Virus record (IMG/VR): IMGVR_UViG_3300007734_000749
Location: 1-64,000 of that record
Length of the DNA: 64,000 bases
DNA from: a virus
Direction: 5' to 3' (one strand)
Shown in pieces: positions 1-64,000 of the stretch; the stretch's first letter is position 1, and each line of letters starts with the position of its first letter. A model generated the notes under the pieces. It made no database searches and was not told the origin of the DNA. It was given only the letters and a program-made list of their open reading frames with translations. The position numbers were made by a program, and so were the translations under genes.

Positions 1-23
1 GTGTAAAAGAATAATTTAAAGTA

Positions 24-33
24 ATATTTATCA
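24..33 (+). promoter_or_regulatory. Possible late-type promoter element
   Basis: ATATTTATCA lies 12 bases before the first gene and differs by one base from the ATATTTATAA element seen before late genes. It could equally be the downstream half of an early promoter whose upstream box is not evident. Confidence 0.3.
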
Positions 34-45
34 TAAAATAAAATT

Positions 46-381
46 ATGACTCAAGAACAAGTTAATAACAGAATTAGAGAAGTATTCCAACAAGAATATA
101 AAGATATTGGAATATATAGATGGATGAATCGCAATAAACAAACATTAAAAGTTGTGTTTGTAATAGGTTTTATTTTAGGTACTATTTTAGGAATTGCGGG
201 TAGTGCTTGGCCCATAACAATTGTTGGAATGTTATTTATATTATTGATATGGTTTGGAGGTATTGATCACTTTATTATTGGATTAAGATTCAAACGTATG
301 TTAAAAAAGTTAGACAAAGAAGGTATATCTATTGGTTTAACTATGTTATTAGAAACATGTAGAGACATAACCCCAAATTAA
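46..381 (+). CDS. Small membrane protein, two transmembrane segments
   Basis: The 111-residue product has two hydrophobic stretches at about residues 35-55 and 57-78. A charged N-terminal 30 residues and a basic segment (RFKRMLKK) just after the second helix suggest both ends face the cytoplasm. The next gene starts one base after the stop codon, so the two are probably co-transcribed. I do not recognise a family. A membrane-acting accessory or superinfection-related role is possible but unsupported. Confidence 0.75.
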   Translation: MTQEQVNNRIREVFQQEYKDIGIYRWMNRNKQTLKVVFVIGFILGTILGIAGSAWPITIVGMLFILLIWFGGIDHFIIGLRFKRMLKKLDKEGISIGLTMLLETCRDITPN

Positions 382-382
382 T

Positions 383-622
383 ATGATAAAATTACCTCAA
401 CTACCTCAAGACAAAGCAAATCATTTCATCTATGGTGCATTAATATATTTGATTGGATCAGTATGGATATTGCCAGGTCCATGCTTATTCATCACAGCGA
501 GTGTTGCTTTCTTTAAGGAATTTTATGATACCTATACTGACAGCAGTGATTTTTCATTTGCTGACTTCATCGCCACATGCGCCGGTGGTATAACAATTAT
601 GATTGCACAATTAATACAATAA
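383..622 (+). CDS. Small membrane protein, DUF2279/YfiM-like pattern
   Basis: The 79-residue product is mostly hydrophobic, with segments at about residues 16-42 and 62-78. The order DKANHF (10-15), FKEFYD (44-49) and a later DF-A---GG matches the DKxxHF...KExxD...D pattern of DUF2279/YfiM-like membrane proteins. Function is unknown. It follows the preceding membrane gene by one base, which suggests a two-gene unit. The family match is by pattern only. Confidence 0.7.
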   Translation: MIKLPQLPQDKANHFIYGALIYLIGSVWILPGPCLFITASVAFFKEFYDTYTDSSDFSFADFIATCAGGITIMIAQLIQ

Positions 623-653
623 ACAAAAATCAAAAAAATCTCTCAACCCTAAC

Positions 654-692
654 TTTTGTACTGGGATTTTGAAGATAAAGGTCGTATCTTTA
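654..692 (+). promoter_or_regulatory. Early promoter (class 1) for the DUF932 gene
   Basis: TTTTGTA, then 26 bases after the G, TATCTTTATAGCATAATTAAAAA. This matches the conserved promoter repeated through the first 13.5 kb. The spacer is more divergent than in most copies. Confidence 0.75.
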
Positions 693-717
693 TAGCATAA
701 TTAAAAAAATAAAAGTT

Positions 718-1518
718 ATGTTAGACATTCAAACCACATCATTTCTCGACAAGCCCGAGATTAAAAAACGCGCTTCATCAGTATTTACATCTAGTAAAGG
801 TGAACAAACGAGTGAAAAATACACTCACATTCCAACAGATCGTGTTATTGAAGACATGGAAAAATTAGGATGGGGAGTTGTTGATGCTAAAGAAGTTAAA
901 GCTCGTAGAGGAGTTGGTTTCCAAAAACACCTAGTCGTATTTAGAAACCCAAACATTTCCATTACAGGTGACGATGGTGATGATGTGTTCCCACAGATCC
1001 TATTGACAAACAGCCACGATGGTAAAAATGCATTTACTTTTACTGCAGGTTTGTTTCGCCTAGTTTGCGAAAACGGATTAGTAATCTCAACCCAGGAATT
1101 TGAAAATCTGAAAATTCGTCACATGGGTTATACATTTGAGGAACTACAATCCACTATTACAGCAATGGTAGAAAAACTTCCATTGACTGTTGATAGCATG
1201 AATAAACTTAAGCAAACTAAATTAAATGAACAACAAAAAGAAGAGTTTGCAAAACGAGCCCTAGAGACTAGGTTTGGGAAAGAAGAGGTTCAAAACATTA
1301 CTATTGATCTAAGATCACTCCTAGAGCCAACTCGTAAGGAAGATAGTGGTGATGATATTTGGAGTGTATTCAACGTAGTTCAAGAAAAACTAATTCATGG
1401 TATGTTTGAATATCAAGTTGGAGCCAAAATGCGTAAAGCTCGTAAAATCAAGAATTTCAAACAGGACCTAAAAGTAAATGAAGACTTGTTTGAACTTGCA
1501 CTTGAATATGCGTGTTAA
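718..1518 (+). CDS. DUF932 family phage/plasmid-like protein
   Basis: The 266-residue product has the layout of DUF932 (TIGR03299-type) proteins found in phages and plasmids. Residues about 85-125 read LLTNSHDGKNAFTF...RLVCENGLV, the typical core of that family, and the C-terminal half is helical and charged. The biochemical role of the family is not established; members are often abundant accessory proteins. It has its own class 1 promoter and a strong terminator just downstream, so it is a monocistronic unit. Confidence 0.85.
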   Translation: MLDIQTTSFLDKPEIKKRASSVFTSSKGEQTSEKYTHIPTDRVIEDMEKLGWGVVDAKEVKARRGVGFQKHLVVFRNPNISITGDDGDDVFPQILLTNSHDGKNAFTFTAGLFRLVCENGLVISTQEFENLKIRHMGYTFEELQSTITAMVEKLPLTVDSMNKLKQTKLNEQQKEEFAKRALETRFGKEEVQNITIDLRSLLEPTRKEDSGDDIWSVFNVVQEKLIHGMFEYQVGAKMRKARKIKNFKQDLKVNEDLFELALEYAC

Positions 1519-1540
1519 AACTAATGTGTAATATGCAATT

Positions 1541-1566
1541 AAAGCCGGTGATGAACCGGCTTTTTT
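1541..1566 (+). terminator. Rho-independent terminator after the DUF932 gene
   Basis: A perfect stem GCCGGT/ACCGGC (1544-1549, 1555-1560) with loop GATGA, extended by A-T pairs, is followed by TTTTTT. Confidence 0.9.
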
Positions 1567-1568
1567 GT

Positions 1569-1578
1569 ATATTTATAA
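1569..1578 (+). promoter_or_regulatory. Late-type promoter element
   Basis: Exact ATATTTATAA, 15 bases before the next start codon and directly downstream of a terminator, so the following gene needs its own promoter. No TTTTGTACC box precedes it. Confidence 0.6.
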
Positions 1579-1593
1579 TAAAAATAATCTGAG

Positions 1594-1803
1594 ATGAAAA
1601 AATCTGAATTGCAACAAATTATAAGAGAAGAAATTCAAGAATTAACATTTGGGCAAAAAGGAATTAATCCACAAAACAACCCTAAGGGTGATTTGATGGG
1701 AAAAATTAATGATTTACTAGATGGAGCTGAAAGACAAATTGGTCCTGAAGAAGTAGCTAGTGTAATCAATGTACTGTATCAAAGATATAGAAGATATCTA
1801 TAA
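1594..1803 (+). CDS. Small protein with capsid-targeting-like N-terminal helix
   Basis: The 69-residue product starts MKKSELQQIIREEIQEL, an amphipathic helix containing two (I/L)-x-E sites (IRE, IQE). The same kind of start is seen at 46409, 52315 and 54984. It lies in the early region but behind a late-type element, like the head and internal protein genes. I infer a packaged internal head protein. The body (residues 20-69) has no recognised domain. The 3' end carries the late-type element of the next gene. Confidence 0.75.
   Translation: MKKSELQQIIREEIQELTFGQKGINPQNNPKGDLMGKINDLLDGAERQIGPEEVASVINVLYQRYRRYL
1794..1803 (+). promoter_or_regulatory. Late-type promoter element (one mismatch)
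   Basis: ATATCTATAA followed by TAAAAATAATC lies 16 bases before the start codon at 1820 and overlaps the stop codon of the preceding gene. The downstream sequence TAATAAAAATAATC matches that before 1594. Confidence 0.45.
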
Positions 1804-1819
1804 TAAAAATAATCAACAC

Positions 1820-2149
1820 ATGAATAAAGAATTCATTAGAATGCAAAAACTTGCTGGTTTAGTTACTGAAAACCAGGTACCATCTGGAATTGCAGAATTT
1901 TTAGATGATATGCTAAACACATCAATACCAGAAGATTCCGAAGAGGGAGAAACAGTTGAGGGTGTATGGGAAGCTGAAGAATATGGAGATGAAGAAGCAT
2001 ATGGTGATATGGCAAATATGTTCAATGAGGTACATTCATATATTGAATCCCAGGGAGGCACAATCATAGTCCCAGGTAACCCAGATGTAACATACACCTC
2101 TATGCCTGATGGTGATATTGGGTATTCATTGGTGGTTACTTTATCTTAA
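1820..2149 (+). CDS. Acidic protein with MQKLAGLVTE tag (internal head protein candidate)
   Basis: The start at 1820 is chosen over an in-frame ATG at 1769 because it follows the late-type element and A-rich leader and begins MNKEFIRMQKLAGLVTENQ, a tag shared with four other proteins here. The 109-residue product is very acidic (for example EEGETVEGVWEAEEYGDEE). The tag ends in V-T-E, close to the (I/L)-x-E cleavage rule of T4 gp21, so I infer removal of the N-terminus by the prohead protease after packaging. The mature part has no recognised fold. Confidence 0.75.
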   Translation: MNKEFIRMQKLAGLVTENQVPSGIAEFLDDMLNTSIPEDSEEGETVEGVWEAEEYGDEEAYGDMANMFNEVHSYIESQGGTIIVPGNPDVTYTSMPDGDIGYSLVVTLS

Positions 2150-2161
2150 ATAAAAACTGAT

Positions 2162-2171
2162 ATATTTATAA
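2162..2171 (+). promoter_or_regulatory. Late-type promoter element
   Basis: Exact ATATTTATAA followed by TAAAAAC, 16 bases before the start codon at 2188. Confidence 0.6.
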
Positions 2172-2187
2172 TAAAAACACTAATATA

Positions 2188-2877
2188 ATGAATAAGGAAT
2201 TTCTTAAAATGCAAAAAATAGCGGGTTTGGTAACCGAAAGTCAGTATAAAAAATTAGTTGAGACTGAAGGTGTTGCTAATATTAACCCAGCAATCAAAAA
2301 CAATCCAGATTTCCAAGAATTAGTGAGTTTACTTAAACAAAATCCTAAAGATGCTCAAGAACTTGCTAAAAAAGAAGATGAAATTGCAGATGCTATTGAA
2401 AATGAAAATATAAATGAAGTTGCATTTAGAAAAGATGGTAAATACTATGTTGAAGATACATATGGTACCACAAAAGAAGTTTCATTTAAAGAATACTTAA
2501 AATCAAAAGGAGTTTCAATAGCACTTTCAACTGGTGCTATGATTCTTCTTGGTTCTGTAATGGCCGGAGCTTTAGGTACTAACACACCTAATGAAATTTT
2601 AGACGCAATCTTGGTAGCTTCAGGAATTGGAGCAGCAGCAGGTGCTGCATTTGGTGAGAGCAAAAAAATAAAAAAATTAAGTGAAATGCAAGGTGAAGAG
2701 TATGATGATGATACTATTGACCCAAATGATTATGCTGATGATCCATATGTAAGTGATAAAGCAACATATGTTGCTGATGCTCTAAATCATGTTTGGAATA
2801 TGGGTAGAGGTAATAATAGAATAAATTTTGAAGATATGGCTAAATCTATTATTGATGATTTAGAAACTAGATATTGA
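2188..2877 (+). CDS. Tagged internal head protein candidate with membrane hairpin
   Basis: The 229-residue product begins MNKEFLKMQKIAGLVTESQ, the same tag as the preceding gene. Residues about 109-130 and 137-156 form two hydrophobic, glycine/alanine-rich segments separated by a short polar turn, so the mature protein could insert in a membrane. The remainder is charged. A capsid-packaged, membrane-seeking protein would be a plausible ejected factor, but this is inference. It ends just before a strong terminator. Confidence 0.75.
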   Translation: MNKEFLKMQKIAGLVTESQYKKLVETEGVANINPAIKNNPDFQELVSLLKQNPKDAQELAKKEDEIADAIENENINEVAFRKDGKYYVEDTYGTTKEVSFKEYLKSKGVSIALSTGAMILLGSVMAGALGTNTPNEILDAILVASGIGAAAGAAFGESKKIKKLSEMQGEEYDDDTIDPNDYADDPYVSDKATYVADALNHVWNMGRGNNRINFEDMAKSIIDDLETRY

Positions 2878-2900
2878 TTTTTAAAAACATACCATAACAT

Positions 2901-2924
2901 AAGCCCGCAATAGCGGGCTTTTTT
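2901..2924 (+). terminator. Rho-independent terminator
   Basis: AAGCCCGC AATA GCGGGCTT with a TTTTTT tail closes the three-gene tagged cluster. Confidence 0.9.
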
Positions 2925-2932
2925 GTCCTTAC

Positions 2933-2971
2933 TTTTGTACCGAGATCTTAAAACTAATGTTCGTATTTTTA
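2933..2971 (+). promoter_or_regulatory. Early promoter (class 1) abutting a start codon
   Basis: TTTTGTACCGAG with a 26-base spacer to TATTTTTATAG. The ATG lies only 4 bases after the TATTTTTA element, where other copies have TATAATTAAAAA, so the transcript may be leaderless. Confidence 0.75.
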
Positions 2972-2975
2972 TAGT

Positions 2976-3107
2976 ATGAAAGAAATAGCATTTAAAATTA
3001 AAGAATTAAACGCGTATCTAGATAAAAATCCATGGGATATATCTAAACGCCAAGAACGTATAATCCTTATAGACCAGTTATGTGATATGGTAATTAAAGA
3101 ACCATAA
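2976..3107 (+). CDS. 43-residue hypothetical protein, likely leaderless mRNA
   Basis: The frame starts MKEIAFKIKELNAYLDKN and ends at TAA 3105-3107. The start codon replaces the usual TATAA of the promoter tail (ATAGTATGAA), leaving no room for a leader. Charged and mostly helical, with no recognised domain. It is supported by its private promoter and by the promoter of the next gene beginning right after its stop. Confidence 0.6.
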   Translation: MKEIAFKIKELNAYLDKNPWDISKRQERIILIDQLCDMVIKEP

Positions 3108-3147
3108 TTTGTGTACCTAGATTTTAAAATTAAAAGTTATATTTTTA
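3108..3147 (+). promoter_or_regulatory. Early promoter (class 1)
   Basis: TTTGTGTACCTAG, then TATTTTTATACTATAATTAAAAA. The upstream box is slightly degenerate. It begins directly after the stop of the 43-residue gene. Confidence 0.7.
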
Positions 3148-3173
3148 TACTATAATTAAAAAACCAAGCACAC

Positions 3174-3635
3174 ATGATTAAATTCACCAAATCAGATGCC
3201 GGTCGTAATTCACACGGTTTTACTAATGAAAAAAACGACTGTAGTGTAAGAGCATTAGCCACAGTAACTGGAAGTAGTTATAAGGATGCTCATAATTTTT
3301 GGAGGGGATTAGGAAGAAAAAATGGGAGTGGGGTAAGTATAAATTGGTTAGATAAATATCTATCTAATAATAGTAATACTATATTTGGATATAAAATCAC
3401 CAAAATTACCCTACCCTTCACCCATTCCCAGACCCATAAATGGGATAATAAAGAACGTAAGTATATAAAACATACTAAACGTATGAATGTTAAAACATTT
3501 ATACAACAGAATCCCACAGGAAATTATATAATTATTACTCATAATCATGCTAAAGCTATAATCAATAGTGAAATTATAGACCATGATTTTGGAGTGTATA
3601 GTGAAATTAAGTATGTATATAAATTTGAAAAATAA
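3174..3635 (+). CDS. Papain-like cysteine peptidase candidate
   Basis: The 153-residue product has NDCSVRALA (Cys23), an SYKDAHNFWRGLGR segment, then HNHAKAI (His125) and a downstream Asp (136 or 138). This Cys-His-Asp order and spacing match small C39/papain-fold peptidases seen in phages. No signal peptide is visible, so it would act in the cytoplasm. An inactive fold is possible. Monocistronic, with its own class 1 promoter. The start ATG follows ATTAAAAAACCAAGCACAC, the usual leader type. Confidence 0.6.
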   Translation: MIKFTKSDAGRNSHGFTNEKNDCSVRALATVTGSSYKDAHNFWRGLGRKNGSGVSINWLDKYLSNNSNTIFGYKITKITLPFTHSQTHKWDNKERKYIKHTKRMNVKTFIQQNPTGNYIIITHNHAKAIINSEIIDHDFGVYSEIKYVYKFEK

Positions 3636-3640
3636 TATAG

Positions 3641-3757
3641 ATGAAATACAACAATAATACACCATTTGAAGAATTTACGTATCGCTTTGCTATAGTATTC
3701 GGTATAATAGCAATTGTTTTAAATTTAGTTGTTATTATTTCTAAAATAATGGGCTGA
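3641..3757 (+). CDS. 38-residue single-pass membrane peptide
   Basis: The frame runs MKYNNNTPFEEF, then a hydrophobic stretch FAIVFGIIAIVLNLVVII (about residues 16-33) and a short SKIMG tail. It starts 6 bases after the peptidase gene stop, so is probably co-transcribed with it. No family recognised. Confidence 0.5.
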   Translation: MKYNNNTPFEEFTYRFAIVFGIIAIVLNLVVIISKIMG

Positions 3758-3760
3758 GGT

Positions 3761-3799
3761 TTTTGTACCGAGGTTTTAAAACTAAAGTTTATACTTTTA
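3761..3799 (+). promoter_or_regulatory. Early promoter (class 1)
   Basis: TTTTGTACCGAGG, then TACTTTTACACTATAATTAAAAA. The downstream element deviates (TACTTTTA). Confidence 0.75.
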
Positions 3800-3822
3800 C
3801 ACTATAATTAAAAAATAAACAC

Positions 3823-4545
3823 ATGAGTAAAATCACTATTGTATGTGGTAAGGATTTGAAATTTAATGATTCAATCCTTCGCCCAATGAAAACTAACTCT
3901 GAATTGGATGCTATTTTGTCCGAAAACGGAGGATTGATGCCTGCAACCAACATGGTCATTGCTGGTGGAGCAGGATCAGGTAAGACTACACTAACCCTAG
4001 ATATGTTAGCTAGGCTAACAGAACAGGGCCATAAGGTACTATTTATTTCAGGTGAGATGGATGAAATTGGATATTTTAAGTATTGTAAACGTCTTCCTAG
4101 AATTGCATCTGTACCTGTATTGTTTGTAAAAAATCACGTAGAAACATTAGGTAAAACGTTGATAGAAGTATTGGATGAAGGGTATGATGTGGTTGCAATT
4201 GATAGTGTTGCTGAAATTTTAGGTATGTTCCGTGATGTATATAAAACTACTGAAGTAGCAGGTGAGAGATGGTTGCTAGAACTCCAGGACAAACATAAGA
4301 TGGGGAAAAATAAAACTAATACCCATACATGTTTTATTAACATTCAACAAGTAACCAAACAAGGTACATTTGCTGGTAGTAATAGGTTGAAACATATGAC
4401 GGATGCTATGGCAATTATCAAACGTGATGCTGATACTGCTGAGCGACGTCTTCAATTTGAGAAAAACCGTGATGGAAACACTGATCAGATTGTTACATTT
4501 ATGATTTCATCTGATCATATTCGTTATGGATTTGAAAGTGAATAG
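3823..4545 (+). CDS. RadA/RecA-superfamily ATPase
   Basis: The 240-residue product is a single RecA-type P-loop domain: Walker A GGAGSGKT (48-55), LFISGEMD after the next strand, Walker B DVVAID (122-127), and FEKNRDG near residue 215. The last recalls the KNRFG motif of RadA/Sms, though Phe is replaced by Asp. It lacks the RadA zinc finger and Lon-like domain, so it is a minimal form that could serve recombination or replication restart. Monocistronic, with a terminator downstream. A KaiC- or DnaB-like reading is also possible. Confidence 0.85.
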   Translation: MSKITIVCGKDLKFNDSILRPMKTNSELDAILSENGGLMPATNMVIAGGAGSGKTTLTLDMLARLTEQGHKVLFISGEMDEIGYFKYCKRLPRIASVPVLFVKNHVETLGKTLIEVLDEGYDVVAIDSVAEILGMFRDVYKTTEVAGERWLLELQDKHKMGKNKTNTHTCFINIQQVTKQGTFAGSNRLKHMTDAMAIIKRDADTAERRLQFEKNRDGNTDQIVTFMISSDHIRYGFESE

Positions 4546-4573
4546 TGTGTGTGTGTTTTATATGTGTACAATT

Positions 4574-4597
4574 GCGGGGGATTTTCCCCCTGCTTTT
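4574..4597 (+). terminator. Terminator whose T-tract is the promoter TTTTG box
   Basis: GCGGGGG/CCCCCTGC stem (4574-4580, 4587-4593) followed by TTTT, which is also the start of the next promoter. Confidence 0.75.
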
Positions 4598-4632
4598 GTA
4601 CCGAGATTTTAAAACTGATAGTCGTATTTTTA
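4594..4632 (+). promoter_or_regulatory. Early promoter (class 1)
   Basis: TTTTGTACCGAGATTTTAAA, then TATTTTTATACTATAATTAAG. Close to consensus. Confidence 0.8.
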
Positions 4633-4650
4633 TACTATAATTAAGATAAT

Positions 4651-4920
4651 ATGAACAATAAGTATTGTTTTCCTGATATACAAGAATATCAACAATTAGA
4701 AGAGTTGATTGGATTAGCAGCATTAGCAAAAGCGGGTATTGCTGAAGGAAATAAACACATCCAAATTGGGAAGGATTTTCTAAAACAAACAACGTGTTTA
4801 GAAGAACGGGAAAAAATACTAGAATCAATACAAAAATTACAACAGCATGTTTTTGTATGTGAAAATACATTAGAATTTTTTCAAAGCGAAATTAGACAAC
4901 TTAATTATTTATTAAATTAA
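4651..4920 (+). CDS. Hypothetical coiled-coil protein
   Basis: The 89-residue product is almost entirely charged helix with heptad-like leucine/isoleucine spacing (for example LEEREKILESIQKLQQHV). It heads a two-gene unit with the next gene 3 bases downstream. No family recognised. Confidence 0.7.
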   Translation: MNNKYCFPDIQEYQQLEELIGLAALAKAGIAEGNKHIQIGKDFLKQTTCLEEREKILESIQKLQQHVFVCENTLEFFQSEIRQLNYLLN

Positions 4921-4923
4921 ATT

Positions 4924-5127
4924 ATGAAAACTGAAACTGAACTTAGAGAATATCTAGCTGAATTAAAAGTTGCACGAACTGGGGTAAATGCTTGGTTTAA
5001 GGCATCAATAGGGGAAAAAGCAGAACAGGAAGCATTAACAGAACTATCATTCCTAGAAGGTCAAATCCAGACTATAAAGTGGATATTAGGAGAAGAGAGT
5101 ACCATAATTTTTGTACCGAGGTCTTAA
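4924..5127 (+). CDS. Hypothetical helical protein reading into a promoter
   Basis: The 67-residue product starts MKTETELREYLAELKVARTG. Its last seven or so codons (IIFVPRS) lie inside the class 1 promoter of the next gene, with the stop at 5125-5127. Neighbouring genes end at ACCATAA just before this box; here that TAA is out of frame (ACC ATA ATT). This suggests that an earlier stop was lost by a small indel. No recognised domain. Confidence 0.65.
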   Translation: MKTETELREYLAELKVARTGVNAWFKASIGEKAEQEALTELSFLEGQIQTIKWILGEESTIIFVPRS

Positions 5128-5147
5128 AACTAACGTTCGTATCTTTA
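5109..5147 (+). promoter_or_regulatory. Early promoter (class 1)
   Basis: TTTTGTACCGAGGTCTTAAA, then TATCTTTATAGTATAATTAAAAA: near-perfect consensus. It overlaps the 3' end of the preceding coding frame. Confidence 0.85.
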
Positions 5148-5173
5148 TAGTATAATTAAAAACACATAATAAA

Positions 5174-5428
5174 ATGGCAGTAAATTCATTTCACAAGTAC
5201 GTTTCCGCAATCAGGAAATCAAAATCGTTCAAACCAGTTGTTCAGGTTCATCCACTAGGACTAGCAGTACATAACAATAAGGTAATAGCGGTATGTAAAG
5301 ATATTCGATATCATTTTGGTCCATCTATGACTCAAGAACTGCAAGAAATCATAGGTAAGGATAACTTAGTAATATCATCTGATTACAAAACAAATGAGAT
5401 GTATGGTTACGATTGGTGGTTATTTTAA
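5174..5428 (+). CDS. Hypothetical 84-residue protein
   Basis: The product starts MAVNSFHKYVSAIRKSKSFK, is basic at the N-terminus and ends with GYDWWLF. Alternating hydrophobic residues in the middle (HPLGLAVHNNKVIAVC) suggest beta structure. It has its own class 1 promoter. No family recognised. Confidence 0.7.
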   Translation: MAVNSFHKYVSAIRKSKSFKPVVQVHPLGLAVHNNKVIAVCKDIRYHFGPSMTQELQEIIGKDNLVISSDYKTNEMYGYDWWLF

Positions 5429-5463
5429 TAAAGTAAATTTAGTTAATTAAAAATAAAACACAT

Positions 5464-6174
5464 ATGAACACAGAACAAATTTTAGAAGTAAAGATTGAAA
5501 TCGCCAAAATGGTGATAGAACTAGATCAATTTTGGAATAAAGTTTATAGAAATAATGCTGAGCCATCATTGAAAAATAAAGAAGAATATCGGATTTTCTC
5601 TCAGTCACAACGACAAAAAATCATAGATTTGCTCCCCCCAGATATGGTAATTGATTCTGATGTTACTGGGTTTTGTAGAGATGTGAGTCACTATGATATT
5701 GATGATGAAATAGTTAAGCATTTTCCATATGTAATAGCAGATAGTGAAAGTGGTCAGTTTTTTGCTTATTGTAATTCATTTCAAGCAGAGTCTATATCTG
5801 ATTTTCTAAAACAAAAATTCCCATCATTGGAATTCAAAATCAGTAAAAGAAAAAATCCGGAAGATTTTCAAAACCCGTTTTTTCCTAATTCAGGTTATGC
5901 ATATAGATTTCTTAAGGAAATGAATATAGATGTACCTGAGGTTTCATCTGATAAAATTCCTGTGGTTAGTGATGAATTTGGTGTTGCAGATGAAATTGTA
6001 GAAATGATTTACAGCAAATATAAAGACGTTTCTCCAAGTACCATATTGAAAGTTATTCAAAAACTAAGAATTGAAGACTACATCATAGAAAGCAGCATTG
6101 CTAGTATGGGGAAATGGGAATGGGAGTATTTAATGTCAAGAAAAAATGAACAACTAAGTTCAAATGTGCAGTAA
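5464..6174 (+). CDS. Hypothetical 236-residue protein
   Basis: A soluble, mixed-charge protein with no recognised motif. Residues about 130-236 contain DEFGVADEIVEMIYSKY and a helical C-terminus. It follows the previous gene by 35 bases, with the usual AATTAAAAATAAAACACAT leader but no complete promoter, so the two are probably one operon. Its stop codon directly precedes the next class 1 promoter. Confidence 0.75.
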   Translation: MNTEQILEVKIEIAKMVIELDQFWNKVYRNNAEPSLKNKEEYRIFSQSQRQKIIDLLPPDMVIDSDVTGFCRDVSHYDIDDEIVKHFPYVIADSESGQFFAYCNSFQAESISDFLKQKFPSLEFKISKRKNPEDFQNPFFPNSGYAYRFLKEMNIDVPEVSSDKIPVVSDEFGVADEIVEMIYSKYKDVSPSTILKVIQKLRIEDYIIESSIASMGKWEWEYLMSRKNEQLSSNVQ

Positions 6175-6175
6175 T

Positions 6176-6214
6176 TTTTGTACCGAGATTCTAAAGTTAG
6201 TATTTATATCTTTA
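6176..6214 (+). promoter_or_regulatory. Early promoter (class 1)
   Basis: TTTTGTACCGAGATTCTAAA, then TATCTTTATACTATAATTAAAAA. Confidence 0.8.
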
Positions 6215-6237
6215 TACTATAATTAAAAAATAAAAAT

Positions 6238-6468
6238 ATGATAGATAAAATTCACGGATACTACACATATTCAAATTGCTGTGGATATGGTGTTATACTT
6301 TCGGATTGTGGTGAAGCAGCAAAACTAGTAATGAATAATGAAGATTGTGATGTTACAGATTGGTTAGATATTGAATATGTTTTTGATGAAAATGAAGGTG
6401 AATTTACACCCGTGATTGATCCTAATGGGTTTAATGTTCCATTAAATGAAGTAGTAAGAGCACAATAA
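6238..6468 (+). CDS. Small acidic protein
   Basis: The 76-residue product has about 16 Asp/Glu against about 3 Lys/Arg and four cysteines, three of them in YSNCCGYGVILSDCG. The rest is acidic (DVTDWLDIEYVFDENEGE). First gene of a pair with the next gene 19 bases downstream. Small acidic early phage proteins sometimes mimic DNA or inhibit host enzymes; that is only a possibility here. Confidence 0.7.
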   Translation: MIDKIHGYYTYSNCCGYGVILSDCGEAAKLVMNNEDCDVTDWLDIEYVFDENEGEFTPVIDPNGFNVPLNEVVRAQ

Positions 6469-6487
6469 TAATTTAATACAACATAAT

Positions 6488-6694
6488 ATGAACACGCATA
6501 AAGAAGTATTAGAAATCATATCAAAACTTAACCAATTGAATGATGGAATGGGTGTAGATGGTGAAACAATGCAATACATTCTAGGGCAAGTTGGAATGGA
6601 ATGGCAAATGCTTCGTCAATTGATGTTAACAATGCCTATGGAACCAGTAGAGTATTTACTTGAAGAAAAAAAATATCTTTTTCTTTTATCCTAG
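6488..6694 (+). CDS. Hypothetical 68-residue protein
   Basis: A helical, methionine-rich product (MGMEWQMLRQLMLTMPMEP). It follows the acidic protein gene with only an A-rich leader, so is co-transcribed. The last codons overlap the upstream box of the next, weak promoter. No family recognised. Confidence 0.65.
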   Translation: MNTHKEVLEIISKLNQLNDGMGVDGETMQYILGQVGMEWQMLRQLMLTMPMEPVEYLLEEKKYLFLLS

Positions 6695-6721
6695 ATTTTT
6701 AAGCATTTGATATTAAATTTA
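6684..6721 (+). promoter_or_regulatory. Degenerate early promoter (class 1)
   Basis: TTTTATCCTAGATTTTTAA, then TAAATTTACACTATAATTAAAAA. Both boxes deviate from consensus, so activity may be lower. Confidence 0.55.
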
Positions 6722-6745
6722 CACTATAATTAAAAAATATACATT

Positions 6746-7108
6746 ATGAACCAGTTACAACAAGAATTAAACGAGCTAAAATCAAAACTCACAGTGCTAG
6801 AAGCACACATCAATGCTCAAACCCAACAAGAAGAGTATGTATTTAGTGAACAACGATTGATTGAATTCACCAGAGAAATCCAATCACGAGCATTACAAGC
6901 AACTAAAGCTGCAGTTAAAGCATCAGATTTAGATATGGAAGATTATGTTGATCTTGATTTTGATGCATTTAATCGAACAATAGATATTGAAGTTGATGAA
7001 GATAGAGTTTACAAGGACATCATAAGTAATTTAGAAGATGTATTTGAAACAGATGATGATAGTATAATGGATGAAATTACAAATGTATTACGAATTATGA
7101 TAAAATAG
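6746..7108 (+). CDS. Hypothetical coiled-coil plus acidic protein
   Basis: The 120-residue product starts with a coiled coil (MNQLQQELNELKSKLTVLEA) and ends with an acidic segment rich in Asp/Glu (DLDMEDYVDLDFDAF, ETDDDSIMDEI). No recognised family. A duplicated terminator-promoter cassette follows. Confidence 0.7.
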   Translation: MNQLQQELNELKSKLTVLEAHINAQTQQEEYVFSEQRLIEFTREIQSRALQATKAAVKASDLDMEDYVDLDFDAFNRTIDIEVDEDRVYKDIISNLEDVFETDDDSIMDEITNVLRIMIK

Positions 7109-7152
7109 AATGCCTCGAAGATAGTGTGTGTGTTTTTTATATGTGTGCAATT

Positions 7153-7176
7153 GTGGGGACTTAGGTCCCTACTTTT
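7153..7176 (+). terminator. Terminator overlapping a promoter
   Basis: GTGGGGAC TTAG GTCCCTAC (7153-7172, one G-T pair) followed by TTTT, which begins the TTTTGTAC box. Confidence 0.75.
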
Positions 7177-7211
7177 GTACATAGATTTCAAAATTAACAT
7201 TCGTATCTTTA
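7173..7211 (+). promoter_or_regulatory. Early promoter (class 1)
   Basis: TTTTGTACATAGATTTCAAA, then TATCTTTATAGTATAATTAAAAA. Confidence 0.8.
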
Positions 7212-7236
7212 TAGTATAATTAAAAAATACACACAA

Positions 7237-7407
7237 ATGAAAAAAATGAATTGGGACTTAATTCACCGAGCAACACAATTAAAGAAAAGAATCGATGACC
7301 AATCTAAGTATTATGGAATGGTTGATCTTGATGTAGTAGATGAATTTATTGATGTATTGGGAAGAATGACAACTAAAGAAAACCAAACATTTAGGTTAAA
7401 TGAATAA
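7237..7407 (+). CDS. 56-residue hypothetical protein
   Basis: The frame begins MKKMNWDLIHRATQLKKRID and ends at TAA 7405-7407. A full class 1 promoter and leader precede it and another promoter starts 8 bases after its stop, which supports a real gene. Helical and charged, with no recognised domain. Confidence 0.65.
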   Translation: MKKMNWDLIHRATQLKKRIDDQSKYYGMVDLDVVDEFIDVLGRMTTKENQTFRLNE

Positions 7408-7414
7408 CCATAAC

Positions 7415-7453
7415 TTTTGTGCCGAGGTTTTACAACTAATAATCATATCTTTA
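7415..7453 (+). promoter_or_regulatory. Early promoter (class 1)
   Basis: TTTTGTGCCGAGGTTTTAC, then TATCTTTATAGTATAATTAAAAA. Confidence 0.8.
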
Positions 7454-7478
7454 TAGTATAATTAAAAAATACACACAA

Positions 7479-7781
7479 ATGAAAAAATTCAGTTATCGCG
7501 AATTACGCAACAACCCACCAAAACTATCAGTTACTAAAAATGCACGTGAATTAGTTATTACTACAGTATCGTGTATGTGTGACAACATTCATTATTTGAA
7601 TCTAAAGAAAAATAGTGATGGTGATTTCAAACTCAGTACCGTTACCTTTGCCTTGTCAAATTGGCAAATGCGATACCCAAAACATGAAATTGAATGGGAA
7701 GCAGATGCTGGTAATTGGGATAAAGTATTTGAAATGATCAACTCAGGAACTGAACGCATTGCAGAAGTAAAAAGTCGCTAA
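7479..7781 (+). CDS. Hypothetical 100-residue protein
   Basis: A soluble product with an alternating beta-like segment (ARELVITTVSCMC) and an acidic tryptophan-containing C-terminal part (EIEWEADAGNWDKVF). First gene of a probable pair: the next gene starts 18 bases later behind an A-rich leader only. No family recognised. Confidence 0.7.
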   Translation: MKKFSYRELRNNPPKLSVTKNARELVITTVSCMCDNIHYLNLKKNSDGDFKLSTVTFALSNWQMRYPKHEIEWEADAGNWDKVFEMINSGTERIAEVKSR

Positions 7782-7799
7782 TTAAAAAATAAAACACAC

Positions 7800-8006
7800 A
7801 TGAAAGGTTATCAATTTACAAAGCGTGAACTACAACAAATGGACACTATTGAACAGTCCTGGAGTGGTGATTATTTAAAAATCCAAGAACAAAATGTCAG
7901 GGTGTGGTTAACACATCCCGAAAACAGAGCATACGATGGTGATTATCAGGTAGAAATCAACATTGATGGACGTTGGGTATGTGAGAGTTTTAGTTTTGAA
8001 TACTAG
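7800..8006 (+). CDS. Hypothetical 68-residue protein
   Basis: The product starts MKGYQFTKRELQQMDTIEQS; the C-terminal half looks like a beta hairpin (YQVEINIDGRWVCESF). It has the leader AATTAAAAAATAAAACACAC but no promoter boxes, so it is read from the upstream promoter. Confidence 0.65.
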   Translation: MKGYQFTKRELQQMDTIEQSWSGDYLKIQEQNVRVWLTHPENRAYDGDYQVEINIDGRWVCESFSFEY

Positions 8007-8008
8007 AT

Positions 8009-8047
8009 TTTTATGCCTAGATTCTAAAATAAATGATATTATTTTTA
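8009..8047 (+). promoter_or_regulatory. Early promoter (class 1, variant box)
   Basis: TTTTATGCCTAGATTCTAAA, then TATTTTTATAGTATAATTAAAAA. G of the TTTTG box is A. Confidence 0.7.
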
Positions 8048-8073
8048 TAGTATAATTAAAAACACACAATAAT

Positions 8074-8328
8074 ATGACAGTACAAAAGCTTATCGAAACA
8101 CTACAAGATTTCGACCCAAACATGGAAGTTAAATTTGCCTACAATTTTGGTGATTATTGGAGAAGCGAAGTAGCCAGTAGCATAACAGAATTAGATGAAG
8201 GTCAAGTAACGTATTCACAGTATCACAGAATGGATAAAGTTGTTATTAGTAAATATGATGATGACGATAGTGACGAAGATGATGATAATGGTGATGATGA
8301 TATAAAAACAGTGGTTATTTTAAGATAA
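8074..8328 (+). CDS. Small protein with acidic tract
   Basis: The 84-residue product has an ordered N-terminus (MTVQKLIETLQDFDPNMEVK) followed at residues 62-76 by a run that is almost all Asp/Glu (YDDDDSDEDDDNGDDD), ending KTVVILR. The N-terminal pattern, helix then LxxFDPNMEV, is common in small phage proteins of unknown function. The acidic tract could mimic DNA or bind a basic partner. Confidence 0.7.
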   Translation: MTVQKLIETLQDFDPNMEVKFAYNFGDYWRSEVASSITELDEGQVTYSQYHRMDKVVISKYDDDDSDEDDDNGDDDIKTVVILR

Positions 8329-8336
8329 ACCAAAAT

Positions 8337-8375
8337 TCTTGTGCCTAGATTCTAAAGCGAATAGTATTATTTTCA
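8337..8375 (+). promoter_or_regulatory. Degenerate early promoter (class 1)
   Basis: TCTTGTGCCTAGATTCTAAA, then TATTTTCACACTATCATTAAAAA. Several changes from consensus. Confidence 0.6.
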
Positions 8376-8399
8376 CACTATCATTAAAAAATAAAAGTT

Positions 8400-8744
8400 A
8401 TGTCAACAAACGCAACAGTAAAAATTCAAGAAGAAGATAAAACATTGTGTACTCTATATGTTCATTGGGATGGATATTGGGAAGGGTTAGGACAGGATAT
8501 GGTTGATATTTTATCAAAAGGTAAATTAGTGAATGGATTAGGTATGGATGATAAATTAGGTGAGAAATTTAACAGAGCGGGATGTTTAGCTGCTACACTT
8601 ATAGCTAAACTTAAAACAACACCTGGTAATATCTATTTAACAACTGATGGAACAACTGATGAAATGAATCATTATGATTTGAAGATAAATGAATCTGATA
8701 TTGAATTATATCATAATGGTGAATTAAAATGGTATAATACATAA
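8400..8744 (+). CDS. Hypothetical 114-residue protein
   Basis: Residues 10-40 read VKIQEEDKTLCTLYVHWDGYWEGLG, a beta-rich start with a YxHWDGY motif. Similar starts are known in small phage and bacterial proteins of unknown function. The middle is helical (FNRAGCLAATLIAKL). Monocistronic, with its own promoter. Confidence 0.7.
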   Translation: MSTNATVKIQEEDKTLCTLYVHWDGYWEGLGQDMVDILSKGKLVNGLGMDDKLGEKFNRAGCLAATLIAKLKTTPGNIYLTTDGTTDEMNHYDLKINESDIELYHNGELKWYNT

Positions 8745-8746
8745 GC

Positions 8747-8785
8747 TTTTATGCCGAGATCTTAAAGCTAATAGTCGTATCTTTA
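8747..8785 (+). promoter_or_regulatory. Early promoter (class 1, variant box)
   Basis: TTTTATGCCGAGATCTTAAA, then TATCTTTATAGTATAATTAAAAA. Confidence 0.75.
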
Positions 8786-8810
8786 TAGTATAATTAAAAA
8801 TAAAAAACAC

Positions 8811-9029
8811 ATGAGCAAATTTGAATTATTAAAACACGAAGTTTTTAGTGAAGTGGTTGAACATACCTATACACTTCAAGATGAGACAGGTGTGCTTATC
8901 TATAAAGAATGGGTTGATAATGGTACAGTCATTGATTTTGTTCTACGAGACAAAGATGGAAATGATATTGGTGATGCAGAATTGTTTGACCAAGTAATGG
9001 AATTTATAGATAATCTAGAACAAAACTAA
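8811..9029 (+). CDS. Small acidic protein
   Basis: The 72-residue product is acidic and appears beta-rich in the middle (TYTLQDETGVLIYKEWVDNG) with an acidic helical end. First gene of a pair with the 53-residue gene that follows 18 bases later. No family recognised. Confidence 0.65.
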   Translation: MSKFELLKHEVFSEVVEHTYTLQDETGVLIYKEWVDNGTVIDFVLRDKDGNDIGDAELFDQVMEFIDNLEQN

Positions 9030-9047
9030 TCTATATAAAAAAATAAC

Positions 9048-9209
9048 ATGGATAAATTTACAGAAGCAGTCGAAGCTGTAGGTATTGAAGTAGCAAACGA
9101 AGCAGTTGCTGCAGTAGAATTAAGTGATGCTGATGGAGCACACACAATGTTTGAAGATATGGGAATGTTTGAACATGCTTTAGCAATAGAAATTATTTAT
9201 TTTGACTAA
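9048..9209 (+). CDS. 53-residue acidic protein
   Basis: The frame starts MDKFTEAVEAVGIEVANEAV and stops at 9207-9209, just before the next promoter. It is strongly acidic and alanine-rich, probably a short helical protein. Preceded by an A-rich leader without a promoter, so co-transcribed with the gene at 8811. Confidence 0.6.
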   Translation: MDKFTEAVEAVGIEVANEAVAAVELSDADGAHTMFEDMGMFEHALAIEIIYFD

Positions 9210-9211
9210 AT

Positions 9212-9250
9212 TTCTGTGCCGAGATTCTAAAACTAACGTTCGTATCTTTA
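9212..9250 (+). promoter_or_regulatory. Early promoter (class 1)
   Basis: TTCTGTGCCGAGATTCTAAA, then TATCTTTACAGTATAATTAAAAA. Confidence 0.75.
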
Positions 9251-9276
9251 CAGTATAATTAAAAACACATAATAAA

Positions 9277-9606
9277 ATGAGACAACCAGATATTACCCTA
9301 AACATTCAAGAAGGAATCAATCGCGTTATTAAAATGTATGAAGAAGTTTTCGATGATATAATAAATGATTCTATAGTTGAATTGCAAAAACAAGATATTA
9401 AAACAGATACCGATAACATCAAATGGATATCCCAAGATATAGCAGATAAATGTAAAGAAAAAGAAAATTCTGTCAATGCGATAAAGCAATGTAAGAATTT
9501 CTATGATTTGTTAGAGTTTATTAAAAACGATTTTATATTTGAAGGTAGTGAAGAAATAATCATAGGAGCATTTCTAGGGAAACAAATAGATATTCGTTAC
9601 AAATAG
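9277..9606 (+). CDS. Hypothetical 109-residue protein
   Basis: A charged, helical product starting MRQPDITLNIQEGINRVIKM; the C-terminal part ends GAFLGKQIDIRYK. Own promoter, monocistronic. No family recognised. Confidence 0.65.
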   Translation: MRQPDITLNIQEGINRVIKMYEEVFDDIINDSIVELQKQDIKTDTDNIKWISQDIADKCKEKENSVNAIKQCKNFYDLLEFIKNDFIFEGSEEIIIGAFLGKQIDIRYK

Positions 9607-9622
9607 ATTTTTGTTAATAAAT

Positions 9623-9661
9623 CTTTATACCTAGATTATCTAGCAATTGATATTATTTTTA
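9623..9661 (+). promoter_or_regulatory. Degenerate early promoter (class 1)
   Basis: CTTTATACCTAGATTATCTA, then TATTTTTATAGCATAAATTTAAAA. Confidence 0.6.
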
Positions 9662-9680
9662 TAGCATAAATTTAAAACAC

Positions 9681-9908
9681 ATGAATAAAATCATTACAAT
9701 CAGTGAATTAACTGAAGAACGTTATATTGAAATCGATTCATTGCTCACCAATTCAGAACTAAACGATTCAGAAGATGTATCATTTGACGAATTGCTGAAC
9801 AATTATATTGAATCAATCGAAGCAATTCAAGCCCGATTCGCACATCACGGTATTGATTGTCCTGAACAGTATCAGTATTTGCTTTCAATTATGTTAACTA
9901 ATGCTTAA
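9681..9908 (+). CDS. Small acidic protein
   Basis: The 75-residue product is acidic and helical (LTEERYIEIDSLLTNSELND). First gene of a pair; the next begins 12 bases later behind only an A-rich leader. No family recognised. Confidence 0.65.
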   Translation: MNKIITISELTEERYIEIDSLLTNSELNDSEDVSFDELLNNYIESIEAIQARFAHHGIDCPEQYQYLLSIMLTNA

Positions 9909-9920
9909 AAAATAAATCAC

Positions 9921-10301
9921 ATGAAAATTACACTCACACCATCAGAATCAGAAGAATTTTTCCACACAGCATTATGTAATGGTCTAGGATACCTAGAACA
10001 ATACGGAATTGAATTAGATTACAACGAAGATGAATATAAATCATCGCGTGCCAAAATTGGACCTAATGCTCCATGTTTTGAAGATGTATTGTTGCAAATG
10101 TTGCGTGATGGATATAAACTAAAATTCATCGATAATGAAAATGGTATGGATGAAGTAGACGTTACACTTCAAGATATACATGAAAAAGTACAGTTAACCG
10201 AATCTCGTCACTTACTTGACATGGAGAACGAAAACGGTGATGCTGATACTGCAGATGCAGTGTTACAGACAGTGTTGTATGGTGAAGTTATATTTGGTTA
10301 A
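9921..10301 (+). CDS. Acidic hypothetical protein
   Basis: The 126-residue product starts MKITLTPSESEEFFHTALCN and contains CFEDVLLQMLRDGYKLKFID, which recalls small phage proteins of unknown function with an N-terminal LTPSE-type helix. Very acidic toward the end (DMENENGDADTADA). Co-transcribed with the gene at 9681. Confidence 0.7.
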   Translation: MKITLTPSESEEFFHTALCNGLGYLEQYGIELDYNEDEYKSSRAKIGPNAPCFEDVLLQMLRDGYKLKFIDNENGMDEVDVTLQDIHEKVQLTESRHLLDMENENGDADTADAVLQTVLYGEVIFG

Positions 10302-10308
10302 CCGAAAT

Positions 10309-10347
10309 CTTTATACCGAGATTCTAAAACGAATCATATTATTTTTA
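10309..10347 (+). promoter_or_regulatory. Early promoter (class 1, variant box)
   Basis: CTTTATACCGAGATTCTAAA, then TATTTTTACAGTATAATTAAAAA. Confidence 0.7.
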
Positions 10348-10372
10348 CAGTATAATTAAAAAATACACACAC

Positions 10373-10645
10373 ATGAATCCAATTTTTGAAAAAATGCCTG
10401 AATTAGCAGAGTTAATTTCAATAAATTCTCTGTTTATGTTGAAAGAAAAAACATATTATGATAAAATAGAATGCCTCAAAACAATAGAACTAATTCAGGA
10501 AGAAATGAAACATGTTATAGATGAAGAAGAAAAAGATGAAATGATTGATGATTTAGTTTCGGTTTACAATATATTAGATACTATTGAAGAAGCACAACAA
10601 TTCGTAACAGCAGAATTAAAAATGATTGGTTATAGATTAAATTGA
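10373..10645 (+). CDS. Hypothetical helical acidic protein
   Basis: The 90-residue product is helical and acidic (EEMKHVIDEEEKDEMIDDL). Own promoter and leader. No recognised family. Confidence 0.65.
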   Translation: MNPIFEKMPELAELISINSLFMLKEKTYYDKIECLKTIELIQEEMKHVIDEEEKDEMIDDLVSVYNILDTIEEAQQFVTAELKMIGYRLN

Positions 10646-10655
10646 GTACCTAGAT

Positions 10656-10694
10656 TTTTGTACCGAGATTCCAAAACGAAAGATATTATTTTTA
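10656..10694 (+). promoter_or_regulatory. Early promoter (class 1)
   Basis: TTTTGTACCGAGATTCCAAA, then TATTTTTACAGCATAAGTTAAAAA. A partial extra copy of the box (GAGTACCTAGATT) lies just upstream. Confidence 0.75.
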
Positions 10695-10718
10695 CAGCAT
10701 AAGTTAAAAAATAAAATT

Positions 10719-10931
10719 ATGAAAAAACAATTTATCGCAGTTGAAAAAGCTATTTATGGTATGCATTACATTGTAGATAATTTAGAAGAACTTATCTGTG
10801 AAATGTATGAATGTGAAATAAGTGAACATGGAATAGATAAATGCACCGAATGGTTTTTTAATAATCATACTGTATTTGAAGTGAATGGTACTGCTGAGGA
10901 ATGTTTATATGTGCCTGCACCATCATTGTAA
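10719..10931 (+). CDS. Hypothetical 70-residue protein
   Basis: Starts MKKQFIAVEKAIYGMHYIVD; contains four cysteines (LICEMYECEISEHG, KCTEWF, EECLYV), which could bind metal or simply be buried. Own promoter. No family recognised. Confidence 0.65.
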   Translation: MKKQFIAVEKAIYGMHYIVDNLEELICEMYECEISEHGIDKCTEWFFNNHTVFEVNGTAEECLYVPAPSL

Positions 10932-10946
10932 AAGATAAAACCATAA

Positions 10947-10985
10947 TCTTTACCCTAGATAAAGTAAAGAATTATATTATCTTTA
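10947..10985 (+). promoter_or_regulatory. Degenerate early promoter (class 1)
   Basis: ATCTTTACCCTAGAT, then TATCTTTATAGTATAAGTTAAAAA. The upstream box is poor. Confidence 0.55.
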
Positions 10986-11017
10986 TAGTATAAGTTAAAA
11001 ATAAAAATAAACCACAC

Positions 11018-11176
11018 ATGACAAAGAAGCAGAAAAAAAAGTTAGCCGAAATGTTGAAGAACCAAATCAACATAACTGATAGAATGTTTGAAACCAGAGA
11101 ACAAGAATATCCTTACATTATTGGTTATTTGAAGGGTGTAATTAAGATAACTGTTGAACAATTGGAAGATAATTAA
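11018..11176 (+). CDS. 52-residue basic protein
   Basis: The frame starts MTKKQKKKLAEMLKNQINIT with a very lysine-rich N-terminus and stops at 11174-11176. Helical. Supported by its promoter and leader and by the following gene 29 bases downstream. No family recognised. Confidence 0.6.
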   Translation: MTKKQKKKLAEMLKNQINITDRMFETREQEYPYIIGYLKGVIKITVEQLEDN

Positions 11177-11205
11177 ACAGCATAAAAAAAAGAAACAAAG
11201 AAAAA

Positions 11206-11382
11206 ATGAAGAAATTTATATCGCAAATAATTGCCTCCATAATAGTAGTGTATTGTTTAGTAGCAGGAATATCTCATGAACTAAACGTAATGAATTGGAA
11301 CATAGGAGGAAAGATAATATCTGTTGTACTAGTACTAACCATTATTCATTCATTTCATAAAGAATACTCAAGCAAAATATGA
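11206..11382 (+). CDS. 58-residue membrane protein, two hydrophobic segments
   Basis: The frame MKKFISQIIASIIVVYCLVA has a hydrophobic segment at about residues 5-22 and a second (IISVVLVLTIIHSF) at about 37-50. Its TGA overlaps the next start codon (ATGA at 11379-11382), which supports translational coupling and the reality of both frames. Confidence 0.65.
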   Translation: MKKFISQIIASIIVVYCLVAGISHELNVMNWNIGGKIISVVLVLTIIHSFHKEYSSKI

Positions 11383-11660
11383 CAAAATATAAAAATATAT
11401 TCAGAAACTATAACGAATATAAATTGTACGTGGGAAAATGGATGGTGACGGGAGACTATATTAACATCGATGAACTCATCGGAATGGGATTACTTAATGA
11501 AGTAACAGTTCGTGTCGAGAAAGATTGGGGAAAGTATGTGGCGTATAGAGAAATGACGGAACAAGATTTTAATGCGAGTAGATTCGTGGTAAGAGGCGTG
11601 ACGGGATGGATTAAATGGTTTTTCCAAAATGTGACAAATAGGGGAACAAAGGGGATATAA
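11379..11660 (+). CDS. Hypothetical 93-residue protein
   Basis: The product is rich in aromatic and basic residues (YNEYKLYVGKWMVTG, GWIKWFFQNV). The start overlaps the preceding stop by 4 bases. Its codons are somewhat more G-rich than those of neighbouring genes. No family recognised. Confidence 0.65.
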   Translation: MTKYKNIFRNYNEYKLYVGKWMVTGDYINIDELIGMGLLNEVTVRVEKDWGKYVAYREMTEQDFNASRFVVRGVTGWIKWFFQNVTNRGTKGI

Positions 11661-11798
11661 TGTGAAGATGTGTGGATAGTGTGTGATAAATTGTTAGTGT
11701 GTGGTGGGTAGGGGATTCCGGAACGGTTAATCCCCATCCCTCATCCCCCCAAATTTAGGAACAAAAAAAGAAAATATAAGTATATATTTCTCCCCTAC
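11661..11798. other. Gene-free stretch with a hairpin
   Basis: Between the stop at 11660 and the next promoter the top strand is G-rich, then C-rich. A perfect 7-base-pair hairpin GGGGATT/AATCCCC sits at 11711-11735 with an 11-base loop. It lacks an immediate T-tract, so it is a weak terminator candidate. No coding frame is convincing here. Confidence 0.45.
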
Positions 11799-11837
11799 CT
11801 TTGTACCGAGAAAGAAAAAAGAAAAACAATATCTTTA
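11799..11837 (+). promoter_or_regulatory. Early promoter (class 1, divergent spacer)
   Basis: CTTTGTACCGAG, then an A-rich spacer and TATCTTTATAG. The spacer consensus TTTTAAAACTAA is replaced by AAAGAAAAAAGAAAAA, yet both boxes and their 26-base distance are kept. Confidence 0.7.
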
Positions 11838-11876
11838 TAGAAAAGAAAGAAAAAAACACTAAAAAATCTACACACC

Positions 11877-12080
11877 ATGTTTGAACTATTTTTCATTTTC
11901 GGAGCATTTAGAACTCTGTGGTTTTTCGTTTATGACATTCCTAAAATGTTAATCAAACCAATGTTCAAAATGTTGTACTGGTTTTGCATTGCAGCTTATT
12001 ATATGATGAAGTATGGTTTAGTTGCGATGTGGTATGTTTTCAAAGGAATGTATAGTCTTGTTGCTATGTGTTTTAGATAA
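11877..12080 (+). CDS. Small very hydrophobic membrane protein
   Basis: The 67-residue product is nearly all hydrophobic and aromatic, with probable segments at about residues 2-20 and 30-62 (YWFCIAAYYMMKYGLVAMWYVF). Basic residues lie between them. Own promoter, monocistronic. Function unknown; a membrane-active early protein is possible. Confidence 0.65.
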   Translation: MFELFFIFGAFRTLWFFVYDIPKMLIKPMFKMLYWFCIAAYYMMKYGLVAMWYVFKGMYSLVAMCFR

Positions 12081-12087
12081 TCTCTAC

Positions 12088-12126
12088 TTCTGATCCTAGA
12101 CAGGAAGAAGAAACATATTACTTTTA
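12088..12126 (+). promoter_or_regulatory. Early promoter (class 1, divergent spacer)
   Basis: TTCTGATCCTAGA, then TACTTTTATAG. The spacer is purine-rich like the preceding promoter. Confidence 0.55.
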
Positions 12127-12153
12127 TAGAAAAGAAATAAAAACAGTAACAAT

Positions 12154-12426
12154 ATGATGGAGAATCAAATCGACAACCAATTCAGAACAACAACAGGTGA
12201 CAAATTAGGATACTGTAATGGTTTCCAAATGACATTCACAAATGGAAATACCATAAGTGTTCAGTTTGGTAAAGCTAATTATTCAGACAAAGGAAAAACC
12301 ACAGCTGAAGTAGCAGCATGGGATTCAAATGGAGAATGGATTCAACTAGGAGAACATGATGATGTTAAAGGATGGTGTTCACCTGAAGAAGTAGTAGAAA
12401 TAATGAACAAAATAGCTAATAAATAA
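12154..12426 (+). CDS. Hypothetical 90-residue protein
   Basis: Residues 20-60 read GFQMTFTNGNTISVQFGKANYSD, a beta-rich pattern with a conserved-looking phage module (MTFxNGxxxSVQFGxxNYCD) of unknown function. Two ATGs at 12154 and 12157 could both serve. The next tiny gene follows 13 bases later. Confidence 0.7.
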   Translation: MMENQIDNQFRTTTGDKLGYCNGFQMTFTNGNTISVQFGKANYSDKGKTTAEVAAWDSNGEWIQLGEHDDVKGWCSPEEVVEIMNKIANK

Positions 12427-12439
12427 AAACAGATACACT

Positions 12440-12556
12440 ATGAAAAACTATTGGTCAGAAGCAACTCCTAAACACGAAGGAAAGTATGTGATTGTAAATA
12501 ATATTCCCCACAAGTGGGTGAACGGAAAATTAGTAGCGCTATCCAAAAAGGGATAG
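12440..12556 (+). CDS. 38-residue hypothetical protein
   Basis: Frame MKNYWSEATPKHEGKYVIVN ending at TAG 12554-12556. Its final codons (LVALSKKG) form the left half of the terminator hairpin. Small beta-like peptide co-transcribed with the preceding gene. Confidence 0.5.
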   Translation: MKNYWSEATPKHEGKYVIVNNIPHKWVNGKLVALSKKG

Positions 12557-12567
12557 TCGCTACTTTT
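12533..12567 (+). terminator. Terminator overlapping a gene end and a promoter start
   Basis: GTAGCGCTATCC pairs with GGATAGTCGCTAC (one bulged base), and the following TTTT is the start of the next TTTTG box. Confidence 0.8.
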
Positions 12568-12602
12568 GGGCTTGGGTTTTAAAGCGAATCGTTGTATCTT
12601 TA
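12564..12602 (+). promoter_or_regulatory. Early promoter (class 1)
   Basis: TTTTGGGCTTGGGTTTTAAAG, then TATCTTTAGCTCACAATTAAAAA. Confidence 0.7.
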
Positions 12603-12626
12603 GCTCACAATTAAAAAAACACACAC

Positions 12627-13058
12627 ATGAAGAAGATTACAGCAGCAACTAAAATTAAGTCACTAACTTATGGTCAAATAGGACACATAACAGCTGATAC
12701 AATGGGATGGTGCTTAGTTAATATGAAAAAACCAAAACGTAAGCGTTATGGTCTAAACATGCCTAAACTTAGTGCATTTATCAGTAAACGTAAGAGCGTT
12801 AAGGAAATTCCATCCAACGATGCTCGTGGTGAGTATATGCCTTATACAAACCAAATCATAGTTGTACCTAGCAATATCCAAACAGTGTGGGAATTGATTG
12901 AAACAGTTATTCACGAATATACTCATTCAACACAGGACCTAAAGCATTATAATGAATGTAATGTTGTGTTTGGTTACTTCAATAACCCGTACGAGGTTGA
13001 AGCGCGTTATGAAGCAGCACTTAGAACTGATGATTGCTGTTTTGATATTTTGTCTTAA
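12627..13058 (+). CDS. Zincin-type metallopeptidase-like protein
   Basis: The 143-residue product has HEYTH at residues 96-100, the HExxH zinc motif, in the context WELIETVIHEYTHSTQ, and glutamates in NPYEVEARYEAA (123, 125) placed as a third ligand. This is the minimal layout of small phage zincin/SprT-like proteins. The N-terminal half is basic (KKPKRKR). No signal peptide, so cytoplasmic. Substrate unknown. Own promoter, no terminator seen after it. Confidence 0.75.
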   Translation: MKKITAATKIKSLTYGQIGHITADTMGWCLVNMKKPKRKRYGLNMPKLSAFISKRKSVKEIPSNDARGEYMPYTNQIIVVPSNIQTVWELIETVIHEYTHSTQDLKHYNECNVVFGYFNNPYEVEARYEAALRTDDCCFDILS

Positions 13059-13059
13059 C

Positions 13060-13098
13060 TTATGTGCTAGGGTAGCAAAGCGAATAATATTATCTTTA
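13060..13098 (+). promoter_or_regulatory. Degenerate early promoter (class 1)
   Basis: TTATGTGCTAGGGTAGCAAAG, then TATCTTTATACAATAATTAA. Confidence 0.6.
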
Positions 13099-13125
13099 TA
13101 CAATAATTAATAAAAACACACACAT

Positions 13126-13305
13126 ATGAAAAACCGTTTAGCAATTCACTTCACTTTTGTAGCGCTTATCTTAATGTCAGCTTATGTTGGTATCTTTTGT
13201 TATGGTTTGTTCCCAATTATGGTTATTTGGAGCATAGCTACTATTTCTACTTGTTTAGCATCTATGATTGTAATTGAATTGGAACATATGAAATCTAATT
13301 CTTAA
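13126..13305 (+). CDS. 59-residue membrane protein
   Basis: Frame MKNRLAIHFTFVALILMSAY with two hydrophobic segments at about residues 8-29 and 31-52 and a charged C-terminus (ELEHMKSNS); stop at 13303-13305. Own promoter and leader. No family recognised. Confidence 0.65.
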   Translation: MKNRLAIHFTFVALILMSAYVGIFCYGLFPIMVIWSIATISTCLASMIVIELEHMKSNS

Positions 13306-13307
13306 TT

Positions 13308-13345
13308 TACGTGCTGGGATAGTAAAGCGAATGTTATTATCTTTA
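13308..13345 (+). promoter_or_regulatory. Early promoter, distal of a tandem pair
   Basis: TTACGTGCTGGGATAGTAAAG, then TATCTTTACAGCATAAGTTAAAA. No frame starts directly after it, so it probably adds to transcription of the AT-hook gene. Confidence 0.55.
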
Positions 13346-13390
13346 CAGCATAAGTTAAAAGCGCAAATAGCAATAATAAAAAAATCGTTA

Positions 13391-13429
13391 TTTTGTGCTT
13401 AGGCGTTGAAATTAAAGTTTGTAAATTTA
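13391..13429 (+). promoter_or_regulatory. Early promoter, proximal of a tandem pair
   Basis: TTTTGTGCTTAGGCGTTGAAA, then TAAATTTATATCATAATTAAAAA, 38 bases before the AT-hook gene. Confidence 0.65.
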
Positions 13430-13466
13430 TATCATAATTAAAAATAACAATTTAATAATTACACAC

Positions 13467-13829
13467 ATGAAAAAGTCAGTTAAAAACACAAAAACAGTTG
13501 CAGTTGAAACAGTAGTAACCGTTCAATTGGGTCGTCCAGTTAATCCAAACAGTGCACGTCAGCAAAAGCTAGCAGCAATTGCAGAACGTAAAGCAAGTGG
13601 TGTAGAAGTTAAGCGCGGTCGTCCAGTAGTTGCAGATAGCGATCGTCAAAAGCGTTTAGCTGAACAAGCACAACGTGCTGCTGCTAATGGTGGTGTTGCT
13701 CGTCGTGGACGTCCAGTTAGTGAAAATAGTGCGCGTCAGTTAAAGTTAGCAGCGCGTGAACAGTTGATTGCTAGCGGTGCTGAAATTAAGCGCGGTCGCC
13801 CTGCATTGCCTAAAATCGATGCGCAATAA
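13467..13829 (+). CDS. Four-repeat AT-hook-like DNA-binding protein
   Basis: The 120-residue, highly basic product contains GRPV-type cores about every 30-35 residues: QLGRPVNPNSARQ, KRGRPVVADSDRQ, RRGRPVSENSARQ and KRGRPALPK. Three carry the full R-G-R-P AT-hook core, which binds the minor groove of AT-rich DNA. Each repeat continues with a short basic helix (RQxKLAA). It is the last gene of the early block, driven by two tandem promoters, and more GC-rich than its neighbours. I infer an abundant nucleoid-like or host-transcription-modulating protein. Confidence 0.8.
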   Translation: MKKSVKNTKTVAVETVVTVQLGRPVNPNSARQQKLAAIAERKASGVEVKRGRPVVADSDRQKRLAEQAQRAAANGGVARRGRPVSENSARQLKLAAREQLIASGAEIKRGRPALPKIDAQ

Positions 13830-14070
13830 TTAAAATTGCATAGTGTATTTGTGAGTAGGTGCCTTAGGGCGCCTACTTGCATCTATGCACCCCTAGTTAC
13901 TACTACTATGTTGATATATATATACCGTATACCGCATACTATATACATGGTATCGCATGTATCTACCACGTGCATTGCTGTCACTCGACGCGGCGTATTG
14001 TGGAAAAAAAAGTACGATGTAAAAATATATAGTATATAACTATACAAGCCGATGAGTATATACCTATATC
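13830..14070. other. Convergent intergenic region with hairpin and TATAC-rich repeats
   Basis: A strong hairpin GTAGGTGCC TTAG GGCGCCTAC (13855-13876) follows the AT-hook gene but lacks a T-tract. Next come TATATATATACCGTATACCGCATAC and GGTATCGCATGTATC-type short inverted repeats, then an AT-only stretch. The composition differs from both sides. A 67-codon open frame here is judged spurious. Confidence 0.5.
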
Positions 14071-14271
14071 CTATCTGAATAAGTTAATAATTTCCCCAAT
14101 TACAACCAATCCAAGTACTATCAAAGCATAACCAAAACAAGCAGAAATTATATGAAAAAGGAAATCAGCTGTTTCTTCTCCCCATGTAGGTTGAACCTCA
14201 TATCGCGTTCTATAGTGTTGTATAGCGCGAAACAAACATACCCACATTACAATTAGCGCAAATGTTCCCAT
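14071..14271 (-). CDS. Small membrane protein, two segments
   Basis: The 66-residue product has hydrophobic segments at about residues 2-16 and 38-62 (FHIISACFGYALIVLGLVVIG). The second resembles that of the next minus-strand gene (F-FH---A-----A-VLGL), so the two may be paralogues. It is transcribed leftward toward the AT-hook gene. Confidence 0.65.
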   Translation of the reverse strand: MGTFALIVMWVCLFRAIQHYRTRYEVQPTWGEETADFLFHIISACFGYALIVLGLVVIGEIINLFR

Positions 14272-14334
14272 TTTTAACTATAGGCATTTTGATAAAATTT
14301 CAAAGGGACGCAACTCGTAGCTACTAAAAATCTT

Positions 14335-14348
14335 TTGCGTCGACGCAA
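14335..14348. repeat. Perfect 14-base palindrome
   Basis: TTGCGTCGACGCAA lies between the two minus-strand membrane genes; a GACGCAA half-site recurs at 14307-14313. It could be an operator, or a hairpin for the minus strand where AAAGATTTTT follows. Confidence 0.5.
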
Positions 14349-14366
14349 GGATATACTTATATAATA

Positions 14367-14534
14367 TTAGCTTAGTCCCAGTACTACAGCAAAACAAACA
14401 TAAGCAGCCATAAAATGAAATCCAAAATTAATAACTTCAGTAGTTACATTTGGTTTTTCCTTAGCCATATAGATGTGAATAATACGGCCCAATACTGTTG
14501 AAAACAACACGAACAACAAAACATACGTACTCAT
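14367..14534 (-). CDS. 55-residue membrane protein
   Basis: Frame MSTYVLLFVLFSTVLGRIIH with hydrophobic segments at about residues 3-21 and 33-54; stop TAA at 14369-14367. Its second segment (FGFHFMAAYVCFAVVLGL) resembles that of the neighbouring 66-residue protein. A class 1-like tail (TATATTTACGGCGTAAGTTAAA on the minus strand) precedes it. Confidence 0.6.
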   Translation of the reverse strand: MSTYVLLFVLFSTVLGRIIHIYMAKEKPNVTTEVINFGFHFMAAYVCFAVVLGLS

Positions 14535-14553
14535 AACCTTTATTTTTTGATTT

Positions 14554-14575
14554 AACTTACGCCGTAAATATACGA
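14554..14575 (-). promoter_or_regulatory. Possible early-type promoter tail on minus strand
   Basis: Read on the minus strand, TATATTTACGGCGTAAGTTAAA matches the TATCTTTATAGCATAAGTTAAA half of class 1 promoters. No clear TTTTGTACC box lies at the usual distance. Confidence 0.4.
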
Positions 14576-14643
14576 TGTAAATTTTAAAAAGACACGTTTT
14601 TTTAAAAAAACCTTTAATTTAAAGTATATACGTATGTTTGTAG

Positions 14644-14671
14644 AAAAAATGGGAGGAGCAAACGCTCCTCC
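14644..14671 (-). terminator. Terminator for the minus-strand coiled-coil gene
   Basis: Perfect GGAGGAGC/GCTCCTCC stem with a 4-base loop; on the minus strand it is followed by a T-tract (complement of AAAAAA at 14644-14649). Confidence 0.85.
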
Positions 14672-14695
14672 ACATTTTGTTGAGACCTAAGTCGC

Positions 14696-15073
14696 TTATT
14701 TGTTGTTAGGTTTCCTATGCGACTTTTTAGAGGTCTTCTTAGGTGCGGGAGCAAGTGTTGGTGGGGTAGGATTAACACTGCTTGTTGGTTGAGGACTAGA
14801 CGCACCGTTTTTCGATGGTACAACGTGTAATTGTGACCATTGTTTAAATTGATCTGAGAGATTATTTACACGGGATGTTAACGATGTGTTTTTCAATCGT
14901 AGTTCTTCTATATCTAGTCGTAATGTAGAAATAAGTTTATTCAACGATTGTATATCCGTATTCTGGGTTTGGGTATAGTACTGAATGGCTTTAGTTAATT
15001 TTCTCCATTGAATAAATAAAACCACATCTGTTGCAAGTGCAATAATACAAAGTACTAAAAATAAAATTGTCAT
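14696..15073 (-). CDS. Membrane-anchored coiled-coil protein
   Basis: The 125-residue product has an N-terminal membrane segment (residues 2-22), a long coiled coil (about 28-80, LNKLISTLRLDIEELRLKN) and a proline/serine then lysine-rich tail. This is an N-in anchor with an extended periplasmic or cytoplasmic rod, as in inner-membrane spanins or phage structural accessories. It lies next to the lysis cassette on the opposite strand. Function unproven. Confidence 0.7.
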   Translation of the reverse strand: MTILFLVLCIIALATDVVLFIQWRKLTKAIQYYTQTQNTDIQSLNKLISTLRLDIEELRLKNTSLTSRVNNLSDQFKQWSQLHVVPSKNGASSPQPTSSVNPTPPTLAPAPKKTSKKSHRKPNNK

Positions 15074-15164
15074 AATTCTGTTTTTTAAATTAAATTTATT
15101 GTGAATAATATAATATATACTGATATGAAATCACGTTATAGTGTAGAGGTTTTTAAAAAGTTTA

Positions 15165-15174
15165 ATATTTATAA
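15165..15174 (+). promoter_or_regulatory. Late-type promoter element for the lysis cassette
   Basis: Exact ATATTTATAA followed by TAAAATTAA, 20 bases before the lysin start codon. Confidence 0.6.
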
Positions 15175-15194
15175 TAAAATTAAATCTTTACATT

Positions 15195-15740
15195 ATGAAA
15201 AAATACACGGTTAGTGAATTAAAAAAGGAATTTAAGAATTTAGGTTATGAATTTCCTAAATTTCACATTGTAGGAATTAGATCTAAAGCTAATGTACCTA
15301 ATGAATTTGACGATCTTATAGGTATTATAAATGGCGATAGTGTAAGTTGGTATACTGGTACTACTAATCCTGGTACTCATTGGTTGAAGAATTTAATGAA
15401 CCCAAAAGGAACTGCTGTACTTAAACCAGGTCAGTATAAAGATTCATGGAAGATTGGATTACATCGTGGTCAATATAAAGCCCTAATACAGTGTAAATCA
15501 ATTACAGTATTTCGTGATAATGATAAAGACGCTATTGCTGAAGAAACTGCTGTAACTGATACTGGTTTATTTGGTATTAATATTCATAGAGCTAATCCTA
15601 ATTGGGCTAGTAAATTTATTGATAAATGGTCTGCAGGTTGTCAAGTATTAAATAACCCAAAAGAATTTGGTGCGTTTATAGCAACGTGTGAATCAGCCAA
15701 TCAAAATTGTTTTACTTATACGTTATTAAAAGAGTTTTAA
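15195..15740 (+). CDS. YkuD-like (L,D-transpeptidase fold) endolysin candidate
   Basis: The 181-residue product carries GINIHRANPN (His131) and KWSAGCQVL (Ser146, Cys149), matching the H...SxGC catalytic signature of the YkuD fold. Such domains act on peptidoglycan stem peptides; several phages use relatives as lysins. No signal peptide is visible, so export would need the holin encoded next. It heads a plus-strand cassette of lysin, holin candidate and two spanin-like genes. An alternative is a virion-associated wall enzyme. Confidence 0.7.
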   Translation: MKKYTVSELKKEFKNLGYEFPKFHIVGIRSKANVPNEFDDLIGIINGDSVSWYTGTTNPGTHWLKNLMNPKGTAVLKPGQYKDSWKIGLHRGQYKALIQCKSITVFRDNDKDAIAEETAVTDTGLFGINIHRANPNWASKFIDKWSAGCQVLNNPKEFGAFIATCESANQNCFTYTLLKEF

Positions 15741-15742
15741 TT

Positions 15743-16018
15743 ATGGCTAATAAAAATAAATACTGGATTAGTAAAATGCTTTCTGGTAACGATGATGTAT
15801 CATCTAAAAGAGTTGCTGGTATGGTAATGTTAGTTAACATAGTTATATTTTGTTATATAGCTATATATGGAGAAACTATTTTACCTGAGTTTATGTTTGA
15901 AGCGGTATGTTTCTTAACTGGAGGTCTTTTAGGTATTACTGTGTTTGAAGGAATGTTTAAGAAAAATCCACCTACACCACCTAGTGAAGATAAACCTACT
16001 GATGAAACAACTCAATAA
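15743..16018 (+). CDS. Holin candidate
   Basis: The start at 15743 (MANKNKYWISKMLSGND) is chosen over an upstream in-frame ATG inside the lysin gene because it begins 2 bases after the lysin stop. The 91-residue product has two hydrophobic segments (about 25-42 and 48-68), a short N-terminus and a charged, proline-rich C-terminus (PPTPPSEDKP). Size, topology and place between lysin and spanin genes fit a class II holin. Confidence 0.7.
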   Translation: MANKNKYWISKMLSGNDDVSSKRVAGMVMLVNIVIFCYIAIYGETILPEFMFEAVCFLTGGLLGITVFEGMFKKNPPTPPSEDKPTDETTQ

Positions 16019-16022
16019 TATA

Positions 16023-16433
16023 ATGAATTTTTTAAAAAATAATTGGTATTATATAATAATGGCATTGATGCTTGTGGCTATTATTTTACTTTATAGAAAA
16101 ATAAATGAATCTAAGCCTCTCCCACCTAAAGATAATACTATAGAACAATTAAACGCTAGAGTAGATAGTCTATTACGTGTACGAGATAGTTTACAAATAG
16201 CATATAATGCCAAACAAGCAACAATTATTAATAATATAACTTATAAAAATGTACAAGACGCTAAAGATATTTCTAATATCCCTAATCTTACTTTCAGCCA
16301 ACGTGATAGTTTATGGGCAAAACATATTACCACAAAGGATAGTATACCGTGGGGATACTGGGATATTCTTAAACAAAAAACAGGAGGAAAATCTATTAAA
16401 GAGCTTGGCATACAAGGACCTGTACAAAAATAA
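16023..16433 (+). CDS. Inner-membrane spanin-like protein
   Basis: The start at 16023 begins MNFLKNNWYYIIMALML. The 136-residue product has one N-terminal membrane segment (about 8-24), then a coiled coil (LNARVDSLLRVRDSLQIAYN) and an extended tail, the plan of Rz-type i-spanins. Its 3' 185 bases overlap the next gene in another frame, a typical spanin arrangement. Confidence 0.65.
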   Translation: MNFLKNNWYYIIMALMLVAIILLYRKINESKPLPPKDNTIEQLNARVDSLLRVRDSLQIAYNAKQATIINNITYKNVQDAKDISNIPNLTFSQRDSLWAKHITTKDSIPWGYWDILKQKTGGKSIKELGIQGPVQK

Positions 16434-16704
16434 TCTAGATTCAATGTTTAGATTTTCTGAAAATTGTACTGAAGCTTTGATGTTGTCTCGTGATGCTTTT
16501 TTTGGTTTATATAAAAACTATAAAGAATTAGAGCAGGAAGCTATTTTACAACGTGATCGTGCTAATAATGAAGAAAAATTAAAAAACGAAGCTATTGAAA
16601 AATATAATAAAGAAAATCTTCGTAAGAAACGTTGGCGACGTATAGCACTAGCTGAAGGGGCAGGAATAGGAGCTACTATATTGGTATTAGTTTTATTTTT
16701 ATAA
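16249..16704 (+). CDS. Exported spanin-like or u-spanin-like protein overlapping the previous gene
   Basis: The 151-residue product has a clear signal peptide (MYKTLKIFLISLILLSANVIVYGQ is hydrophobic after KTLK, with cleavage near residue 23), a coiled coil (about 85-125, YKELEQEAILQRDRANNEE) and a C-terminal membrane segment (about 132-151). It starts inside the preceding gene in the +1 frame. Two membrane contacts joined by a rod suit a unimolecular-spanin-like role, although classical u-spanins have an N-terminal lipobox instead. No Cys lipobox is seen. Confidence 0.65.
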   Translation: MYKTLKIFLISLILLSANVIVYGQNILPQRIVYRGDTGIFLNKKQEENLLKSLAYKDLYKNNLDSMFRFSENCTEALMLSRDAFFGLYKNYKELEQEAILQRDRANNEEKLKNEAIEKYNKENLRKKRWRRIALAEGAGIGATILVLVLFL

Positions 16705-16705
16705 A

Positions 16706-16723
16706 TAACTATAAGGGGGTGTT
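16706..16723 (+). repeat. Inverted repeat, left copy
   Basis: TAACTATAAGGGGGTGTT matches, inverted, AACACCCCCTATAGTTA at 17117-17133 with one extra A. The two copies bracket a single minus-strand gene. Confidence 0.7.
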
Positions 16724-16731
16724 CTTGATAA

Positions 16732-17085
16732 TTATCCTTTAATTACTTGCTTAGTACCTAGTACTTTATCAATACGTGAATCTATATACGAACGGCAATC
16801 AGCTATCTCTCTATAGATGTGCTCATTGTCCTGATCCATTCGTCTATTAAGAGCGGCATCACTTTCATCTATACGTCTATGAATCCAACTAGCACGATCA
16901 TCTAATTCACGATGCGCATCAGCAAATCGTGCATGTAACTCACGTGGTGCTTCATCAAATTCTCGTTGGATTCGATCCAACCATTGTTGTTGTTTGTTAA
17001 TCTTAACTATACCCCAAACCATTACGCTTATAATTGCTGCAGCGATGATCGAGAGCATACCTAAAACAAAATACATTGTTTCCAT
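16732..17085 (-). CDS. Membrane-anchored coiled-coil protein in an inverted-repeat-flanked cassette
   Basis: The 117-residue product has an N-terminal membrane segment (about 4-26), then a long arginine-rich coiled coil with repeating units such as RELHARFADAHRELDDR. Its start codon is preceded on the minus strand by AAAGGAG with 9 bases to ATG, a Shine-Dalgarno-like site otherwise absent in this window. Codons are more GC-rich than those of neighbouring genes. Together with the flanking inverted repeats this suggests a recently acquired cassette. Function unknown. Confidence 0.7.
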   Translation of the reverse strand: METMYFVLGMLSIIAAAIISVMVWGIVKINKQQQWLDRIQREFDEAPRELHARFADAHRELDDRASWIHRRIDESDAALNRRMDQDNEHIYREIADCRSYIDSRIDKVLGTKQVIKG

Positions 17086-17116
17086 AATTTATTTCTCCTT
17101 TATTTTATTTGTAAAA

Positions 17117-17133
17117 AACACCCCCTATAGTTA
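17117..17133 (-). repeat. Inverted repeat, right copy
   Basis: AACACCCCCTATAGTTA, the inverted partner of 16706-16723; its end includes the stop codon of the next minus-strand gene. Confidence 0.7.
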
Positions 17134-17319
17134 ATCTTGTAAATTACTATATCTACAACATGAATTATAGTAATTAATTAAATCTTCTATAGTTAATTTT
17201 TCTTTATCTATTTGATTAGTAAATACTTCCCAAGTTTCTTTCTCAGCAGGATAGTTTATAGTTCCCTTACGTTTTTCCTGGATGATGAATTTAATGAATT
17301 CTTGTTTAAGGGAAGACAT
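17131..17319 (-). CDS. 62-residue hypothetical protein
   Basis: Frame MSSLKQEFIKFIIQEKRKGT, charged, helical, with adjacent cysteines near the end (NSCCRYSNLQD). It lies 3 bases downstream of the ClpP-like gene on the minus strand and is probably in the same transcript. Its stop lies in the right inverted repeat. Confidence 0.6.
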   Translation of the reverse strand: MSSLKQEFIKFIIQEKRKGTINYPAEKETWEVFTNQIDKEKLTIEDLINYYNSCCRYSNLQD

Positions 17320-17322
17320 GGT

Positions 17323-17862
17323 TTAAATTATTTCATCTATAACACTATATTTTAGAGCTTCATTTACTCCAAAATACCAATCTGTTTTATTTTTCTTAAC
17401 TTTATCTAATTGAGTACGTTTAAATGAAGTTTTAGATAAAACATATTCATCATATATATCCATTAATCTATCACCTTCATCTAGATTTTCTTTTAAAGTA
17501 GATATTTTATCATAATGCATACTATCTAAACATTCATGATACATAAATGTAGTTAAAGAATGTCCGAATCTCTGGTGTCCTGAGAGAAGAATAGGTAACG
17601 CCATTGACATTACTGCTCCATATCCATATGTGTGAATAGGAGTAAGAGAATTTTCTATAATACCTATTAAAGCAAACCCATCATACATTGATCCTCCTAT
17701 ACTATTAATAATTAATTTTATAGGTTGCCTCTCCTCGCTATCAGTATCTAATTCATTAATATATGAGATACATTGAATAGTTTTTTTTACAACAGTATCA
17801 TCTATTTCCCCACTTAATACTATGTTTCTAAAAACTATATGGTCTTTATTGATACTCTTCAT
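17323..17862 (-). CDS. clpP-like: ClpP-like serine protease
   Basis: The 179-residue product matches the ClpP/crotonase fold: IINSIGGSMYDGFALIG (oxyanion region), then GYGAVMSMALPILLSG with Ser86, TFMYHE with His109, and Asp161 in KTDWYFGVNEAL before EALKYSVIDEI. The order Ser-His-Asp and spacing fit ClpP, though it is shorter than the usual ~200 residues and starts without a propeptide. T4-type phages normally use gp21 for head maturation, and a gp21 homologue is also present. This enzyme may therefore act on host or early proteins. Confidence 0.8.
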   Translation of the reverse strand: MKSINKDHIVFRNIVLSGEIDDTVVKKTIQCISYINELDTDSEERQPIKLIINSIGGSMYDGFALIGIIENSLTPIHTYGYGAVMSMALPILLSGHQRFGHSLTTFMYHECLDSMHYDKISTLKENLDEGDRLMDIYDEYVLSKTSFKRTQLDKVKKNKTDWYFGVNEALKYSVIDEII

Positions 17863-18070
17863 GTTGTATTTCCTCCCATTCAGGTTCTTTTACAGTTTCA
17901 CAAAATAAGAAATGTGATTCTGTTTTTAAAATATGATCCGCCTCTAAATATTCTTTCCATTCGTGAAGTAATTCTCTTATAAGTTGTCCCTCTTTATTAA
18001 AAAAATAACTAACAGGAATATCCCTTAATACCACATATACTTCTCCGTTATAGAAATACAATCTCCTCAT
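17846..18070 (-). CDS. Hypothetical 74-residue protein
   Basis: Product MRRLYFYNGEVYVVLRDIPV, beta-like at the start and acidic at the end (EPEWEEIQHEEY). It overlaps the ClpP-like start by 17 bases, which implies coupled translation. First gene of the minus-strand operon. Confidence 0.6.
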   Translation of the reverse strand: MRRLYFYNGEVYVVLRDIPVSYFFNKEGQLIRELLHEWKEYLEADHILKTESHFLFCETVKEPEWEEIQHEEYQ

Positions 18071-18131
18071 ACCCTTATTTATTCTAATTTTTTATCTCTC
18101 GTATTTCCAATGTAATAATATATATATTAAA

Positions 18132-18170
18132 TTCCAAATTAAGTTTGGAAAATTTTTATTTTTTTTTTAC
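18132..18170 (+). terminator. Hairpin plus T-tract in the divergent intergenic region
   Basis: TTCCAAA TTAAG TTTGGAA followed by AATTTTTATTTTTTTTTT. It looks like a plus-strand terminator but sits upstream of plus-strand genes, so it may block leftover plus-strand transcription or act as an attenuator. Confidence 0.5.
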
Positions 18171-18196
18171 ATTTAATATATTCTTAATATCTATAT

Positions 18197-18206
18197 ATAT
18201 TTATGA
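18197..18206 (+). promoter_or_regulatory. Possible late-type promoter element
   Basis: ATATTTATGA; its last bases contain the ATG at 18203. If it is a promoter, translation more likely starts at the second ATG at 18209. Confidence 0.35.
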
Positions 18207-18646
18207 CGATGAATTTGGAAGAATTTTTTAATTTATTTAATAGTAGTTCTAAGGAAGATAATATAAGGCCATTTACTACTAAAGAAGACCCTACTGCACT
18301 TAATATTAAAATGTTTAAAGATTATGTTTTGATGTTTGATACTTTAAAAAAAGAACTCACCCCATTTCTATCACTTTTATCCCAGAATAATACAAAACAA
18401 TTAGATCTTAATCCTTCTCCTTCTAGTTTTAATATTGCTTATAATTTTCTTAAAAAAGTTAATCTAGAAGATAAACAACATTATGATATTTTTTGTAAAA
18501 AGATAGATTCTAATTTTATAAAAGCATGTAATAAAACATTAAATCATTATGTTGAAATTGAAGATTATGAAAAATGTGCTGTTTTAAAAAAGTTTATTGA
18601 TGAAGGAACAAAACTTCTCAAAATGAACTTGTCTGAAGGGGAATAA
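18203..18646 (+). CDS. Hypothetical 147-residue protein
   Basis: Helical, charged product starting MTMNLEEFFNLFNSSSKEDN; translation may start at Met3 (18209). Residues 95-147 contain HYVEIEDYEKCAVLKKFIDEG, a helix-hairpin pattern also seen in UvrB/UvrC-type motifs (YExAAxLRD), here degenerate. First gene of the long rightward late block. Confidence 0.7.
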   Translation: MTMNLEEFFNLFNSSSKEDNIRPFTTKEDPTALNIKMFKDYVLMFDTLKKELTPFLSLLSQNNTKQLDLNPSPSSFNIAYNFLKKVNLEDKQHYDIFCKKIDSNFIKACNKTLNHYVEIEDYEKCAVLKKFIDEGTKLLKMNLSEGE

Positions 18647-18684
18647 TAATATATATTAATTAATACTAATTAAAAATAAATAAA

Positions 18685-18885
18685 ATGAGAAACCGTGATT
18701 TAGTCTTTATGAAAATAGAGCGTTTAGAAGGTATTATGAAAACCTTAAAAGTTATGACTACCCGTCCTAATACTACTGTTGAAGATTTTCACTCCACAGT
18801 AAATGACGCTGAAGGTCTTTTAGAAGATTTAAAATCTATGATTGAAAGAGAGCCTATGGGCCCTAATGAAATTAATAGAGTTTAA
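18685..18885 (+). CDS. Hypothetical 66-residue helical protein
   Basis: Product MRNRDLVFMKIERLEGIMKT is a charged two-helix protein. Related small proteins occur near baseplate and sigma genes of T4-like marine phages, but I cannot name the family. The next gene follows 20 bases later. Confidence 0.65.
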   Translation: MRNRDLVFMKIERLEGIMKTLKVMTTRPNTTVEDFHSTVNDAEGLLEDLKSMIEREPMGPNEINRV

Positions 18886-18905
18886 TTTTTAAAATAATAA
18901 AAGTT

Positions 18906-19682
18906 ATGAAATTAACAGCAGAAGAAATCCAAAATAATTGGGTTAACCTAGAAGAAATTATTAAAACACTTATTAGTGAGCCCCGTCGCTCACAACTACT
19001 TGATTTTTACTCTCAATACTCAGAACGCATTATGATGATGCCTGCATCTCATAAAAAAGAATATCATAATGCTTTTCCTGGAGGGTATGTTGATCATGTA
19101 TTACGAGTGATAGATTGTGCTCTTAAATTAAATGATGTGTGGATTGAAATGGGAGTAGATGATTCTACTTATACTAAAGAAGAATTAATATTTGCTGCTT
19201 TAAATCATGACCTAGGTAAACTAGGAGATTCAGAACATGAATCATATATTCCTCAAACTGATCAATGGCGTAAAGATAAACTTGGAGAAGATTATACTTT
19301 TAATAATAAACTTCCATTTTCATCAGTGCCTGACAGAGGATTATTTTTACTCCAATCTCATGGGATTCAGTATTCGTTTAATGAAATGATTGCTATTCAA
19401 ACACATGATGGTTTATATGATGAAGGTAATAAAAAATATTTAATGACTTGGGCACCGGAACAAAAACCTAGAACTGCTCTTCCATTTATTATTCATCAAG
19501 CAGATTTAATGGCTGCACGTATTGAGTTTGAAAAAGAATGGTTACCTAAATTCAAAAATGGAATAGAAACTAAAAAAACAAATTTTGCTTTAAATAAAGA
19601 AGAGAAAAAAACTCCTATTAAAACTAAAGCATTAGGTACATTACAAAGTGAAGGATTAAAAAATATATTAAATAATTTATGA
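18906..19682 (+). CDS. HD-domain phosphohydrolase
   Basis: The 258-residue product shows the HD superfamily pattern: GGYVDHVLRV (His64), AALNHDLGK (His101-Asp102), a later histidine in IQTHDG and HQADLMAAR (Asp near 199). Members hydrolyse phosphomonoesters or diesters of nucleotides using divalent metal. The C-terminal 50 residues are lysine-rich. A dNTP- or signalling-nucleotide target is possible. Its stop overlaps the next start (ATGA). Confidence 0.8.
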   Translation: MKLTAEEIQNNWVNLEEIIKTLISEPRRSQLLDFYSQYSERIMMMPASHKKEYHNAFPGGYVDHVLRVIDCALKLNDVWIEMGVDDSTYTKEELIFAALNHDLGKLGDSEHESYIPQTDQWRKDKLGEDYTFNNKLPFSSVPDRGLFLLQSHGIQYSFNEMIAIQTHDGLYDEGNKKYLMTWAPEQKPRTALPFIIHQADLMAARIEFEKEWLPKFKNGIETKKTNFALNKEEKKTPIKTKALGTLQSEGLKNILNNL

Positions 19683-19948
19683 TTATAGCTATATCTATTT
19701 TAAGTTGTTTAGTTGTAATTTTAGGATATACAACTTATAATCTTCTAATTAAAAATGAAAAAGCAGAAGATATTATAGTATCATATAAAGAATATGTTGA
19801 TAAATTAAAACACCAAATAGATGTATCAGATAAACGTATTAAAGAAATAGATGCCAAAGGTATATTCACAAGTGATGATGAAATAGGATGGTTTTTTAAA
19901 GAAATTCAAACCCTTCAGGCACTATTAAACCAATTTAAAATGGATTAA
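19679..19948 (+). CDS. Membrane-anchored coiled-coil protein
   Basis: The 89-residue product has an N-terminal hydrophobic segment (residues 1-20, MIIAISILSCLVVILGY) and a coiled-coil cytoplasmic or periplasmic part (EYVDKLKHQIDVSDKRIKEI). It is translationally coupled to the HD gene upstream and lies 7 bases before the sigma factor gene. Function unknown. Confidence 0.65.
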   Translation: MIIAISILSCLVVILGYTTYNLLIKNEKAEDIIVSYKEYVDKLKHQIDVSDKRIKEIDAKGIFTSDDEIGWFFKEIQTLQALLNQFKMD

Positions 19949-19955
19949 TTAAATT

Positions 19956-20714
19956 ATGGCTGAAGTAAAAAAGGGAAAAAATTATTTTACTCATGATACT
20001 GAGTTAGCAATATTAGAGTATAATAATTGTGAGGATTACCATGTAAAGAATAAAATATATAATGAAAGAATACATTATGCTTTCTTTAAATTAACAGAAA
20101 ATATAATTCATACTTTTAAATTTTATTATACTGAAGTAGATCATTTGGAGGATCTTCAACATGAAGTTATTACTTTCTTATTATCTAAAATGCATCTTTA
20201 TAATCAAGATAAAGGAAAAGCATATTCTTATTTTGGTACTATTGCTAAGCGTTATCTTATAATTTCTAATACTAAAAACTATAAAAAACGAATAGATACT
20301 CTTTCATTAAGTGATATGGGAGATGGTGGTTTAGATAATGATGATTATATAGATTATAATAAAACCTCAATTTATAATGAACCTATAGGAGATTTAACTG
20401 TTTCTTCTCCAGTTCTTACACCCCCAGACCAAGATGAATTATCTAAATTTATAGATTTATTTGTAGAATATTGTTCTAAAAATATATATGAATTATTCCC
20501 AAAAGAAACAGATGCTCAAATAGCAGATGCTATATTAGAATTATTTAGAAAACGAGATAGTTTAATTATTTTTAATAAAAAAGCTCTTTATATTTATATT
20601 AGAGAAATTATAGATATTAAAACTCCAAAAATAACTAAAATAGCAGTTTATTTACATGAATTATTTAAAAATAAATATGCTTTTTATTTAGAAAACGGAT
20701 ATTTTGAGTCTTAA
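19956..20714 (+). CDS. gp55-like late sigma factor
   Basis: The 252-residue product has a sigma region 2 pattern. Residues about 62-110 read DHLEDLQHEVITFLLSKM, then GKAYSYFGTIAKRYLI and a basic stretch (KNYKKRID). This resembles T4 gp55 and related phage sigma factors. No region 4 helix-turn-helix is evident, so it should recognise only a -10-like element. It is placed at the head of the late block, and ATATTTATAA elements precede many late genes. The C-terminal 100 residues are helical and could contact a co-activator. Confidence 0.75.
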   Translation: MAEVKKGKNYFTHDTELAILEYNNCEDYHVKNKIYNERIHYAFFKLTENIIHTFKFYYTEVDHLEDLQHEVITFLLSKMHLYNQDKGKAYSYFGTIAKRYLIISNTKNYKKRIDTLSLSDMGDGGLDNDDYIDYNKTSIYNEPIGDLTVSSPVLTPPDQDELSKFIDLFVEYCSKNIYELFPKETDAQIADAILELFRKRDSLIIFNKKALYIYIREIIDIKTPKITKIAVYLHELFKNKYAFYLENGYFES

Positions 20715-20722
20715 TTTTACCT

Positions 20723-20732
20723 ATATTTATAA
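20723..20732 (+). promoter_or_regulatory. Late-type promoter element for baseplate genes
   Basis: Exact ATATTTATAA, 9 bases before the start at 20742, directly after the sigma factor gene. Confidence 0.6.
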
Positions 20733-20741
20733 AGAAAAAAT

Positions 20742-21083
20742 ATGGGTTCTTTAGACGAAATAATATTTGGTAAAAAAAGTTTTTCTGATCTTTTAGAAGA
20801 AATATATGATAATCAAAAGAAAAAAGAAAAACAGATTTCTGCACTCATCAGTGAATTAAAACCTCTTGTTAAAGAAATAGGAGATGCTACTTTAATAGTT
20901 CCTTTAATTAAGGAATATCTAGAAATAGGAGTTAAAAATGATGAACAACTCATCAAAATGGCTACTATTATTCAAAGAGCCCTCCAAAATTCTACTTCTA
21001 CAGATAGTTTTAGTATATCTGATGAAGAAAAACAACAACTTCTATCTCAGTTAGACCAACTTAAATCAGAAGGAGATGCTTAA
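20742..21083 (+). CDS. Helical structural protein candidate
   Basis: The 113-residue product is a coiled-coil helical protein (EEIYDNQKKKEKQISALISEL) ending with an acidic serine-rich tail. Its end overlaps the spike gene start by 8 bases, so the two are coupled. Likely a small baseplate or assembly protein by context. Confidence 0.65.
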   Translation: MGSLDEIIFGKKSFSDLLEEIYDNQKKKEKQISALISELKPLVKEIGDATLIVPLIKEYLEIGVKNDEQLIKMATIIQRALQNSTSTDSFSISDEEKQQLLSQLDQLKSEGDA

Positions 21084-22353
21084 ATTTGGTTTACTTAATT
21101 CTATACAACAATCTTCCCCTTCTTCAACTGGTGGAGGTGGAGGTGGTGGACTTATTCCTGCTAGAGTTATAGATATTTTTCTTACTCCTGAAAGTATTAA
21201 AGAATATTATGATGGTGATTTATATAGAAGTATTAATGAAGAAATTACTTTAGGTAGTATAATATTTGCTGATTTAAAAGCTCCAATTGGAGATAACAAT
21301 CAAGGAGGGACCAATGTAGCTAGACCTTTATTTGCTAATATAAAAAACTTCCCATTAAAAAAAGAAGTTGTATTAATTTTAGCAACTACTACTCACGGTT
21401 TAGTAGATACTAATCAACAAACTGCTAGTACTAACGATTTTACTTATTATTATATATCTCCAATTAATATTTGGGGAAATCTTAACCATAATGCTCTTCC
21501 TGAAGAAATTTTCTTCCCCGAAACCCCACCTTCTCTAAATAAAAACTACTCAGATACTGAAAATGGAGACCCAAATCAAGTAAATGATGAATTCCATGAT
21601 ATAGAATTAGGATTATATTTTAAAGAAAAGTCAAATATTCAATCACTACAACCTTTTGAAGGAGATATTATATATGAAGGTAGATTTGGAAATTCATTAA
21701 GATTTAGTAGTACAGTTTTAGGTTCTGAAAATCCTTGGTCTGAATTTCCTGAAAATGGAGATCCAATAACTATATTAAGAAATGGATTTTATGATAATGG
21801 TAAAGAACCATGGGATACAATAACTGAAGATATAAATAAAGATAAATCTAGTATTTATTTAACATCAACTCAAAAAATAAATATTGATGTTTCTAGTAAA
21901 GAATACTCATCATATGCTGCTGGGACTGAACCTATTGCTCCTAAGGATTATACTAAAGAACAAATAATAATTACTTCTAATAGAATCCTTATTAATAGTA
22001 AGGATGATCATACTTTACTAAGTGGAGCTAAATCTATTGGTCTTAGCTCTAAAGGAAGTGTTAATATTGATGCTAAAGATACATTTATAGTAAAATCTCC
22101 TAAAATAATTTTAGGTACAAATGATGAATCCCAAGCTTCTCCATTATTGTTAGGTGATAAAACAATAAATCTTTTATCTAGTCTATTAATAGATATGCAA
22201 ACCCTCTGTACTCAGTTCTCTATTTTAGCTAGCCTCCCTCCAGGAGTACCATTTGTTCCTTTAAATACTGCTGCTATACAAGTTAATACCAATCTTCAAA
22301 AATATCAGGGTCAATTGCAATCTTTACTTTCTAAAATTAGCAAAACTAAATAA
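21076..22353 (+). CDS. Baseplate hub/spike protein (gp5-like)
   Basis: The 425-residue product has a glycine-rich linker (STGGGGGGG), an OB-like region with LQPFEGDIIYEGRFGNSLRF (about residues 190-215), then a beta-rich, repeated ITSNRILINSK and SSKGSVNIDAKDTFIVKSP region. That resembles a gp5 C-terminal beta-helix or needle, followed by a helical C-terminus. No lysozyme domain is present. Context with gp25 and gp6 homologues downstream supports a central spike role. Confidence 0.75.
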   Translation: MLKFGLLNSIQQSSPSSTGGGGGGGLIPARVIDIFLTPESIKEYYDGDLYRSINEEITLGSIIFADLKAPIGDNNQGGTNVARPLFANIKNFPLKKEVVLILATTTHGLVDTNQQTASTNDFTYYYISPINIWGNLNHNALPEEIFFPETPPSLNKNYSDTENGDPNQVNDEFHDIELGLYFKEKSNIQSLQPFEGDIIYEGRFGNSLRFSSTVLGSENPWSEFPENGDPITILRNGFYDNGKEPWDTITEDINKDKSSIYLTSTQKINIDVSSKEYSSYAAGTEPIAPKDYTKEQIIITSNRILINSKDDHTLLSGAKSIGLSSKGSVNIDAKDTFIVKSPKIILGTNDESQASPLLLGDKTINLLSSLLIDMQTLCTQFSILASLPPGVPFVPLNTAAIQVNTNLQKYQGQLQSLLSKISKTK

Positions 22354-22355
22354 TT

Positions 22356-23663
22356 ATGGCTGAAGATTTAAAAAAAATTGTAGGAGAAAAAGTTTTAAAA
22401 GCTCAAGAAGCAGCAGCTAAAGCAGCTGAAGTCGCAGCTAAAATTGAAGCTGCAAAGGCTAAAGCCGCTGCTGTTGCCGCGGCTGCTTTAAAAGCTAAAG
22501 AAACTGTTGCTAAAATTAAAGCCGCTAAACAACAAGCAAAATCCCAAGGTTTAAAATCCAGCATACCACCAGGTTTAGGAGGATTAATAGTATCAGTTTT
22601 AAAACAAGTAATTGTTTCTTTAAATTTACAAGAAAAAGCTATAAATAGAATTATTGCTGATTTAGAAGAATCCTGTCCTAATAAAGAAAAATTACAAGAA
22701 CTTATAGAAAAAAAGAATAAGGTCCAAGAAGTTTTAACAGAAGTAACTCAAGCTATTTCTAGTGTTAACAAAACTGGGGCTACAATATCTACCATATTAG
22801 GGGTTTTAGATACTGTAATAACAGTCCTTAAACTCCTCCCCTTCCCAGTGGCTATTCCTCCAGGTATAGGTGTTCCTGCAAATATTATTACTTTAATTGG
22901 AGATGGTATTAGAACAGCAGATAAAGAACTTGATAAATTAAAAGGTATTGTAGATGGTATAGTAGGAGGTATTGGAGTTATAAAATCTACCGTAGAAAGT
23001 TTATTAGAATATGTAAGTTTATTAGACCAAGCTATTGAATTGTGTGCTTCAAAAATTGCAGTTGAAGAAGCAAATTCCCCAGAAGAAGCCCAAGCTATAA
23101 TTTCTGAATTTGTCAATAAGATAAATTCATTTAGTTTCCCATCTCTAGATACCTCAATACTTCCTCCAGTAATAGGAGCAGCAAGAATTGCTTCTACAGA
23201 TATAAATGGAGGAGTAAATGGACTTGAAATTTTAAATAAAGGTGCTAATTATAATCCTTCAAAATTACTTTCTCTTACTAAAGGAAATAATTCTTCATCA
23301 TTAATTAAAATTACTGTTGATAATAAAGGATCTATAAAAGGATTTTCTATTTCAACTGCTGGTAATAATTATAGCGTTGGTGATATAGTATCTATAAATC
23401 CTACAAATACCTCTATTTCCCCAATAGAAATATCACTACCAATAATGTATAAAGGATTTGAAATTAATATAGAAAATAATCCTATAGAAACTCTTTCTAC
23501 TATACCTAGAAGAAGACCTATTGCTTTTAATCCTACTACTAATATAGAAATTATTGGGGATTATTCATTTAGTTCTAATGCTCAAATATTAATTGATACT
23601 ATGAAATTTGCTATTGATGATTATTTAAACGACTTTACACCATCATCAAACAATCCACAATAA
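22356..23663 (+). CDS. Alanine/lysine-rich virion protein
   Basis: The 435-residue product has an N-terminal alanine/lysine-rich coiled coil (residues 1-65). A hydrophobic helical middle follows (about 110-235, with GIGVPANIITLIGDGI). The C-terminal beta module has two related units: GLEILNKGANYNPSKLL and GFSISTAGNNYSVGDIVSI. The G-x-GxxY unit is common in phage structural proteins. Probably a baseplate or tail-tip component; possibly a tape-measure-like or hub protein, but it is short for the former. Confidence 0.65.
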   Translation: MAEDLKKIVGEKVLKAQEAAAKAAEVAAKIEAAKAKAAAVAAAALKAKETVAKIKAAKQQAKSQGLKSSIPPGLGGLIVSVLKQVIVSLNLQEKAINRIIADLEESCPNKEKLQELIEKKNKVQEVLTEVTQAISSVNKTGATISTILGVLDTVITVLKLLPFPVAIPPGIGVPANIITLIGDGIRTADKELDKLKGIVDGIVGGIGVIKSTVESLLEYVSLLDQAIELCASKIAVEEANSPEEAQAIISEFVNKINSFSFPSLDTSILPPVIGAARIASTDINGGVNGLEILNKGANYNPSKLLSLTKGNNSSSLIKITVDNKGSIKGFSISTAGNNYSVGDIVSINPTNTSISPIEISLPIMYKGFEINIENNPIETLSTIPRRRPIAFNPTTNIEIIGDYSFSSNAQILIDTMKFAIDDYLNDFTPSSNNPQ

Positions 23664-23678
23664 AAATTTATTAATAAA

Positions 23679-23688
23679 ATATTTATAA
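23679..23688 (+). promoter_or_regulatory. Late-type promoter element very close to a start codon
   Basis: Exact ATATTTATAA only 3 bases before ATG. If it is a -10-like element the transcript would start within or after the ATG, or use a downstream start; alternatively it is carried here for another reason. Confidence 0.45.
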
Positions 23689-23691
23689 CCG

Positions 23692-24042
23692 ATGAAAACC
23701 GATATTTTAAAAAAATTAATTAAAGAAGCAGTACGAGAAGCTATTCAAGATGAATTAAAAGACATACTTCTTGAAGCAGTACGTGCTCCTAAAACTGTAG
23801 TTTCTGAGAATACTAATCCTTTAGCTTTTAATATAAAAACTACATCAAATAATCTCAACCCAGATATTAAACGTAATTTAAGAACCATGATTGGAGGAGA
23901 ATTTGATACTATGGTTACAGCTAATTCATCACATGTCCAACCAACTTATACCCCACCTCCTATTAATACTGCGGGTGAAGGTTCTTCCCTCCCAGCAGGC
24001 GAAGTAAATCTAGATCAAATTCTAGGATTAATGAATAGATAA
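23692..24042 (+). CDS. Small virion protein with IKEAVREAI helix
   Basis: The 116-residue product begins MKTDILKKLIKEAVREAIQD, an amphipathic helix with I-K-E, like other proteins suspected to be packaged. The rest is polar, proline- and threonine-rich. Its last base is the first base of the gp25-like start codon (TAATGG). Might be a baseplate assembly factor or internal protein. Confidence 0.65.
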   Translation: MKTDILKKLIKEAVREAIQDELKDILLEAVRAPKTVVSENTNPLAFNIKTTSNNLNPDIKRNLRTMIGGEFDTMVTANSSHVQPTYTPPPINTAGEGSSLPAGEVNLDQILGLMNR

Positions 24043-24443
24043 TGGCTATTATTATACAAAATAAATTTGCTTTAGATTCTTTAGGATATAAAACTATAGG
24101 ATTTGCTTTTCCTATTAGTTCTGGGGGAGTATTTCCTCCTACGTACACTGTAAAGGAACAACTTAGATATAATCTAATAAATTATCTAATGACCAACCCT
24201 GGAGAATCATACCTCAACCCAGATTTTGGAGCAGGATTACCCAAATTTATTTTTGAACAAATTAATACTCAAAATCTTGAATCTATTAAAACTATAATTC
24301 AAAATAAAATTACTGTTGCTTTTCCTAGTATTAAAGTACAACAAGTAGATGTTTATGGAAATGAAAATTATAGTCAAATAAGAATAGTTATTACGTATAA
24401 TATTTTAAATTTTGGTAATGACCAAATAACTTTACAATTTTAA
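24042..24443 (+). CDS. Baseplate wedge protein gp25-like
   Basis: The 133-residue product matches the GPW/gp25 family: a VKEQLRYNLINYLMTNPGE helix, the LNPDFGAGL signature (residues 59-67), and a C-terminal beta pair with IRIVITYNI. gp25 is a conserved component of contractile-tail baseplate wedges. It lies immediately before the baseplate-J protein, as in many myoviruses. Confidence 0.9.
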   Translation: MAIIIQNKFALDSLGYKTIGFAFPISSGGVFPPTYTVKEQLRYNLINYLMTNPGESYLNPDFGAGLPKFIFEQINTQNLESIKTIIQNKITVAFPSIKVQQVDVYGNENYSQIRIVITYNILNFGNDQITLQF

Positions 24444-24449
24444 TTTATA

Positions 24450-26315
24450 ATGGCATCTAATACACCTCAAATAAACTATTTTTCTAGAGATTTTGAAACT
24501 CTAAAAAACTCATTAGTTAATTACGCTAGAACATATTTTCCTAATACCTATAATGATTTTAGCCCCTCATCTACAGGTATGATGTTTATTAATATGGCTG
24601 CTTATGTAGGTGATATCTTGTCATTTTATTTAGATAATCAAGTTCAAGAAACCTTTATACAGTATGCTAAGCAAGAAGAAAATATATATGCTTTAGCTTA
24701 TCTTTTAGGTTATAAACCAAAAGTAGCCACCCCAGCTGTTACTACTATTGATTTTTACCAACAACTCCCGGCCATTGCTTCAGGAAGTATTCAAGTCCCT
24801 GATTACTCATATGCATTAACTATTCCTCAGGGAACTGTTGTTTCTACTGCTTTTGGTGTTTCTACTAATTTTAATACTTTAAATAAAGTAGATTTTTCTT
24901 TTAGTAGTTCTTTAGATCCTACTGAAATTACTGTTTACACAGTAAGTAACGGGGTTCCTACCTACTTTCTAGCTAAAAAATCAGTTCAAGCTGTTGAAGG
25001 TACTATTAAAACTAAATCATTTTCATTTGGTGGAGCACAAGAATTTCCTACTGTTTTAATTACTGATACTAATATAGTTAATATTCAATCTTGCACTGAT
25101 ACTGGAGGAAATGTTTGGTATGAAGTAGATAATCTTGCTCAAGATTTTATATATGATATTAAAGCTAATACATCTACTAATGACCCTAATAGTATTCCCA
25201 CTGATACATCAGATACACCAAATCTTCTTCAATTAAAAAAAGTAGAACGTAGATTTGCTACTAGATTTATTAATAATACTACATTAGAAATTCAATTTGG
25301 AAATGGTGGAACAAATAATACTACTGAAGAAATTATTCCTAATCCTGATAATGTAGGATTAGGACTTACAATTGGACAAAGTAAACTTACAACTGCTTTT
25401 TCTCCTACTAATTTTATATTTTCAAACACATACGGTATATCTCCATCTAATACTATTTTAAACTTTAGATATTTAACCTCAAACGGCACTTCAGGAAATG
25501 TATCCGTAAATTCTCTTACTCAATTTAGTAAAGCTTCTCTCACATTTAAAACCATAGGATTAGACTCATCTCTATCCAACATAATAGTTAATTCAGTTAC
25601 AGCTACTAACCCATCTGCAGCTTCTGGGGGAGGAGATGGTGATACATTAAATGAAATAAAACAAAATTCTTTAGGTAATTTTCAATCTCAACTTAGAGCT
25701 GTTACACCTGAAGATTATATTATTAGAGCCTACAGCCTTCCTGCTGAATTAGGGACTATATCTAAAGCTTTTGTAACATCTGAAAAATTAACTACTTTAC
25801 AACAAGGAGAAACTCCTTCTATATTAAATTTATATATTTTAAGTAAAAATAGACAAGGTAATTTTACTATTGCTAATGATAGTTTAAAAAGAAATCTTAA
25901 AACATACTTATCGCAATATAGAAGTATTAGTGATACTATTAAAATTAAAGATGCATTTATTATTAATATAGGAATTAATTTTGATATAGTAGTTAGACCT
26001 AATAGTGTAGGAGATACTGTTTTAGCTTCATGTATAAATACTTTAAATAAAATATTTTTTAATGATAATTGGCAAATTAATCAACCTATTCTTTTAGGAG
26101 ATATATATAGTGCTTTAGATGCAATAGAAGGAGTCCAAACAGTTAAAAATGTACAAATAGTAAATTTAACCTCAAATGATGGGGATTATAGTCAATACGC
26201 ATATGATACTCAAGGAGCTACTATTAATAGAATTGTTTACCCATCAGTAGATCCTATGATTTTTGAAGTTAAATATCCTAATATTGATATAAAAGGAAGA
26301 ATAGTTCCATATTAA
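24450..26315 (+). CDS. Baseplate wedge protein gp6/baseplate J-like
   Basis: The 621-residue product starts with INYFSRDFETLKNSLVNYAR and SSTGMMFINMAAYVGDILSFYLD, a hallmark of gp6/baseplate-J proteins. The central part has TPEDYIIRAYSLPAELGTISKA, and the end a QPILLGDIYSALDAIEGVQTV segment typical of the J-family C-terminus. With gp25 it would form the inner baseplate wedge. Confidence 0.85.
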   Translation: MASNTPQINYFSRDFETLKNSLVNYARTYFPNTYNDFSPSSTGMMFINMAAYVGDILSFYLDNQVQETFIQYAKQEENIYALAYLLGYKPKVATPAVTTIDFYQQLPAIASGSIQVPDYSYALTIPQGTVVSTAFGVSTNFNTLNKVDFSFSSSLDPTEITVYTVSNGVPTYFLAKKSVQAVEGTIKTKSFSFGGAQEFPTVLITDTNIVNIQSCTDTGGNVWYEVDNLAQDFIYDIKANTSTNDPNSIPTDTSDTPNLLQLKKVERRFATRFINNTTLEIQFGNGGTNNTTEEIIPNPDNVGLGLTIGQSKLTTAFSPTNFIFSNTYGISPSNTILNFRYLTSNGTSGNVSVNSLTQFSKASLTFKTIGLDSSLSNIIVNSVTATNPSAASGGGDGDTLNEIKQNSLGNFQSQLRAVTPEDYIIRAYSLPAELGTISKAFVTSEKLTTLQQGETPSILNLYILSKNRQGNFTIANDSLKRNLKTYLSQYRSISDTIKIKDAFIINIGINFDIVVRPNSVGDTVLASCINTLNKIFFNDNWQINQPILLGDIYSALDAIEGVQTVKNVQIVNLTSNDGDYSQYAYDTQGATINRIVYPSVDPMIFEVKYPNIDIKGRIVPY

Positions 26316-26332
26316 TAAAAAAATAACTACCA

Positions 26333-27466
26333 ATGGCAATATATAAAATATTCCCCACTAAAGATACAACCATTTATTCCGCATACCCTAACCTTAATAC
26401 AGGTCTGGACTCTCTTTTAGAAACATCTACCACTACAGTAGCACAATCTGGGTTTAATCCTCAAGTATCAAGAACTCTCATTCAATTTGATACTACTGAA
26501 ATGAATAATATTGTAACCAATACAATCTCAGGAAGTTCATTTTTGGTATATTTAAAACTATTTCAAGCCCAAATTTTTGGACTTTATGGTGATTCATCTG
26601 TTGAAGTTTACCCTATATATAACTCTTGGAATATGGGTACTGGAAAATACCCAGATAATCCTATAACTACTAATGGAGCTAGTTGGACTTGGTCAGATCT
26701 TTCAGGCTCAACAGCATGGACAACAGGAGGATTTCCTAGTTATGTTACTGCTTCATTTCCTTCAACTAATGCTGGTGGTGGGACTTGGTATACTGGATCT
26801 TCCAATAGTACTGTATTACCAATATATTCAACTCAAAGTTTCTCTTATTATTCTAATTTAGATTTAGAATTAAATGTTACTAATATAGTAAAAGCATGGA
26901 ATAGTGGAAGTATCAATAATAATGGTTTTATATTAAAACAACCTACATCTAAAGAATTTTTAGATAATAATCAATCTCAAACTGAATTAAAATATTACTC
27001 TCGAGATACTAATACTATTTATCCTCCTATTTTAGAATTTCGTTGGAGAGATTATAATTTTAATACTGGATCTTCTACTAATACTATTATTAATACTGAT
27101 CAATTGTCTATTAGTAATCCAAATAATTTAAAAGCATTTTATAGTGGAAGTATCCAACGTTTTAGATTAAATGTGAGACCTCAATATCCTATTAGAGTAT
27201 TCCAAACTTCTTCTTTATATACTACTAATTATTATTTGCCAACTTCTTCTTATTATGCTATTAAAGATTTACAAACCAATGAATATGTAATTAATTTTGA
27301 CTCAAACTACACCCAAATAAGTGCAGATGATCAAAGTAATTATTTTGATATTTATATGAGTGGTCTTCAACCTGAAAGATATTATACTGTATTAGTTAAA
27401 ACTACTATAAATGGTTCTACTATAATATATGATCAAAACATTAACTTTAAAGTTATTAATGGGTAA
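26333..27466 (+). CDS. DNRLRE-like virion protein
   Basis: The 377-residue product begins MAIYKIFPTKDTTIYSAYPN, then LNTGLDSLLETSTT, RTLIQFDTTEM and later ELNVTNIVKAWNSG. These are the beta-strand markers of DNRLRE-type jelly-roll domains found in cell-surface and phage tail proteins. The C-terminal 120 residues are a separate beta-rich domain. Probably a baseplate or fibre-attachment protein. The next gene starts at its stop (TAATGG). Confidence 0.7.
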   Translation: MAIYKIFPTKDTTIYSAYPNLNTGLDSLLETSTTTVAQSGFNPQVSRTLIQFDTTEMNNIVTNTISGSSFLVYLKLFQAQIFGLYGDSSVEVYPIYNSWNMGTGKYPDNPITTNGASWTWSDLSGSTAWTTGGFPSYVTASFPSTNAGGGTWYTGSSNSTVLPIYSTQSFSYYSNLDLELNVTNIVKAWNSGSINNNGFILKQPTSKEFLDNNQSQTELKYYSRDTNTIYPPILEFRWRDYNFNTGSSTNTIINTDQLSISNPNNLKAFYSGSIQRFRLNVRPQYPIRVFQTSSLYTTNYYLPTSSYYAIKDLQTNEYVINFDSNYTQISADDQSNYFDIYMSGLQPERYYTVLVKTTINGSTIIYDQNINFKVING

Positions 27467-27861
27467 TGGAAAATATAATTTTAAATAAACAAGTATTTGA
27501 AAAAACTCAATTTTTAAATACTGTAAATACTACTTTCACACAACTCACTAGTTCTCAAGCTATTCCTACGGGACCTGCTATGGTTGAAGCTACAGTAGAT
27601 GGTTTTTTTACTTTATATGAAGATTTATTTTTTGATATACCTAAATTTGGAGACTTAAATTCTCATCAATATCTTGTTTCTACTAGTGATAACTATATTG
27701 GAGGTGCTAGTGTTAATGATAGTATACAAGTTTTATTAGATGAAATTGCTAATTTAAGAACAGCATTATTAGATGCTAATAGAACTATTACTGATCTTCA
27801 AATCCAAGTAGGTATAAGCCAACAAGGAATAAACCCAAACTTATTTTTATCAAATGGATAA
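27466..27861 (+). CDS. Small virion protein with C-terminal coiled coil
   Basis: The 131-residue product starts MENIILNKQVFEKTQFLNTV and ends with a coiled coil (LLDEIANLRTALLDANRTI). Its position between two large tail proteins and end-to-start overlap with the previous gene suggest a baseplate or fibre trimerisation component. No family named. Confidence 0.65.
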   Translation: MENIILNKQVFEKTQFLNTVNTTFTQLTSSQAIPTGPAMVEATVDGFFTLYEDLFFDIPKFGDLNSHQYLVSTSDNYIGGASVNDSIQVLLDEIANLRTALLDANRTITDLQIQVGISQQGINPNLFLSNG

Positions 27862-27886
27862 AAAAACATTTTAATTTTATCACTCA

Positions 27887-30800
27887 ATGAATCTATACCC
27901 ATCAGCATCTATAGAAATATTAGATCCTAAAACATTAAATGCTCCTGTATTTACTGATAAAGATTTTGCTGTTATACCTAATTTTATATTTACTGGATCT
28001 TTTGATCCTGTAGAAAACAGAGTAGAATTTTTTGTTTATTCTGAAGATAATACTTTACTATATTCTGATAGTAATTTTAATGATTGGTCTAATGTTTTAG
28101 ATCCATTGTTGATTTCTCAAGGAATTTCAACTCTTAATATAGATCCTATAAAAAATGTAGCTGATGTAGGAATTACTGAAGGAAAAGTTAAAGTATTATA
28201 TAACTTTATTTCTGATGAATTAGGTTCTTCTCAAGATAATCCATTTTTTCTTAAGGAAATTTCTGGTGATAGAACCGAACTAAGACTCCAAACAAATTTT
28301 ACTTCAGACAGTACTCTTCAAGTTTTATTTGATGAATTTAAAACTAGAATTTCTTCAGAAGATTATTTTGATGAATTTTATTTAAGTTTTGGAGAAAATA
28401 GATATACTATAGGTACTAATATATTATTAGAGAATAATAATGGTTTAATTACTTTATTAGTCAAATTATATGAACCTTTATCTCCTATATATTCATTACA
28501 AGATATAGTATGGATTACTACTAAAGTTGGAGAATCATCTGCTTACAAAATTGATTTCCCCATTGTTCCTTTAGTTGTAGATAATTTAGTTTACTTAAAA
28601 GGCCCTAATATAAGTTTAGATTTAAATGATCAAACTTCTCTTACTACCCCATATAGAAACTATTTAACATTACTATCTTCTTCTCTCACCAGCTCATATC
28701 AACATATACAAAATCTACTCCAACAAAATGGAGTCCAACTTACCCCAGATTACACTGATTTTTCAAATTTTATTTTCTTTTCATCTGCATATAGAAGAAT
28801 TTCTAATTTTTATACTAAAGTATCTCAAATTGAATCATATACTAATGATTTAGCTATTACTAATTCTATTACTGGATCTGCGTCTCAATCTTTTTCTGTA
28901 TCTGCTAGTAGAGCTACCATACAAAATCAAATAGATGAAATTATAACTAATTTTGATGGGTATGAAAAATATCTTTATTTTGAATCAAGTTCATACACAT
29001 ATCCAAAATCAAACTCAACCTATCCTTACACATTATACTCCACAGGTAGCACGCAAACTTTAACATGGTTAGGAAGTTATATAGAAACAGATACATACTA
29101 TGGAGGACAACTATATTCTGCTTCTATCTATGATCTAGAGAATCCTAATAATCTATATCAATCTATACCTGAATTTTTAAAAAATGATCCATTAAATACC
29201 CCTTATTTTCTTTTTATAGAAATGATGGGTCAATTTTTTGATAATGCATGGGCATATACTGATGCTATATCAGATAAATTAAAAGCAGATAATAGAATAA
29301 ATTATGGTGTATCTAAAGATTTAGTTTCCACTGTATTGCAATCTTTTGGCCATAAAATCTACACCAACCAATTTACAGCTAATGATTTATATACTTCATT
29401 ATTAGGTATTACTCCTCAAGGTAATCTCCAATTATTTCCTAATACTACTAGTAGTCTCCCTATAATCAATTCTGGTATAGAATATATTAAAACGTATGTT
29501 ACTGCATCTCTCCAATCTGGGTCTCGTATTCCATTAGGTGAAGCTAATGAGCGTTTATATAAAAGAATATATCATAATTTACCATATTTAGTTAAAAAGA
29601 AAGGTACATTAGAAGCACTAAAACTTATTAGAAATATATATGGTATTCCAAGTACTATTTTAAGATTCAATGAATTTGGAGGAAGAGATGCACAATCTAC
29701 TAAATATGATTATTTTAATGATAAATTTAATTATGCTTTTGGTACTAATAAAAGTGCATCCATTATTATACCTTGGAATACATTAAATAGAGAATTCGGA
29801 CAAATTGCTCCTCCATGTATCCAGTTTAGATTCAAAACAGCAGGAATACCTTCTGGAAGTTTATCTCAGTCTTTATTTATAAAAACATCATCCCCATCTT
29901 CTAATTCTACTGATTTTAAAACTAAATGGGACATGGGGTTATTCCTATTTTATACAGGCTCTGGTCTTACCTCAGGCTCATATTCAGGATCAGTTGTAGA
30001 TCCATATAATCAATACGGTACCCTAAGATTTTATATTTCAGGATCTTCTGCAGGAGGAGGTATTACTACTTATAAATCATCATCAGATATATATCTTCCA
30101 TTTTTTGATGGAGGATGGTGGAATGTAATGTTACAACGAAATACAGTATCTGATAATCCTGCAACTACAATCACATATTCATTATATGCTGCTAATAAAA
30201 TATATGATGAAAATGAAGGATATACTTTAGGATATATAGGATCAGCCTCATTTACTAATAATGAACAACGTGTCAATGAAGCTTGGTCTAATTCCTCATC
30301 ATATGTTATTGCTGACTGGACTGCAAACTTCCCCCCAGGGATATATTTGGGAGGATTTATTTCAGGTTCTTTAGGAAGAGGGGGAGATATAATTACAAAA
30401 CCTAGAAATTTATTTACAGGCTCATTTCAAGAATTTAGATATTATGCTTCCCCTTTATCTACATCTTCTTTTTATGATTATGTAATGAATCCCCAATCTA
30501 TAAATGCATACACTACTTCAGGCTCAGTACTAGTTAGTGGATCAAGTTATAGAACATTAGCATTTAGAGCAGATTTAGGAAGTGAATTAACTACTTTTCC
30601 ACTTGTTGGCACTTCAGATTATAATGATTCCTCAAATCTTTTTAGTATTCATCCTGCTAAATCAGGATCTTTTCCTACATCTTCATTTAGTTCTTCATAT
30701 TTAGCCCAATCTTTTTATAAAATTCAATACTTTAATACAAACATATTTGCTATAGTTCCTTCTATTTTTAGCTCTTCCTTTATTAAAGATAATATAGAAA

Positions 30801-33745
30801 CCTACTATTATGCTATCCCTTCAACCGGAACTAAAACCAAAACCTCAGACAATATCCATATAATTTCTTCATCATATGCTCAAGGTAATATTTTATCACA
30901 ATATACTAGTATTGAACAAAAATATCCTTCAAGCGGAAGTGTAGTAAGCAATACCAATTTATTTGAGGCTGGGTTTTCTCCTCAAGAAGAAATTAATGAT
31001 GATATTATAGCATCAATGGGAAGATTTGATATTGGAGAATATATTGGTGACCCAAGACTACTCTCTCAATCATTTACTAGCTATCCTGATTTAGATGCTT
31101 TAGCTGTTTATCATTTTAGAAAATATAATAACAGTTACAATATATCTGATTATGTAAGATTAATCAAATATATTGATAATTCATTATTTAAAACTATAAA
31201 AGATTACATACCAGCTAAAACTGATGCTTCTACAGGTATAATTATTAAACAACATTTACTTGAAAGAAATCGTCATAGAATGGTATTACCTACCATTTCT
31301 CAATCATACAACCAATTTACTTCTAGTGTTAATTCTTTAGTAGTTACTAATATTAGTGGAGGAAATTATTATCCATATGACTCTGGATCTATATATGAAT
31401 TTTCTGGGGAAAATGGAGGAGTAAATAATCCATCATTCCCAACCTCTAGTTTATTTCTAGTTATATCAGATGCTTATCCTTCACAAGATACTATGGCTGT
31501 TTCTACAGCATTTGGTGATACAAAAGTTAATTTTTTTGGTAGTGATGGTTTTAATTATGGACCTGAAAATCTTATAAGTCCTACATATAATATTAATCCT
31601 ATTACATGGGATAATACATATAAAGGATTAACTACACAATATAATGGTAAAATAGTATTTGATCTTGACAGAATAGCAGTTATTTTAAATGGTTTAGGAA
31701 TTATTATTTCCTCATCCCTCCAACAAGAATTACAATTCTTCCCAGGTAATAATACTACAGTCAATACTTTTAGTAATCCTTTTAATTGCTCTATTGGTGA
31801 AACTTTTACTTTTTGGGTATCAAAAAGTGCAGCAGCATCTCCAACTATATATCTTGAATATTTAGGAGCTTCATCTCCTTCATATTATAATAATACTTTT
31901 TATGGACCAACTGGCGTTTCTTATTTTAGTACCCCATCCCAAGATTCATTTTATAATGGAGAATATAGTGGATCTAATATAACAGTTACTACTCAAAGTT
32001 TATTTTCCCCTGATTTCCTAAATTCACCTACAGGATCTATAAATTTAACAGCCTCATCCCCGTCATTTATAACGGCTTCTGATGGAACTATATTAGCTAA
32101 TTATCAATTTGAAAACAGTAATTATTATCCTTTAACTAATAATATTAATAATAATAGACTTAGTACTTATTATCAAGATATAGATTATTCTACTAATCCA
32201 TTTTATCCTGTTAATTTAAACGCTGTTTTAAATAATCTAGCTCCGGCTCAAACTCCTGATAGTAATTATTCTTCATTAAGACATATTATATCTAAATATA
32301 GTGGTAGTAAATTAATAGCAGCTGATTACAATAAATACTTCCAAAGAGGAGCTACAGTTACTTTAAGAGATGGAACCATTTCTTCCAGCTGGCAAGGAGA
32401 TACAAGTTATGGTACTAGTCCTGTAATTGAATCACGCCCTAGATTTTTTGCTCATTTTACATATGGGTATCCATCATTAGAAGATTTTAACACATTTACA
32501 TTTAATATAGATCAACTTATTGATATTAATAACCCAAATATAGTCACTTCAGCTGGGAATTTAGATTCAAATTATTTTGCATCAAGTGTTTTTCCTCCTT
32601 CAAGAAGACTTTTAGTAATCTTACCTACAGAAGGAAATAAACCAAACGTCCCAGGTTCAATAGAAACTCAAGTATCTACAACATACTCACCACCGTTTCC
32701 TTTTACTGTTCCTTCTGGTTCTAAAACTATAAATAGATCTGGATTAGATTATGATATAATTATATCTAATGAATCAACAACCCAATACAGTAATAAAAGA
32801 ATTTCAAAAATTACCTATTTTTCTAGAAGAAATCAACGCACCCCTGGTACTGAAGCAAATTTTGATACTCTCCCTGTTTATCTTTATGGAAAACCTTCAA
32901 GTCAACCTCAAGGAGGAACTACTACTCAACAATTTACTTACTCTGGGAGTTTTTTAGCAACAGGAAGTGGGCATTTTGTTATAGCAGATAGTTCTTATAC
33001 CGCAAGTTTTATAGATTTTGGAGGTAGATATCTTTTTGAAACTAATAGACCTTTAGCTGCAATTCACCATTATAATTATTTATTAGCTAATGATCTTACT
33101 AGTTCTAATACCACCTTTCAACAACAATTAACTAAACTAAATCCAAATATAAATAAAAACAACCCAGATAATTATTATGGATTTAATTCAATAGCTTCTA
33201 ATTTAGTTCAATACGGTAATAATGAACTCCCATTTTTAATTCAAGTAAATGACATAATAAGAGTATCCTATGCATCTTCAGGTAACCCTATAACTAAAGA
33301 ATTCAGAGTTACAAGTATAGATAATTATAATAATGGTATAGAAACAATGGGATGGTACGATACTATAGCTGATAGTTACAGTGGGCCTCCTAGTTATAAA
33401 ACTAGTCCTTATATTAAATTTAATGTTGATCCTGATCCATCAACTTTAGATTTTCCTATTCCTCACAACAGTTCATCATTAGTAGGTGATGCTTGGGCTA
33501 ATAGTTTACAAGGAGTTATTACTATCAAACGCCCTAGAAATGATAATAGAACAATAAATATTAAATTTACTAACCCATCAGGATCTAATGGAATCCAAAC
33601 CCAGATTGGAGAAGGATATCTAATACCTGAAGATATGTCCCCAGAACAAAAACAAAAAGCACAAGCCTTAATTAACAATATAACAACTAGAAACTCACTA
33701 AATGATATTCCTGAAGCAGGAACTGATCAAGGATTAAATAGATAG
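27887..33745 (+). CDS. Giant baseplate/tail fibre protein with LamG-like domain
   Basis: The 1952-residue product is the largest in the window. The segment KKKGTLEALKLIRNIYGIPS near residue 570 resembles a module of phage tail proteins in the gpI/gp7 region. About residues 640-880 form a ConA/LamG-like jelly roll, ending GSFQEFRYYASPLS. Many later stretches are Ser/Thr/Tyr-rich beta structure, as in host-binding fibres. I read it as a gp7-like wedge fused to adhesion modules. The length is well beyond T4 gp7 (1032 residues). Confidence 0.65.
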   Translation: MNLYPSASIEILDPKTLNAPVFTDKDFAVIPNFIFTGSFDPVENRVEFFVYSEDNTLLYSDSNFNDWSNVLDPLLISQGISTLNIDPIKNVADVGITEGKVKVLYNFISDELGSSQDNPFFLKEISGDRTELRLQTNFTSDSTLQVLFDEFKTRISSEDYFDEFYLSFGENRYTIGTNILLENNNGLITLLVKLYEPLSPIYSLQDIVWITTKVGESSAYKIDFPIVPLVVDNLVYLKGPNISLDLNDQTSLTTPYRNYLTLLSSSLTSSYQHIQNLLQQNGVQLTPDYTDFSNFIFFSSAYRRISNFYTKVSQIESYTNDLAITNSITGSASQSFSVSASRATIQNQIDEIITNFDGYEKYLYFESSSYTYPKSNSTYPYTLYSTGSTQTLTWLGSYIETDTYYGGQLYSASIYDLENPNNLYQSIPEFLKNDPLNTPYFLFIEMMGQFFDNAWAYTDAISDKLKADNRINYGVSKDLVSTVLQSFGHKIYTNQFTANDLYTSLLGITPQGNLQLFPNTTSSLPIINSGIEYIKTYVTASLQSGSRIPLGEANERLYKRIYHNLPYLVKKKGTLEALKLIRNIYGIPSTILRFNEFGGRDAQSTKYDYFNDKFNYAFGTNKSASIIIPWNTLNREFGQIAPPCIQFRFKTAGIPSGSLSQSLFIKTSSPSSNSTDFKTKWDMGLFLFYTGSGLTSGSYSGSVVDPYNQYGTLRFYISGSSAGGGITTYKSSSDIYLPFFDGGWWNVMLQRNTVSDNPATTITYSLYAANKIYDENEGYTLGYIGSASFTNNEQRVNEAWSNSSSYVIADWTANFPPGIYLGGFISGSLGRGGDIITKPRNLFTGSFQEFRYYASPLSTSSFYDYVMNPQSINAYTTSGSVLVSGSSYRTLAFRADLGSELTTFPLVGTSDYNDSSNLFSIHPAKSGSFPTSSFSSSYLAQSFYKIQYFNTNIFAIVPSIFSSSFIKDNIETYYYAIPSTGTKTKTSDNIHIISSSYAQGNILSQYTSIEQKYPSSGSVVSNTNLFEAGFSPQEEINDDIIASMGRFDIGEYIGDPRLLSQSFTSYPDLDALAVYHFRKYNNSYNISDYVRLIKYIDNSLFKTIKDYIPAKTDASTGIIIKQHLLERNRHRMVLPTISQSYNQFTSSVNSLVVTNISGGNYYPYDSGSIYEFSGENGGVNNPSFPTSSLFLVISDAYPSQDTMAVSTAFGDTKVNFFGSDGFNYGPENLISPTYNINPITWDNTYKGLTTQYNGKIVFDLDRIAVILNGLGIIISSSLQQELQFFPGNNTTVNTFSNPFNCSIGETFTFWVSKSAAASPTIYLEYLGASSPSYYNNTFYGPTGVSYFSTPSQDSFYNGEYSGSNITVTTQSLFSPDFLNSPTGSINLTASSPSFITASDGTILANYQFENSNYYPLTNNINNNRLSTYYQDIDYSTNPFYPVNLNAVLNNLAPAQTPDSNYSSLRHIISKYSGSKLIAADYNKYFQRGATVTLRDGTISSSWQGDTSYGTSPVIESRPRFFAHFTYGYPSLEDFNTFTFNIDQLIDINNPNIVTSAGNLDSNYFASSVFPPSRRLLVILPTEGNKPNVPGSIETQVSTTYSPPFPFTVPSGSKTINRSGLDYDIIISNESTTQYSNKRISKITYFSRRNQRTPGTEANFDTLPVYLYGKPSSQPQGGTTTQQFTYSGSFLATGSGHFVIADSSYTASFIDFGGRYLFETNRPLAAIHHYNYLLANDLTSSNTTFQQQLTKLNPNINKNNPDNYYGFNSIASNLVQYGNNELPFLIQVNDIIRVSYASSGNPITKEFRVTSIDNYNNGIETMGWYDTIADSYSGPPSYKTSPYIKFNVDPDPSTLDFPIPHNSSSLVGDAWANSLQGVITIKRPRNDNRTINIKFTNPSGSNGIQTQIGEGYLIPEDMSPEQKQKAQALINNITTRNSLNDIPEAGTDQGLNR

Positions 33746-33779
33746 ATAATTAAAAAATAAAATATTTTAAACTTTATAT

Positions 33780-33789
33780 ATATTTATAA
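33780..33789 (+). promoter_or_regulatory. Late-type promoter element
   Basis: Exact ATATTTATAA followed by ACAAAAA, 12 bases before ATG. Confidence 0.6.
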
Positions 33790-33801
33790 ACAAAAACTCA
33801 A

Positions 33802-34461
33802 ATGGGATATTTAAATAATCAAATAATTACAGTTGATGCTATTCTTACTACTAAAGGTAGAGAATTATTATCCAAAGGAGATGGTTCCTTTAAAATAACT
33901 CAATTTGCTCTTTCCGATGATGAAATTGACTATACTACATATAACCCAACCCATCCTTCAGGTTCAGCATATTATGGAGAAGCAATTGAAAATATGCCGG
34001 TTATAGAAGCATTTCCTGATCAAAATCAAATTATGAAATATAAGCTTGTAACTCTTCCTAGAGGAACAGCCAAACTCCCGATACTTGATTTAGGTCTCCC
34101 ACAGGTTAGTCTTGTTCAAGGATCTTCAGTTGCAATTAGTCCTCAAACATTAAATTATTTAGGTAGTAATGTAGTATCTGAAACAAGTGGATATGTAGCT
34201 ACAATAGCCGATGTACGATTATTAAGTACATTTAATGGTGTTGGTATTAATACTCCTCAAGCAACCGCTTTAAATAATTCTACTACTGTTGGAACTGCTG
34301 TCTCTAAAACAACTATTGGAACCTCATTCACTCTTACAGCCACTACAGTTAATACCCTCTTCTCAGGATCAAATACTACTATTAATACTACATTAACTGT
34401 GGAAGGAAGAGATAGTGGTGCTAGAATTACTGTTCCTGTAACAATTACTAAACAACAATAA
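33802..34461 (+). CDS. Virion structural protein
   Basis: The 219-residue product begins MGYLNNQIITVDAILTTKGR and contains ITQFALSDDEIDYTTYNPTH, a start seen in structural proteins of marine T4-like phages. The C-terminal half is Thr/Val-rich beta structure (TIGTSFTLTATTVNTLF). Probably a tail or fibre component. Own late-type element. Confidence 0.65.
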   Translation: MGYLNNQIITVDAILTTKGRELLSKGDGSFKITQFALSDDEIDYTTYNPTHPSGSAYYGEAIENMPVIEAFPDQNQIMKYKLVTLPRGTAKLPILDLGLPQVSLVQGSSVAISPQTLNYLGSNVVSETSGYVATIADVRLLSTFNGVGINTPQATALNNSTTVGTAVSKTTIGTSFTLTATTVNTLFSGSNTTINTTLTVEGRDSGARITVPVTITKQQ

Positions 34462-34470
34462 TATTTACAA
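34461..34470 (+). promoter_or_regulatory. Late-type promoter element (one mismatch)
   Basis: ATATTTACAA, 10 bases before the start at 34481. Confidence 0.4.
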
Positions 34471-34480
34471 ATAGATACCA

Positions 34481-35527
34481 ATGTCATATAAAAGATTAGA
34501 CCCTCAAGATTTAGTAATAAGTGTAGATTCAATATCTAGTACTATTTGGAGCACAAATAATCCTTCATTAGTTACATTTTTTACTTCTTCAACCCAAGAA
34601 GGAAGTTCAACAGGACAATACTATTTAACAGTTTATCAATCATCTCCATCATCAACCGGTGCTGCTAGTCAATTTTCAATAGTATATGGTGATGCTGCTG
34701 GAAGTGGAAGTGCATTTTTTAATAATGCTGTAACAGGGTCATCTCCTACTAGAACTATTTATGGTCAATATAGAAACCTAATTTTAGCAGATGAAAGTTC
34801 TTCTTTTAATTTTGCTGGAGTTACAAGTTCATATTTTTGGGCAATTAATATTGATCGTGCAAGATACAAAGAACACCTTTTAGCAGGTTCTTTAACATTA
34901 GCTATAAGTGGTACCGTTGGAGCAAGTGGTGGAGTTATCCACCTTACAGATGATAGTGCATATACAACAGTAGTATCATATACAGATGCAGGAAGAACAT
35001 TTAATCTTATTTCTGGATCAGCTGGGGTAAGAACATCCTCCCCAAAAGATTCTGCAGGTCTTGGTTACACCACCAATTCAGGATCATATGGATATTTCCT
35101 CCCAGATATAGGTGTAATCTTACTTAATGGTGAAGCACTTTCAGGTTCAGTAGCAGGAGGAGGAATTGCTCTTAATGCAAGTAGATCATTTGATGCTCCT
35201 GGGTTAAACGAAAGAAGATTATTTACTGCTATTAGTAGATCTGCTACTGCTGATTTTAGATTAAATAGTCAAGAATCATTAGCTTCTAATTATGTATTTG
35301 TAAGAGCAAGAAGCAATGAATTTAATTATTCTGAAAATCCAAGTTACATTGCTAGCAGTAATGGTTCATTAACATGGAGTGATTTTGCTTATAATCCATT
35401 AACATATATTACTACAATTGGTATGTATAATGATAATAATGAATTATTAGCTGTAGCTAAACTTAGTAGACCATTACATAAAGACTTTACTAAAGAATTA
35501 CTAGTAAGAGTTAAATTAGATTTCTAA
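34481..35527 (+). CDS. Virion protein, paralogue pair member 1
   Basis: The 348-residue beta-rich product begins MSYKRLDPQDLVISVDSISS. Its last ~70 residues (NEFNYSENPSY..., then YITTIGMYNDNNELLAVAKL) match the end of the next gene product. This shared C-terminal module suggests two related virion components, possibly tail-fibre or decoration proteins with a common attachment domain. Confidence 0.7.
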   Translation: MSYKRLDPQDLVISVDSISSTIWSTNNPSLVTFFTSSTQEGSSTGQYYLTVYQSSPSSTGAASQFSIVYGDAAGSGSAFFNNAVTGSSPTRTIYGQYRNLILADESSSFNFAGVTSSYFWAINIDRARYKEHLLAGSLTLAISGTVGASGGVIHLTDDSAYTTVVSYTDAGRTFNLISGSAGVRTSSPKDSAGLGYTTNSGSYGYFLPDIGVILLNGEALSGSVAGGGIALNASRSFDAPGLNERRLFTAISRSATADFRLNSQESLASNYVFVRARSNEFNYSENPSYIASSNGSLTWSDFAYNPLTYITTIGMYNDNNELLAVAKLSRPLHKDFTKELLVRVKLDF

Positions 35528-35530
35528 TGA

Positions 35531-36553
35531 ATGAGCGCTTACAAACAATTTACAACTAGTGATGTAATCTCTGTACCTTTTACAGTTACAAAAGGATTTT
35601 TCTTTTCAGGATCTACAGCTACTGGTTCTAATGTAGGTATAGAATTTTATTCTGGTTTAAATTTAGATGGAATAACGTACATTTCTTCATCTGAACCTAC
35701 TACAGGAATAGTTACTATATTTCCTAAAAGAAGTATATATAATAGTGCTAGAGTATTGTATTATTCTAATAATATTTCTCGTTATGGAGATTTAACTACT
35801 AGTTCATATGGATTATATAATTCTAATTATACCCCATATTGGGAACAATATTTAACTCAATTTACGGGTTCAACATCATCTTCTTTTGGTAGATTTGAAA
35901 ATTATAATTCTACAACTTTATACAACCCTAAATATTTCCCTACTAATACTCAATCTATAACAGATAGTGGATCTATTTCTATAATATCTATTCCTACTAA
36001 TTTATATGGACAATATGTTATTCCTCGTACCTTTAAATTAGAATTTGATGTAGCTGCTAATAATAATTTTCTCCCTATAACTGATGATGGAGAAGGAAAT
36101 TTATACCTTACTTCAGGCAGTGATTATGTAAAAGTAGGTAATATTTTTTATTCGCACGGAATAGCAGTCATTACTACTGGAAGTGCTACCATATCTAGCA
36201 GCCAATGGTGTGAAGACATCAATAAACCTGATTTTTCCTCAGGAAAACCTGGAATTGAATTTGTTAAAATCTCTTTTTCTTCCTCAATAACATTATATGA
36301 AAACAAATATAACTGTAATATTAAAGAAAATGAATTTGAATTTAGCCAAAACCCATCCTTAATCTCAGGCTCATCTCCTTCCGGAAGCACAGTTTATGAT
36401 TTTGCAACTGGTTCGTATTTTTCTCCATATATTACTACAGTAGGTTTATATAATGATAATAAAGAATTAATAGCAGTAGCTAAATTAGGTAAACCTTTAC
36501 AGTGTTCTTCTACAACTGATACTACAATTATGATAAACTTTGATTTAGTGTAA
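35531..36553 (+). CDS. Virion protein, paralogue pair member 2
   Basis: The 340-residue product shares with its neighbour the C-terminal module (NEFEFSQNPSL..., then YITTVGLYNDNKELIAVAKL) and a similar start (QFTTSDVISVPFTVTKG), while the centre differs. It begins 3 bases after the preceding stop. Probably arose by duplication with divergent exposed parts. Confidence 0.7.
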   Translation: MSAYKQFTTSDVISVPFTVTKGFFFSGSTATGSNVGIEFYSGLNLDGITYISSSEPTTGIVTIFPKRSIYNSARVLYYSNNISRYGDLTTSSYGLYNSNYTPYWEQYLTQFTGSTSSSFGRFENYNSTTLYNPKYFPTNTQSITDSGSISIISIPTNLYGQYVIPRTFKLEFDVAANNNFLPITDDGEGNLYLTSGSDYVKVGNIFYSHGIAVITTGSATISSSQWCEDINKPDFSSGKPGIEFVKISFSSSITLYENKYNCNIKENEFEFSQNPSLISGSSPSGSTVYDFATGSYFSPYITTVGLYNDNKELIAVAKLGKPLQCSSTTDTTIMINFDLV

Positions 36554-36555
36554 TA

Positions 36556-36565
36556 AAATTTATAA
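36556..36565 (+). promoter_or_regulatory. Late-type promoter element (one mismatch)
   Basis: AAATTTATAA followed by ATAAA, 5 bases before ATG. Confidence 0.4.
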
Positions 36566-36570
36566 ATAAA

Positions 36571-37026
36571 ATGAATAATTGGTTTTGGTATGAAAACATG
36601 GGAATTAAAGAATTCAAATCAATAGAAGACTTCCCAGAAAATAGTTTTGGCTTTATATATAAAATTACTAATATAATAACAGGTAAATTTTATATTGGAA
36701 AAAAAAGTCTTTATCATAATATAAAGAAAAAATTAACTAAAGCTGAATTAGCCGAACAAACTGGTCCTGGCCGTAAATCTACCACTAAAACTATCCAAAA
36801 AGAATCAGATTGGTTAACATACTGGGGTTCTAATAAAGAATTATTAAATGATATTAAAACATCTAGTAATTTATCATTCCAAAGAGAAATCATTAAAATA
36901 GCAAAAACTAAAAAAGAATTAACATATTGGGAAGTAAATTACCAATGTTCATATGATGTTTTATTAGTTAATAGTTACAATGATAATATATTAGGAAAGT
37001 TTTTTAGGAAAGACTTGGAAAACTAA
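36571..37026 (+). CDS. GIY-YIG endonuclease domain protein
   Basis: The 151-residue product has GFIYKITN (27-34) and GKFYIGKKS (38-46), the GIY...YIG pair of this nuclease family, then SDWLTYWGSNKEL and a C-terminal helix with ELTYWE. Free-standing GIY-YIG proteins in T4-like phages are often homing-type endonucleases. No intron or interrupted gene is evident next to it, so it could also be a DNA-degradation or repair enzyme. Confidence 0.75.
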   Translation: MNNWFWYENMGIKEFKSIEDFPENSFGFIYKITNIITGKFYIGKKSLYHNIKKKLTKAELAEQTGPGRKSTTKTIQKESDWLTYWGSNKELLNDIKTSSNLSFQREIIKIAKTKKELTYWEVNYQCSYDVLLVNSYNDNILGKFFRKDLEN

Positions 37027-37049
37027 TATTAGTTATTATCTTATCTTTT

Positions 37050-37979
37050 ATGGTAGATCAACTACTTATAACATTAGTAGATTCTGTTTTAGGTTCTGGA
37101 AAGAATACTGCTCGAAATAATAGAGCATATTGTTGTCCTTTTTGTAAACACCCTAAACCTAAATTAGAAGTAAATATGGTTACTACTTCTAAAGGAGAAA
37201 ATTTTTGGAATTGTTGGGTTTGTGGTAAAAAAGGAAAAAAACTTTCTAATTTATTTAAATCTCTTCAAGTTGATTCTGCTAAAATTATTGAACTAAAATC
37301 ATTAGTTACATCATCATCTTCTTTTAATGAAGAAATTATTATTGAACATATATCTCTCCCCAAAGAATTCACCCCACTTTACCCTACCCCTACTGGAATC
37401 TCAGCTCGCCATGCTTTAGTTTATTTAAAACAAAGAAACATTACAGAAGAAGATATTATTCGATATAATATAGGATATTGTGAATATGGTGAGTATGCCA
37501 ACATGATTATAGTCCCATCATACGACGAAAATGGTCTTCTAAATTACTTCTCAGCTAGAAATTTTAATAAAAATATATCATTAAAATATAAAAATCCTAA
37601 AGTTTCTAGAGATATAATTCCATTTGGGTTTTATATAAATTGGAATTCACCTTTAATATTATGTGAAGGAGTATTTGATATGTTAGCTATAAAAAGAAAT
37701 GTAATTCCATTATTAGGAAAAAATATTCCTAAATCTTTAATGAAAAAAATAGTAACATCTTCTATACAAAAAATATATATAGCTTTAGATAAAGATGCAA
37801 TTAAACAAGCCTTAGGATTCTGTGAAGAATTACTAAATGAAGGTAAAAAAGTATATTTAGTAGAACTTCAAGACAAAGATCCTGGTGAGATGGGTTTTGT
37901 TAATTTTACTAATTTAATTCAACAAACTCAAAAATTAACATTCTCAAAACTATTTGAGAAAAAATTACAACTATCATGA
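37050..37979 (+). CDS. DNA primase (gp61/DnaG-like)
   Basis: The 309-residue product has a zinc ribbon (CCPFCKH near 28-34 and WNCWVCGKKG near 53-62). It also has a TOPRIM core: LILCEGVFDMLAIK, then IYIALDKDAIKQA and LQDKDPGE. This is the order of bacterial-type primases; the length is close to T4 gp61. It would synthesise lagging-strand primers with a helicase encoded elsewhere. Its stop overlaps the next start, forming a replication/repair pair. Confidence 0.85.
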   Translation: MVDQLLITLVDSVLGSGKNTARNNRAYCCPFCKHPKPKLEVNMVTTSKGENFWNCWVCGKKGKKLSNLFKSLQVDSAKIIELKSLVTSSSSFNEEIIIEHISLPKEFTPLYPTPTGISARHALVYLKQRNITEEDIIRYNIGYCEYGEYANMIIVPSYDENGLLNYFSARNFNKNISLKYKNPKVSRDIIPFGFYINWNSPLILCEGVFDMLAIKRNVIPLLGKNIPKSLMKKIVTSSIQKIYIALDKDAIKQALGFCEELLNEGKKVYLVELQDKDPGEMGFVNFTNLIQQTQKLTFSKLFEKKLQLS

Positions 37980-38761
37980 TTGAAAAAAATGTAAATGTAC
38001 ATAAAAAAAGTGTAACTCGTATTTTAAATATAGATCCTGAATCTAAACGAGTTAATGTGTTAGATAATCGATTCTATAGTCGAAATCAAGATTACTACCC
38101 ATCAGTAACAAGTATATTACAATTCATGCCTAAAGGTAAGTTTTTTGAAACTTGGCTTAAAGATGTAGGACATAATGCCGATATTATAGCTAAAAAAGCC
38201 GCTGATGAAGGAACTCAAGTACATGATGCTATTGAAAAATATCTTAAAGGAGAAAAAATTCAATGGTTAAATGAAGAAGGATATTCTAATTATTCTATGG
38301 ATGTTTGGAAACTAATTCTTAAATTCCATGATTTTTGGACAACATATAAACCTACTCTGATTGAAAGCGAAATTCATCTATTCTCAGATCAATATAAGTA
38401 TGCTGGAACATGTGATTTGGTTGTTGAAATTGATAATGTGAGATGGTTATTAGATATTAAAACTTCAAATTCAATTCATACATCTATGGATTTACAACTA
38501 GCTGCTTATGCTCAAGCTTGGAATGAAACATTTGAAGAAAAAATAGAAAAAACAGGTATTATTTGGTTAAAATCTTCCAAACGTGGTGAAGGTAAAGGAG
38601 ATAAAATTCAAGGTAAAGGATGGGAAATATATGAACCAACCCGCACTTTTGAAGAAAATTTAAGATTATTTAATTCTATACATGAATTATTTAAACTTGA
38701 ATATCCTAACCCAAAACCATCATCTGATCAATTTCCTATGGAAATCCAAATATCTTCTTGA
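37976..38761 (+). CDS. RecB/Cas4-like PD-(D/E)XK exonuclease
   Basis: The 261-residue product shows the RecB-family nuclease order: EGTQVHDAIEKYLKGE (His83), GTCD (Asp147), LLDIKTS (Asp160, Lys162) and LQLAAYAQA (residues 173-181). These are the metal-binding and QxxxY motifs of the family. It overlaps the primase gene by 4 bases. It probably acts in recombination or end processing. A cysteine cluster for an iron-sulphur centre is not seen. Confidence 0.85.
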   Translation: MIEKNVNVHKKSVTRILNIDPESKRVNVLDNRFYSRNQDYYPSVTSILQFMPKGKFFETWLKDVGHNADIIAKKAADEGTQVHDAIEKYLKGEKIQWLNEEGYSNYSMDVWKLILKFHDFWTTYKPTLIESEIHLFSDQYKYAGTCDLVVEIDNVRWLLDIKTSNSIHTSMDLQLAAYAQAWNETFEEKIEKTGIIWLKSSKRGEGKGDKIQGKGWEIYEPTRTFEENLRLFNSIHELFKLEYPNPKPSSDQFPMEIQISS

Positions 38762-38770
38762 TATTTATAA
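38761..38770 (+). promoter_or_regulatory. Late-type promoter element
   Basis: Exact ATATTTATAA, overlapping the preceding stop codon and 12 bases before the start at 38783. Confidence 0.6.
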
Positions 38771-38782
38771 TAAAATTAAGGA

Positions 38783-39745
38783 ATGATATCATTGGTTAGT
38801 ATTTTTAAGGAAACACTCCTTGAAGGAGGTAACGTATTTGGCACTACTTCTTCTATTAAAAAAGAATACATCCAGCCTACTTTAGATAAATTTATTAAAG
38901 AATTAAAACGTCTTTATCCTAAAATAAATTTTGATTTTGAAACTTTAGGATCAGTAGGTAAAAAAGATGAATCTGGAGATATAGATTTAGGATTTAGTAT
39001 TAATAATTTTATTACTACTCAAGGTGAACCTAAACTCTTAGAATGGGGAATTGACTCTAAAGAATTTCAATCTACTTATGAAGCAATACGAAAAAAAGCT
39101 CGTACTGCTTCTGAATTACAAAGTACTATAAGAGCTGTACTTCAATTAGTAGCAGTTAATATAGAAAATAAATCTCAACTTATTACTACTGATTCTAAAG
39201 CTGCAGGTAGTGGATCTATATTTTGTACTTTCCCCCAATATGATAAAAGTGGAAAACAAGTAGAAGATAAAACTGTTCAAATTGATATTAATGTTGGAAG
39301 TATAGATTGGCTTAAGTTTAGTTATTATTCTAATACTTACAAAGATAATGTTAAAGGTCTTCATAGAACACAATTAATGGTAGCTTTATTTCAAGCAGCA
39401 GGAATGACTTTTAGTCATGGTGCTGGAGTTAAAATGAAAGATACTGGAGAAACTGTAGCTACAAATCCACAAGAAGCTATTGAAGCTCTAAACAAAGCAT
39501 ACAATATTAACATTACCTCAGATGTTTTAAATGATTATTTTGAATTAATATCTTATCTTAAACAAAATCTTCATAGAGAAAAATATAATAAAATTTTAGA
39601 TATATATTTAAAAATTCTTGACTCTACTAGAGCAGACATACCTACTAATATCCAAAAATACTGGATAGAAAACCAAGATAGACTTGGCCTTAAAGGTAAA
39701 TTCCTACCAGATGATTCTAGTTTAACTAAATATAAAAAAGTATAA
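38783..39745 (+). CDS. Nucleotidyltransferase-fold protein
   Basis: The 320-residue product has LGSVGKKDESGDIDLG (residues 55-70), the GS...DxD motif of the polymerase-beta-type nucleotidyltransferase superfamily. A later strand (QIDINVGSIDW) could give the third acidic residue. It starts MISLVSIFKETLLEGG, ending L-L-E, like suspected packaged proteins. Its last base is the first base of the giant multidomain gene (TAATGT), which itself has two more such domains. The target (RNA, protein or nucleotide) is unknown. Confidence 0.75.
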   Translation: MISLVSIFKETLLEGGNVFGTTSSIKKEYIQPTLDKFIKELKRLYPKINFDFETLGSVGKKDESGDIDLGFSINNFITTQGEPKLLEWGIDSKEFQSTYEAIRKKARTASELQSTIRAVLQLVAVNIENKSQLITTDSKAAGSGSIFCTFPQYDKSGKQVEDKTVQIDINVGSIDWLKFSYYSNTYKDNVKGLHRTQLMVALFQAAGMTFSHGAGVKMKDTGETVATNPQEAIEALNKAYNINITSDVLNDYFELISYLKQNLHREKYNKILDIYLKILDSTRADIPTNIQKYWIENQDRLGLKGKFLPDDSSLTKYKKV

Positions 39746-42700
39746 TGTCAGGTTCAGCAGGAGGAAATAGAATTCCTAGAGAAGCAGTACAAGCTACTGT
39801 AAATGATTATATAGATAAAGTTTTATCTAAATATCCTGGCTTTAAATCTGCTAAAATTACTGGTTCCTATAATACCAGTAAAAAATCAGATTTTGGAGAT
39901 ATTGATTTAATTGTTCAAATTGACGGTGAAGACAAAAAACTAATTAAACAAGACCTAGCCAAATTCTTTACCTCATTCCCAGATTCTATAATAGTACCAT
40001 TTAAAAGTGAAAAATACAGTGGTAAAAAATTTATGAATACTGGAGAATTAGTAACTATACTTTATCCAATAATAGGATTTGAAGACCAATACGCTCAAAT
40101 AGATAATATTATATCGGTAAGTGAAGAAGAATCTGTTTTTAAAAATTCTTTTCTTGATTATCCTGCTGAAATACAAGGTTTACTTTTAGGCCTAGCTAAA
40201 GTAATATGCCTTGAAGAAAACCCAAAAGATATATTTAAGCGATTAGGCATTACCAATGTCCCTGAATTAGAAGAAAATCAAGAATACGAGTTTAATCTCT
40301 CCAGTTCAGGTTTAACATTACGTATAGTTACTTTAGATAACTTTAAAGAAACAGACCGCACTGAGGTTTGGAAAACCTCTAATTGGGGTAAAATTAAACT
40401 CCTTTTTCAAAACTACAATATTGATTCTGATTTCCCTACCCTCCTTTCAGATTTATCTAAAAAACTAACAAATTCTAGATCTAAAACTAGAGTAAAAGGT
40501 ATATTTAAATCTATGGTATCTATTAAAAGTGGAGAAGTAGGTACTGCTAAAGGAGATAATAAAGCTAAAGCAATACAAAGTGTAGATTCATTATTAGAAA
40601 ATAAACTTTGCAAAGGATTAGTTGAATCTCTTATTACCCCTTTTCTTATTGAAGATCAAGAAACAACAGGTAAAACTTTAATAAAATTTTCCCCTGATGA
40701 AACCGTAGCCCTCTACCCAGGCAAATTCAAACCACCACATAAAGGACATTTAGATGTAGTTAATCAACTTACTCAAATAGCTGATAAAGTGTATGTTATA
40801 ATTTCTCCTAAAACACATGAAGGAATAACATCTAATCAAAGTTTAGCCATTTGGGAAAATTTATATGCTCCTTTAATTCTAGATAAAAGTAAAGTTACTT
40901 TCTTAATAGCCAGAATTTCCCCTATAGGAGATACATATGATATAATTGAAGCTAACCCTGAAACTAATTTTATAGCAGCATACGGAAAGGATGAAGTAGG
41001 TAGATATCAAAGTAAATTTAAATCTGATAAAGTAAATATATATAATGCTGGAGAAATAGAGGGAGTAAATTCAACTAAACTTCGTCAAGCTTTATTTTCT
41101 CAAGGAGATATAACTCCTTATATCCCTGAAGAAGTATCTTCTGTAAAATATTTAGAAACTTTAGGATTATTATTACATGAAAACATAGAAGAATATAAAA
41201 ACAAAACATCCCTTAATCCTTCTGTATTCTCAGATCTAGAAATAAAACCTAAAGTAAAAGATGCATTATTAAAAATAGCTAATCGTTTTTGGGATTCCCT
41301 TGATTTAGACATTAAATATGAAGACATACTTCTTCTAGGTAGCTCAGCTAATTACAATTGGACTCCATACTCAGATATTGATTTACACATTTTAGTAGAT
41401 TTTGACCAATTTGAAGACCCTGAAATAGCTAAAAAATATTTTGACTCAGCAAAATCTAGATTTAATGATGCTCATGATTTAAAAATAAAGAAAAACGATA
41501 TTGAAGTATATATTCAAAATTCTAAAGAACCTAATGCTAGTGTAGGTGTTTATTCTTTATTAAATAATAAATGGCTTCAAGAACCAACATATGAAAAAAT
41601 AGAAATTCCTGATAAAGATATAGAAAATAAGGCTAAACCTTATAAACAACAGATAGATAAGATTATCAATACTAAACCTACTCCTAAAAATTATGATTCT
41701 TTAGTAGATAAAATAGATAAACTTCAAGAAAAAATTAAAAAGTTTAGACAAACAGGTTTACAAGATGAAGGAGAATATTCTATAGAAAATTTAGCATTTA
41801 AAAATCTTAGAAATACAAAATATATAGAAAAACTTTTTAACTTTAAAAATGAGATAACTGATAAAATTTTATCAATAAACGAAATTTTCAATCAACCCGT
41901 AGATTCATATTCATTTTCTTCCGAAAACGGAGAACAATACTCTTTCACTACAGAAAATAACGAAATATACACTGTAGAAATTTTACCTGCTTCTGAAAAT
42001 AGGATTTTTATAGATTTTGGTGTTCAAATCCCTGATGATATTGATTATAGTACTACCAATAAAGGAGATTTATATAAAGTAATGTCTACTATTATTGCAA
42101 TTACTAAAGATTATATAGATAGACATCCTGAAGTAGAAATTATATCGTGGCAATCTATAGGAAAAACAGGAGAAACTAAAATAGGAGATACACAAAGAGA
42201 TAAACTTTATAAACTTATTCTTAAAAGACAAGGTGGTCTTAAAGATGATGACATTGTATTTAAAAATGGAGAATGGTGGGCATACTTAAAAGGTTACGAT
42301 ACTGTATTTGAAGGATATGCTGTTCGTTATACTGATGCTCCATTAGAAACCTTTACTTATAAAGATCTTCTAGCAGTAGGTTCTCACGCAACCTCACAAC
42401 TCTCCCCAGCTAACCTTGTTTTTTCAAACCATTTTTTAGATCGTGTTAAGGAAAGAGGAATCACCAAACAAGAACTTATTGATTTCTTTACTCACTTAAA
42501 CCAAAACCCAGAAGCAAAGAAAAAATTATTTTCTAAATTACAAAATTATGATGATGAATTATTAGCTACTGATTCTAAAACTAGTATAAATATACCATTA
42601 GCTAAAAAAGGAGGTAAAGATATTAAAGCTATTACTGTTATGAGAAAAAAAGGGTTTAGGCCTAATAATCCTAATGACCCTCACATTGTATTTGAAGATA

Positions 42701-43542
42701 AAAAAGATTTCTTTGGTTTAAATGAATACGCTAGAGAATTAGCTACTGACTTAACAGAAGCAGACCCTAAAACAGGTACTGGTAAAAAACCAAAAGGATC
42801 AGGTCGTCGTTTGTATACTGATGAAAATCCTAAAGACACTGTATCTATTAAATTTAAAACTAAAGAAGACATAGCTGCTACTTTAAATAAAGCATCATTT
42901 AAGTCAAAATCTCATGCTCGTCAATCTCAAATTATTAATTTAATACACCAACGAGTTAGAGCAGCATATCAAAATGCTAAAGATCCTGAAGTTAAAAAAC
43001 GTTTAAAACGTGCTTTAGAATATATTACTAAACGTAAAGAAACTTCTAAAAAGAAAACTAAGCGTTTACAAAAATTAACTGAAGCAAATAATATAAAAAC
43101 TTCTAAGGCCCAATACGCTGTTAAAATATTAGTGTTAGATTCTATGGATAAATTTGGAACTCAAGACTATTTACCATATATTAAGATGTTAACTCAATAT
43201 ATGATAGATAATGGATTAAATATTAATCCTTTACCTAAATTAATTTTTATTGATAATGATGTAGAAAACGCTAATAATATATTAGGTCGTACTGCCCATT
43301 ATGATCCTAATAATAAATGTATTACTTTGTTTACATATGGGCGACATCCAAAAGATGTATTACGTTCATATGCTCATGAAATGATTCATCATTTACAAAA
43401 TTTAGAAAATAGAATAGTAAATGTTAAAACTTTTAATATCAATGAAGATGATTATTTAAAAGAATTAGAACGTGAAGCATATGAAAAAGGAAATCTCATG
43501 TTTAGAGGATGGGAAAATAATTTAAAATCACAAAATGATTAA
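39745..43542 (+). CDS. 1265-residue multidomain protein: two nucleotidyltransferases, adenylyl/cytidylyltransferase, zincin
   Basis: Domains in order: (1) about 30-130, nucleotidyltransferase fold, ITGSYNTSKKSDFGDIDL; (2) about 318-470, NMNAT/cytidylyltransferase fold with PGKFKPPHKGH and a C-terminal NSTKLRQAL (ISSTxxR type); (3) about 520-620, second nucleotidyltransferase, LLGSSANYNWTPYSDIDLH with DIEVY as third acidic strand; (4) about 720-990, two uncharacterised phage modules, including FSNHFLDRVKERGITK; (5) about 1015-1110, a basic helical module (SGRRLYTDENPKD); (6) about 1130-1265, zincin with HEMIHH near 1210 and EREAYEKG. L-T-E or L-I-E sites lie at domain borders near 301, 1003 and 1111. 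Function unknown. Confidence 0.8.
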   Translation: MSGSAGGNRIPREAVQATVNDYIDKVLSKYPGFKSAKITGSYNTSKKSDFGDIDLIVQIDGEDKKLIKQDLAKFFTSFPDSIIVPFKSEKYSGKKFMNTGELVTILYPIIGFEDQYAQIDNIISVSEEESVFKNSFLDYPAEIQGLLLGLAKVICLEENPKDIFKRLGITNVPELEENQEYEFNLSSSGLTLRIVTLDNFKETDRTEVWKTSNWGKIKLLFQNYNIDSDFPTLLSDLSKKLTNSRSKTRVKGIFKSMVSIKSGEVGTAKGDNKAKAIQSVDSLLENKLCKGLVESLITPFLIEDQETTGKTLIKFSPDETVALYPGKFKPPHKGHLDVVNQLTQIADKVYVIISPKTHEGITSNQSLAIWENLYAPLILDKSKVTFLIARISPIGDTYDIIEANPETNFIAAYGKDEVGRYQSKFKSDKVNIYNAGEIEGVNSTKLRQALFSQGDITPYIPEEVSSVKYLETLGLLLHENIEEYKNKTSLNPSVFSDLEIKPKVKDALLKIANRFWDSLDLDIKYEDILLLGSSANYNWTPYSDIDLHILVDFDQFEDPEIAKKYFDSAKSRFNDAHDLKIKKNDIEVYIQNSKEPNASVGVYSLLNNKWLQEPTYEKIEIPDKDIENKAKPYKQQIDKIINTKPTPKNYDSLVDKIDKLQEKIKKFRQTGLQDEGEYSIENLAFKNLRNTKYIEKLFNFKNEITDKILSINEIFNQPVDSYSFSSENGEQYSFTTENNEIYTVEILPASENRIFIDFGVQIPDDIDYSTTNKGDLYKVMSTIIAITKDYIDRHPEVEIISWQSIGKTGETKIGDTQRDKLYKLILKRQGGLKDDDIVFKNGEWWAYLKGYDTVFEGYAVRYTDAPLETFTYKDLLAVGSHATSQLSPANLVFSNHFLDRVKERGITKQELIDFFTHLNQNPEAKKKLFSKLQNYDDELLATDSKTSINIPLAKKGGKDIKAITVMRKKGFRPNNPNDPHIVFEDKKDFFGLNEYARELATDLTEADPKTGTGKKPKGSGRRLYTDENPKDTVSIKFKTKEDIAATLNKASFKSKSHARQSQIINLIHQRVRAAYQNAKDPEVKKRLKRALEYITKRKETSKKKTKRLQKLTEANNIKTSKAQYAVKILVLDSMDKFGTQDYLPYIKMLTQYMIDNGLNINPLPKLIFIDNDVENANNILGRTAHYDPNNKCITLFTYGRHPKDVLRSYAHEMIHHLQNLENRIVNVKTFNINEDDYLKELEREAYEKGNLMFRGWENNLKSQND

Positions 43543-44071
43543 ATTAGTTGAACTATATAAAAATAATCTTACCCCAAATTATATTATATATTGTGATATG
43601 GATGGGGTAATTTGTGATTTTGATGCCCGTTTTGATTACTTTACAGGAATGTCTCCTAAAGAATATGAAGAAAAATTTGGAATTAAAAAATTCTGGAACT
43701 TAATTGATGATCAAATTGGAATAGAATTTTGGTCTAAAATCCCATGGATGCCCGAAGGAAAAATTTTATGGGAATACATCAGAAAATATAATCCTATCCT
43801 CCTCTCAGCTCCTTCTCAAAATAATGAATCTAGAATAGGAAAACGAATTTGGGTTGAAACTCATATAAACAAATATCTCCCACCTCCTGCTCCAAAAATT
43901 AAATTAATTTTAGCATCTAGAGAAAACAAACAAAATTATTCTGAAAAAAACTCAATACTTATAGACGACAGAGAAGACACTATTAAGGAATGGAATTCTC
44001 GTGGTGGTATTGGAATATTATTTGAATCAACTGAACAAACTATAAATGATTTAAAAAAATTAGGACTATAA
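43535..44071 (+). CDS. HAD-superfamily 5'(3')-deoxyribonucleotidase-like phosphatase
   Basis: The 178-residue product has YCDMDGVICDFD (residues 19-30), the DxDGV HAD motif I. Later come ILLSAPS (motif II) and ILIDDREDTIKEWNSRGG (motif IV), as in the NT5C-type nucleotidases of phages. It would dephosphorylate nucleoside monophosphates. It overlaps the multidomain gene by 8 bases. The start MIKLVELYKNN resembles other N-termini here but lacks the (I/L)-x-E end. Confidence 0.8.
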   Translation: MIKLVELYKNNLTPNYIIYCDMDGVICDFDARFDYFTGMSPKEYEEKFGIKKFWNLIDDQIGIEFWSKIPWMPEGKILWEYIRKYNPILLSAPSQNNESRIGKRIWVETHINKYLPPPAPKIKLILASRENKQNYSEKNSILIDDREDTIKEWNSRGGIGILFESTEQTINDLKKLGL

Positions 44072-44072
44072 A

Positions 44073-44642
44073 ATGGCTAATAATGTTTTAAAAAAAGAAT
44101 TTCAACGTAAAGATGTAGAACGTCTTCGTAACCTAATGAAAGGTAAATATGGAGAAAAAACAACTGTTGGAACAGGTTATACTAAACAACAAGAATTTCA
44201 TGAAGAAGGAGATATATGGAATGAAAATGACCGTGTGTGGACTATTAAAAATGGTATAAAACAAAATATTACTAAACTAGATAAAGCAAAAGAATTAATT
44301 CATGTTCCTTTATTTTGTCCTTGTTGTAATAAAATTATGAAAAATAGACATGATAAACCTTTTTATCTCCAATATAAAAGATGTTTTAATTGTCAAATAG
44401 AATTTGAAACAGAACTTAAAATTAAAGGTTTATGGGAAGAATATGAAAAAAACATCCTTAATTCAGATATTGATGGAATGATAAATGAATTTAATATTTG
44501 GATGGATGAAGAAATAAATGAATCCAATAACTCATACATTACTGAAGCTGGAGATGTTGAGCGTTGGGTAGGTTCTTTAAAGAAGAAGTTGCTAGAAAAT
44601 AAAGAAGAAACAATTAAGTACCTACAAAATTTAAAAAAGTAA
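44073..44642 (+). CDS. Zinc-ribbon protein
   Basis: The 189-residue product has FCPCCNKIM and RCFNCQIEF (about residues 85-111), a CxxC...CxxC zinc ribbon. The N-terminal part is basic (MANNVLKKEFQRKDVERLRN) and the C-terminal part helical with ITEAGDVERWVGSLKKKLL. It is found in other T4-like phages by pattern, function unknown. Its last base is the first of the next start codon. Confidence 0.7.
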   Translation: MANNVLKKEFQRKDVERLRNLMKGKYGEKTTVGTGYTKQQEFHEEGDIWNENDRVWTIKNGIKQNITKLDKAKELIHVPLFCPCCNKIMKNRHDKPFYLQYKRCFNCQIEFETELKIKGLWEEYEKNILNSDIDGMINEFNIWMDEEINESNNSYITEAGDVERWVGSLKKKLLENKEETIKYLQNLKK

Positions 44643-45250
44643 TGGAATTTATCATACCTATTACAATTGCATTAACTACATCTGTATTTGGTCCTATTCT
44701 AGTAGAATGGACTAAAAGAAAATTTTTTACTAAACAAACTGATCCTTTACATGATGCAATTATCCATAATGAATTAATAGAACAACAATTAGATTTAATT
44801 TTAAAAGAAATTGATTGTGATCAAATTTACATAGCCCAATTCCATAATGGTGGACACTTTTACCCTACAGGAAAATCAATTCAAAAATTTTCTGTATTTT
44901 ATGAGGTTGCTACCCCAAATGTAACCCCACTAAAAACCTCACTACAAAACATCCCCGTATCCTTATTTAGCAAACAATTTTCTATGTTATATGAACATGG
45001 AGAAATTATAATTGAAAACACCACCCAGGACCCTACTTATGGGCTTGAAGCATTTCAAATTGAAAATCCATGTAAATCTGTTTATTTATTTGCTATAAAA
45101 GATTTAGATGATAGAATTGTTGGGTTAATGGGGATACATTTTACTGAAACTTCTCATAAATTTACAACAGAAGAATGGATATTTATAAGACAGAAAATGG
45201 GTGCCATTGGAAATTTAATGAGCAACTATTTAAATAATAAAAAATCTTAA
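44642..45250 (+). CDS. Membrane-anchored GAF-like domain protein
   Basis: The 202-residue product has an N-terminal membrane segment (about 3-22). A GAF-like domain follows: DQIYIAQFHNGGHFYPTGKS, then KFSVFYEV and a C-terminal VYLFAIKDLDDRIVGLMGIH. GAF domains bind small ligands, but none can be inferred. Proteins of this form recur in marine T4-like phages. Confidence 0.7.
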   Translation: MEFIIPITIALTTSVFGPILVEWTKRKFFTKQTDPLHDAIIHNELIEQQLDLILKEIDCDQIYIAQFHNGGHFYPTGKSIQKFSVFYEVATPNVTPLKTSLQNIPVSLFSKQFSMLYEHGEIIIENTTQDPTYGLEAFQIENPCKSVYLFAIKDLDDRIVGLMGIHFTETSHKFTTEEWIFIRQKMGAIGNLMSNYLNNKKS

Positions 45251-45253
45251 ATA

Positions 45254-45652
45254 ATGGATAATTTCGATATGAGAAAATGGAGACGCTCTTTTTTATTTGA
45301 AGGAGAAATGTCTTCTGCTCCTTATACTAAAAAAATTGGGGATTTAACTTGGGAAGATGTAGCTGGTCTTAGTCTTCCTACTGGTGAATCTGGAGGAGTA
45401 ATGAATACAATGGATGATCGTGACATGTTTAGTCCTGAAAGGAAAGAATCTATGCTTAATAACTGGAAAGCAAGAATATCTAAGTCATTTCCTAATGCTT
45501 TAAATATGGATATTACTATTGATAGAAATAACCCAACATGGTTTGAACGAGCAGTTATTACTGACCCTGAATATGTTGAGACAATGAAAAAGAAAGAAGA
45601 TGCTTTCCAAGCTGAATACGACAGATATAGAGGAAGTTATCAAGGAGATTAA
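45254..45652 (+). CDS. Hypothetical 132-residue protein
   Basis: Starts MDNFDMRKWRRSFLFEGEMS, a short basic helix followed by L-F-E-G, similar to the cleavable N-termini suspected in this region. The rest is polar (GDLTWEDVAGLSLPTGES). It lies 3 bases after the GAF-like gene. No family recognised. Confidence 0.65.
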   Translation: MDNFDMRKWRRSFLFEGEMSSAPYTKKIGDLTWEDVAGLSLPTGESGGVMNTMDDRDMFSPERKESMLNNWKARISKSFPNALNMDITIDRNNPTWFERAVITDPEYVETMKKKEDAFQAEYDRYRGSYQGD

Positions 45653-45670
45653 TAAAAAAATACAACAAAC

Positions 45671-46066
45671 ATGGATATTACTTTAATTAAAAACAACCCT
45701 AATGACCTAGGAAAATTAGTTTCTTTTCTATTTCATTCCCGCACCCAAGCTCATGTCTATCATCTCCAAACCCCATCATTTGCAGCACATAATGCTTTAA
45801 ATGCTTTTTATGATGGTATTATAGGTTTAACAGATGGTTTAGTAGAATCATACCAAGGAAAATATGGTATTATTACTGGATATGAAACATATGATCTATT
45901 AGAATACAACAGCTGTGAAGAAATTATCATGTTCTTTCAAAGCCTTTGTAATACTATAGAAAAACTTCGTATGTCTGTTCCTCAAGACACATACATCCAA
46001 AATCAAATTGATGAAATAGTTGCTCTTGTTACTTCTACTATTTATAAACTTAAATTCTTAAAATAA
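45671..46066 (+). CDS. Ferritin/Dps-like helical protein (DUF5856-like)
   Basis: The 131-residue product is an all-helical protein. Its first helix reads LVSFLFHSRTQAHVYHLQTP and its second SFAAHNALNAFYDGIIGLTD, with a later VESYQGKYG. This is the pattern of small phage proteins of the DUF5856 type that resemble ferritin-like four-helix bundles. Metal ligands are not conserved clearly enough to assign ferroxidase activity. Confidence 0.65.
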   Translation: MDITLIKNNPNDLGKLVSFLFHSRTQAHVYHLQTPSFAAHNALNAFYDGIIGLTDGLVESYQGKYGIITGYETYDLLEYNSCEEIIMFFQSLCNTIEKLRMSVPQDTYIQNQIDEIVALVTSTIYKLKFLK

Positions 46067-46407
46067 TGGTAGATTATAAAGAACTTTTAGCAATGCTTCT
46101 TAGTACTCCTAAAGGACAAATATTTCAAAATGATCCTCGTTTTAAAGTACAAGATAATGAACCTGAAGAAGAAGTAAAAAACAAATATTTAATGCTTCAA
46201 AATGTAATAAGAATGGGCAAAAACCCAATTTCTATTACTCCATCATTAACTGAAATGCTAGAAGAACTTGTTAATCAAACTTTAGAGGAAGAACTTTGCC
46301 CTGCTGGTAAAGCATACATAAAAAAAAGAAAAGCAGCTGGTGAAAAATCATCCGCTTACCTCTCAGGTCGTGCTGTAAAAGTATGTAAAGGACAAATGAA
46401 AGGATAA
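46066..46407 (+). CDS. Small basic virion-region protein
   Basis: The 113-residue product ends LCPAGKAYIKKRKAAGEKSS, AYLSGRAVKVCKGQ, a basic cysteine-containing module (C...C) widely seen in phages of this type. The N-terminal 80 residues are helical. It shares its first base with the preceding stop and the next gene lies 1 base downstream. Could be a DNA-binding internal protein. Confidence 0.65.
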   Translation: MVDYKELLAMLLSTPKGQIFQNDPRFKVQDNEPEEEVKNKYLMLQNVIRMGKNPISITPSLTEMLEELVNQTLEEELCPAGKAYIKKRKAAGEKSSAYLSGRAVKVCKGQMKG

Positions 46408-46408
46408 A

Positions 46409-46696
46409 ATGGACATCAATAGTATTCGTGAAATAATTCGTGAATCACTACGTGATTGGTTCAAAAAAGAAAAATGGGTACGCATTGATACTCAAGGTAA
46501 TATTACTGGTCCGTGCGGTACTATGAAAAAAGGTAAAGCAACTACTCGTTGCCTTCCTTATTCTAAAGCTAAAAATTTAACTAAAGCTGAACGTGCTGCT
46601 ACTGCTAGAAAAAAAGTGGCAGGAAGTAAAAAAGGTAAACAGTTTGTTTCTAATACAAATAAAGCTAAAGTTAAATTTAGAAATAAAAAATCATAA
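46409..46696 (+). CDS. DUF5872-like basic protein
   Basis: The 95-residue product begins MDINSIREIIRESLRDWFKK, a targeting-like helix with I-R-E. It continues WVRIDTQGNITGPCGTMKKG, TTRCLPYSKAKNLT and a very basic C-terminus. The WxRIDxxGxIxGxCG...RCLP pattern is that of DUF5872, found in phages and giant viruses. Probably a packaged DNA-binding protein. Confidence 0.7.
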   Translation: MDINSIREIIRESLRDWFKKEKWVRIDTQGNITGPCGTMKKGKATTRCLPYSKAKNLTKAERAATARKKVAGSKKGKQFVSNTNKAKVKFRNKKS

Positions 46697-46705
46697 TATT
46701 TATTA
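46696..46705 (+). promoter_or_regulatory. Late-type promoter element (one mismatch)
   Basis: ATATTTATTA, 11 bases before the start at 46717. Confidence 0.4.
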
Positions 46706-46716
46706 CAAAATATACA

Positions 46717-47868
46717 ATGGAAAATAATTCTTCTAATAATCTTATTTCTCGCATGCAAAAACTTGCAGGAATAATTACTGAAAACTCATATCTTCAAGAC
46801 CCTAATCCTATATCTAACATTCAACAGATGAACCCTCAACAAAAACAGGATAAAGATATTGAATGGGCTAATATGGATTACGAAGAAAAAACTAATCTTC
46901 TCCTCCAATATGTCCCAGACCCGGATAAAGCTGCATTATATGCTGATTATGCCTGGGACAACTTACCAGATTTTCTTATAGCAAGTTTAGGAAATGTTGA
47001 TTTAACTCCACAAGGTAGTCTTGAACCAATCAATGAAGAATTAGATGAAATTTTAGCTTTACTAGAAAAAGCTGAAAAAAAAGATAAAGAAGAAGAAACT
47101 TCTGAAGAAGAAACCCCTGAAGAAACACCTGCAGAAGAAGAAACCCCTGAAGAAACCCCAGCAGAAGAAACACCCGAGGGTGAAGGAAGTGGAGATGTAA
47201 AACAAGTACAAAATGCTTTAGAACAAGCATATAATAGTGCTAAAGGATTAAATGATGAAAAACTCACAAATCAAATAGCTAATACTATTACTTATTTTAC
47301 TAAAACTCAAATTCTTAAACAAACCGAAAAAGAAGAAGAAATTACTGAAGATATATTTTCATCCTTAGTAAAAGAAATCGCCCCCAAACCAGACCCAAAA
47401 CAAGATAAAGTTGGAGGAAATACAAGTGCTCTAGTTACTGCATTAAAAGGTCTTGATGTCCCTGGATTAAACTCCCAATTATTAGGATCATCCCTTACTA
47501 AAATCAAACAGGGTGTTCCTGGAGATAAACTCAGCACTGGTGAATTAAAAGAAATCTCTAAAGTATTTGCCCAAATGATTCGAACAGGAAATGATAGTGC
47601 AATTAATAAAATTGCAGCAGCATTAAGAAGTATTGAATCTAAAGCAGGTAAAGAAGCATCAGCTCCAAATAAAAAAGAATTAAAAGAACAATTAATTCGT
47701 AAAATTGAAAGACTTCTTATAGAAAAACTTTCAAAAAAAGAAATGAGTGAAAAAGAAAAAATCGTAAAAGCTCTTAAATCTAATAAAAAAGATTTTGTAA
47801 AGAGATATGGTAAAGATGCTCAAAACGTAATGTATGCTACTGCTACTAAAATGGCTAAAAACAAATAA
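46717..47868 (+). CDS. Tagged internal head protein candidate with Glu-Thr-Pro repeats
   Basis: The 383-residue product carries the tag SRMQKLAGIITEN at residues 11-23. It has a hydrophilic Glu/Thr/Pro repeat linker at about 126-155 (EETPEETPAEE), a helical domain, and a basic C-terminus ending DAQNVMYATATKMAKNK, a module common in such phages. The linker repeats recur at the end of the next protein. I infer a packaged protein cleaved at IITE. Confidence 0.75.
   Translation: MENNSSNNLISRMQKLAGIITENSYLQDPNPISNIQQMNPQQKQDKDIEWANMDYEEKTNLLLQYVPDPDKAALYADYAWDNLPDFLIASLGNVDLTPQGSLEPINEELDEILALLEKAEKKDKEEETSEEETPEETPAEEETPEETPAEETPEGEGSGDVKQVQNALEQAYNSAKGLNDEKLTNQIANTITYFTKTQILKQTEKEEEITEDIFSSLVKEIAPKPDPKQDKVGGNTSALVTALKGLDVPGLNSQLLGSSLTKIKQGVPGDKLSTGELKEISKVFAQMIRTGNDSAINKIAAALRSIESKAGKEASAPNKKELKEQLIRKIERLLIEKLSKKEMSEKEKIVKALKSNKKDFVKRYGKDAQNVMYATATKMAKNK
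47092..47181 (+). repeat. Coding repeats for Glu-Glu-Thr-Pro units, copy A
   Basis: Tandem imperfect 12-15 base units of the GAAGAAACCCCTGAAGAAAC type encode EETPEETPAEE. Related units lie at 48270-48380. Confidence 0.7.
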
Positions 47869-48383
47869 TGACTAAAAAAGAATTAAGAGATAGTATTAAA
47901 GCAGTTGCTAAAGAACTATATAAATCTATTAACACAAAAGTAGATTTAGATACTTCTTTTACAGGAGTATCTCTAGATATTGAAAGATATCCATTATTAG
48001 CAAAATTTCCATCTTTAAGAATTACTATAGAAAAACTTCTTACATCTCAATATGATTTGTTTATAGAAGATATTTTATGGGTAGCACCTCGCCCTACTAC
48101 TTTTAAGGTTGTTTTTAATAATGGTCAATCTTTTTATTTAATATCTCACTCTGATGGGTTTATAGCTAAAGTAGAAGGTAAAAAATATTTCCTTAATACT
48201 TTTAATGATTTAGATAGAGCATCAGATGCTATATCACGTATACTTTCTTATGGCTCTGCTGCCGCTCCAGAAGGAGAAACTCCAGCAGAAGAGACTCCAA
48301 CTGAAGAAACACCTACAGAAGAAACCCCAACAGAAGAAACACCTGAGGAAACACCTGAGGAAACACCTGAAGAAACAGCATAA
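47868..48383 (+). CDS. Small protein with C-terminal Glu-Thr-Pro repeat tail
   Basis: The 171-residue product starts MTKKELRDSIKAVAKELYKS, has an ordered middle, and ends in about 37 residues of repeated EETPTEETP units. It shares its first base with the stop of the gene upstream, whose linker has the same repeat. The tail is unstructured and acidic. Possibly interacts with basic internal or scaffold proteins. Confidence 0.7.
   Translation: MTKKELRDSIKAVAKELYKSINTKVDLDTSFTGVSLDIERYPLLAKFPSLRITIEKLLTSQYDLFIEDILWVAPRPTTFKVVFNNGQSFYLISHSDGFIAKVEGKKYFLNTFNDLDRASDAISRILSYGSAAAPEGETPAEETPTEETPTEETPTEETPEETPEETPEETA
48270..48380 (+). repeat. Coding repeats for Glu-Glu-Thr-Pro units, copy B
   Basis: About nine tandem units of the GAAGAAACACCT/ACAGAAGAAACC type at the gene end, nearly identical in parts, prone to slippage. 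Confidence 0.7.
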
Positions 48384-48407
48384 TAATAAAAATAAATTCA
48401 ACCAATC

Positions 48408-48941
48408 ATGAAAAATAATAATATAATCACAGAACAACAAGTAGAACAAATTATACAAGAACTTATTGAAGAAGGATTTTTTGATAGACTTAAAGCTACA
48501 GCCTCAGGAACATTTGCTGGATTAAAGCAAGGAGCTAAAAATTTTCAATCATACATGAAAGGAGATCCTAAAGGTATACTTCCTCCTAAACTAATGAAAA
48601 ATTTAAATAAATTAAGTTCCTCATTATCTACTGTTGAAAAATCCCTTACAAGCGCTTCAAATGATTTTAATACCCTCTTCCCAGCTGGCTCTGAAGCAGA
48701 TTTACCTAAAGGCTTAAGTGATGTTATATCCCAATATAAAAATACTTTAGAACAAACATTACAAGCTAGTACTGCTGTACTTGATATGGTTAAACAAGGA
48801 ATTGCAGACCCACAAGCCCTTCTTAAGGCCTCTAAAAAATCCCCAGCAAAAAAATCTAAAAAACCAGCACCTAAACCTGCTGCTAAATCAGGTAAATCTA
48901 CACCTAAACCAACTACTAAGTCTACTAGAAGAACCCCATAA
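48408..48941 (+). CDS. Internal protein candidate with histone H1-like tail
   Basis: The 177-residue product starts MKNNNIITEQQVEQIIQELI with I-x-E sites, continues EEGFFDRLKATASGTFAGLK, and ends in 35 residues rich in Lys, Pro, Ala and Ser/Thr (KKSPAKKSKKPAPKPAAKS). The tail resembles histone H1 or bacterial H1-like tails, which bind DNA nonspecifically. I infer a packaged DNA-condensing protein. Confidence 0.7.
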   Translation: MKNNNIITEQQVEQIIQELIEEGFFDRLKATASGTFAGLKQGAKNFQSYMKGDPKGILPPKLMKNLNKLSSSLSTVEKSLTSASNDFNTLFPAGSEADLPKGLSDVISQYKNTLEQTLQASTAVLDMVKQGIADPQALLKASKKSPAKKSKKPAPKPAAKSGKSTPKPTTKSTRRTP

Positions 48942-48958
48942 TTATTTGTTTTTAAAAC

Positions 48959-49999
48959 ATGAGTGTTTTTGATACATTTTTTACTAAGTTTTCTTACAAA
49001 TTTGATAAGGGCTACCCAGACATGAAAGACCCAAAGGATATAGTTCTGCTTAAAAAATTAGTTATAGAAACATTAGGTTTAGTAATTGAAGAAAAAGACT
49101 ATGATGATCAAATATTAGATCTTCTTACTAATTTATCTGATGATGAAGCAAAGAAAAAAGTAATTGCTTATTTATCTAAGATTAATAAAAAAGAAGACAA
49201 AGAAGATAATAAATTAGAAGAAAATATAACTAAACATCTTGTAAATAAAAACTTAACTGGAGATATAATAGATAGTATTTTATTTAAAGTCATTAAATCT
49301 AAACAACTACAAGAATTTTCGGATTATTTAGATAATCCTAACGTTACTCATTCTGATTTACTAAATAATAACAACTTAAATTCTTTATTTAATGAAGTCT
49401 CACTTAACTCTGACCTAAAAAACACTATTATTAATATATCAGGAGCTTTAGGAAATATTACTTTTGGTAAAGGAGAAATAGCATTAATAGTATTTTTAAA
49501 AGGAGCTATTAAACATAAATCTTCTAAAGAACAAAAAGGAGATATCCAAATAGAAGGTCATGTTTTAGAATTAAAACGAGGAAAATTTATTGTAGCTCCT
49601 GCTGCTTATATAAGTCGAGCTACTAAAACTGATTTATTTAAGGGTACTAAATCTAAAGAATTTATTGAAAAATATAATATAGATTTATCATCTAGAACAC
49701 CTTGGCCTTCACTTATAATTAAAGCTAAGCCTGAAGAAAAAGAAGTAAAAGAAATTCTAAAGGAAATATACCCTGGATTAGATATAGATATAGATTTATC
49801 TAGCCCTGAAGCCTTAAATACGGCTGTAGGTTTAGCATTAGCTAAAGATTATTTAGATAATAAAGATTTACTCCTTATAAGTGAACAAAATAAATACATC
49901 TGTGTTGAAAACTATAATGCTTTTAAACAGGGGGTTGAGTCTGGATTTATAGGATTTAGCCTAGCATCAGACATTATTCCTAGATGTTACATAAATTGA
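48959..49999 (+). CDS. PD-(D/E)XK-like nuclease candidate
   Basis: The 346-residue product has GKGEIAL (Glu173), KGDIQIEG (Asp195) and VLELKRG (Glu204, Lys206). The E-xn-D-xn-ExK order resembles restriction-type PD-(D/E)XK nucleases and related proteins of marine T4-like phages. The N-terminal 150 residues are helical and charged. It could trim DNA during packaging or degrade host DNA. The call is by motif only. Confidence 0.6.
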   Translation: MSVFDTFFTKFSYKFDKGYPDMKDPKDIVLLKKLVIETLGLVIEEKDYDDQILDLLTNLSDDEAKKKVIAYLSKINKKEDKEDNKLEENITKHLVNKNLTGDIIDSILFKVIKSKQLQEFSDYLDNPNVTHSDLLNNNNLNSLFNEVSLNSDLKNTIINISGALGNITFGKGEIALIVFLKGAIKHKSSKEQKGDIQIEGHVLELKRGKFIVAPAAYISRATKTDLFKGTKSKEFIEKYNIDLSSRTPWPSLIIKAKPEEKEVKEILKEIYPGLDIDIDLSSPEALNTAVGLALAKDYLDNKDLLLISEQNKYICVENYNAFKQGVESGFIGFSLASDIIPRCYIN

Positions 50000-50001
50000 T
50001 A

Positions 50002-50011
50002 ATATTTATAA
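50002..50011 (+). promoter_or_regulatory. Late-type promoter element
   Basis: Exact ATATTTATAA followed by TAAAAATC, 15 bases before ATG. Confidence 0.6.
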
Positions 50012-50026
50012 TAAAAATCTAATACT

Positions 50027-50632
50027 ATGGGATGTGCTTGTGGATGTAATACTTGTCATATATCGCCATTACTAAATGAAGCGAAACAGTATGATGCTCC
50101 TATATCTGAAAATTTAAGATATCATATAGACAAGAAAATACCGCTTAATGAAAGTATATTTAGAGCAGGTTCAAATGCTCATGTCAATTTACTTCAAGAA
50201 GCACGTAATCTTTGGAATCAAGGCATTATTGAATTCCAAGATTTAGATAAAAAACTATTTGAAAACACAGATCTAGGTAAAATAGGTGTTTACGAAGGTA
50301 AAGTAGTACCATTAGATTTTCCTATAATGGAAATATTAACTGAAGCAGAAAAGAAAAAGAAAAATCCTCCTTTAGGAAAACCTAAACGTGGTGGCTCAAA
50401 GAAATTTTATGTTTATGTAAGAGATCCTAAAACTAAAAACATTAAAAAAGTGTCATTTGGTCAAGTAGGAATGTCTGCAAAAATTAATGATCCAAAAGCA
50501 CGTCAAGCATTTGCTAAAAGACATAAGTGTGCTCAAAAAACAGATAAAACTAAACCTAGTTATTGGTCCTGTCGCTTACCTAGATATGCTAAATTATTAG
50601 GTCTAAAATCAACATTCTCAGGATTCTGGTAA
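50027..50632 (+). CDS. Cysteine-tagged protein with conserved basic C-terminal domain
   Basis: The 201-residue product starts MGCACGCNTCHISPLLNEAK, with four clustered cysteines. It ends in a basic domain: KKFYVYVRDPKTKNIKKVSF, GQVGMSAKINDP, RHKCAQKTDKTKPSYWSCR. The C-terminal domain recurs in many phages of this type; its CxH/C arrangement suggests metal binding or DNA binding. Function unknown; a capsid or internal protein is likely by context. Confidence 0.7.
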   Translation: MGCACGCNTCHISPLLNEAKQYDAPISENLRYHIDKKIPLNESIFRAGSNAHVNLLQEARNLWNQGIIEFQDLDKKLFENTDLGKIGVYEGKVVPLDFPIMEILTEAEKKKKNPPLGKPKRGGSKKFYVYVRDPKTKNIKKVSFGQVGMSAKINDPKARQAFAKRHKCAQKTDKTKPSYWSCRLPRYAKLLGLKSTFSGFW

Positions 50633-50635
50633 GAT

Positions 50636-51817
50636 ATGGCAAACGATTTAAAAACATATGGTGATTTAAAAAAAGCTATTAAATCTATCACTACCAAGCA
50701 AAAAGGAGAAAAAATTGCCGGAGTAGCAGCTGATGTCCTTGCTGGTTTTATACCAGGTGCTGATGCTGCAAAAACTACAGTAGGCTTTGTAAAAGCTCTA
50801 ATGGCAAAACCAGATAATAAAAAAACTAAAACTTGGTTAGATAAGTTAGATGTAGATGATAAATTTTCTAAAATAGTTGATGATACTGTAGAAAATGGAT
50901 TCATAGATAGTATATCTCAAGATATTGCATCTAAATCTGATGATGAATCTTTAGATCCTAATTTTAACATGAATGATAAATTATCCCAATATTTAAAAGC
51001 TAAATATTCTGGTAGAACTGTGACTGGAGTATCTGAAATTATTAGAGAAATATTATTAGAAGCTGGCTTTTCTTTTACTCCTAAAAAAGGAGGAGTAGGG
51101 GGTAGAAGATATATTCCTAAATTTTTTACTTTAGAAAAATCTATTAGAGATCAATTTAGTGATCTTATTAAATTTTATGGAGGAGTAATGTATGTTGACC
51201 CTCAAGTTCCTATTGCTTTAGGATACTTAGAAAGAGGCAGACAATCATATGAAAAAACCCAAAATTTTCCTTCATTAACCAAAGCCCTTCAAGACAAGCT
51301 CCCTCAACCTATTAGATTAGCCATTAAAAAAGGAGTAGAAGACCAGAAATTAGTAAATGTTGGTGATAAACAAATGATTCCATTAGATTTAGAAATTACT
51401 AGAGATGAATTTGGGAATTATTTAATTAAAAATCCATATACTACTCTAGACGAATATAAGTTATTCTTAACAGAAATGTTAATTTTAGAAAAAAAAAACG
51501 TATCTAATATTTATCAATTAGAATCATTATTAGTTACTGATACTAGTGTTCGTAACCAAGCTGAAATCCTTTCTGATATTCGTTCTTTACCTGGAGTTAC
51601 TATTGTATCTACAGACCCATTAAATCCAAGTCAAACAGTTCAAAATAAAGATAGAGTTGAATCTAAACTTTATTTAAAAATTGACCCACATCCTTTTTTA
51701 GGTAAAGGAGGATTTGGAGACGAAGAACTCGATTCCATATACTCTAGCATTAAAAAAATCAAAGGTGTTACCGTATTTAGAGTAATTGGTAAACCTATTA
51801 AAAAAACACTACGATGA
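50636..51817 (+). CDS. Virion-region protein with hydrophobic segment
   Basis: The 393-residue product has a hydrophobic stretch at about residues 26-50 (GVAADVLAGFIPGADAAKTT). A helical region follows, then the C-terminal part has two repeats of an alpha-beta unit typical of small ferredoxin-like folds (EILSDIRSLPGVTIVSTD, IYSSIKKIKGVTVFRVIG). Function unknown. It overlaps the next start by 4 bases. Confidence 0.65.
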   Translation: MANDLKTYGDLKKAIKSITTKQKGEKIAGVAADVLAGFIPGADAAKTTVGFVKALMAKPDNKKTKTWLDKLDVDDKFSKIVDDTVENGFIDSISQDIASKSDDESLDPNFNMNDKLSQYLKAKYSGRTVTGVSEIIREILLEAGFSFTPKKGGVGGRRYIPKFFTLEKSIRDQFSDLIKFYGGVMYVDPQVPIALGYLERGRQSYEKTQNFPSLTKALQDKLPQPIRLAIKKGVEDQKLVNVGDKQMIPLDLEITRDEFGNYLIKNPYTTLDEYKLFLTEMLILEKKNVSNIYQLESLLVTDTSVRNQAEILSDIRSLPGVTIVSTDPLNPSQTVQNKDRVESKLYLKIDPHPFLGKGGFGDEELDSIYSSIKKIKGVTVFRVIGKPIKKTLR

Positions 51818-52071
51818 TTAAATTAGTAGATTTACTTAAAGAAGGAAAAAAAGAAAAATATCCTCCTTACATGTATTCACCTGTAGGATTTGGTTGCCAT
51901 GTTTGTGAATATTATTATATGGAAGATAACAAGCACTATTGTAATAATAAAGAATACCAAAGTTATATGGGTACTAATGAATTAGTAGATAATGAAGGTA
52001 ACCAAATTCAAGATCCATCTAAATGGTGTTCAAATTGGTTTCACCCTAAAGAAAAAGATGAAACCATATAA
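51814..52071 (+). CDS. Cysteine-rich small protein with targeting-like start
   Basis: The 85-residue product starts MIKLVDLLKEGK (L-K-E site), then GFGCHVCEYYYMEDNKHYCN and later SKWCSNWFHP. Four cysteines in a CxxC...C...C pattern with nearby Trp recall high-potential iron-sulphur or small zinc proteins. Which cofactor is bound cannot be told from sequence. Confidence 0.65.
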   Translation: MIKLVDLLKEGKKEKYPPYMYSPVGFGCHVCEYYYMEDNKHYCNNKEYQSYMGTNELVDNEGNQIQDPSKWCSNWFHPKEKDETI

Positions 52072-52318
52072 AGATATAGAAGTAACATATACTTATATTA
52101 TTCGTGAATTTGACGAAAATATAGATCCTATTGAACTAAAATGGCATCGTGATAAAGAAGACCGTTTAGTAGAAATTATAGGAGAAACAAATTGGCAAAT
52201 ACAACTTGAAAACCAATTACCAACTTCTATAAATTATCAAATATTTATACCAAAATACGAGTGGCATCGTATTATTAAAGGAACAGGAACACTAAAATTA
52301 AAAATACACAAATCATGA
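52058..52318 (+). CDS. Hypothetical 86-residue beta-rich protein
   Basis: The start at 52058 (MKPYKDIEVTYTYIIREFDE) is chosen over an in-frame ATG at 51992 because it removes a 66-base overlap with the preceding gene. The WHRDKEDR and later WHRIIKGTG segments form a recognisable phage-specific beta protein of unknown function. Overlaps both neighbours by a few bases. Confidence 0.65.
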   Translation: MKPYKDIEVTYTYIIREFDENIDPIELKWHRDKEDRLVEIIGETNWQIQLENQLPTSINYQIFIPKYEWHRIIKGTGTLKLKIHKS

Positions 52319-52716
52319 AAAAATCAGATTTAAAAAATATCATTCAAGAAGAAATTGAAAATATGTTAAATGAAAATATTACTCCTATAAGTGATTTAGG
52401 TGATGTAGTTCCTTTTCTTAATGCTAATAAGGAAAAAATTTTTCAAATAGCTGATGAATATAAAGGAGATACTATGTCTATGCAAGCTGCATTAAATAAT
52501 TTTCTAGCCCCATACATTGAAAACACCCCAGAATTTATAGTTACTAGAATGAAAGCAGCTATTGGTAGTGCAATATTAAGAAGAAATGTTGCTGCTAATC
52601 CTAAATCACAAGCAGCATATGATGAATTAAAAAACACATTAAATAAAAGAAATAATCCAATGAATGAATCATTTCTTAAAATGCAAAAATTAGCTGGTAT
52701 TATTACTGAAAATTAA
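52315..52716 (+). CDS. Protein with targeting-like start and a C-terminal MQKLAGIITE tag
   Basis: The 133-residue product starts MKKSDLKNIIQEEIENMLNE (I-Q-E site) and ends exactly with MNESFLKMQKLAGIITEN. The tag is otherwise N-terminal in four proteins here, so this copy is unusual. The tag has its own ATG (52660) and may be the remnant of a truncated gene fused in frame, or a true C-terminal signal. Last gene of its late transcript, before a strong terminator. Confidence 0.7.
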   Translation: MKKSDLKNIIQEEIENMLNENITPISDLGDVVPFLNANKEKIFQIADEYKGDTMSMQAALNNFLAPYIENTPEFIVTRMKAAIGSAILRRNVAANPKSQAAYDELKNTLNKRNNPMNESFLKMQKLAGIITEN

Positions 52717-52774
52717 ACCCTAACATATAGACAGATTCATAGCCTGTCGCTTAAAAAAATAAATTATGGTAGCT

Positions 52775-52807
52775 GTGGCACCCCTAAAAAGGTGCCACTT
52801 TTATTTT
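52775..52807 (+). terminator. Strong terminator ending the internal-protein block
   Basis: GTGGCACC/GGTGCCAC stem (52775-52782, 52791-52798) with TTTTATTTT; the T-rich tail runs into the TTTTG box of the next promoter. Confidence 0.9.
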
Positions 52808-52836
52808 GGCTTATTAAATAAATTTTATTATCTTTA
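52804..52836 (+). promoter_or_regulatory. Host-type promoter with 20-base spacer
   Basis: TTTTG, 20 bases, TATCTTTATA. Unlike the 26-base spacing of class 1 promoters, this is the spacing known for Bacteroidota -33 TTTG/-7 TAnnTTTG promoters. ATG follows 6 bases after the TATCTTTA element, so the transcript may be nearly leaderless. Confidence 0.65.
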
Positions 52837-52842
52837 TAAAGT

Positions 52843-54168
52843 ATGAATAAAAAAATAGTAATTATAGGTGCAGGAGTAGCTGGTATAAATGCAGCTACTA
52901 AATTAGTTGACAATGGTTACCCTGGTAACTTAATCACAATTATAGACAAAGGTAATGACCCTCATAACCGTTTACCTGAAGAAGTAATGACAGGTATGCT
53001 CGGTGCAGGAGGATGGAGTGATGGTAAATTAACTTATCACACTGCAATTGGAGGTGTATTATCAAAATATTGTGGTGAAGAAAAAGCAATGGAATTAATG
53101 GATCAAGTCATTAGCAACTTTAGACGTTTCCATCCTAAACCAGAAGAAATATTTTGCTCTGATCCACAAGCAGAACCTGATTTTATTAAACCATATTTTG
53201 GATTACGTTTATTCCCAGTATGGCATATTGGTTCAAATTATCTACATGAGATTGCTAAAGCATGGTATTCATATTTAGTTGATAATGGTGTTAGTTTTAT
53301 GTGGAATACCGAAATCACTAATCTAAATTTATCTAATAATTGGGTTAATTATATAGATAGTCTTAACGAAAAAGAAGCTATTACCTATGATACCCTAATA
53401 TTTGCAGTAGGTAAATCAGGTATTGATTTTGCCCAAAAAACATCTAATCAATATAATCTCCCTACAGAACCTAAATCAGTTCAAATTGGGGTCCGTTTTG
53501 AAGCACCACAAAAATACTTTCAAAAACTAATTGATATTAGTTATGATTTTAAACTATATCAAAAGTTTGATAATGTATCATTACGCTCATTCTGTACTAA
53601 TAATAACGCAGCTTATGTAGCAGTAGAAGAAACATATGGTGATATTAGTTACAACGGTCATGCTAAAAAAGGTGAACAATTCAGAAATGATATGACCAAT
53701 TTTGGTATTTTAATGGAAATTAAAGGCATTGAAAATCCGTTTGAATGGTCAAGAAAAGTAGTAAGTGAATGTAATATAATTGATGGACAAACAGAAGAAA
53801 ACTTAGGTGGTATATATTACTCACCAAATCAAACTAGACAACCATCAAATACTTCAGAAGGAGAAAGAGTCAAATCTCATCAATCTCCTAAACAAATATT
53901 ACCTTTAGTACGAAATGCTTTTGGTGGTTATTTTGAACATATTGAAAACTTTATTGACCAAATGAATAAAGTATTTGAATTTGGTGATGATTGGGGAATG
54001 TATATTCCTGAAGTAAAGTATTTATCTCCTGAACCATTAGTAGACTATAAAAACTTAGCGTTAGTAGACTATCCAAATGTACACTTTGTAGGTGATGCCT
54101 TATCTGCTCGTGGTATTACAGTTAGTGGTGCTCAAGGAATTTATGTAGCTGAAAGTTTAATAAAATAA
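52843..54168 (+). CDS. FAD-dependent oxidoreductase (COG2509-like)
   Basis: The 441-residue product has an N-terminal dinucleotide-binding GAGVAG (residues 9-14) with KIVIIGAGVAGINAATKL, and a C-terminal FAD signature VHFVGDALSARGITVSGAQG. The middle RPEEV-type and GGWSDGKLT segments resemble uncharacterised FAD-dependent dehydrogenases of the COG2509 type. Such enzymes are rare in phages. It leads a three-gene cassette behind a host-type promoter. The substrate is unknown. Confidence 0.8.
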   Translation: MNKKIVIIGAGVAGINAATKLVDNGYPGNLITIIDKGNDPHNRLPEEVMTGMLGAGGWSDGKLTYHTAIGGVLSKYCGEEKAMELMDQVISNFRRFHPKPEEIFCSDPQAEPDFIKPYFGLRLFPVWHIGSNYLHEIAKAWYSYLVDNGVSFMWNTEITNLNLSNNWVNYIDSLNEKEAITYDTLIFAVGKSGIDFAQKTSNQYNLPTEPKSVQIGVRFEAPQKYFQKLIDISYDFKLYQKFDNVSLRSFCTNNNAAYVAVEETYGDISYNGHAKKGEQFRNDMTNFGILMEIKGIENPFEWSRKVVSECNIIDGQTEENLGGIYYSPNQTRQPSNTSEGERVKSHQSPKQILPLVRNAFGGYFEHIENFIDQMNKVFEFGDDWGMYIPEVKYLSPEPLVDYKNLALVDYPNVHFVGDALSARGITVSGAQGIYVAESLIK

Positions 54169-54175
54169 AAAAGTT

Positions 54176-54412
54176 ATGCCAATAGATCAAACATTACAAG
54201 TTAAAAAATTTACATCAACTGATGGAACAATACGTTATATGAAAGATGGTAAACTACATAACTGGGAAGGACCAGCTGTAATTCATCCTGATGGTAAAGA
54301 AGAATATTTTATTAATGGTTTTCAACATACCAAGGATAGTTGGAAAAAAGCTAGAAAAGATGGTATTGGATTACCTTGGTATAAATCAAGTGTGGCTAAA
54401 GCTAGATTTTAA
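54176..54412 (+). CDS. Small MORN-like beta protein
   Basis: The 78-residue product contains DGTIRYMKDGKLHNWEGPAV, IHPDGKEEYFINGFQH, a repeated strand-turn unit of the kind seen in small phage proteins with MORN-like hairpins. It lies 7 bases after the oxidoreductase gene and 13 before the kinase gene. Function unknown. Confidence 0.65.
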   Translation: MPIDQTLQVKKFTSTDGTIRYMKDGKLHNWEGPAVIHPDGKEEYFINGFQHTKDSWKKARKDGIGLPWYKSSVAKARF

Positions 54413-54425
54413 TTATCTTTAAAAT

Positions 54426-54956
54426 ATGAAAATAGGATTTTGTGGTACAATGAGTGTAGGTAAATCTACACTTGTACATGCTTTAAAAGAATTACCTGAA
54501 TTTAAAGATTATTTCTTTGCTACTGAACGTAGTAAATACTTACGTGATTTAGGTATCCCATTAAACACAGATAGTACATTAAAAGGTCAAACAATATTCT
54601 TAGCTGAGCGTTGTTCTGAATTAATGAGGGAAAATGTTATTACTGATAGAACAATAATTGATGTAATGGCATTTGCTGAATGTGCTCAATCAATTGAGAA
54701 AAATGAAAAACAGTCTTTTATTAATTATGCTTCTCAATTCATTAAAGAATATGATTATATATTTTATATTTCTCCTACTGGGGTAGAAATTGAAGATAAT
54801 GGTGTTAGAGAAACAAATATTGAATATCGTAATTTAATTGATATTTCTATAAAATCTTTAATTAAATCTAATATAGATAGTTTTCAAAACTTTGGTATAA
54901 TTACAGGCACTGTAGAAGAAAGAATTAAACAAGTTAAATTTTATTTAAAGTTTTAA
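54426..54956 (+). CDS. P-loop nucleotide kinase (AAA_28/NadR kinase-like)
   Basis: The 176-residue product begins MKIGFCGTMSVGKSTLVHAL with Walker A GTMSVGKS (7-14). It continues with ATERSKYLRDLG and TDRTIIDVMAFAEC, and a later base-proximal IEYRNLIDISIKSL. This matches the AAA_28 family, whose members include nicotinamide riboside kinase domains and deoxynucleotide kinases. Last gene of the metabolic cassette; its stop overlaps the late-type element of the next gene. Confidence 0.75.
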   Translation: MKIGFCGTMSVGKSTLVHALKELPEFKDYFFATERSKYLRDLGIPLNTDSTLKGQTIFLAERCSELMRENVITDRTIIDVMAFAECAQSIEKNEKQSFINYASQFIKEYDYIFYISPTGVEIEDNGVRETNIEYRNLIDISIKSLIKSNIDSFQNFGIITGTVEERIKQVKFYLKF

Positions 54957-54965
54957 TATTTATAA
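54956..54965 (+). promoter_or_regulatory. Late-type promoter element for the packaging genes
   Basis: Exact ATATTTATAA with TCAAAATT, 18 bases before the start at 54984. Confidence 0.6.
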
Positions 54966-54983
54966 TCAAAATTTTACTATAAA

Positions 54984-55469
54984 ATGAAACAACTTGATCT
55001 TTTAAGAAAACTCGTTAAAGAAACCCTTGAAGAAAAGGGACTTGATGAAATGGCTCGTTTAGCCACTGGATATAAACTTACAGACAATTGGGAAGAAGCT
55101 TTTGCTTCATTGCCTCCTAATGTACAAAAATCCACTAGATTCCTTAGAGTCATTGACCATCTTAAAGAAAATCCTGGAGCTGAAATGAAAGATATAGCAC
55201 TAGCCCAATTTGGTCCTAATGCTGATACTCCTGCAGTTAACCCACAAATACGTGCTTTACTAGATGCAGGTGTAGTTGAAAAAACAGGATATACAACTCC
55301 AAAAGCAATAAAAACTGAACCAACTGGTACTAGAGGTCGTCCAAAAGTTACTAACGATGAATTAAAGATGATGGGTGCTCGTATAGCTTTAAAATTTGCT
55401 AAAGGAGATTCATCATATACCCCTGAAGAAGTAGAATATATCCAAAATCTCTATAATTCTTTACCTTAA
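54984..55469 (+). CDS. DNA-binding protein, terminase small subunit candidate
   Basis: The 161-residue product starts MKQLDLLRKLVKETLEEKGL (targeting-like, L-E-E). A winged-helix-like segment follows (FLRVIDHLKENPGAEMKDIA, then IRALLDAGVVEKTGY), and then an AT-hook-like TGTRGRPKV. DNA-binding elements and its place 64 bases before the terminase large subunit gene suggest a small terminase or packaging regulator. The N-terminus would suit a packaged protein instead. Confidence 0.6.
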   Translation: MKQLDLLRKLVKETLEEKGLDEMARLATGYKLTDNWEEAFASLPPNVQKSTRFLRVIDHLKENPGAEMKDIALAQFGPNADTPAVNPQIRALLDAGVVEKTGYTTPKAIKTEPTGTRGRPKVTNDELKMMGARIALKFAKGDSSYTPEEVEYIQNLYNSLP

Positions 55470-55533
55470 TTATTTATTCTTGGTCTAAACTTGGGGAAAA
55501 CAAGATAATTAGTTATATTAACATATGTAATTT

Positions 55534-57105
55534 ATGAGTCAACCCAATTTAAAAGATATAATTCGCCAAGAATATCTTAAGTGTGTTCAAGATCCGGCAC
55601 ACTTTATGAAAAAATACTGTTATATTCAACATCCCCAACGTGGGAGAGTAGTATTTAATTTATATCCTTTTCAAGGTAAAGTATTAAACTTATGGAAAGA
55701 TAATCCATATTCAATAGTTCTTAAATCCCGACAACTAGGAATTTCAACATTAGCCGCAGGTTATTCTCTGTGGCTAATGTTGTTTCATAAAGATAAAAAT
55801 GTACTTTGTATAGCTACTAAACAGGAAACTGCTCGTAACATGGTTACTAAGGTTAAGTTTATGTTTGATAATTTACCTTCTTGGTTAAAAATACAAGCCG
55901 AAGAAAACAATAAATTATCATTACGACTTAGTAATGGATCCCAAATCAAAGCCACATCAGCTAGTAGTGATGCCGGTCGTTCAGAAGCAGTATCTCTCTT
56001 ATTAATTGATGAAGCAGCATTTATTGAAGGAATTGGTGAAATATGGGCTTCAGCCCAACAAACCTTAGCAACTGGTGGTGGAGCAATAGTATTATCTACT
56101 CCATATGGTACTGGTAACTGGTTTCATCAAACATGGGCTAGAGCAGAAGCACAAGAAAATGATTTTTTACCAATTAAATTACCATGGTTTGTCCATCCTG
56201 AACGAGATGAAGCATGGAGAAAACGCCAAGATGAATTACTAGGTGATCCTAGATTAGCATCCCAAGAATGTGACTGTGATTTTAATACATCAGGTGATGT
56301 AGTATTCTACCCAGAATGGCTTGAATTTATATCTCAAACTACTATTAAAGACCCTTTAGAAAGAAGAGGAGCCGATCAAAATTTATGGATATGGGAACCT
56401 GCAGATTATTCTAGAGATTATATGGTAGTAGCAGATGTTGCTAGAGGTGATAGTAAAGATTTTTCTGCATTTCATGTAATAGATGTTGCTACTAATACTC
56501 AAGTAGCTGAATATAAAGGACAACTTCCTCCTAAAGAATTTGGTTATTTACTTTGTGCTATTGCTACTGAATATAACCAAGCATTATTAGTAGTAGAGAA
56601 TGCTAATATAGGATGGTCAACATTAGATGCTATACAAGAAAGAGGATACCGAAACCTATATTTTTCCCCTAAAGGAGATTCAGTAACAGCAGAATCTTTC
56701 TATGACCAATTCTCAGATACTTCTAAAATGACCCCTGGATTTACAATGTCACTTAGAACCAGACCTTTAGTAATTAATAAGTTTAGAGAATATATAGGTG
56801 ACCAAAGTGTTACTATACAGTCAAAACGTTTATTAGAAGAAATGAAAGTTTTTATCTGGAAAAATGGTCGTCCTGAAGCTCAATCTGGTTATAATGATGA
56901 CTTAATAATGAGTTTTGGCATAGCAATGTTTTTAAGAGATACTTCTTTAAAATTTAGACAACAAAACTTAGACGCTGCTCGCGCTGCATTGAATAATGTA
57001 AAATCAAATAATCCCCTAGCTGGTGTTTATTCTCCTAGTAAAAATAATAATCCATATAACATAGATATAAATGGACAAAGAGAAGACATCACCTGGTTAT
57101 TATAA
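55534..57105 (+). CDS. terL: Terminase large subunit (gp17-like)
   Basis: The 523-residue product has the terminase ATPase: a deviant Walker A SRQLGIST (65-72), Walker B LLLIDEAAF (155-163) and the coupling LSTPYGTGNWFH. The C-terminal RNase H-type nuclease has MVVADVARGDSKDFSAF, VVENANIGWST and the acidic YNDDLIMSFG. It powers DNA translocation into the prohead and cuts concatemers. Length is shorter than T4 gp17 (610). Confidence 0.95.
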   Translation: MSQPNLKDIIRQEYLKCVQDPAHFMKKYCYIQHPQRGRVVFNLYPFQGKVLNLWKDNPYSIVLKSRQLGISTLAAGYSLWLMLFHKDKNVLCIATKQETARNMVTKVKFMFDNLPSWLKIQAEENNKLSLRLSNGSQIKATSASSDAGRSEAVSLLLIDEAAFIEGIGEIWASAQQTLATGGGAIVLSTPYGTGNWFHQTWARAEAQENDFLPIKLPWFVHPERDEAWRKRQDELLGDPRLASQECDCDFNTSGDVVFYPEWLEFISQTTIKDPLERRGADQNLWIWEPADYSRDYMVVADVARGDSKDFSAFHVIDVATNTQVAEYKGQLPPKEFGYLLCAIATEYNQALLVVENANIGWSTLDAIQERGYRNLYFSPKGDSVTAESFYDQFSDTSKMTPGFTMSLRTRPLVINKFREYIGDQSVTIQSKRLLEEMKVFIWKNGRPEAQSGYNDDLIMSFGIAMFLRDTSLKFRQQNLDAARAALNNVKSNNPLAGVYSPSKNNNPYNIDINGQREDITWLL

Positions 57106-57114
57106 TATTTATAA
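57105..57114 (+). promoter_or_regulatory. Late-type promoter element for the portal gene
   Basis: Exact ATATTTATAA, 6 bases before ATG, overlapping the terminase stop codon. Confidence 0.55.
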
Positions 57115-57120
57115 ATAAAA

Positions 57121-59013
57121 ATGGCTAACATAAACGTATTTACCAGACTAAAACGACTTTTCTCTACAGATGTAATTGTAAGAAATCTTGGAGGAGATAA
57201 TTTAAGAGTTTTAGACGTAAATAAAATCCAAACAACTGGGGAAATTGAAACCAATTCTCTATATGATCGTTTTACCAGATTATATACTACCAATTCTTCC
57301 CCATATTATAATTTAAATGCTAATTACCCTACTTTACGTCTTAATCTCTACCAAGACTATGAAGTAATGGATACAGATGCTATTATAGCTTCTGCACTAG
57401 ATGTTGTAGCAGATGAATGTACTCTTAAAAATGATTTAGATGAAATTCTTCAAATCCGTAGTTCTGATGAAGATATTCAAAAAACACTATATCATTTGTT
57501 TTATGACGTATTAAATGTTGAATTCAATTTGTGGTCTTGGACCCGCCAAATGTGTAAATACGGTGATTTTTTCTTAAAATTAGAAATTGCTGAAAAATAC
57601 GGTGTATATAATGTTATTCCATTCTCTGCATATAATGTAGCAAGAGAAGAAGGATATGATCCTAATAATCCTAGTTCTATTAGATTTAGATATGATCCTA
57701 CAGGTAATCTAGGAGCAAGTGGGTACTATACTCAAACTACTCTTAACCGCTCAGATAACCCATCAGCATATTATTTGGATAATTATGAAATGGCTCATTT
57801 TAGATTATTAGCTGATTCTAATTTTCTTCCATATGGTCGTTCATTCTTAGAACCTGCTCGTAAATCTTATAAGCAATTAGTTTTAGTAGAAGATGCAATG
57901 CTTATTCACCGTATTGTAAGAGCCCCAGAAAGACGAGTATTCTATATTAATGTAGGTTCAATTCCTCCAAATGAGATTGAACAATTTATGGAAAGAACTA
58001 TTTCTAAAATGAAAAGAATTCCATATATGGACCCTCAAACTGGTGAATATAATCTTAAATATAATGTTCAAAACATGTTAGAAGATTATTTTATTCCTGT
58101 AAGAGGTGGAGATGCTACAACTAAAATAGATACTACTAAAGGATTAGATTATGATGGTATTACTGATGTAGTTTACCTAAGAGATAAAATGATGGCTGCT
58201 TTAAAAGTACCTAAAGCCTTTATGGGATATGATGCTCAACTACAAGGTAAAGCTACTTTAGCAGCCGAAGATATTCGCTTTGCTCGTACTATTGATAGAA
58301 TCCAAAAAATCATCCTCTCAGAATTATATAAAATAGCTTTAGTTCACTTATATACTCAAGGGTATACTGGTGAAAATTTATCTAATTTTGAATTAAGTTT
58401 AACTAATCCTTCTATTGTTTTTGAACAAGAAAAAATTGCTCTTCTTACACAAAAAGTAGAATTAGCTAAAAATATTTTAGACGCTAAACTATTACCTCAA
58501 GATTGGGTTTATGATCATATCTTTAACTTTAGTGAAGACACATTTGATGAATATAGAGATCTAATCATCCAAGACCAAAAATATAAATTTAGACTAAGCC
58601 AAATAGAAACCGAAGGTAATGACCCATTAGAATCAGGTACATCTTACGGCACTCCACATGACTTAGCATCTTTATATGGTAAAGGTAGATATGCATCAGT
58701 CTCAGCTGATGTTCCTACTGGATATGAAGCCGATCTACCAGGTCGTCCTGTAGAGAAAGCAACATTTATAGATACTCAAGAAGATCCTTTAGGTAAAGAT
58801 AGATTAGGTAAAAAAGATTTTAAAGATGTAGGTGCTGATGATAATAGATTTAGGAATAGAAAAAAAGGCCCTAACACTTTTTTAACAAATGAAGATGCTA
58901 AATCTGTTGTTTTAAAAAATAAACTCATTTTTGAAACTATGGATAATAAGATAAATATTTTTCCAAAAAATAATGGAGATGGTTTCTTAGATGAAAATCT
59001 ATTAAAAGATTAA
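57121..59013 (+). CDS. Portal vertex protein (gp20-like)
   Basis: The 630-residue product shows the T4-type portal pattern: YEVMDTDAIIASALDVVADE, FNLWSWTRQMCKYGDFFLKL, LVLVEDAMLIHRIVRAPERR and VFYINVGSIPPNEIEQFMER, then GITDVVYLRDKMMAALKVPK. It forms the dodecameric DNA entry ring. The C-terminal 90 residues are polar and basic and extend beyond the conserved core. Position between terminase and protease genes matches T4-like order. Confidence 0.95.
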   Translation: MANINVFTRLKRLFSTDVIVRNLGGDNLRVLDVNKIQTTGEIETNSLYDRFTRLYTTNSSPYYNLNANYPTLRLNLYQDYEVMDTDAIIASALDVVADECTLKNDLDEILQIRSSDEDIQKTLYHLFYDVLNVEFNLWSWTRQMCKYGDFFLKLEIAEKYGVYNVIPFSAYNVAREEGYDPNNPSSIRFRYDPTGNLGASGYYTQTTLNRSDNPSAYYLDNYEMAHFRLLADSNFLPYGRSFLEPARKSYKQLVLVEDAMLIHRIVRAPERRVFYINVGSIPPNEIEQFMERTISKMKRIPYMDPQTGEYNLKYNVQNMLEDYFIPVRGGDATTKIDTTKGLDYDGITDVVYLRDKMMAALKVPKAFMGYDAQLQGKATLAAEDIRFARTIDRIQKIILSELYKIALVHLYTQGYTGENLSNFELSLTNPSIVFEQEKIALLTQKVELAKNILDAKLLPQDWVYDHIFNFSEDTFDEYRDLIIQDQKYKFRLSQIETEGNDPLESGTSYGTPHDLASLYGKGRYASVSADVPTGYEADLPGRPVEKATFIDTQEDPLGKDRLGKKDFKDVGADDNRFRNRKKGPNTFLTNEDAKSVVLKNKLIFETMDNKINIFPKNNGDGFLDENLLKD

Positions 59014-59023
59014 AAAAATATAC

Positions 59024-59033
59024 ATATTTATAA
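59024..59033 (+). promoter_or_regulatory. Late-type promoter element
   Basis: Exact ATATTTATAA followed by AAAAAAC, 12 bases before ATG. Confidence 0.6.
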
Positions 59034-59045
59034 AAAAACAGATTA

Positions 59046-59903
59046 ATGCAACTTAAACATTCAAAATTTAAGAATACCGGAATTCTTTTTGAATTATTAG
59101 TTCGACGAGTAACAGCTGATACTTTAGAAGGTGATGATTCTAAGGCTTTAGGATTATTAAAAAAATATTTTATTAATACTGAATTAGGTAAAGAATATAA
59201 ATTATTCGAAACCCTATTTAAAAATCCTAATCTTAGTGAATCTAAAGCTAACATAGCTATCACTACAGTACTAGAAGCGTCTAAAAAATTAAATAGAACA
59301 GCTTTAAGGAAAGAAAAATACAACTTAATTAAAGAAATAAAAGAAAGTTACAATTTAGAAGAATTTTTTAAAATTAGAATTTCTCATTACAAAGCATTAG
59401 CTTCATTTGCTACTTTATTAGAAATATCTAATTCAAAAAACAATATCCATCCTAATACTATAGTAGAAAATAAATTTACTCTTTTGGAATTTCTTACTAA
59501 AGGTATTATCAATAAAAATCAAACTAAAGATAAGTTATTAGAAGAATTTAAAAATTATGATAAGGATACTCGTATTCTTACTTATAAAGTACTTTTAAAT
59601 AAATTTAATTCTAAATACGAAAATCTTAGTTCTCCCCAAAAACTTATTCTTAAAGAATATATTAATTCTGTAGATTCAACATCTAAATTAAAAGATTTTT
59701 ATAATAATAAAATTAATGAAATTAAATCTAAATTATTATTATTAAATAAAAAAGTTACAGATAAGGTTACTCAAATTAAAATAGTAGAAGTATCTAAATT
59801 ACTTACTGAATTGGATAAAAACCAAAAAATTAAGGATGATCACCTTATTGATCTCCTCCAATACTCAGAATTATTAGAAGAACTAAAAAAAACTATTAAA
59901 TGA
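59046..59903 (+). CDS. Helical head-region protein
   Basis: The 285-residue product is all-helical and lysine-rich, starting MQLKHSKFKNTGILFELLVR, with VTADTLEGDDSKALGLLKKY following. The same start is known between portal and protease genes of marine T4-like phages, but the role is not established. It overlaps the next gene by 4 bases. Confidence 0.7.
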   Translation: MQLKHSKFKNTGILFELLVRRVTADTLEGDDSKALGLLKKYFINTELGKEYKLFETLFKNPNLSESKANIAITTVLEASKKLNRTALRKEKYNLIKEIKESYNLEEFFKIRISHYKALASFATLLEISNSKNNIHPNTIVENKFTLLEFLTKGIINKNQTKDKLLEEFKNYDKDTRILTYKVLLNKFNSKYENLSSPQKLILKEYINSVDSTSKLKDFYNNKINEIKSKLLLLNKKVTDKVTQIKIVEVSKLLTELDKNQKIKDDHLIDLLQYSELLEELKKTIK

Positions 59904-60409
59904 ATAATCTAGCATATTTAAAAGAACTAATTAAGAAAAAACTCTCAGAAACTAGTATTACTGGAGGTACAGCTTCTACTACCCCAGGAACTGGTGAAGG
60001 GGTAGCTACAAAATATGCTTATTCTAATAAAAAAATTAAAAGTGTAAAAGATACAGCATATGCTTCTTTAGGTTTTAAAGATGCTAATCCTGATGTTTTA
60101 TCAAAAAAACAAAAAGGCATTGAGTATAAACACTTATGGAAATCTAAACTAAATGAAGATAATTTTAATGTTGAAAGTTATGTAAATAGTTTAAATACTC
60201 AAGATGCTAACGTTAAACAGCATGTAACTCAAAGAATGAAAGAATTTGAAGAAATAGAAATTAAACTTAATATTTTAATTCCTTTACTTCAAAAAGCTAA
60301 ACAACAAACTGTCGATTACTATAAACAAAGACCATCTACAAATGATATCTATAGTACTGAATTAGCTGTAGAATATCTAAATGATTTAATAAAATTATTT
60401 AAAAAATAA
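59900..60409 (+). CDS. Head-region protein with targeting-like start
   Basis: The 169-residue product starts MNNLAYLKELIKKKLSETSI (L-K-E, L-S-E), then a Gly/Thr-rich linker and a C-terminal helical pair. Coupled to the preceding gene; the next starts 1 base after its stop. Probably an internal or core protein. Confidence 0.65.
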   Translation: MNNLAYLKELIKKKLSETSITGGTASTTPGTGEGVATKYAYSNKKIKSVKDTAYASLGFKDANPDVLSKKQKGIEYKHLWKSKLNEDNFNVESYVNSLNTQDANVKQHVTQRMKEFEEIEIKLNILIPLLQKAKQQTVDYYKQRPSTNDIYSTELAVEYLNDLIKLFKK

Positions 60410-60410
60410 C

Positions 60411-61820
60411 ATGAAAACACTCCAAGACCAATATAATTTAATCAAAGAAGGAAAAGGAAATAAAGAAATTTTTCTTAAACAAGCTAAATCTTTATTCCCT
60501 CAACATGTTACCAATGCTTCTACATTCCAAGAAGTTACTACTATCTTAAAACAAAGAGGTATTCTTTCTGAAAATATCGGCGGTGTAGTCACTACAGGTA
60601 CTATCCCAGATTGGTTTTCCATTTTTAATGAAAATGTATCTAAACTTGAAGAAAATCCTAATGATGGGTTTGCTGTAGAAAAACCTAATGGTGAAGTAAT
60701 TAAATATTTCTCTTCATATGATGAAGCATTAGCATATGTTAATCATGTAGATCCTGATGGAATGGTAGACTTTAATATTAGACAAGTTGACACTACTCCC
60801 CAACCATTCCTAAACAAACCATCAACAAATTTAATGGAAGCTAAAGCAATAGAAAAAAAAGCTACCAAAGAAGTAACTGATATGGAAACTAAAGGTTATG
60901 ATTATAAAACACTAGATAATATTGATAATGTTTATGGGCAAGAATTTTTATTAGGGTACTTAGTAGAAATGGGTGATGTTAAAAATTCTGATAAGTCTAT
61001 AGATGAACTAAAAACTATTATTGCTAAAAACTTATCTAAAGATAGATTATTTTATGTTAAAAAAGGACAATTTGGTATTAAAGATCTTGGATACACAGAT
61101 GAGCACCCAGGACTAGGTAAATCAAAAGAACCTAAAGGAAAATATAAATCTAGCGGATATGGTGATTTAGAAACTGAAAATTTTGAACCTGAAAAACCTA
61201 AATCAAATACTAAAGATTTGGGTGAAAAGGAAAATAAAACAGGAATGCCTAGAAAAATTGATTTAATGTCTATGGTACCTAAGTCATCTAAAGGTGTTAA
61301 AAAAATGCCTATGCCTGGTAAGGAAAAGAAAATTAAATTGCAAGAAACAGAAATGAATAATACCCAAGAACAAAAACTTCGTAATATTATTGCTAGATTA
61401 ATCACAGAAGTAATTAATCAAAAAGAAATAGATGCTGCTGGTGAAGAAGCATCTGTTAAAGCTAAAACTAAATTAATTGATAAAGAAATTAATAAACGTA
61501 GAAAAAAACTTAAGGCTTTAACAACTTTAAAAGAACTTGAAGCTGATTCTGTTAATCCTAAAAAAATTAAAGAATTAAATGATGATATTAAAAAACTAGA
61601 AAAACTTAAAGATAAGCTTAATAAAAAGCCTTCTAAAAAATTATCACAAGAAGAACCTTTAAATGAACGCAGTAAAGAAGAAATTGCTGCTGCTTCTGCT
61701 GAACTAGATGCAGAAATAAAAAATAAAGAAACTCAAAAAAAAGCTATTGATAAGTCTATTCAAGCACTTAAAAAAGCCCAAGGTACAACTAAATCTGAAC
61801 AACCTACTGACGCCGCATAA
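60411..61820 (+). CDS. Modular head-region protein, core or internal protein candidate
   Basis: The 469-residue product starts MKTLQDQYNLIKEGKGNKEI (I-K-E). A hydrophilic domain follows, then a lysine-rich linker and a second helix-type site (EQKLRNIIARLITEVINQKE, I-T-E) near residue 325. It ends in a long coiled coil (about 345-460). Its place just before the protease suits a prohead core component. It could be cut at both I-K-E and I-T-E. Confidence 0.7.
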   Translation: MKTLQDQYNLIKEGKGNKEIFLKQAKSLFPQHVTNASTFQEVTTILKQRGILSENIGGVVTTGTIPDWFSIFNENVSKLEENPNDGFAVEKPNGEVIKYFSSYDEALAYVNHVDPDGMVDFNIRQVDTTPQPFLNKPSTNLMEAKAIEKKATKEVTDMETKGYDYKTLDNIDNVYGQEFLLGYLVEMGDVKNSDKSIDELKTIIAKNLSKDRLFYVKKGQFGIKDLGYTDEHPGLGKSKEPKGKYKSSGYGDLETENFEPEKPKSNTKDLGEKENKTGMPRKIDLMSMVPKSSKGVKKMPMPGKEKKIKLQETEMNNTQEQKLRNIIARLITEVINQKEIDAAGEEASVKAKTKLIDKEINKRRKKLKALTTLKELEADSVNPKKIKELNDDIKKLEKLKDKLNKKPSKKLSQEEPLNERSKEEIAAASAELDAEIKNKETQKKAIDKSIQALKKAQGTTKSEQPTDAA

Positions 61821-61821
61821 T

Positions 61822-62427
61822 ATGAAACAGACTTTAATTGAAACTAATATATTTAGGCCTACTAGTAATTTAGTTATTGGTGAATCCAAGTCTGGTAATG
61901 GAAATGTCTTAGTAGAAGGAATATTAGCTACAGCTGAAGTAAAAAATGGTAATGGTAGATACTATAAAAAAGGACTTTGGAAAAGAGAAATTGATAAGTA
62001 CCAAAAAAGTGTTGAAGAAAATAGAGCTTTAGGTGAACTAGATCATCCTGATTCTTCTGTTATAAATTTAAAAAATGTGTCTCACAATATTAAAAAAATA
62101 TGGTGGGATGGAGATGTAATTAAAGGAGTTATTGAAATTCTTCCTACTCCTTCTGGCAATATTTTAACTTCTCTTCTTAAAAACAACATTACTGTAGGAG
62201 TATCTTCTAGAGGAATGGGATCACTAAAACAAAAAGATGATATCCTAGAAGTACAAGACGATTTTGAACTTCTTTGCTGGGATTTTGTTTCTACTCCTTC
62301 TAACCCAGGATCATATATGCAAGTCATAAGTTTAAACGAAAATAAATCAAACCCTAACCCTTACACTAAGGTTAATTCTATTATTACAGATATATTATGT
62401 GCTAATGGAACTTGCCCTATATTTTAA
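61822..62427 (+). CDS. Prohead core protease (gp21-like)
   Basis: The start at 61822 (MKQTLIETNIFRPTSNLVIG) directly follows the preceding stop; an in-frame ATG at 61747 would overlap that gene. The 201-residue product has the herpes-assemblin-like serine protease order: GRYYKKGLWKRE, ALGELDHPDS with His75, and TVGVSSRGMG with Ser128 or Ser129. T4 gp21 cuts after (I/L)-x-E in scaffold and internal proteins. The many such sites in neighbouring proteins are the expected substrates. Confidence 0.9.
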   Translation: MKQTLIETNIFRPTSNLVIGESKSGNGNVLVEGILATAEVKNGNGRYYKKGLWKREIDKYQKSVEENRALGELDHPDSSVINLKNVSHNIKKIWWDGDVIKGVIEILPTPSGNILTSLLKNNITVGVSSRGMGSLKQKDDILEVQDDFELLCWDFVSTPSNPGSYMQVISLNENKSNPNPYTKVNSIITDILCANGTCPIF

Positions 62428-62431
62428 TACT

Positions 62432-62662
62432 ATGAAAAATCAACCATTATCTGAAGAATTTCGTAAAATGCAAAAAATTGCAGGAATAATTACTGAAATT
62501 GATGACATGCAAAGTCTTTATAATCAACTAGAAAAAGAATACTTTCAAGGAGATAATATAGAAGGTTTAATGACTGATGAAAGATTTAAATCTCTACCTA
62601 GAGAAATGAGAACAAAACTCCATACTGTTATATTCAATAACATGAGACAAAATTACTATTAA
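62432..62662 (+). CDS. Small protein with MQKIAGIITE tag
   Basis: The start at 62432 is chosen over the ATG at 62399, which lies in the protease gene. The 76-residue product starts MKNQPLSEEFRKMQKIAGII and continues TEIDDMQSLYNQLEKEYFQG. The tag ends in I-T-E. It lies 4 bases after the protease gene, so protease and probable substrate are co-expressed. After cleavage about 55 residues would remain. Confidence 0.75.
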   Translation: MKNQPLSEEFRKMQKIAGIITEIDDMQSLYNQLEKEYFQGDNIEGLMTDERFKSLPREMRTKLHTVIFNNMRQNYY

Positions 62663-62851
62663 CCCCTCTTAAAATAGTATTTTAAGATTGATGCCTCATT
62701 ATTGTGAGGCATTTCTCTTTCTGTGCATTTTTGAAGAATCCTCATATATGTATATTAGAATATGCCATCAGTCTTATATGGCATTTAACTACAGTTAATC
62801 CCCCATTACGTTTTTATTAATAAACGTAGTTCCTAAAACAAATTTACGGAA
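62663..62851. other. Structured intergenic region before the scaffold gene
   Basis: Four inverted repeats follow one another: the near-palindrome CTTAAAATAGTATTTTAAG (62668-62686), a terminator (62691-62719), ATGCCAT...ATGGCAT (62762-62784) and ACGTTTTTATTAATAAACGT (62808-62827). No coding frame is evident. A classic class 1 or ATATTTATAA element is not seen directly before the scaffold start. Confidence 0.6.
62691..62719 (+). terminator. Terminator before the scaffold gene
   Basis: ATGCCTCA TTATTG TGAGGCAT followed by TTCTCTTT, an 8-base-pair perfect stem with a moderately T-rich tail. Confidence 0.75.
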
Positions 62852-64000
62852 ATGAAATCAAACAGAGATTTACTCAAAGAAGCTATTGCCGATGCAAAAG
62901 CCGTTAAGGAAACTGCTATTGCAAATGCTAAAGCTGCATTAGAAGAAGCATTTACTCCTCAACTTAAATCCATGTTATCTCAACGTCTTGCTGAAATGGA
63001 AGAAGCCGATGATACTGATGAGTATGGCTTTGGAAAAAATAAAGCAGACGGTGATGTTGGATTCGGTTCAATGGGTCAAAAGGCCTTAGATGAAACTGAT
63101 GAAGAAAAAGAAGGCATGTATGAAGCTGATGAGGAAGAAGAAGCTATGAATGAAATTGATCTTGAAGAACTTTTAGCCGAAATGGAAGAAGCTGAAGACG
63201 AAGAAGAAGCCATGATGGAAGCTGACGATAAGGAAGAAGCCATGATGGAAGCTGAAGACGAAGAAGAAGCTATGTATGAAGCTGAAGAGGAAGAAGAAGC
63301 TATGATGGAAGCAGACGACCAAGAAGAGGTTGATCTTGAAGAACTTTTAGCTGAACTTGAAGAAGCTGAAGACGAAGAAGAAGCTATGAATGAAGCTGAA
63401 GGTGAAGAAGAAGAAGAGGAAGAGGAAGAAAAAGAAGAAGCTGAAGGTGATGATGAAGATATCAACATTGAAAGCATGTCTAAAGAAGAATTTAAGTCTT
63501 TTATTGAAGACACTATCAAAGACATGTTCAGCTCTGGTGAACTTTCATCCGATATGATGTCAGGAGGTGAAGAAGAAGAATCTAAACCACTTGATGAATA
63601 TACTCTTGAAGAACTTCTTGCTGAAATGAAAGCTAAAAATGCTAAAGACAAGTCAATGAAAAAAGAAGTTAAAACTAAAAAAGAAAAAGAACCAGTTAAT
63701 GAAATAACAGACACTGCCTTAATGCTTACAGCATTAGGAACAGCACTTGGTATTCCTGCAGCTTCACTAACTATAGCTAAACTTCATGATTTAGCAAAAG
63801 CTGGAAAATTAGGAAAAGCAGGTGAAAAAGTTGCTGCTTTCTTAGAAAAAGCTGGTAAAGCTTCTTCACCTAAAGGTACTGGTGGTGGTACAGGAGGCGT
63901 AGCTGAAGCTAATGATGAAGCTAACCAAACTGAGACTATTCAAGAATTAAGAAAAGAACTTAATGAGGTTAATCTTTTAAACGCAAAACTTCTTTATACA
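62852..64000 (+). CDS. Prohead core scaffold protein (gp22-like), 3' end outside window
   Basis: The frame is open from ATG 62852 to the window end (383 codons). It begins MKSNRDLLKEAIADAKAVKE, TAIANAKAALEEAF, typical of gp22-like scaffolds. About residues 90-205 are an acidic repeat array (units such as EAEDEEEAMMEA). LEELLAE occurs three times, each with an L-A-E site for gp21-type cleavage. A hydrophobic Ala/Gly/Leu segment at about 290-330 (ALMLTALGTALGIPAASLTI) is unusual. Incomplete at the C-terminus. Confidence 0.85.
   Translation, partial: MKSNRDLLKEAIADAKAVKETAIANAKAALEEAFTPQLKSMLSQRLAEMEEADDTDEYGFGKNKADGDVGFGSMGQKALDETDEEKEGMYEADEEEEAMNEIDLEELLAEMEEAEDEEEAMMEADDKEEAMMEAEDEEEAMYEAEEEEEAMMEADDQEEVDLEELLAELEEAEDEEEAMNEAEGEEEEEEEEEKEEAEGDDEDINIESMSKEEFKSFIEDTIKDMFSSGELSSDMMSGGEEEESKPLDEYTLEELLAEMKAKNAKDKSMKKEVKTKKEKEPVNEITDTALMLTALGTALGIPAASLTIAKLHDLAKAGKLGKAGEKVAAFLEKAGKASSPKGTGGGTGGVAEANDEANQTETIQELRKELNEVNLLNAKLLYT
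63090..63470 (+). repeat. Acidic coding repeats within the scaffold gene
   Basis: Repeated GAAGAAGAAGCTATG-type units encode alternating EEEAM and EAEDEEE blocks. The minus strand shows a serine-rich open frame here that is only the shadow of these repeats. Confidence 0.7.

Follow-up and report, generated by a model that had tools for sequence, protein, structure and literature searches.

A gene for a 1265-residue protein that joins several predicted enzyme modules lies in the late region of an uncultured T4-type phage, with tail genes on one side and head genes on the other, and raises the question of why a phage would make many enzymes as one chain. The window analyzed here, the first 64,000 nucleotides of the 66.6 kb IMG/VR record IMGVR_UViG_3300007734_000749, contains T4-type tail and head genes. 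We infer, and consider it likely, that the giant protein is a polyprotein of enzymes which would be packaged in the head, cut apart by the prohead protease and injected.

Modules of the giant protein and adjacent genes

The initial annotation treated positions 38783-43542 as the giant protein and its neighbor. An ORF check found both reading frames open and abutting, so that both are real; the preceding gene (gene A) begins at position 38783, and the giant ORF itself occupies 39745-43542. The features are as follows (labels beginning with L denote loci of viral relatives).

38783..39745 (+), gene A, 320 aa, predicted polymerase-beta-type nucleotidyltransferase with invariant GS56-57, D66, D68 and D168
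38783..38824 (+), leader of gene A, MISLVSIFKETLLE then GG, capsid-targeting-like with an [LI]xE end, shared with L001, L002, L010, L016 and L036
39745..43542 (+), giant modular protein, 1265 aa
39745..40596 (+), module B, residues 1-284, predicted nucleotidyltransferase without N-terminal leader
40597..40698 (+), B-C linker, sites LLE285, LVE294 and LIE303, with LVESLITPFLIE at residues 292-303; low pLDDT at 287-311
40699..41169 (+), module C, residues 319-475, predicted NMNAT/PPAT-type adenylyltransferase with HKGH and STKLR
41170..41241 (+), C-D linker, sites LHE479 and IEE483; low pLDDT at 476-499
41242..41865 (+), module D, residues 500-707, predicted nucleotidyltransferase with D544, D546 and E587
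41866..41895 (+), D-E linker, site INE713; low pLDDT at 705-715
41896..42294 (+), module E, residues 718-850, DUF6934, predicted GNAT acetyltransferase-like fold
42295..42399 (+), E-F linker, site VFE856; low pLDDT at 854-869
42400..42699 (+), module F, residues 886-985, weakly RegB-like (under the Pfam cut-off)
42700..42768 (+), F-G linker, sites LNE994 and LTE1005 (DFFGLNEYARELATDLTE); the spacer recurs in relatives
42769..43059 (+), module G, residues 1009-1105, basic, conserved, of no known family; in L027 and L033 it stands alone as a gene that has a leader
43060..43140 (+), G-H linker, site LTE1113; low pLDDT at 1116-1133
43141..43539 (+), module H, residues 1133-1265, zincin with HEMIHH and a predicted Wss1-like fold
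43535..44071 (+), module I as its own gene, HAD/NT5C-like phosphatase, fused into the chain in several relatives

Catalytic motifs were located in module B (GS40-41, D52-x-D54, D120), module C (HKGH 332-335, STKLR 443-447), module D (SDIDLH 543-548, E587) and module H (HEMIHH 1211-1216). Alignments of each module across relatives showed that G56, S57, D66, D68 and D168 are kept in A, G40, D52, D54 and D120 in B, the DxD and third acid in D, and the HExxH with the following Glu in H, where HExxH is invariant. The giant protein matched the Pfam families NTP_transf_2 (E 1e-5), CTP_transf_like (8e-5) and DUF6934 (8e-5) and the NCBIfam family coaD (1e-9), and gene A had no Pfam match. A, B and D are predicted to be polymerase-beta nucleotidyltransferases from the GS/GG followed by DxD and a third acid found in each alignment, for A from motifs alone.

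AlphaFold models of residues 1-715 and 705-1265 had mean pLDDT of 79.5 and 68.6. The model of C matched PPAT/NMNAT structures (Z 15.5), that of H matched Wss1-type zincins (Z 8.8) and that of E matched GNAT acetyltransferases (Z 8.4), while one of the nucleotidyltransferases matched polymerase lambda/beta chains. With an HxGH, an S-T-x-x-R-type motif and this modeled fold, C is of the NMNAT/PPAT type. In a further set of structure matches C, E and H took up the lists, which were therefore uninformative for B, D, F and G. When A, B, D and H were searched as profiles against proteins of solved structure, no match was significant, and F fell below the Pfam cut-off for RegB (19.3 bits vs 27, in one of 12 members). 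Compared as profiles, A and B aligned over 54 columns only (probability 74%), and are likely homologous judging from their sequences. PADLOC gave weak matches to the PDC-S09 nucleotidyltransferase and nothing else.

Motifs, conserved catalytic residues and family or fold matches all agree with the two nucleotidyltransferase domains, NMNAT-type domain and zincin initially proposed for the 1265-residue product, and the conserved G56, S57, D66, D68 and D168 bear out the third nucleotidyltransferase proposed for the preceding gene. Where two uncharacterized modules had been counted there are three, namely the GNAT-like E, the weakly RegB-like F and G, a basic and highly conserved module of no known family.

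Module exchange and the motif at junctions

Modules were traced by profile searches in 80 viral loci, among which they are shuffled, lost, reordered or free-standing, giving 25 arrangements (some cut by contig ends). The order B-C-D-E-F-G-H was seen in the present phage and L001. Other fused orders were C-F-D-H-I, C-D-F-H-I, C-E-G-H-I, C-G-H-E-I and C-F-H-E-G, shorter fusions were B-C-E-H, B-C-F-H, E-H and G-H, and single-module genes were seen for A, B, D, E, F, G and I. Most fused relatives include H, and L011 carries a HYD1-type ADP-ribosyltransferase module. A further chain, L080:6095-9079, combines NMNAT-like, LETM1-like, HAD, CCA-adding polymerase (E 1.6e-32) and zincin modules, which suggests a tRNA repair cargo. 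A and B are equally frequent (15 each) and A lies directly upstream of B wherever both are visible, which may mean that these nucleotidyltransferases act together in pairs. In the cyanophages S-CRM01, S-B68, S-N03 and S-CREM2, C-like and D-like modules are separate genes close together, in line with the earlier remark that parts of this protein recur in marine T4-like phages.

The motif [L/I/V]-x-E was present in all six linkers of the giant protein and in 18 of 19 junction types overall. Within 25 residues, [LI]xE was found at 58 of 81 distinct internal junctions, compared with 27.9 in composition-preserving shuffles; it occurs in 16% of 25-mers inside modules and in 35 of 38 N-terminal leaders. 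Mosaic breakpoints, which were set by alignment alone, also carried [LI]xE more often than expected (56/169 vs 26.5, z 6.7; 78/170 vs 36.9, z 7.9), and the control motifs [LI]xD, [LI]xK, Ex[LI] and [LI]xxE showed no enrichment. In the giant protein the linker sites coincide with low AlphaFold confidence (p 0.003), a measure blind to the motif. Control proteins from the same contigs had no [LI]xE enrichment at breakpoint ends. At breakpoint starts they were partly enriched (106 vs 85.5; repeated breakpoints 70 vs 42.4), an excess which on inspection owes much to one recurring tail peptide. The motif is short and occurs within folded modules of the giant protein too.

Since modules interchange between relatives and prohead-protease-type motifs separate them, the giant protein is probably a delivery polyprotein as a unit, and not one enzyme. 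The initial reading as one enzyme with multiple active sites does not accord with modules that are shuffled between relatives and junctions that carry such motifs. A single integrated enzyme is likewise disfavored by the shuffling.

We consider it improbable that the chain stays uncut as one large multi-enzyme protein, its motifs being relics of gene fusion or an effect of flexible-linker composition. Fusion would indeed leave leader-like peptides inside the chain, and the linkers are predicted to be disordered, but [LI]xE rises above composition-preserving shuffles where control motifs do not, and relics would be expected to decay rather than persist in 18 of 19 junction types.

Head protease, leader peptides and virion proteins

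The head region of the contig holds the following genes.

55534, terminase, T4-type head region of the window
57121, portal, T4-type head region of the window
61822..62427 (+), gp21-type S77 prohead protease, proposed to cut the chain (Pfam Peptidase_S77, E 2e-26; alignment with T4 gp21)
62852..64000 (+) in the window, continuing to contig position 64252, scaffold-like acidic protein with C-terminus FKKLAGIN
contig 64284-65969, past the window end, major capsid protein

In T4, gp21 has the specificity L/I-X-E, strips capsid-targeting sequences off internal proteins, and cleaves Alt at two sites, ITE-6 and LTE-619 (PMC9026906, PMC5694885). When aligned with T4 gp21, the S77 protease of the window retains the GELDHP and SSRGxGS blocks, and the capsid protein sequence QLVVE/A (a slash marks the cut) aligns with the T4 cut FLTE/A. 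The genome of the giant protein thus encodes both the protease and a matching capsid cut site. Because this capsid site is QLVVE/A, V at P3 is likely acceptable, as in the putative site VFE856.

Free-standing or first modules open with a short hydrophobic peptide that ends in [LI]xE and resembles the T4 capsid-targeting sequences. Examples are MISLVSIFKETLLE/GG (gene A), MIKLTDILNE/ (I), MISLTKILTEILSE/ (G) and MKSLVKSLITPFLSE/ (C), and the N-termini of T4 gp24 (MAKINELLRE/) and Alt (MELITE/) are alike. A leader of about 10-20 residues ending in L/I-x-E is present in gene A and in C-first, G, D and I relatives, and is absent from the N-terminus of the giant protein (MSGSAGGNRIPR). Inside the giant protein, LVESLITPFLIE at the B-C junction is identical at 10 of 12 positions to the N-terminal leader of L022 and scores highest among all of its 12-mers; the next two are also at junctions. 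L057 has a whole SIKLIDILNE/ leader within its chain, upstream of G. Because leader-like peptides sit inside these chains, the genes seem to have been fused together with their own leaders. Leader enrichment in the head region of the window alone was marginal (p 0.053).

These leaders bear on whether a packaged and injected polyprotein might be cut by its own zincin, H, which we regard as unlikely. In its favor, H with its invariant HExxH occurs in most fused relatives, and such processing has been proposed for polyvalent proteins (Iyer et al., 2017, PMC5512222). However, the same sites close the leaders of stand-alone modules without H (A, D, G and I), and they match the capsid cut site, with the P1 Glu of the known gp21 specificity. 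The junction sites and capsid-targeting-like leaders point to the head protease acting in trans, and not to the zincin within the chain or to a C-terminal assemblin-like domain.

A second peptide, [FI]xxMQKLAG[IL][IV]TEN, recurs near the ends of otherwise different window proteins.

Carriers of the MQKLAGIITEN-like peptide: 1769-2149, 2188-2877, 46717-47868, 52315-52716 and 62405-62662

It is similar to the C-termini of the scaffold-like proteins of the present phage (FKKLAGIN) and of Flavobacterium phage immuto (WQKLAGIIK). Because of this resemblance, cargo may imitate the scaffold tail to bind the shell, and the peptide is possibly a second capsid-targeting signal.

Evidence from virions comes from cyanophages; for the present phage and immuto, no virion proteome was found in the literature. 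According to Table 3 of the S-CREM2 report, ORF154 and ORF156 were both detected by mass spectrometry of purified virions (PMC10665884). The former is C-like and the latter is a homolog of D (E 2e-29). In S-CREM2, 9 of the 13 non-structural or unknown proteins that were detected carry [LI]xE at residues 5-20, compared with 18 of 116 undetected genes (p 9e-5), and neither control motifs nor later [LI]xE positions separated detected from undetected proteins. The authors of the S-CREM2 report caution that co-purified proteins are possible (PMC10665884). A citidylyltransferase was likewise detected in S-SM1 virions (PMC3037559). S-CREM2 virion proteins with short leaders are the products of ORFs 6, 12, 13, 14, 15 and 154 (L097 and L096), with leaders such as MKDFDSFLEE, VKRFDAFLTE and MKNFSSFLTE, and they include a SAM hydrolase, a kinase and a Cas9-annotated nuclease.

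That the protein is left unpackaged and serves NAD salvage or tRNA repair inside the infected cell would suit the NMNAT/PPAT-type C, the AAA_28 P-loop protein at 54426-54956 and the one relative with a CCA-adding polymerase, but is very unlikely given the C and D homologs in S-CREM2 virions and citidylyltransferase in S-SM1 virions, the late-region position between tail and head genes, and the leaders.

Proposed delivery, known systems and host

In the packaged polyprotein that we favor, leaders (N-terminal in free-standing modules, internal at B-C here) would draw the chain into the core during prohead assembly, a role modeled on the capsid-targeting sequences of T4 internal proteins. The gp21-type S77 protease would then cut the linkers after [L/I/V]-x-E and free modules B to H, which would be ejected alongside the DNA and would act at an early stage of infection. 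The nucleotidyltransferases, nucleotide adenylyltransferase, GNAT, possible RNase, and CCA-adding polymerase of relatives suggest that the targets are probably host RNA, tRNA or protein. Modification of such molecules is plausible, with relatives carrying a CCA-adding polymerase or an ADP-ribosyltransferase. On a broader proposition we are evenly divided: that T4-like phages of aquatic Bacteroidota fuse genes and capsid-targeting leaders into head-packaged polyproteins. Since the leaders would double as head-protease cut sites, one chain could supply several enzymes in a fixed ratio, and some leaders might bind the shell by mimicking the scaffold C-terminus (KLAGI motif).

The closest known counterparts are the polyvalent proteins found in phages and conjugative elements. 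These large multidomain phage proteins combine zincin, Pol-beta nucleotidyltransferase, GNAT and RNase-like domains whose order varies, and they are predicted to be injected with DNA (Iyer et al., 2017, PMC5512222). Like these, the giant protein has multiple effector-type domains in varying architectures, with seven modules, and typical domains in its zincin, GNAT and nucleotidyltransferases, the RNase-like module being weak. Unlike them, it adds an NMNAT/PPAT-type module and has gp21-type sites, together with capsid-targeting-like leaders, at its junctions. In T4, the internal head proteins and Alt start with a short leader ending in L/I-x-E, as gene A and the free-standing modules do, and are cut by a gp21-type protease; their ejection with DNA has been proposed, and Alt is cut at both ends (PMC9026906, PMC5694885). 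They are, however, single-function and end-trimmed, whereas the giant protein has many modules with leader-like sites between them. The virion cytidylyltransferase and neighbors of S-CREM2 and S-SM1 (PMC10665884, PMC3037559) are homologs of C and D from genes that lie close together, and were detected in virions, but they are separate genes, and the accessible portions of the two papers contain no leader or targeting interpretation. The ejection proteins of phiKZ and SPN3US (PMC5694885) are also packaged in the head and ejected, and a gp21-like protease cuts them after Glu; they differ in being single proteins with long propeptides (A-x-E in SPN3US) and not a modular enzyme string.

What appears new here is the sequence evidence for head-protease processing in trans and for embedded capsid-targeting-like leaders. 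No description of prohead-protease sites between polyvalent-protein modules was found in the literature searched, which mostly did not cover subscription journals and preprints. If the proposal is correct, the phage delivers many enzymes as one packaged chain, released on schedule during head maturation. The leader ending in [LI]xE is a simple sequence rule, and because it picked out non-structural virion proteins of S-CREM2, hidden injected effectors, among them the CCA-adding polymerase and ADP-ribosyltransferase modules of the relatives, could be predicted with it in many uncultured T4-like phages.

Flavobacterium phage immuto is the closest isolated relative found, and its gene order matches: primase, exonuclease, gene A, giant protein, HAD phosphatase and later head genes. 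A scan of bacterial and archaeal genomes returned three contigs only, two in one bacterial MAG and one in a Flavobacteriales MAG. Given immuto as the closest isolated relative and the relative in a Flavobacteriales MAG, the host is likely a member of the Bacteroidota.

Several other genes of the window deserve mention. The AAA_28 family includes the NadR kinase domain, and the AAA_28 P-loop protein at 54426-54956 (E 5e-9) could be linked to the NMNAT-like module. A flavoprotein-type pyridine nucleotide oxidoreductase is encoded at 52843-54168 among the late genes (Pyr_redox_2, E 1e-9), which is unusual for a phage head region. At 36571-37026 lies a SegE-type GIY-YIG endonuclease (E 3e-24), whose counterpart in immuto, at the same place in the gene order, carries the label 'NAD synthetase', probably a misannotation.
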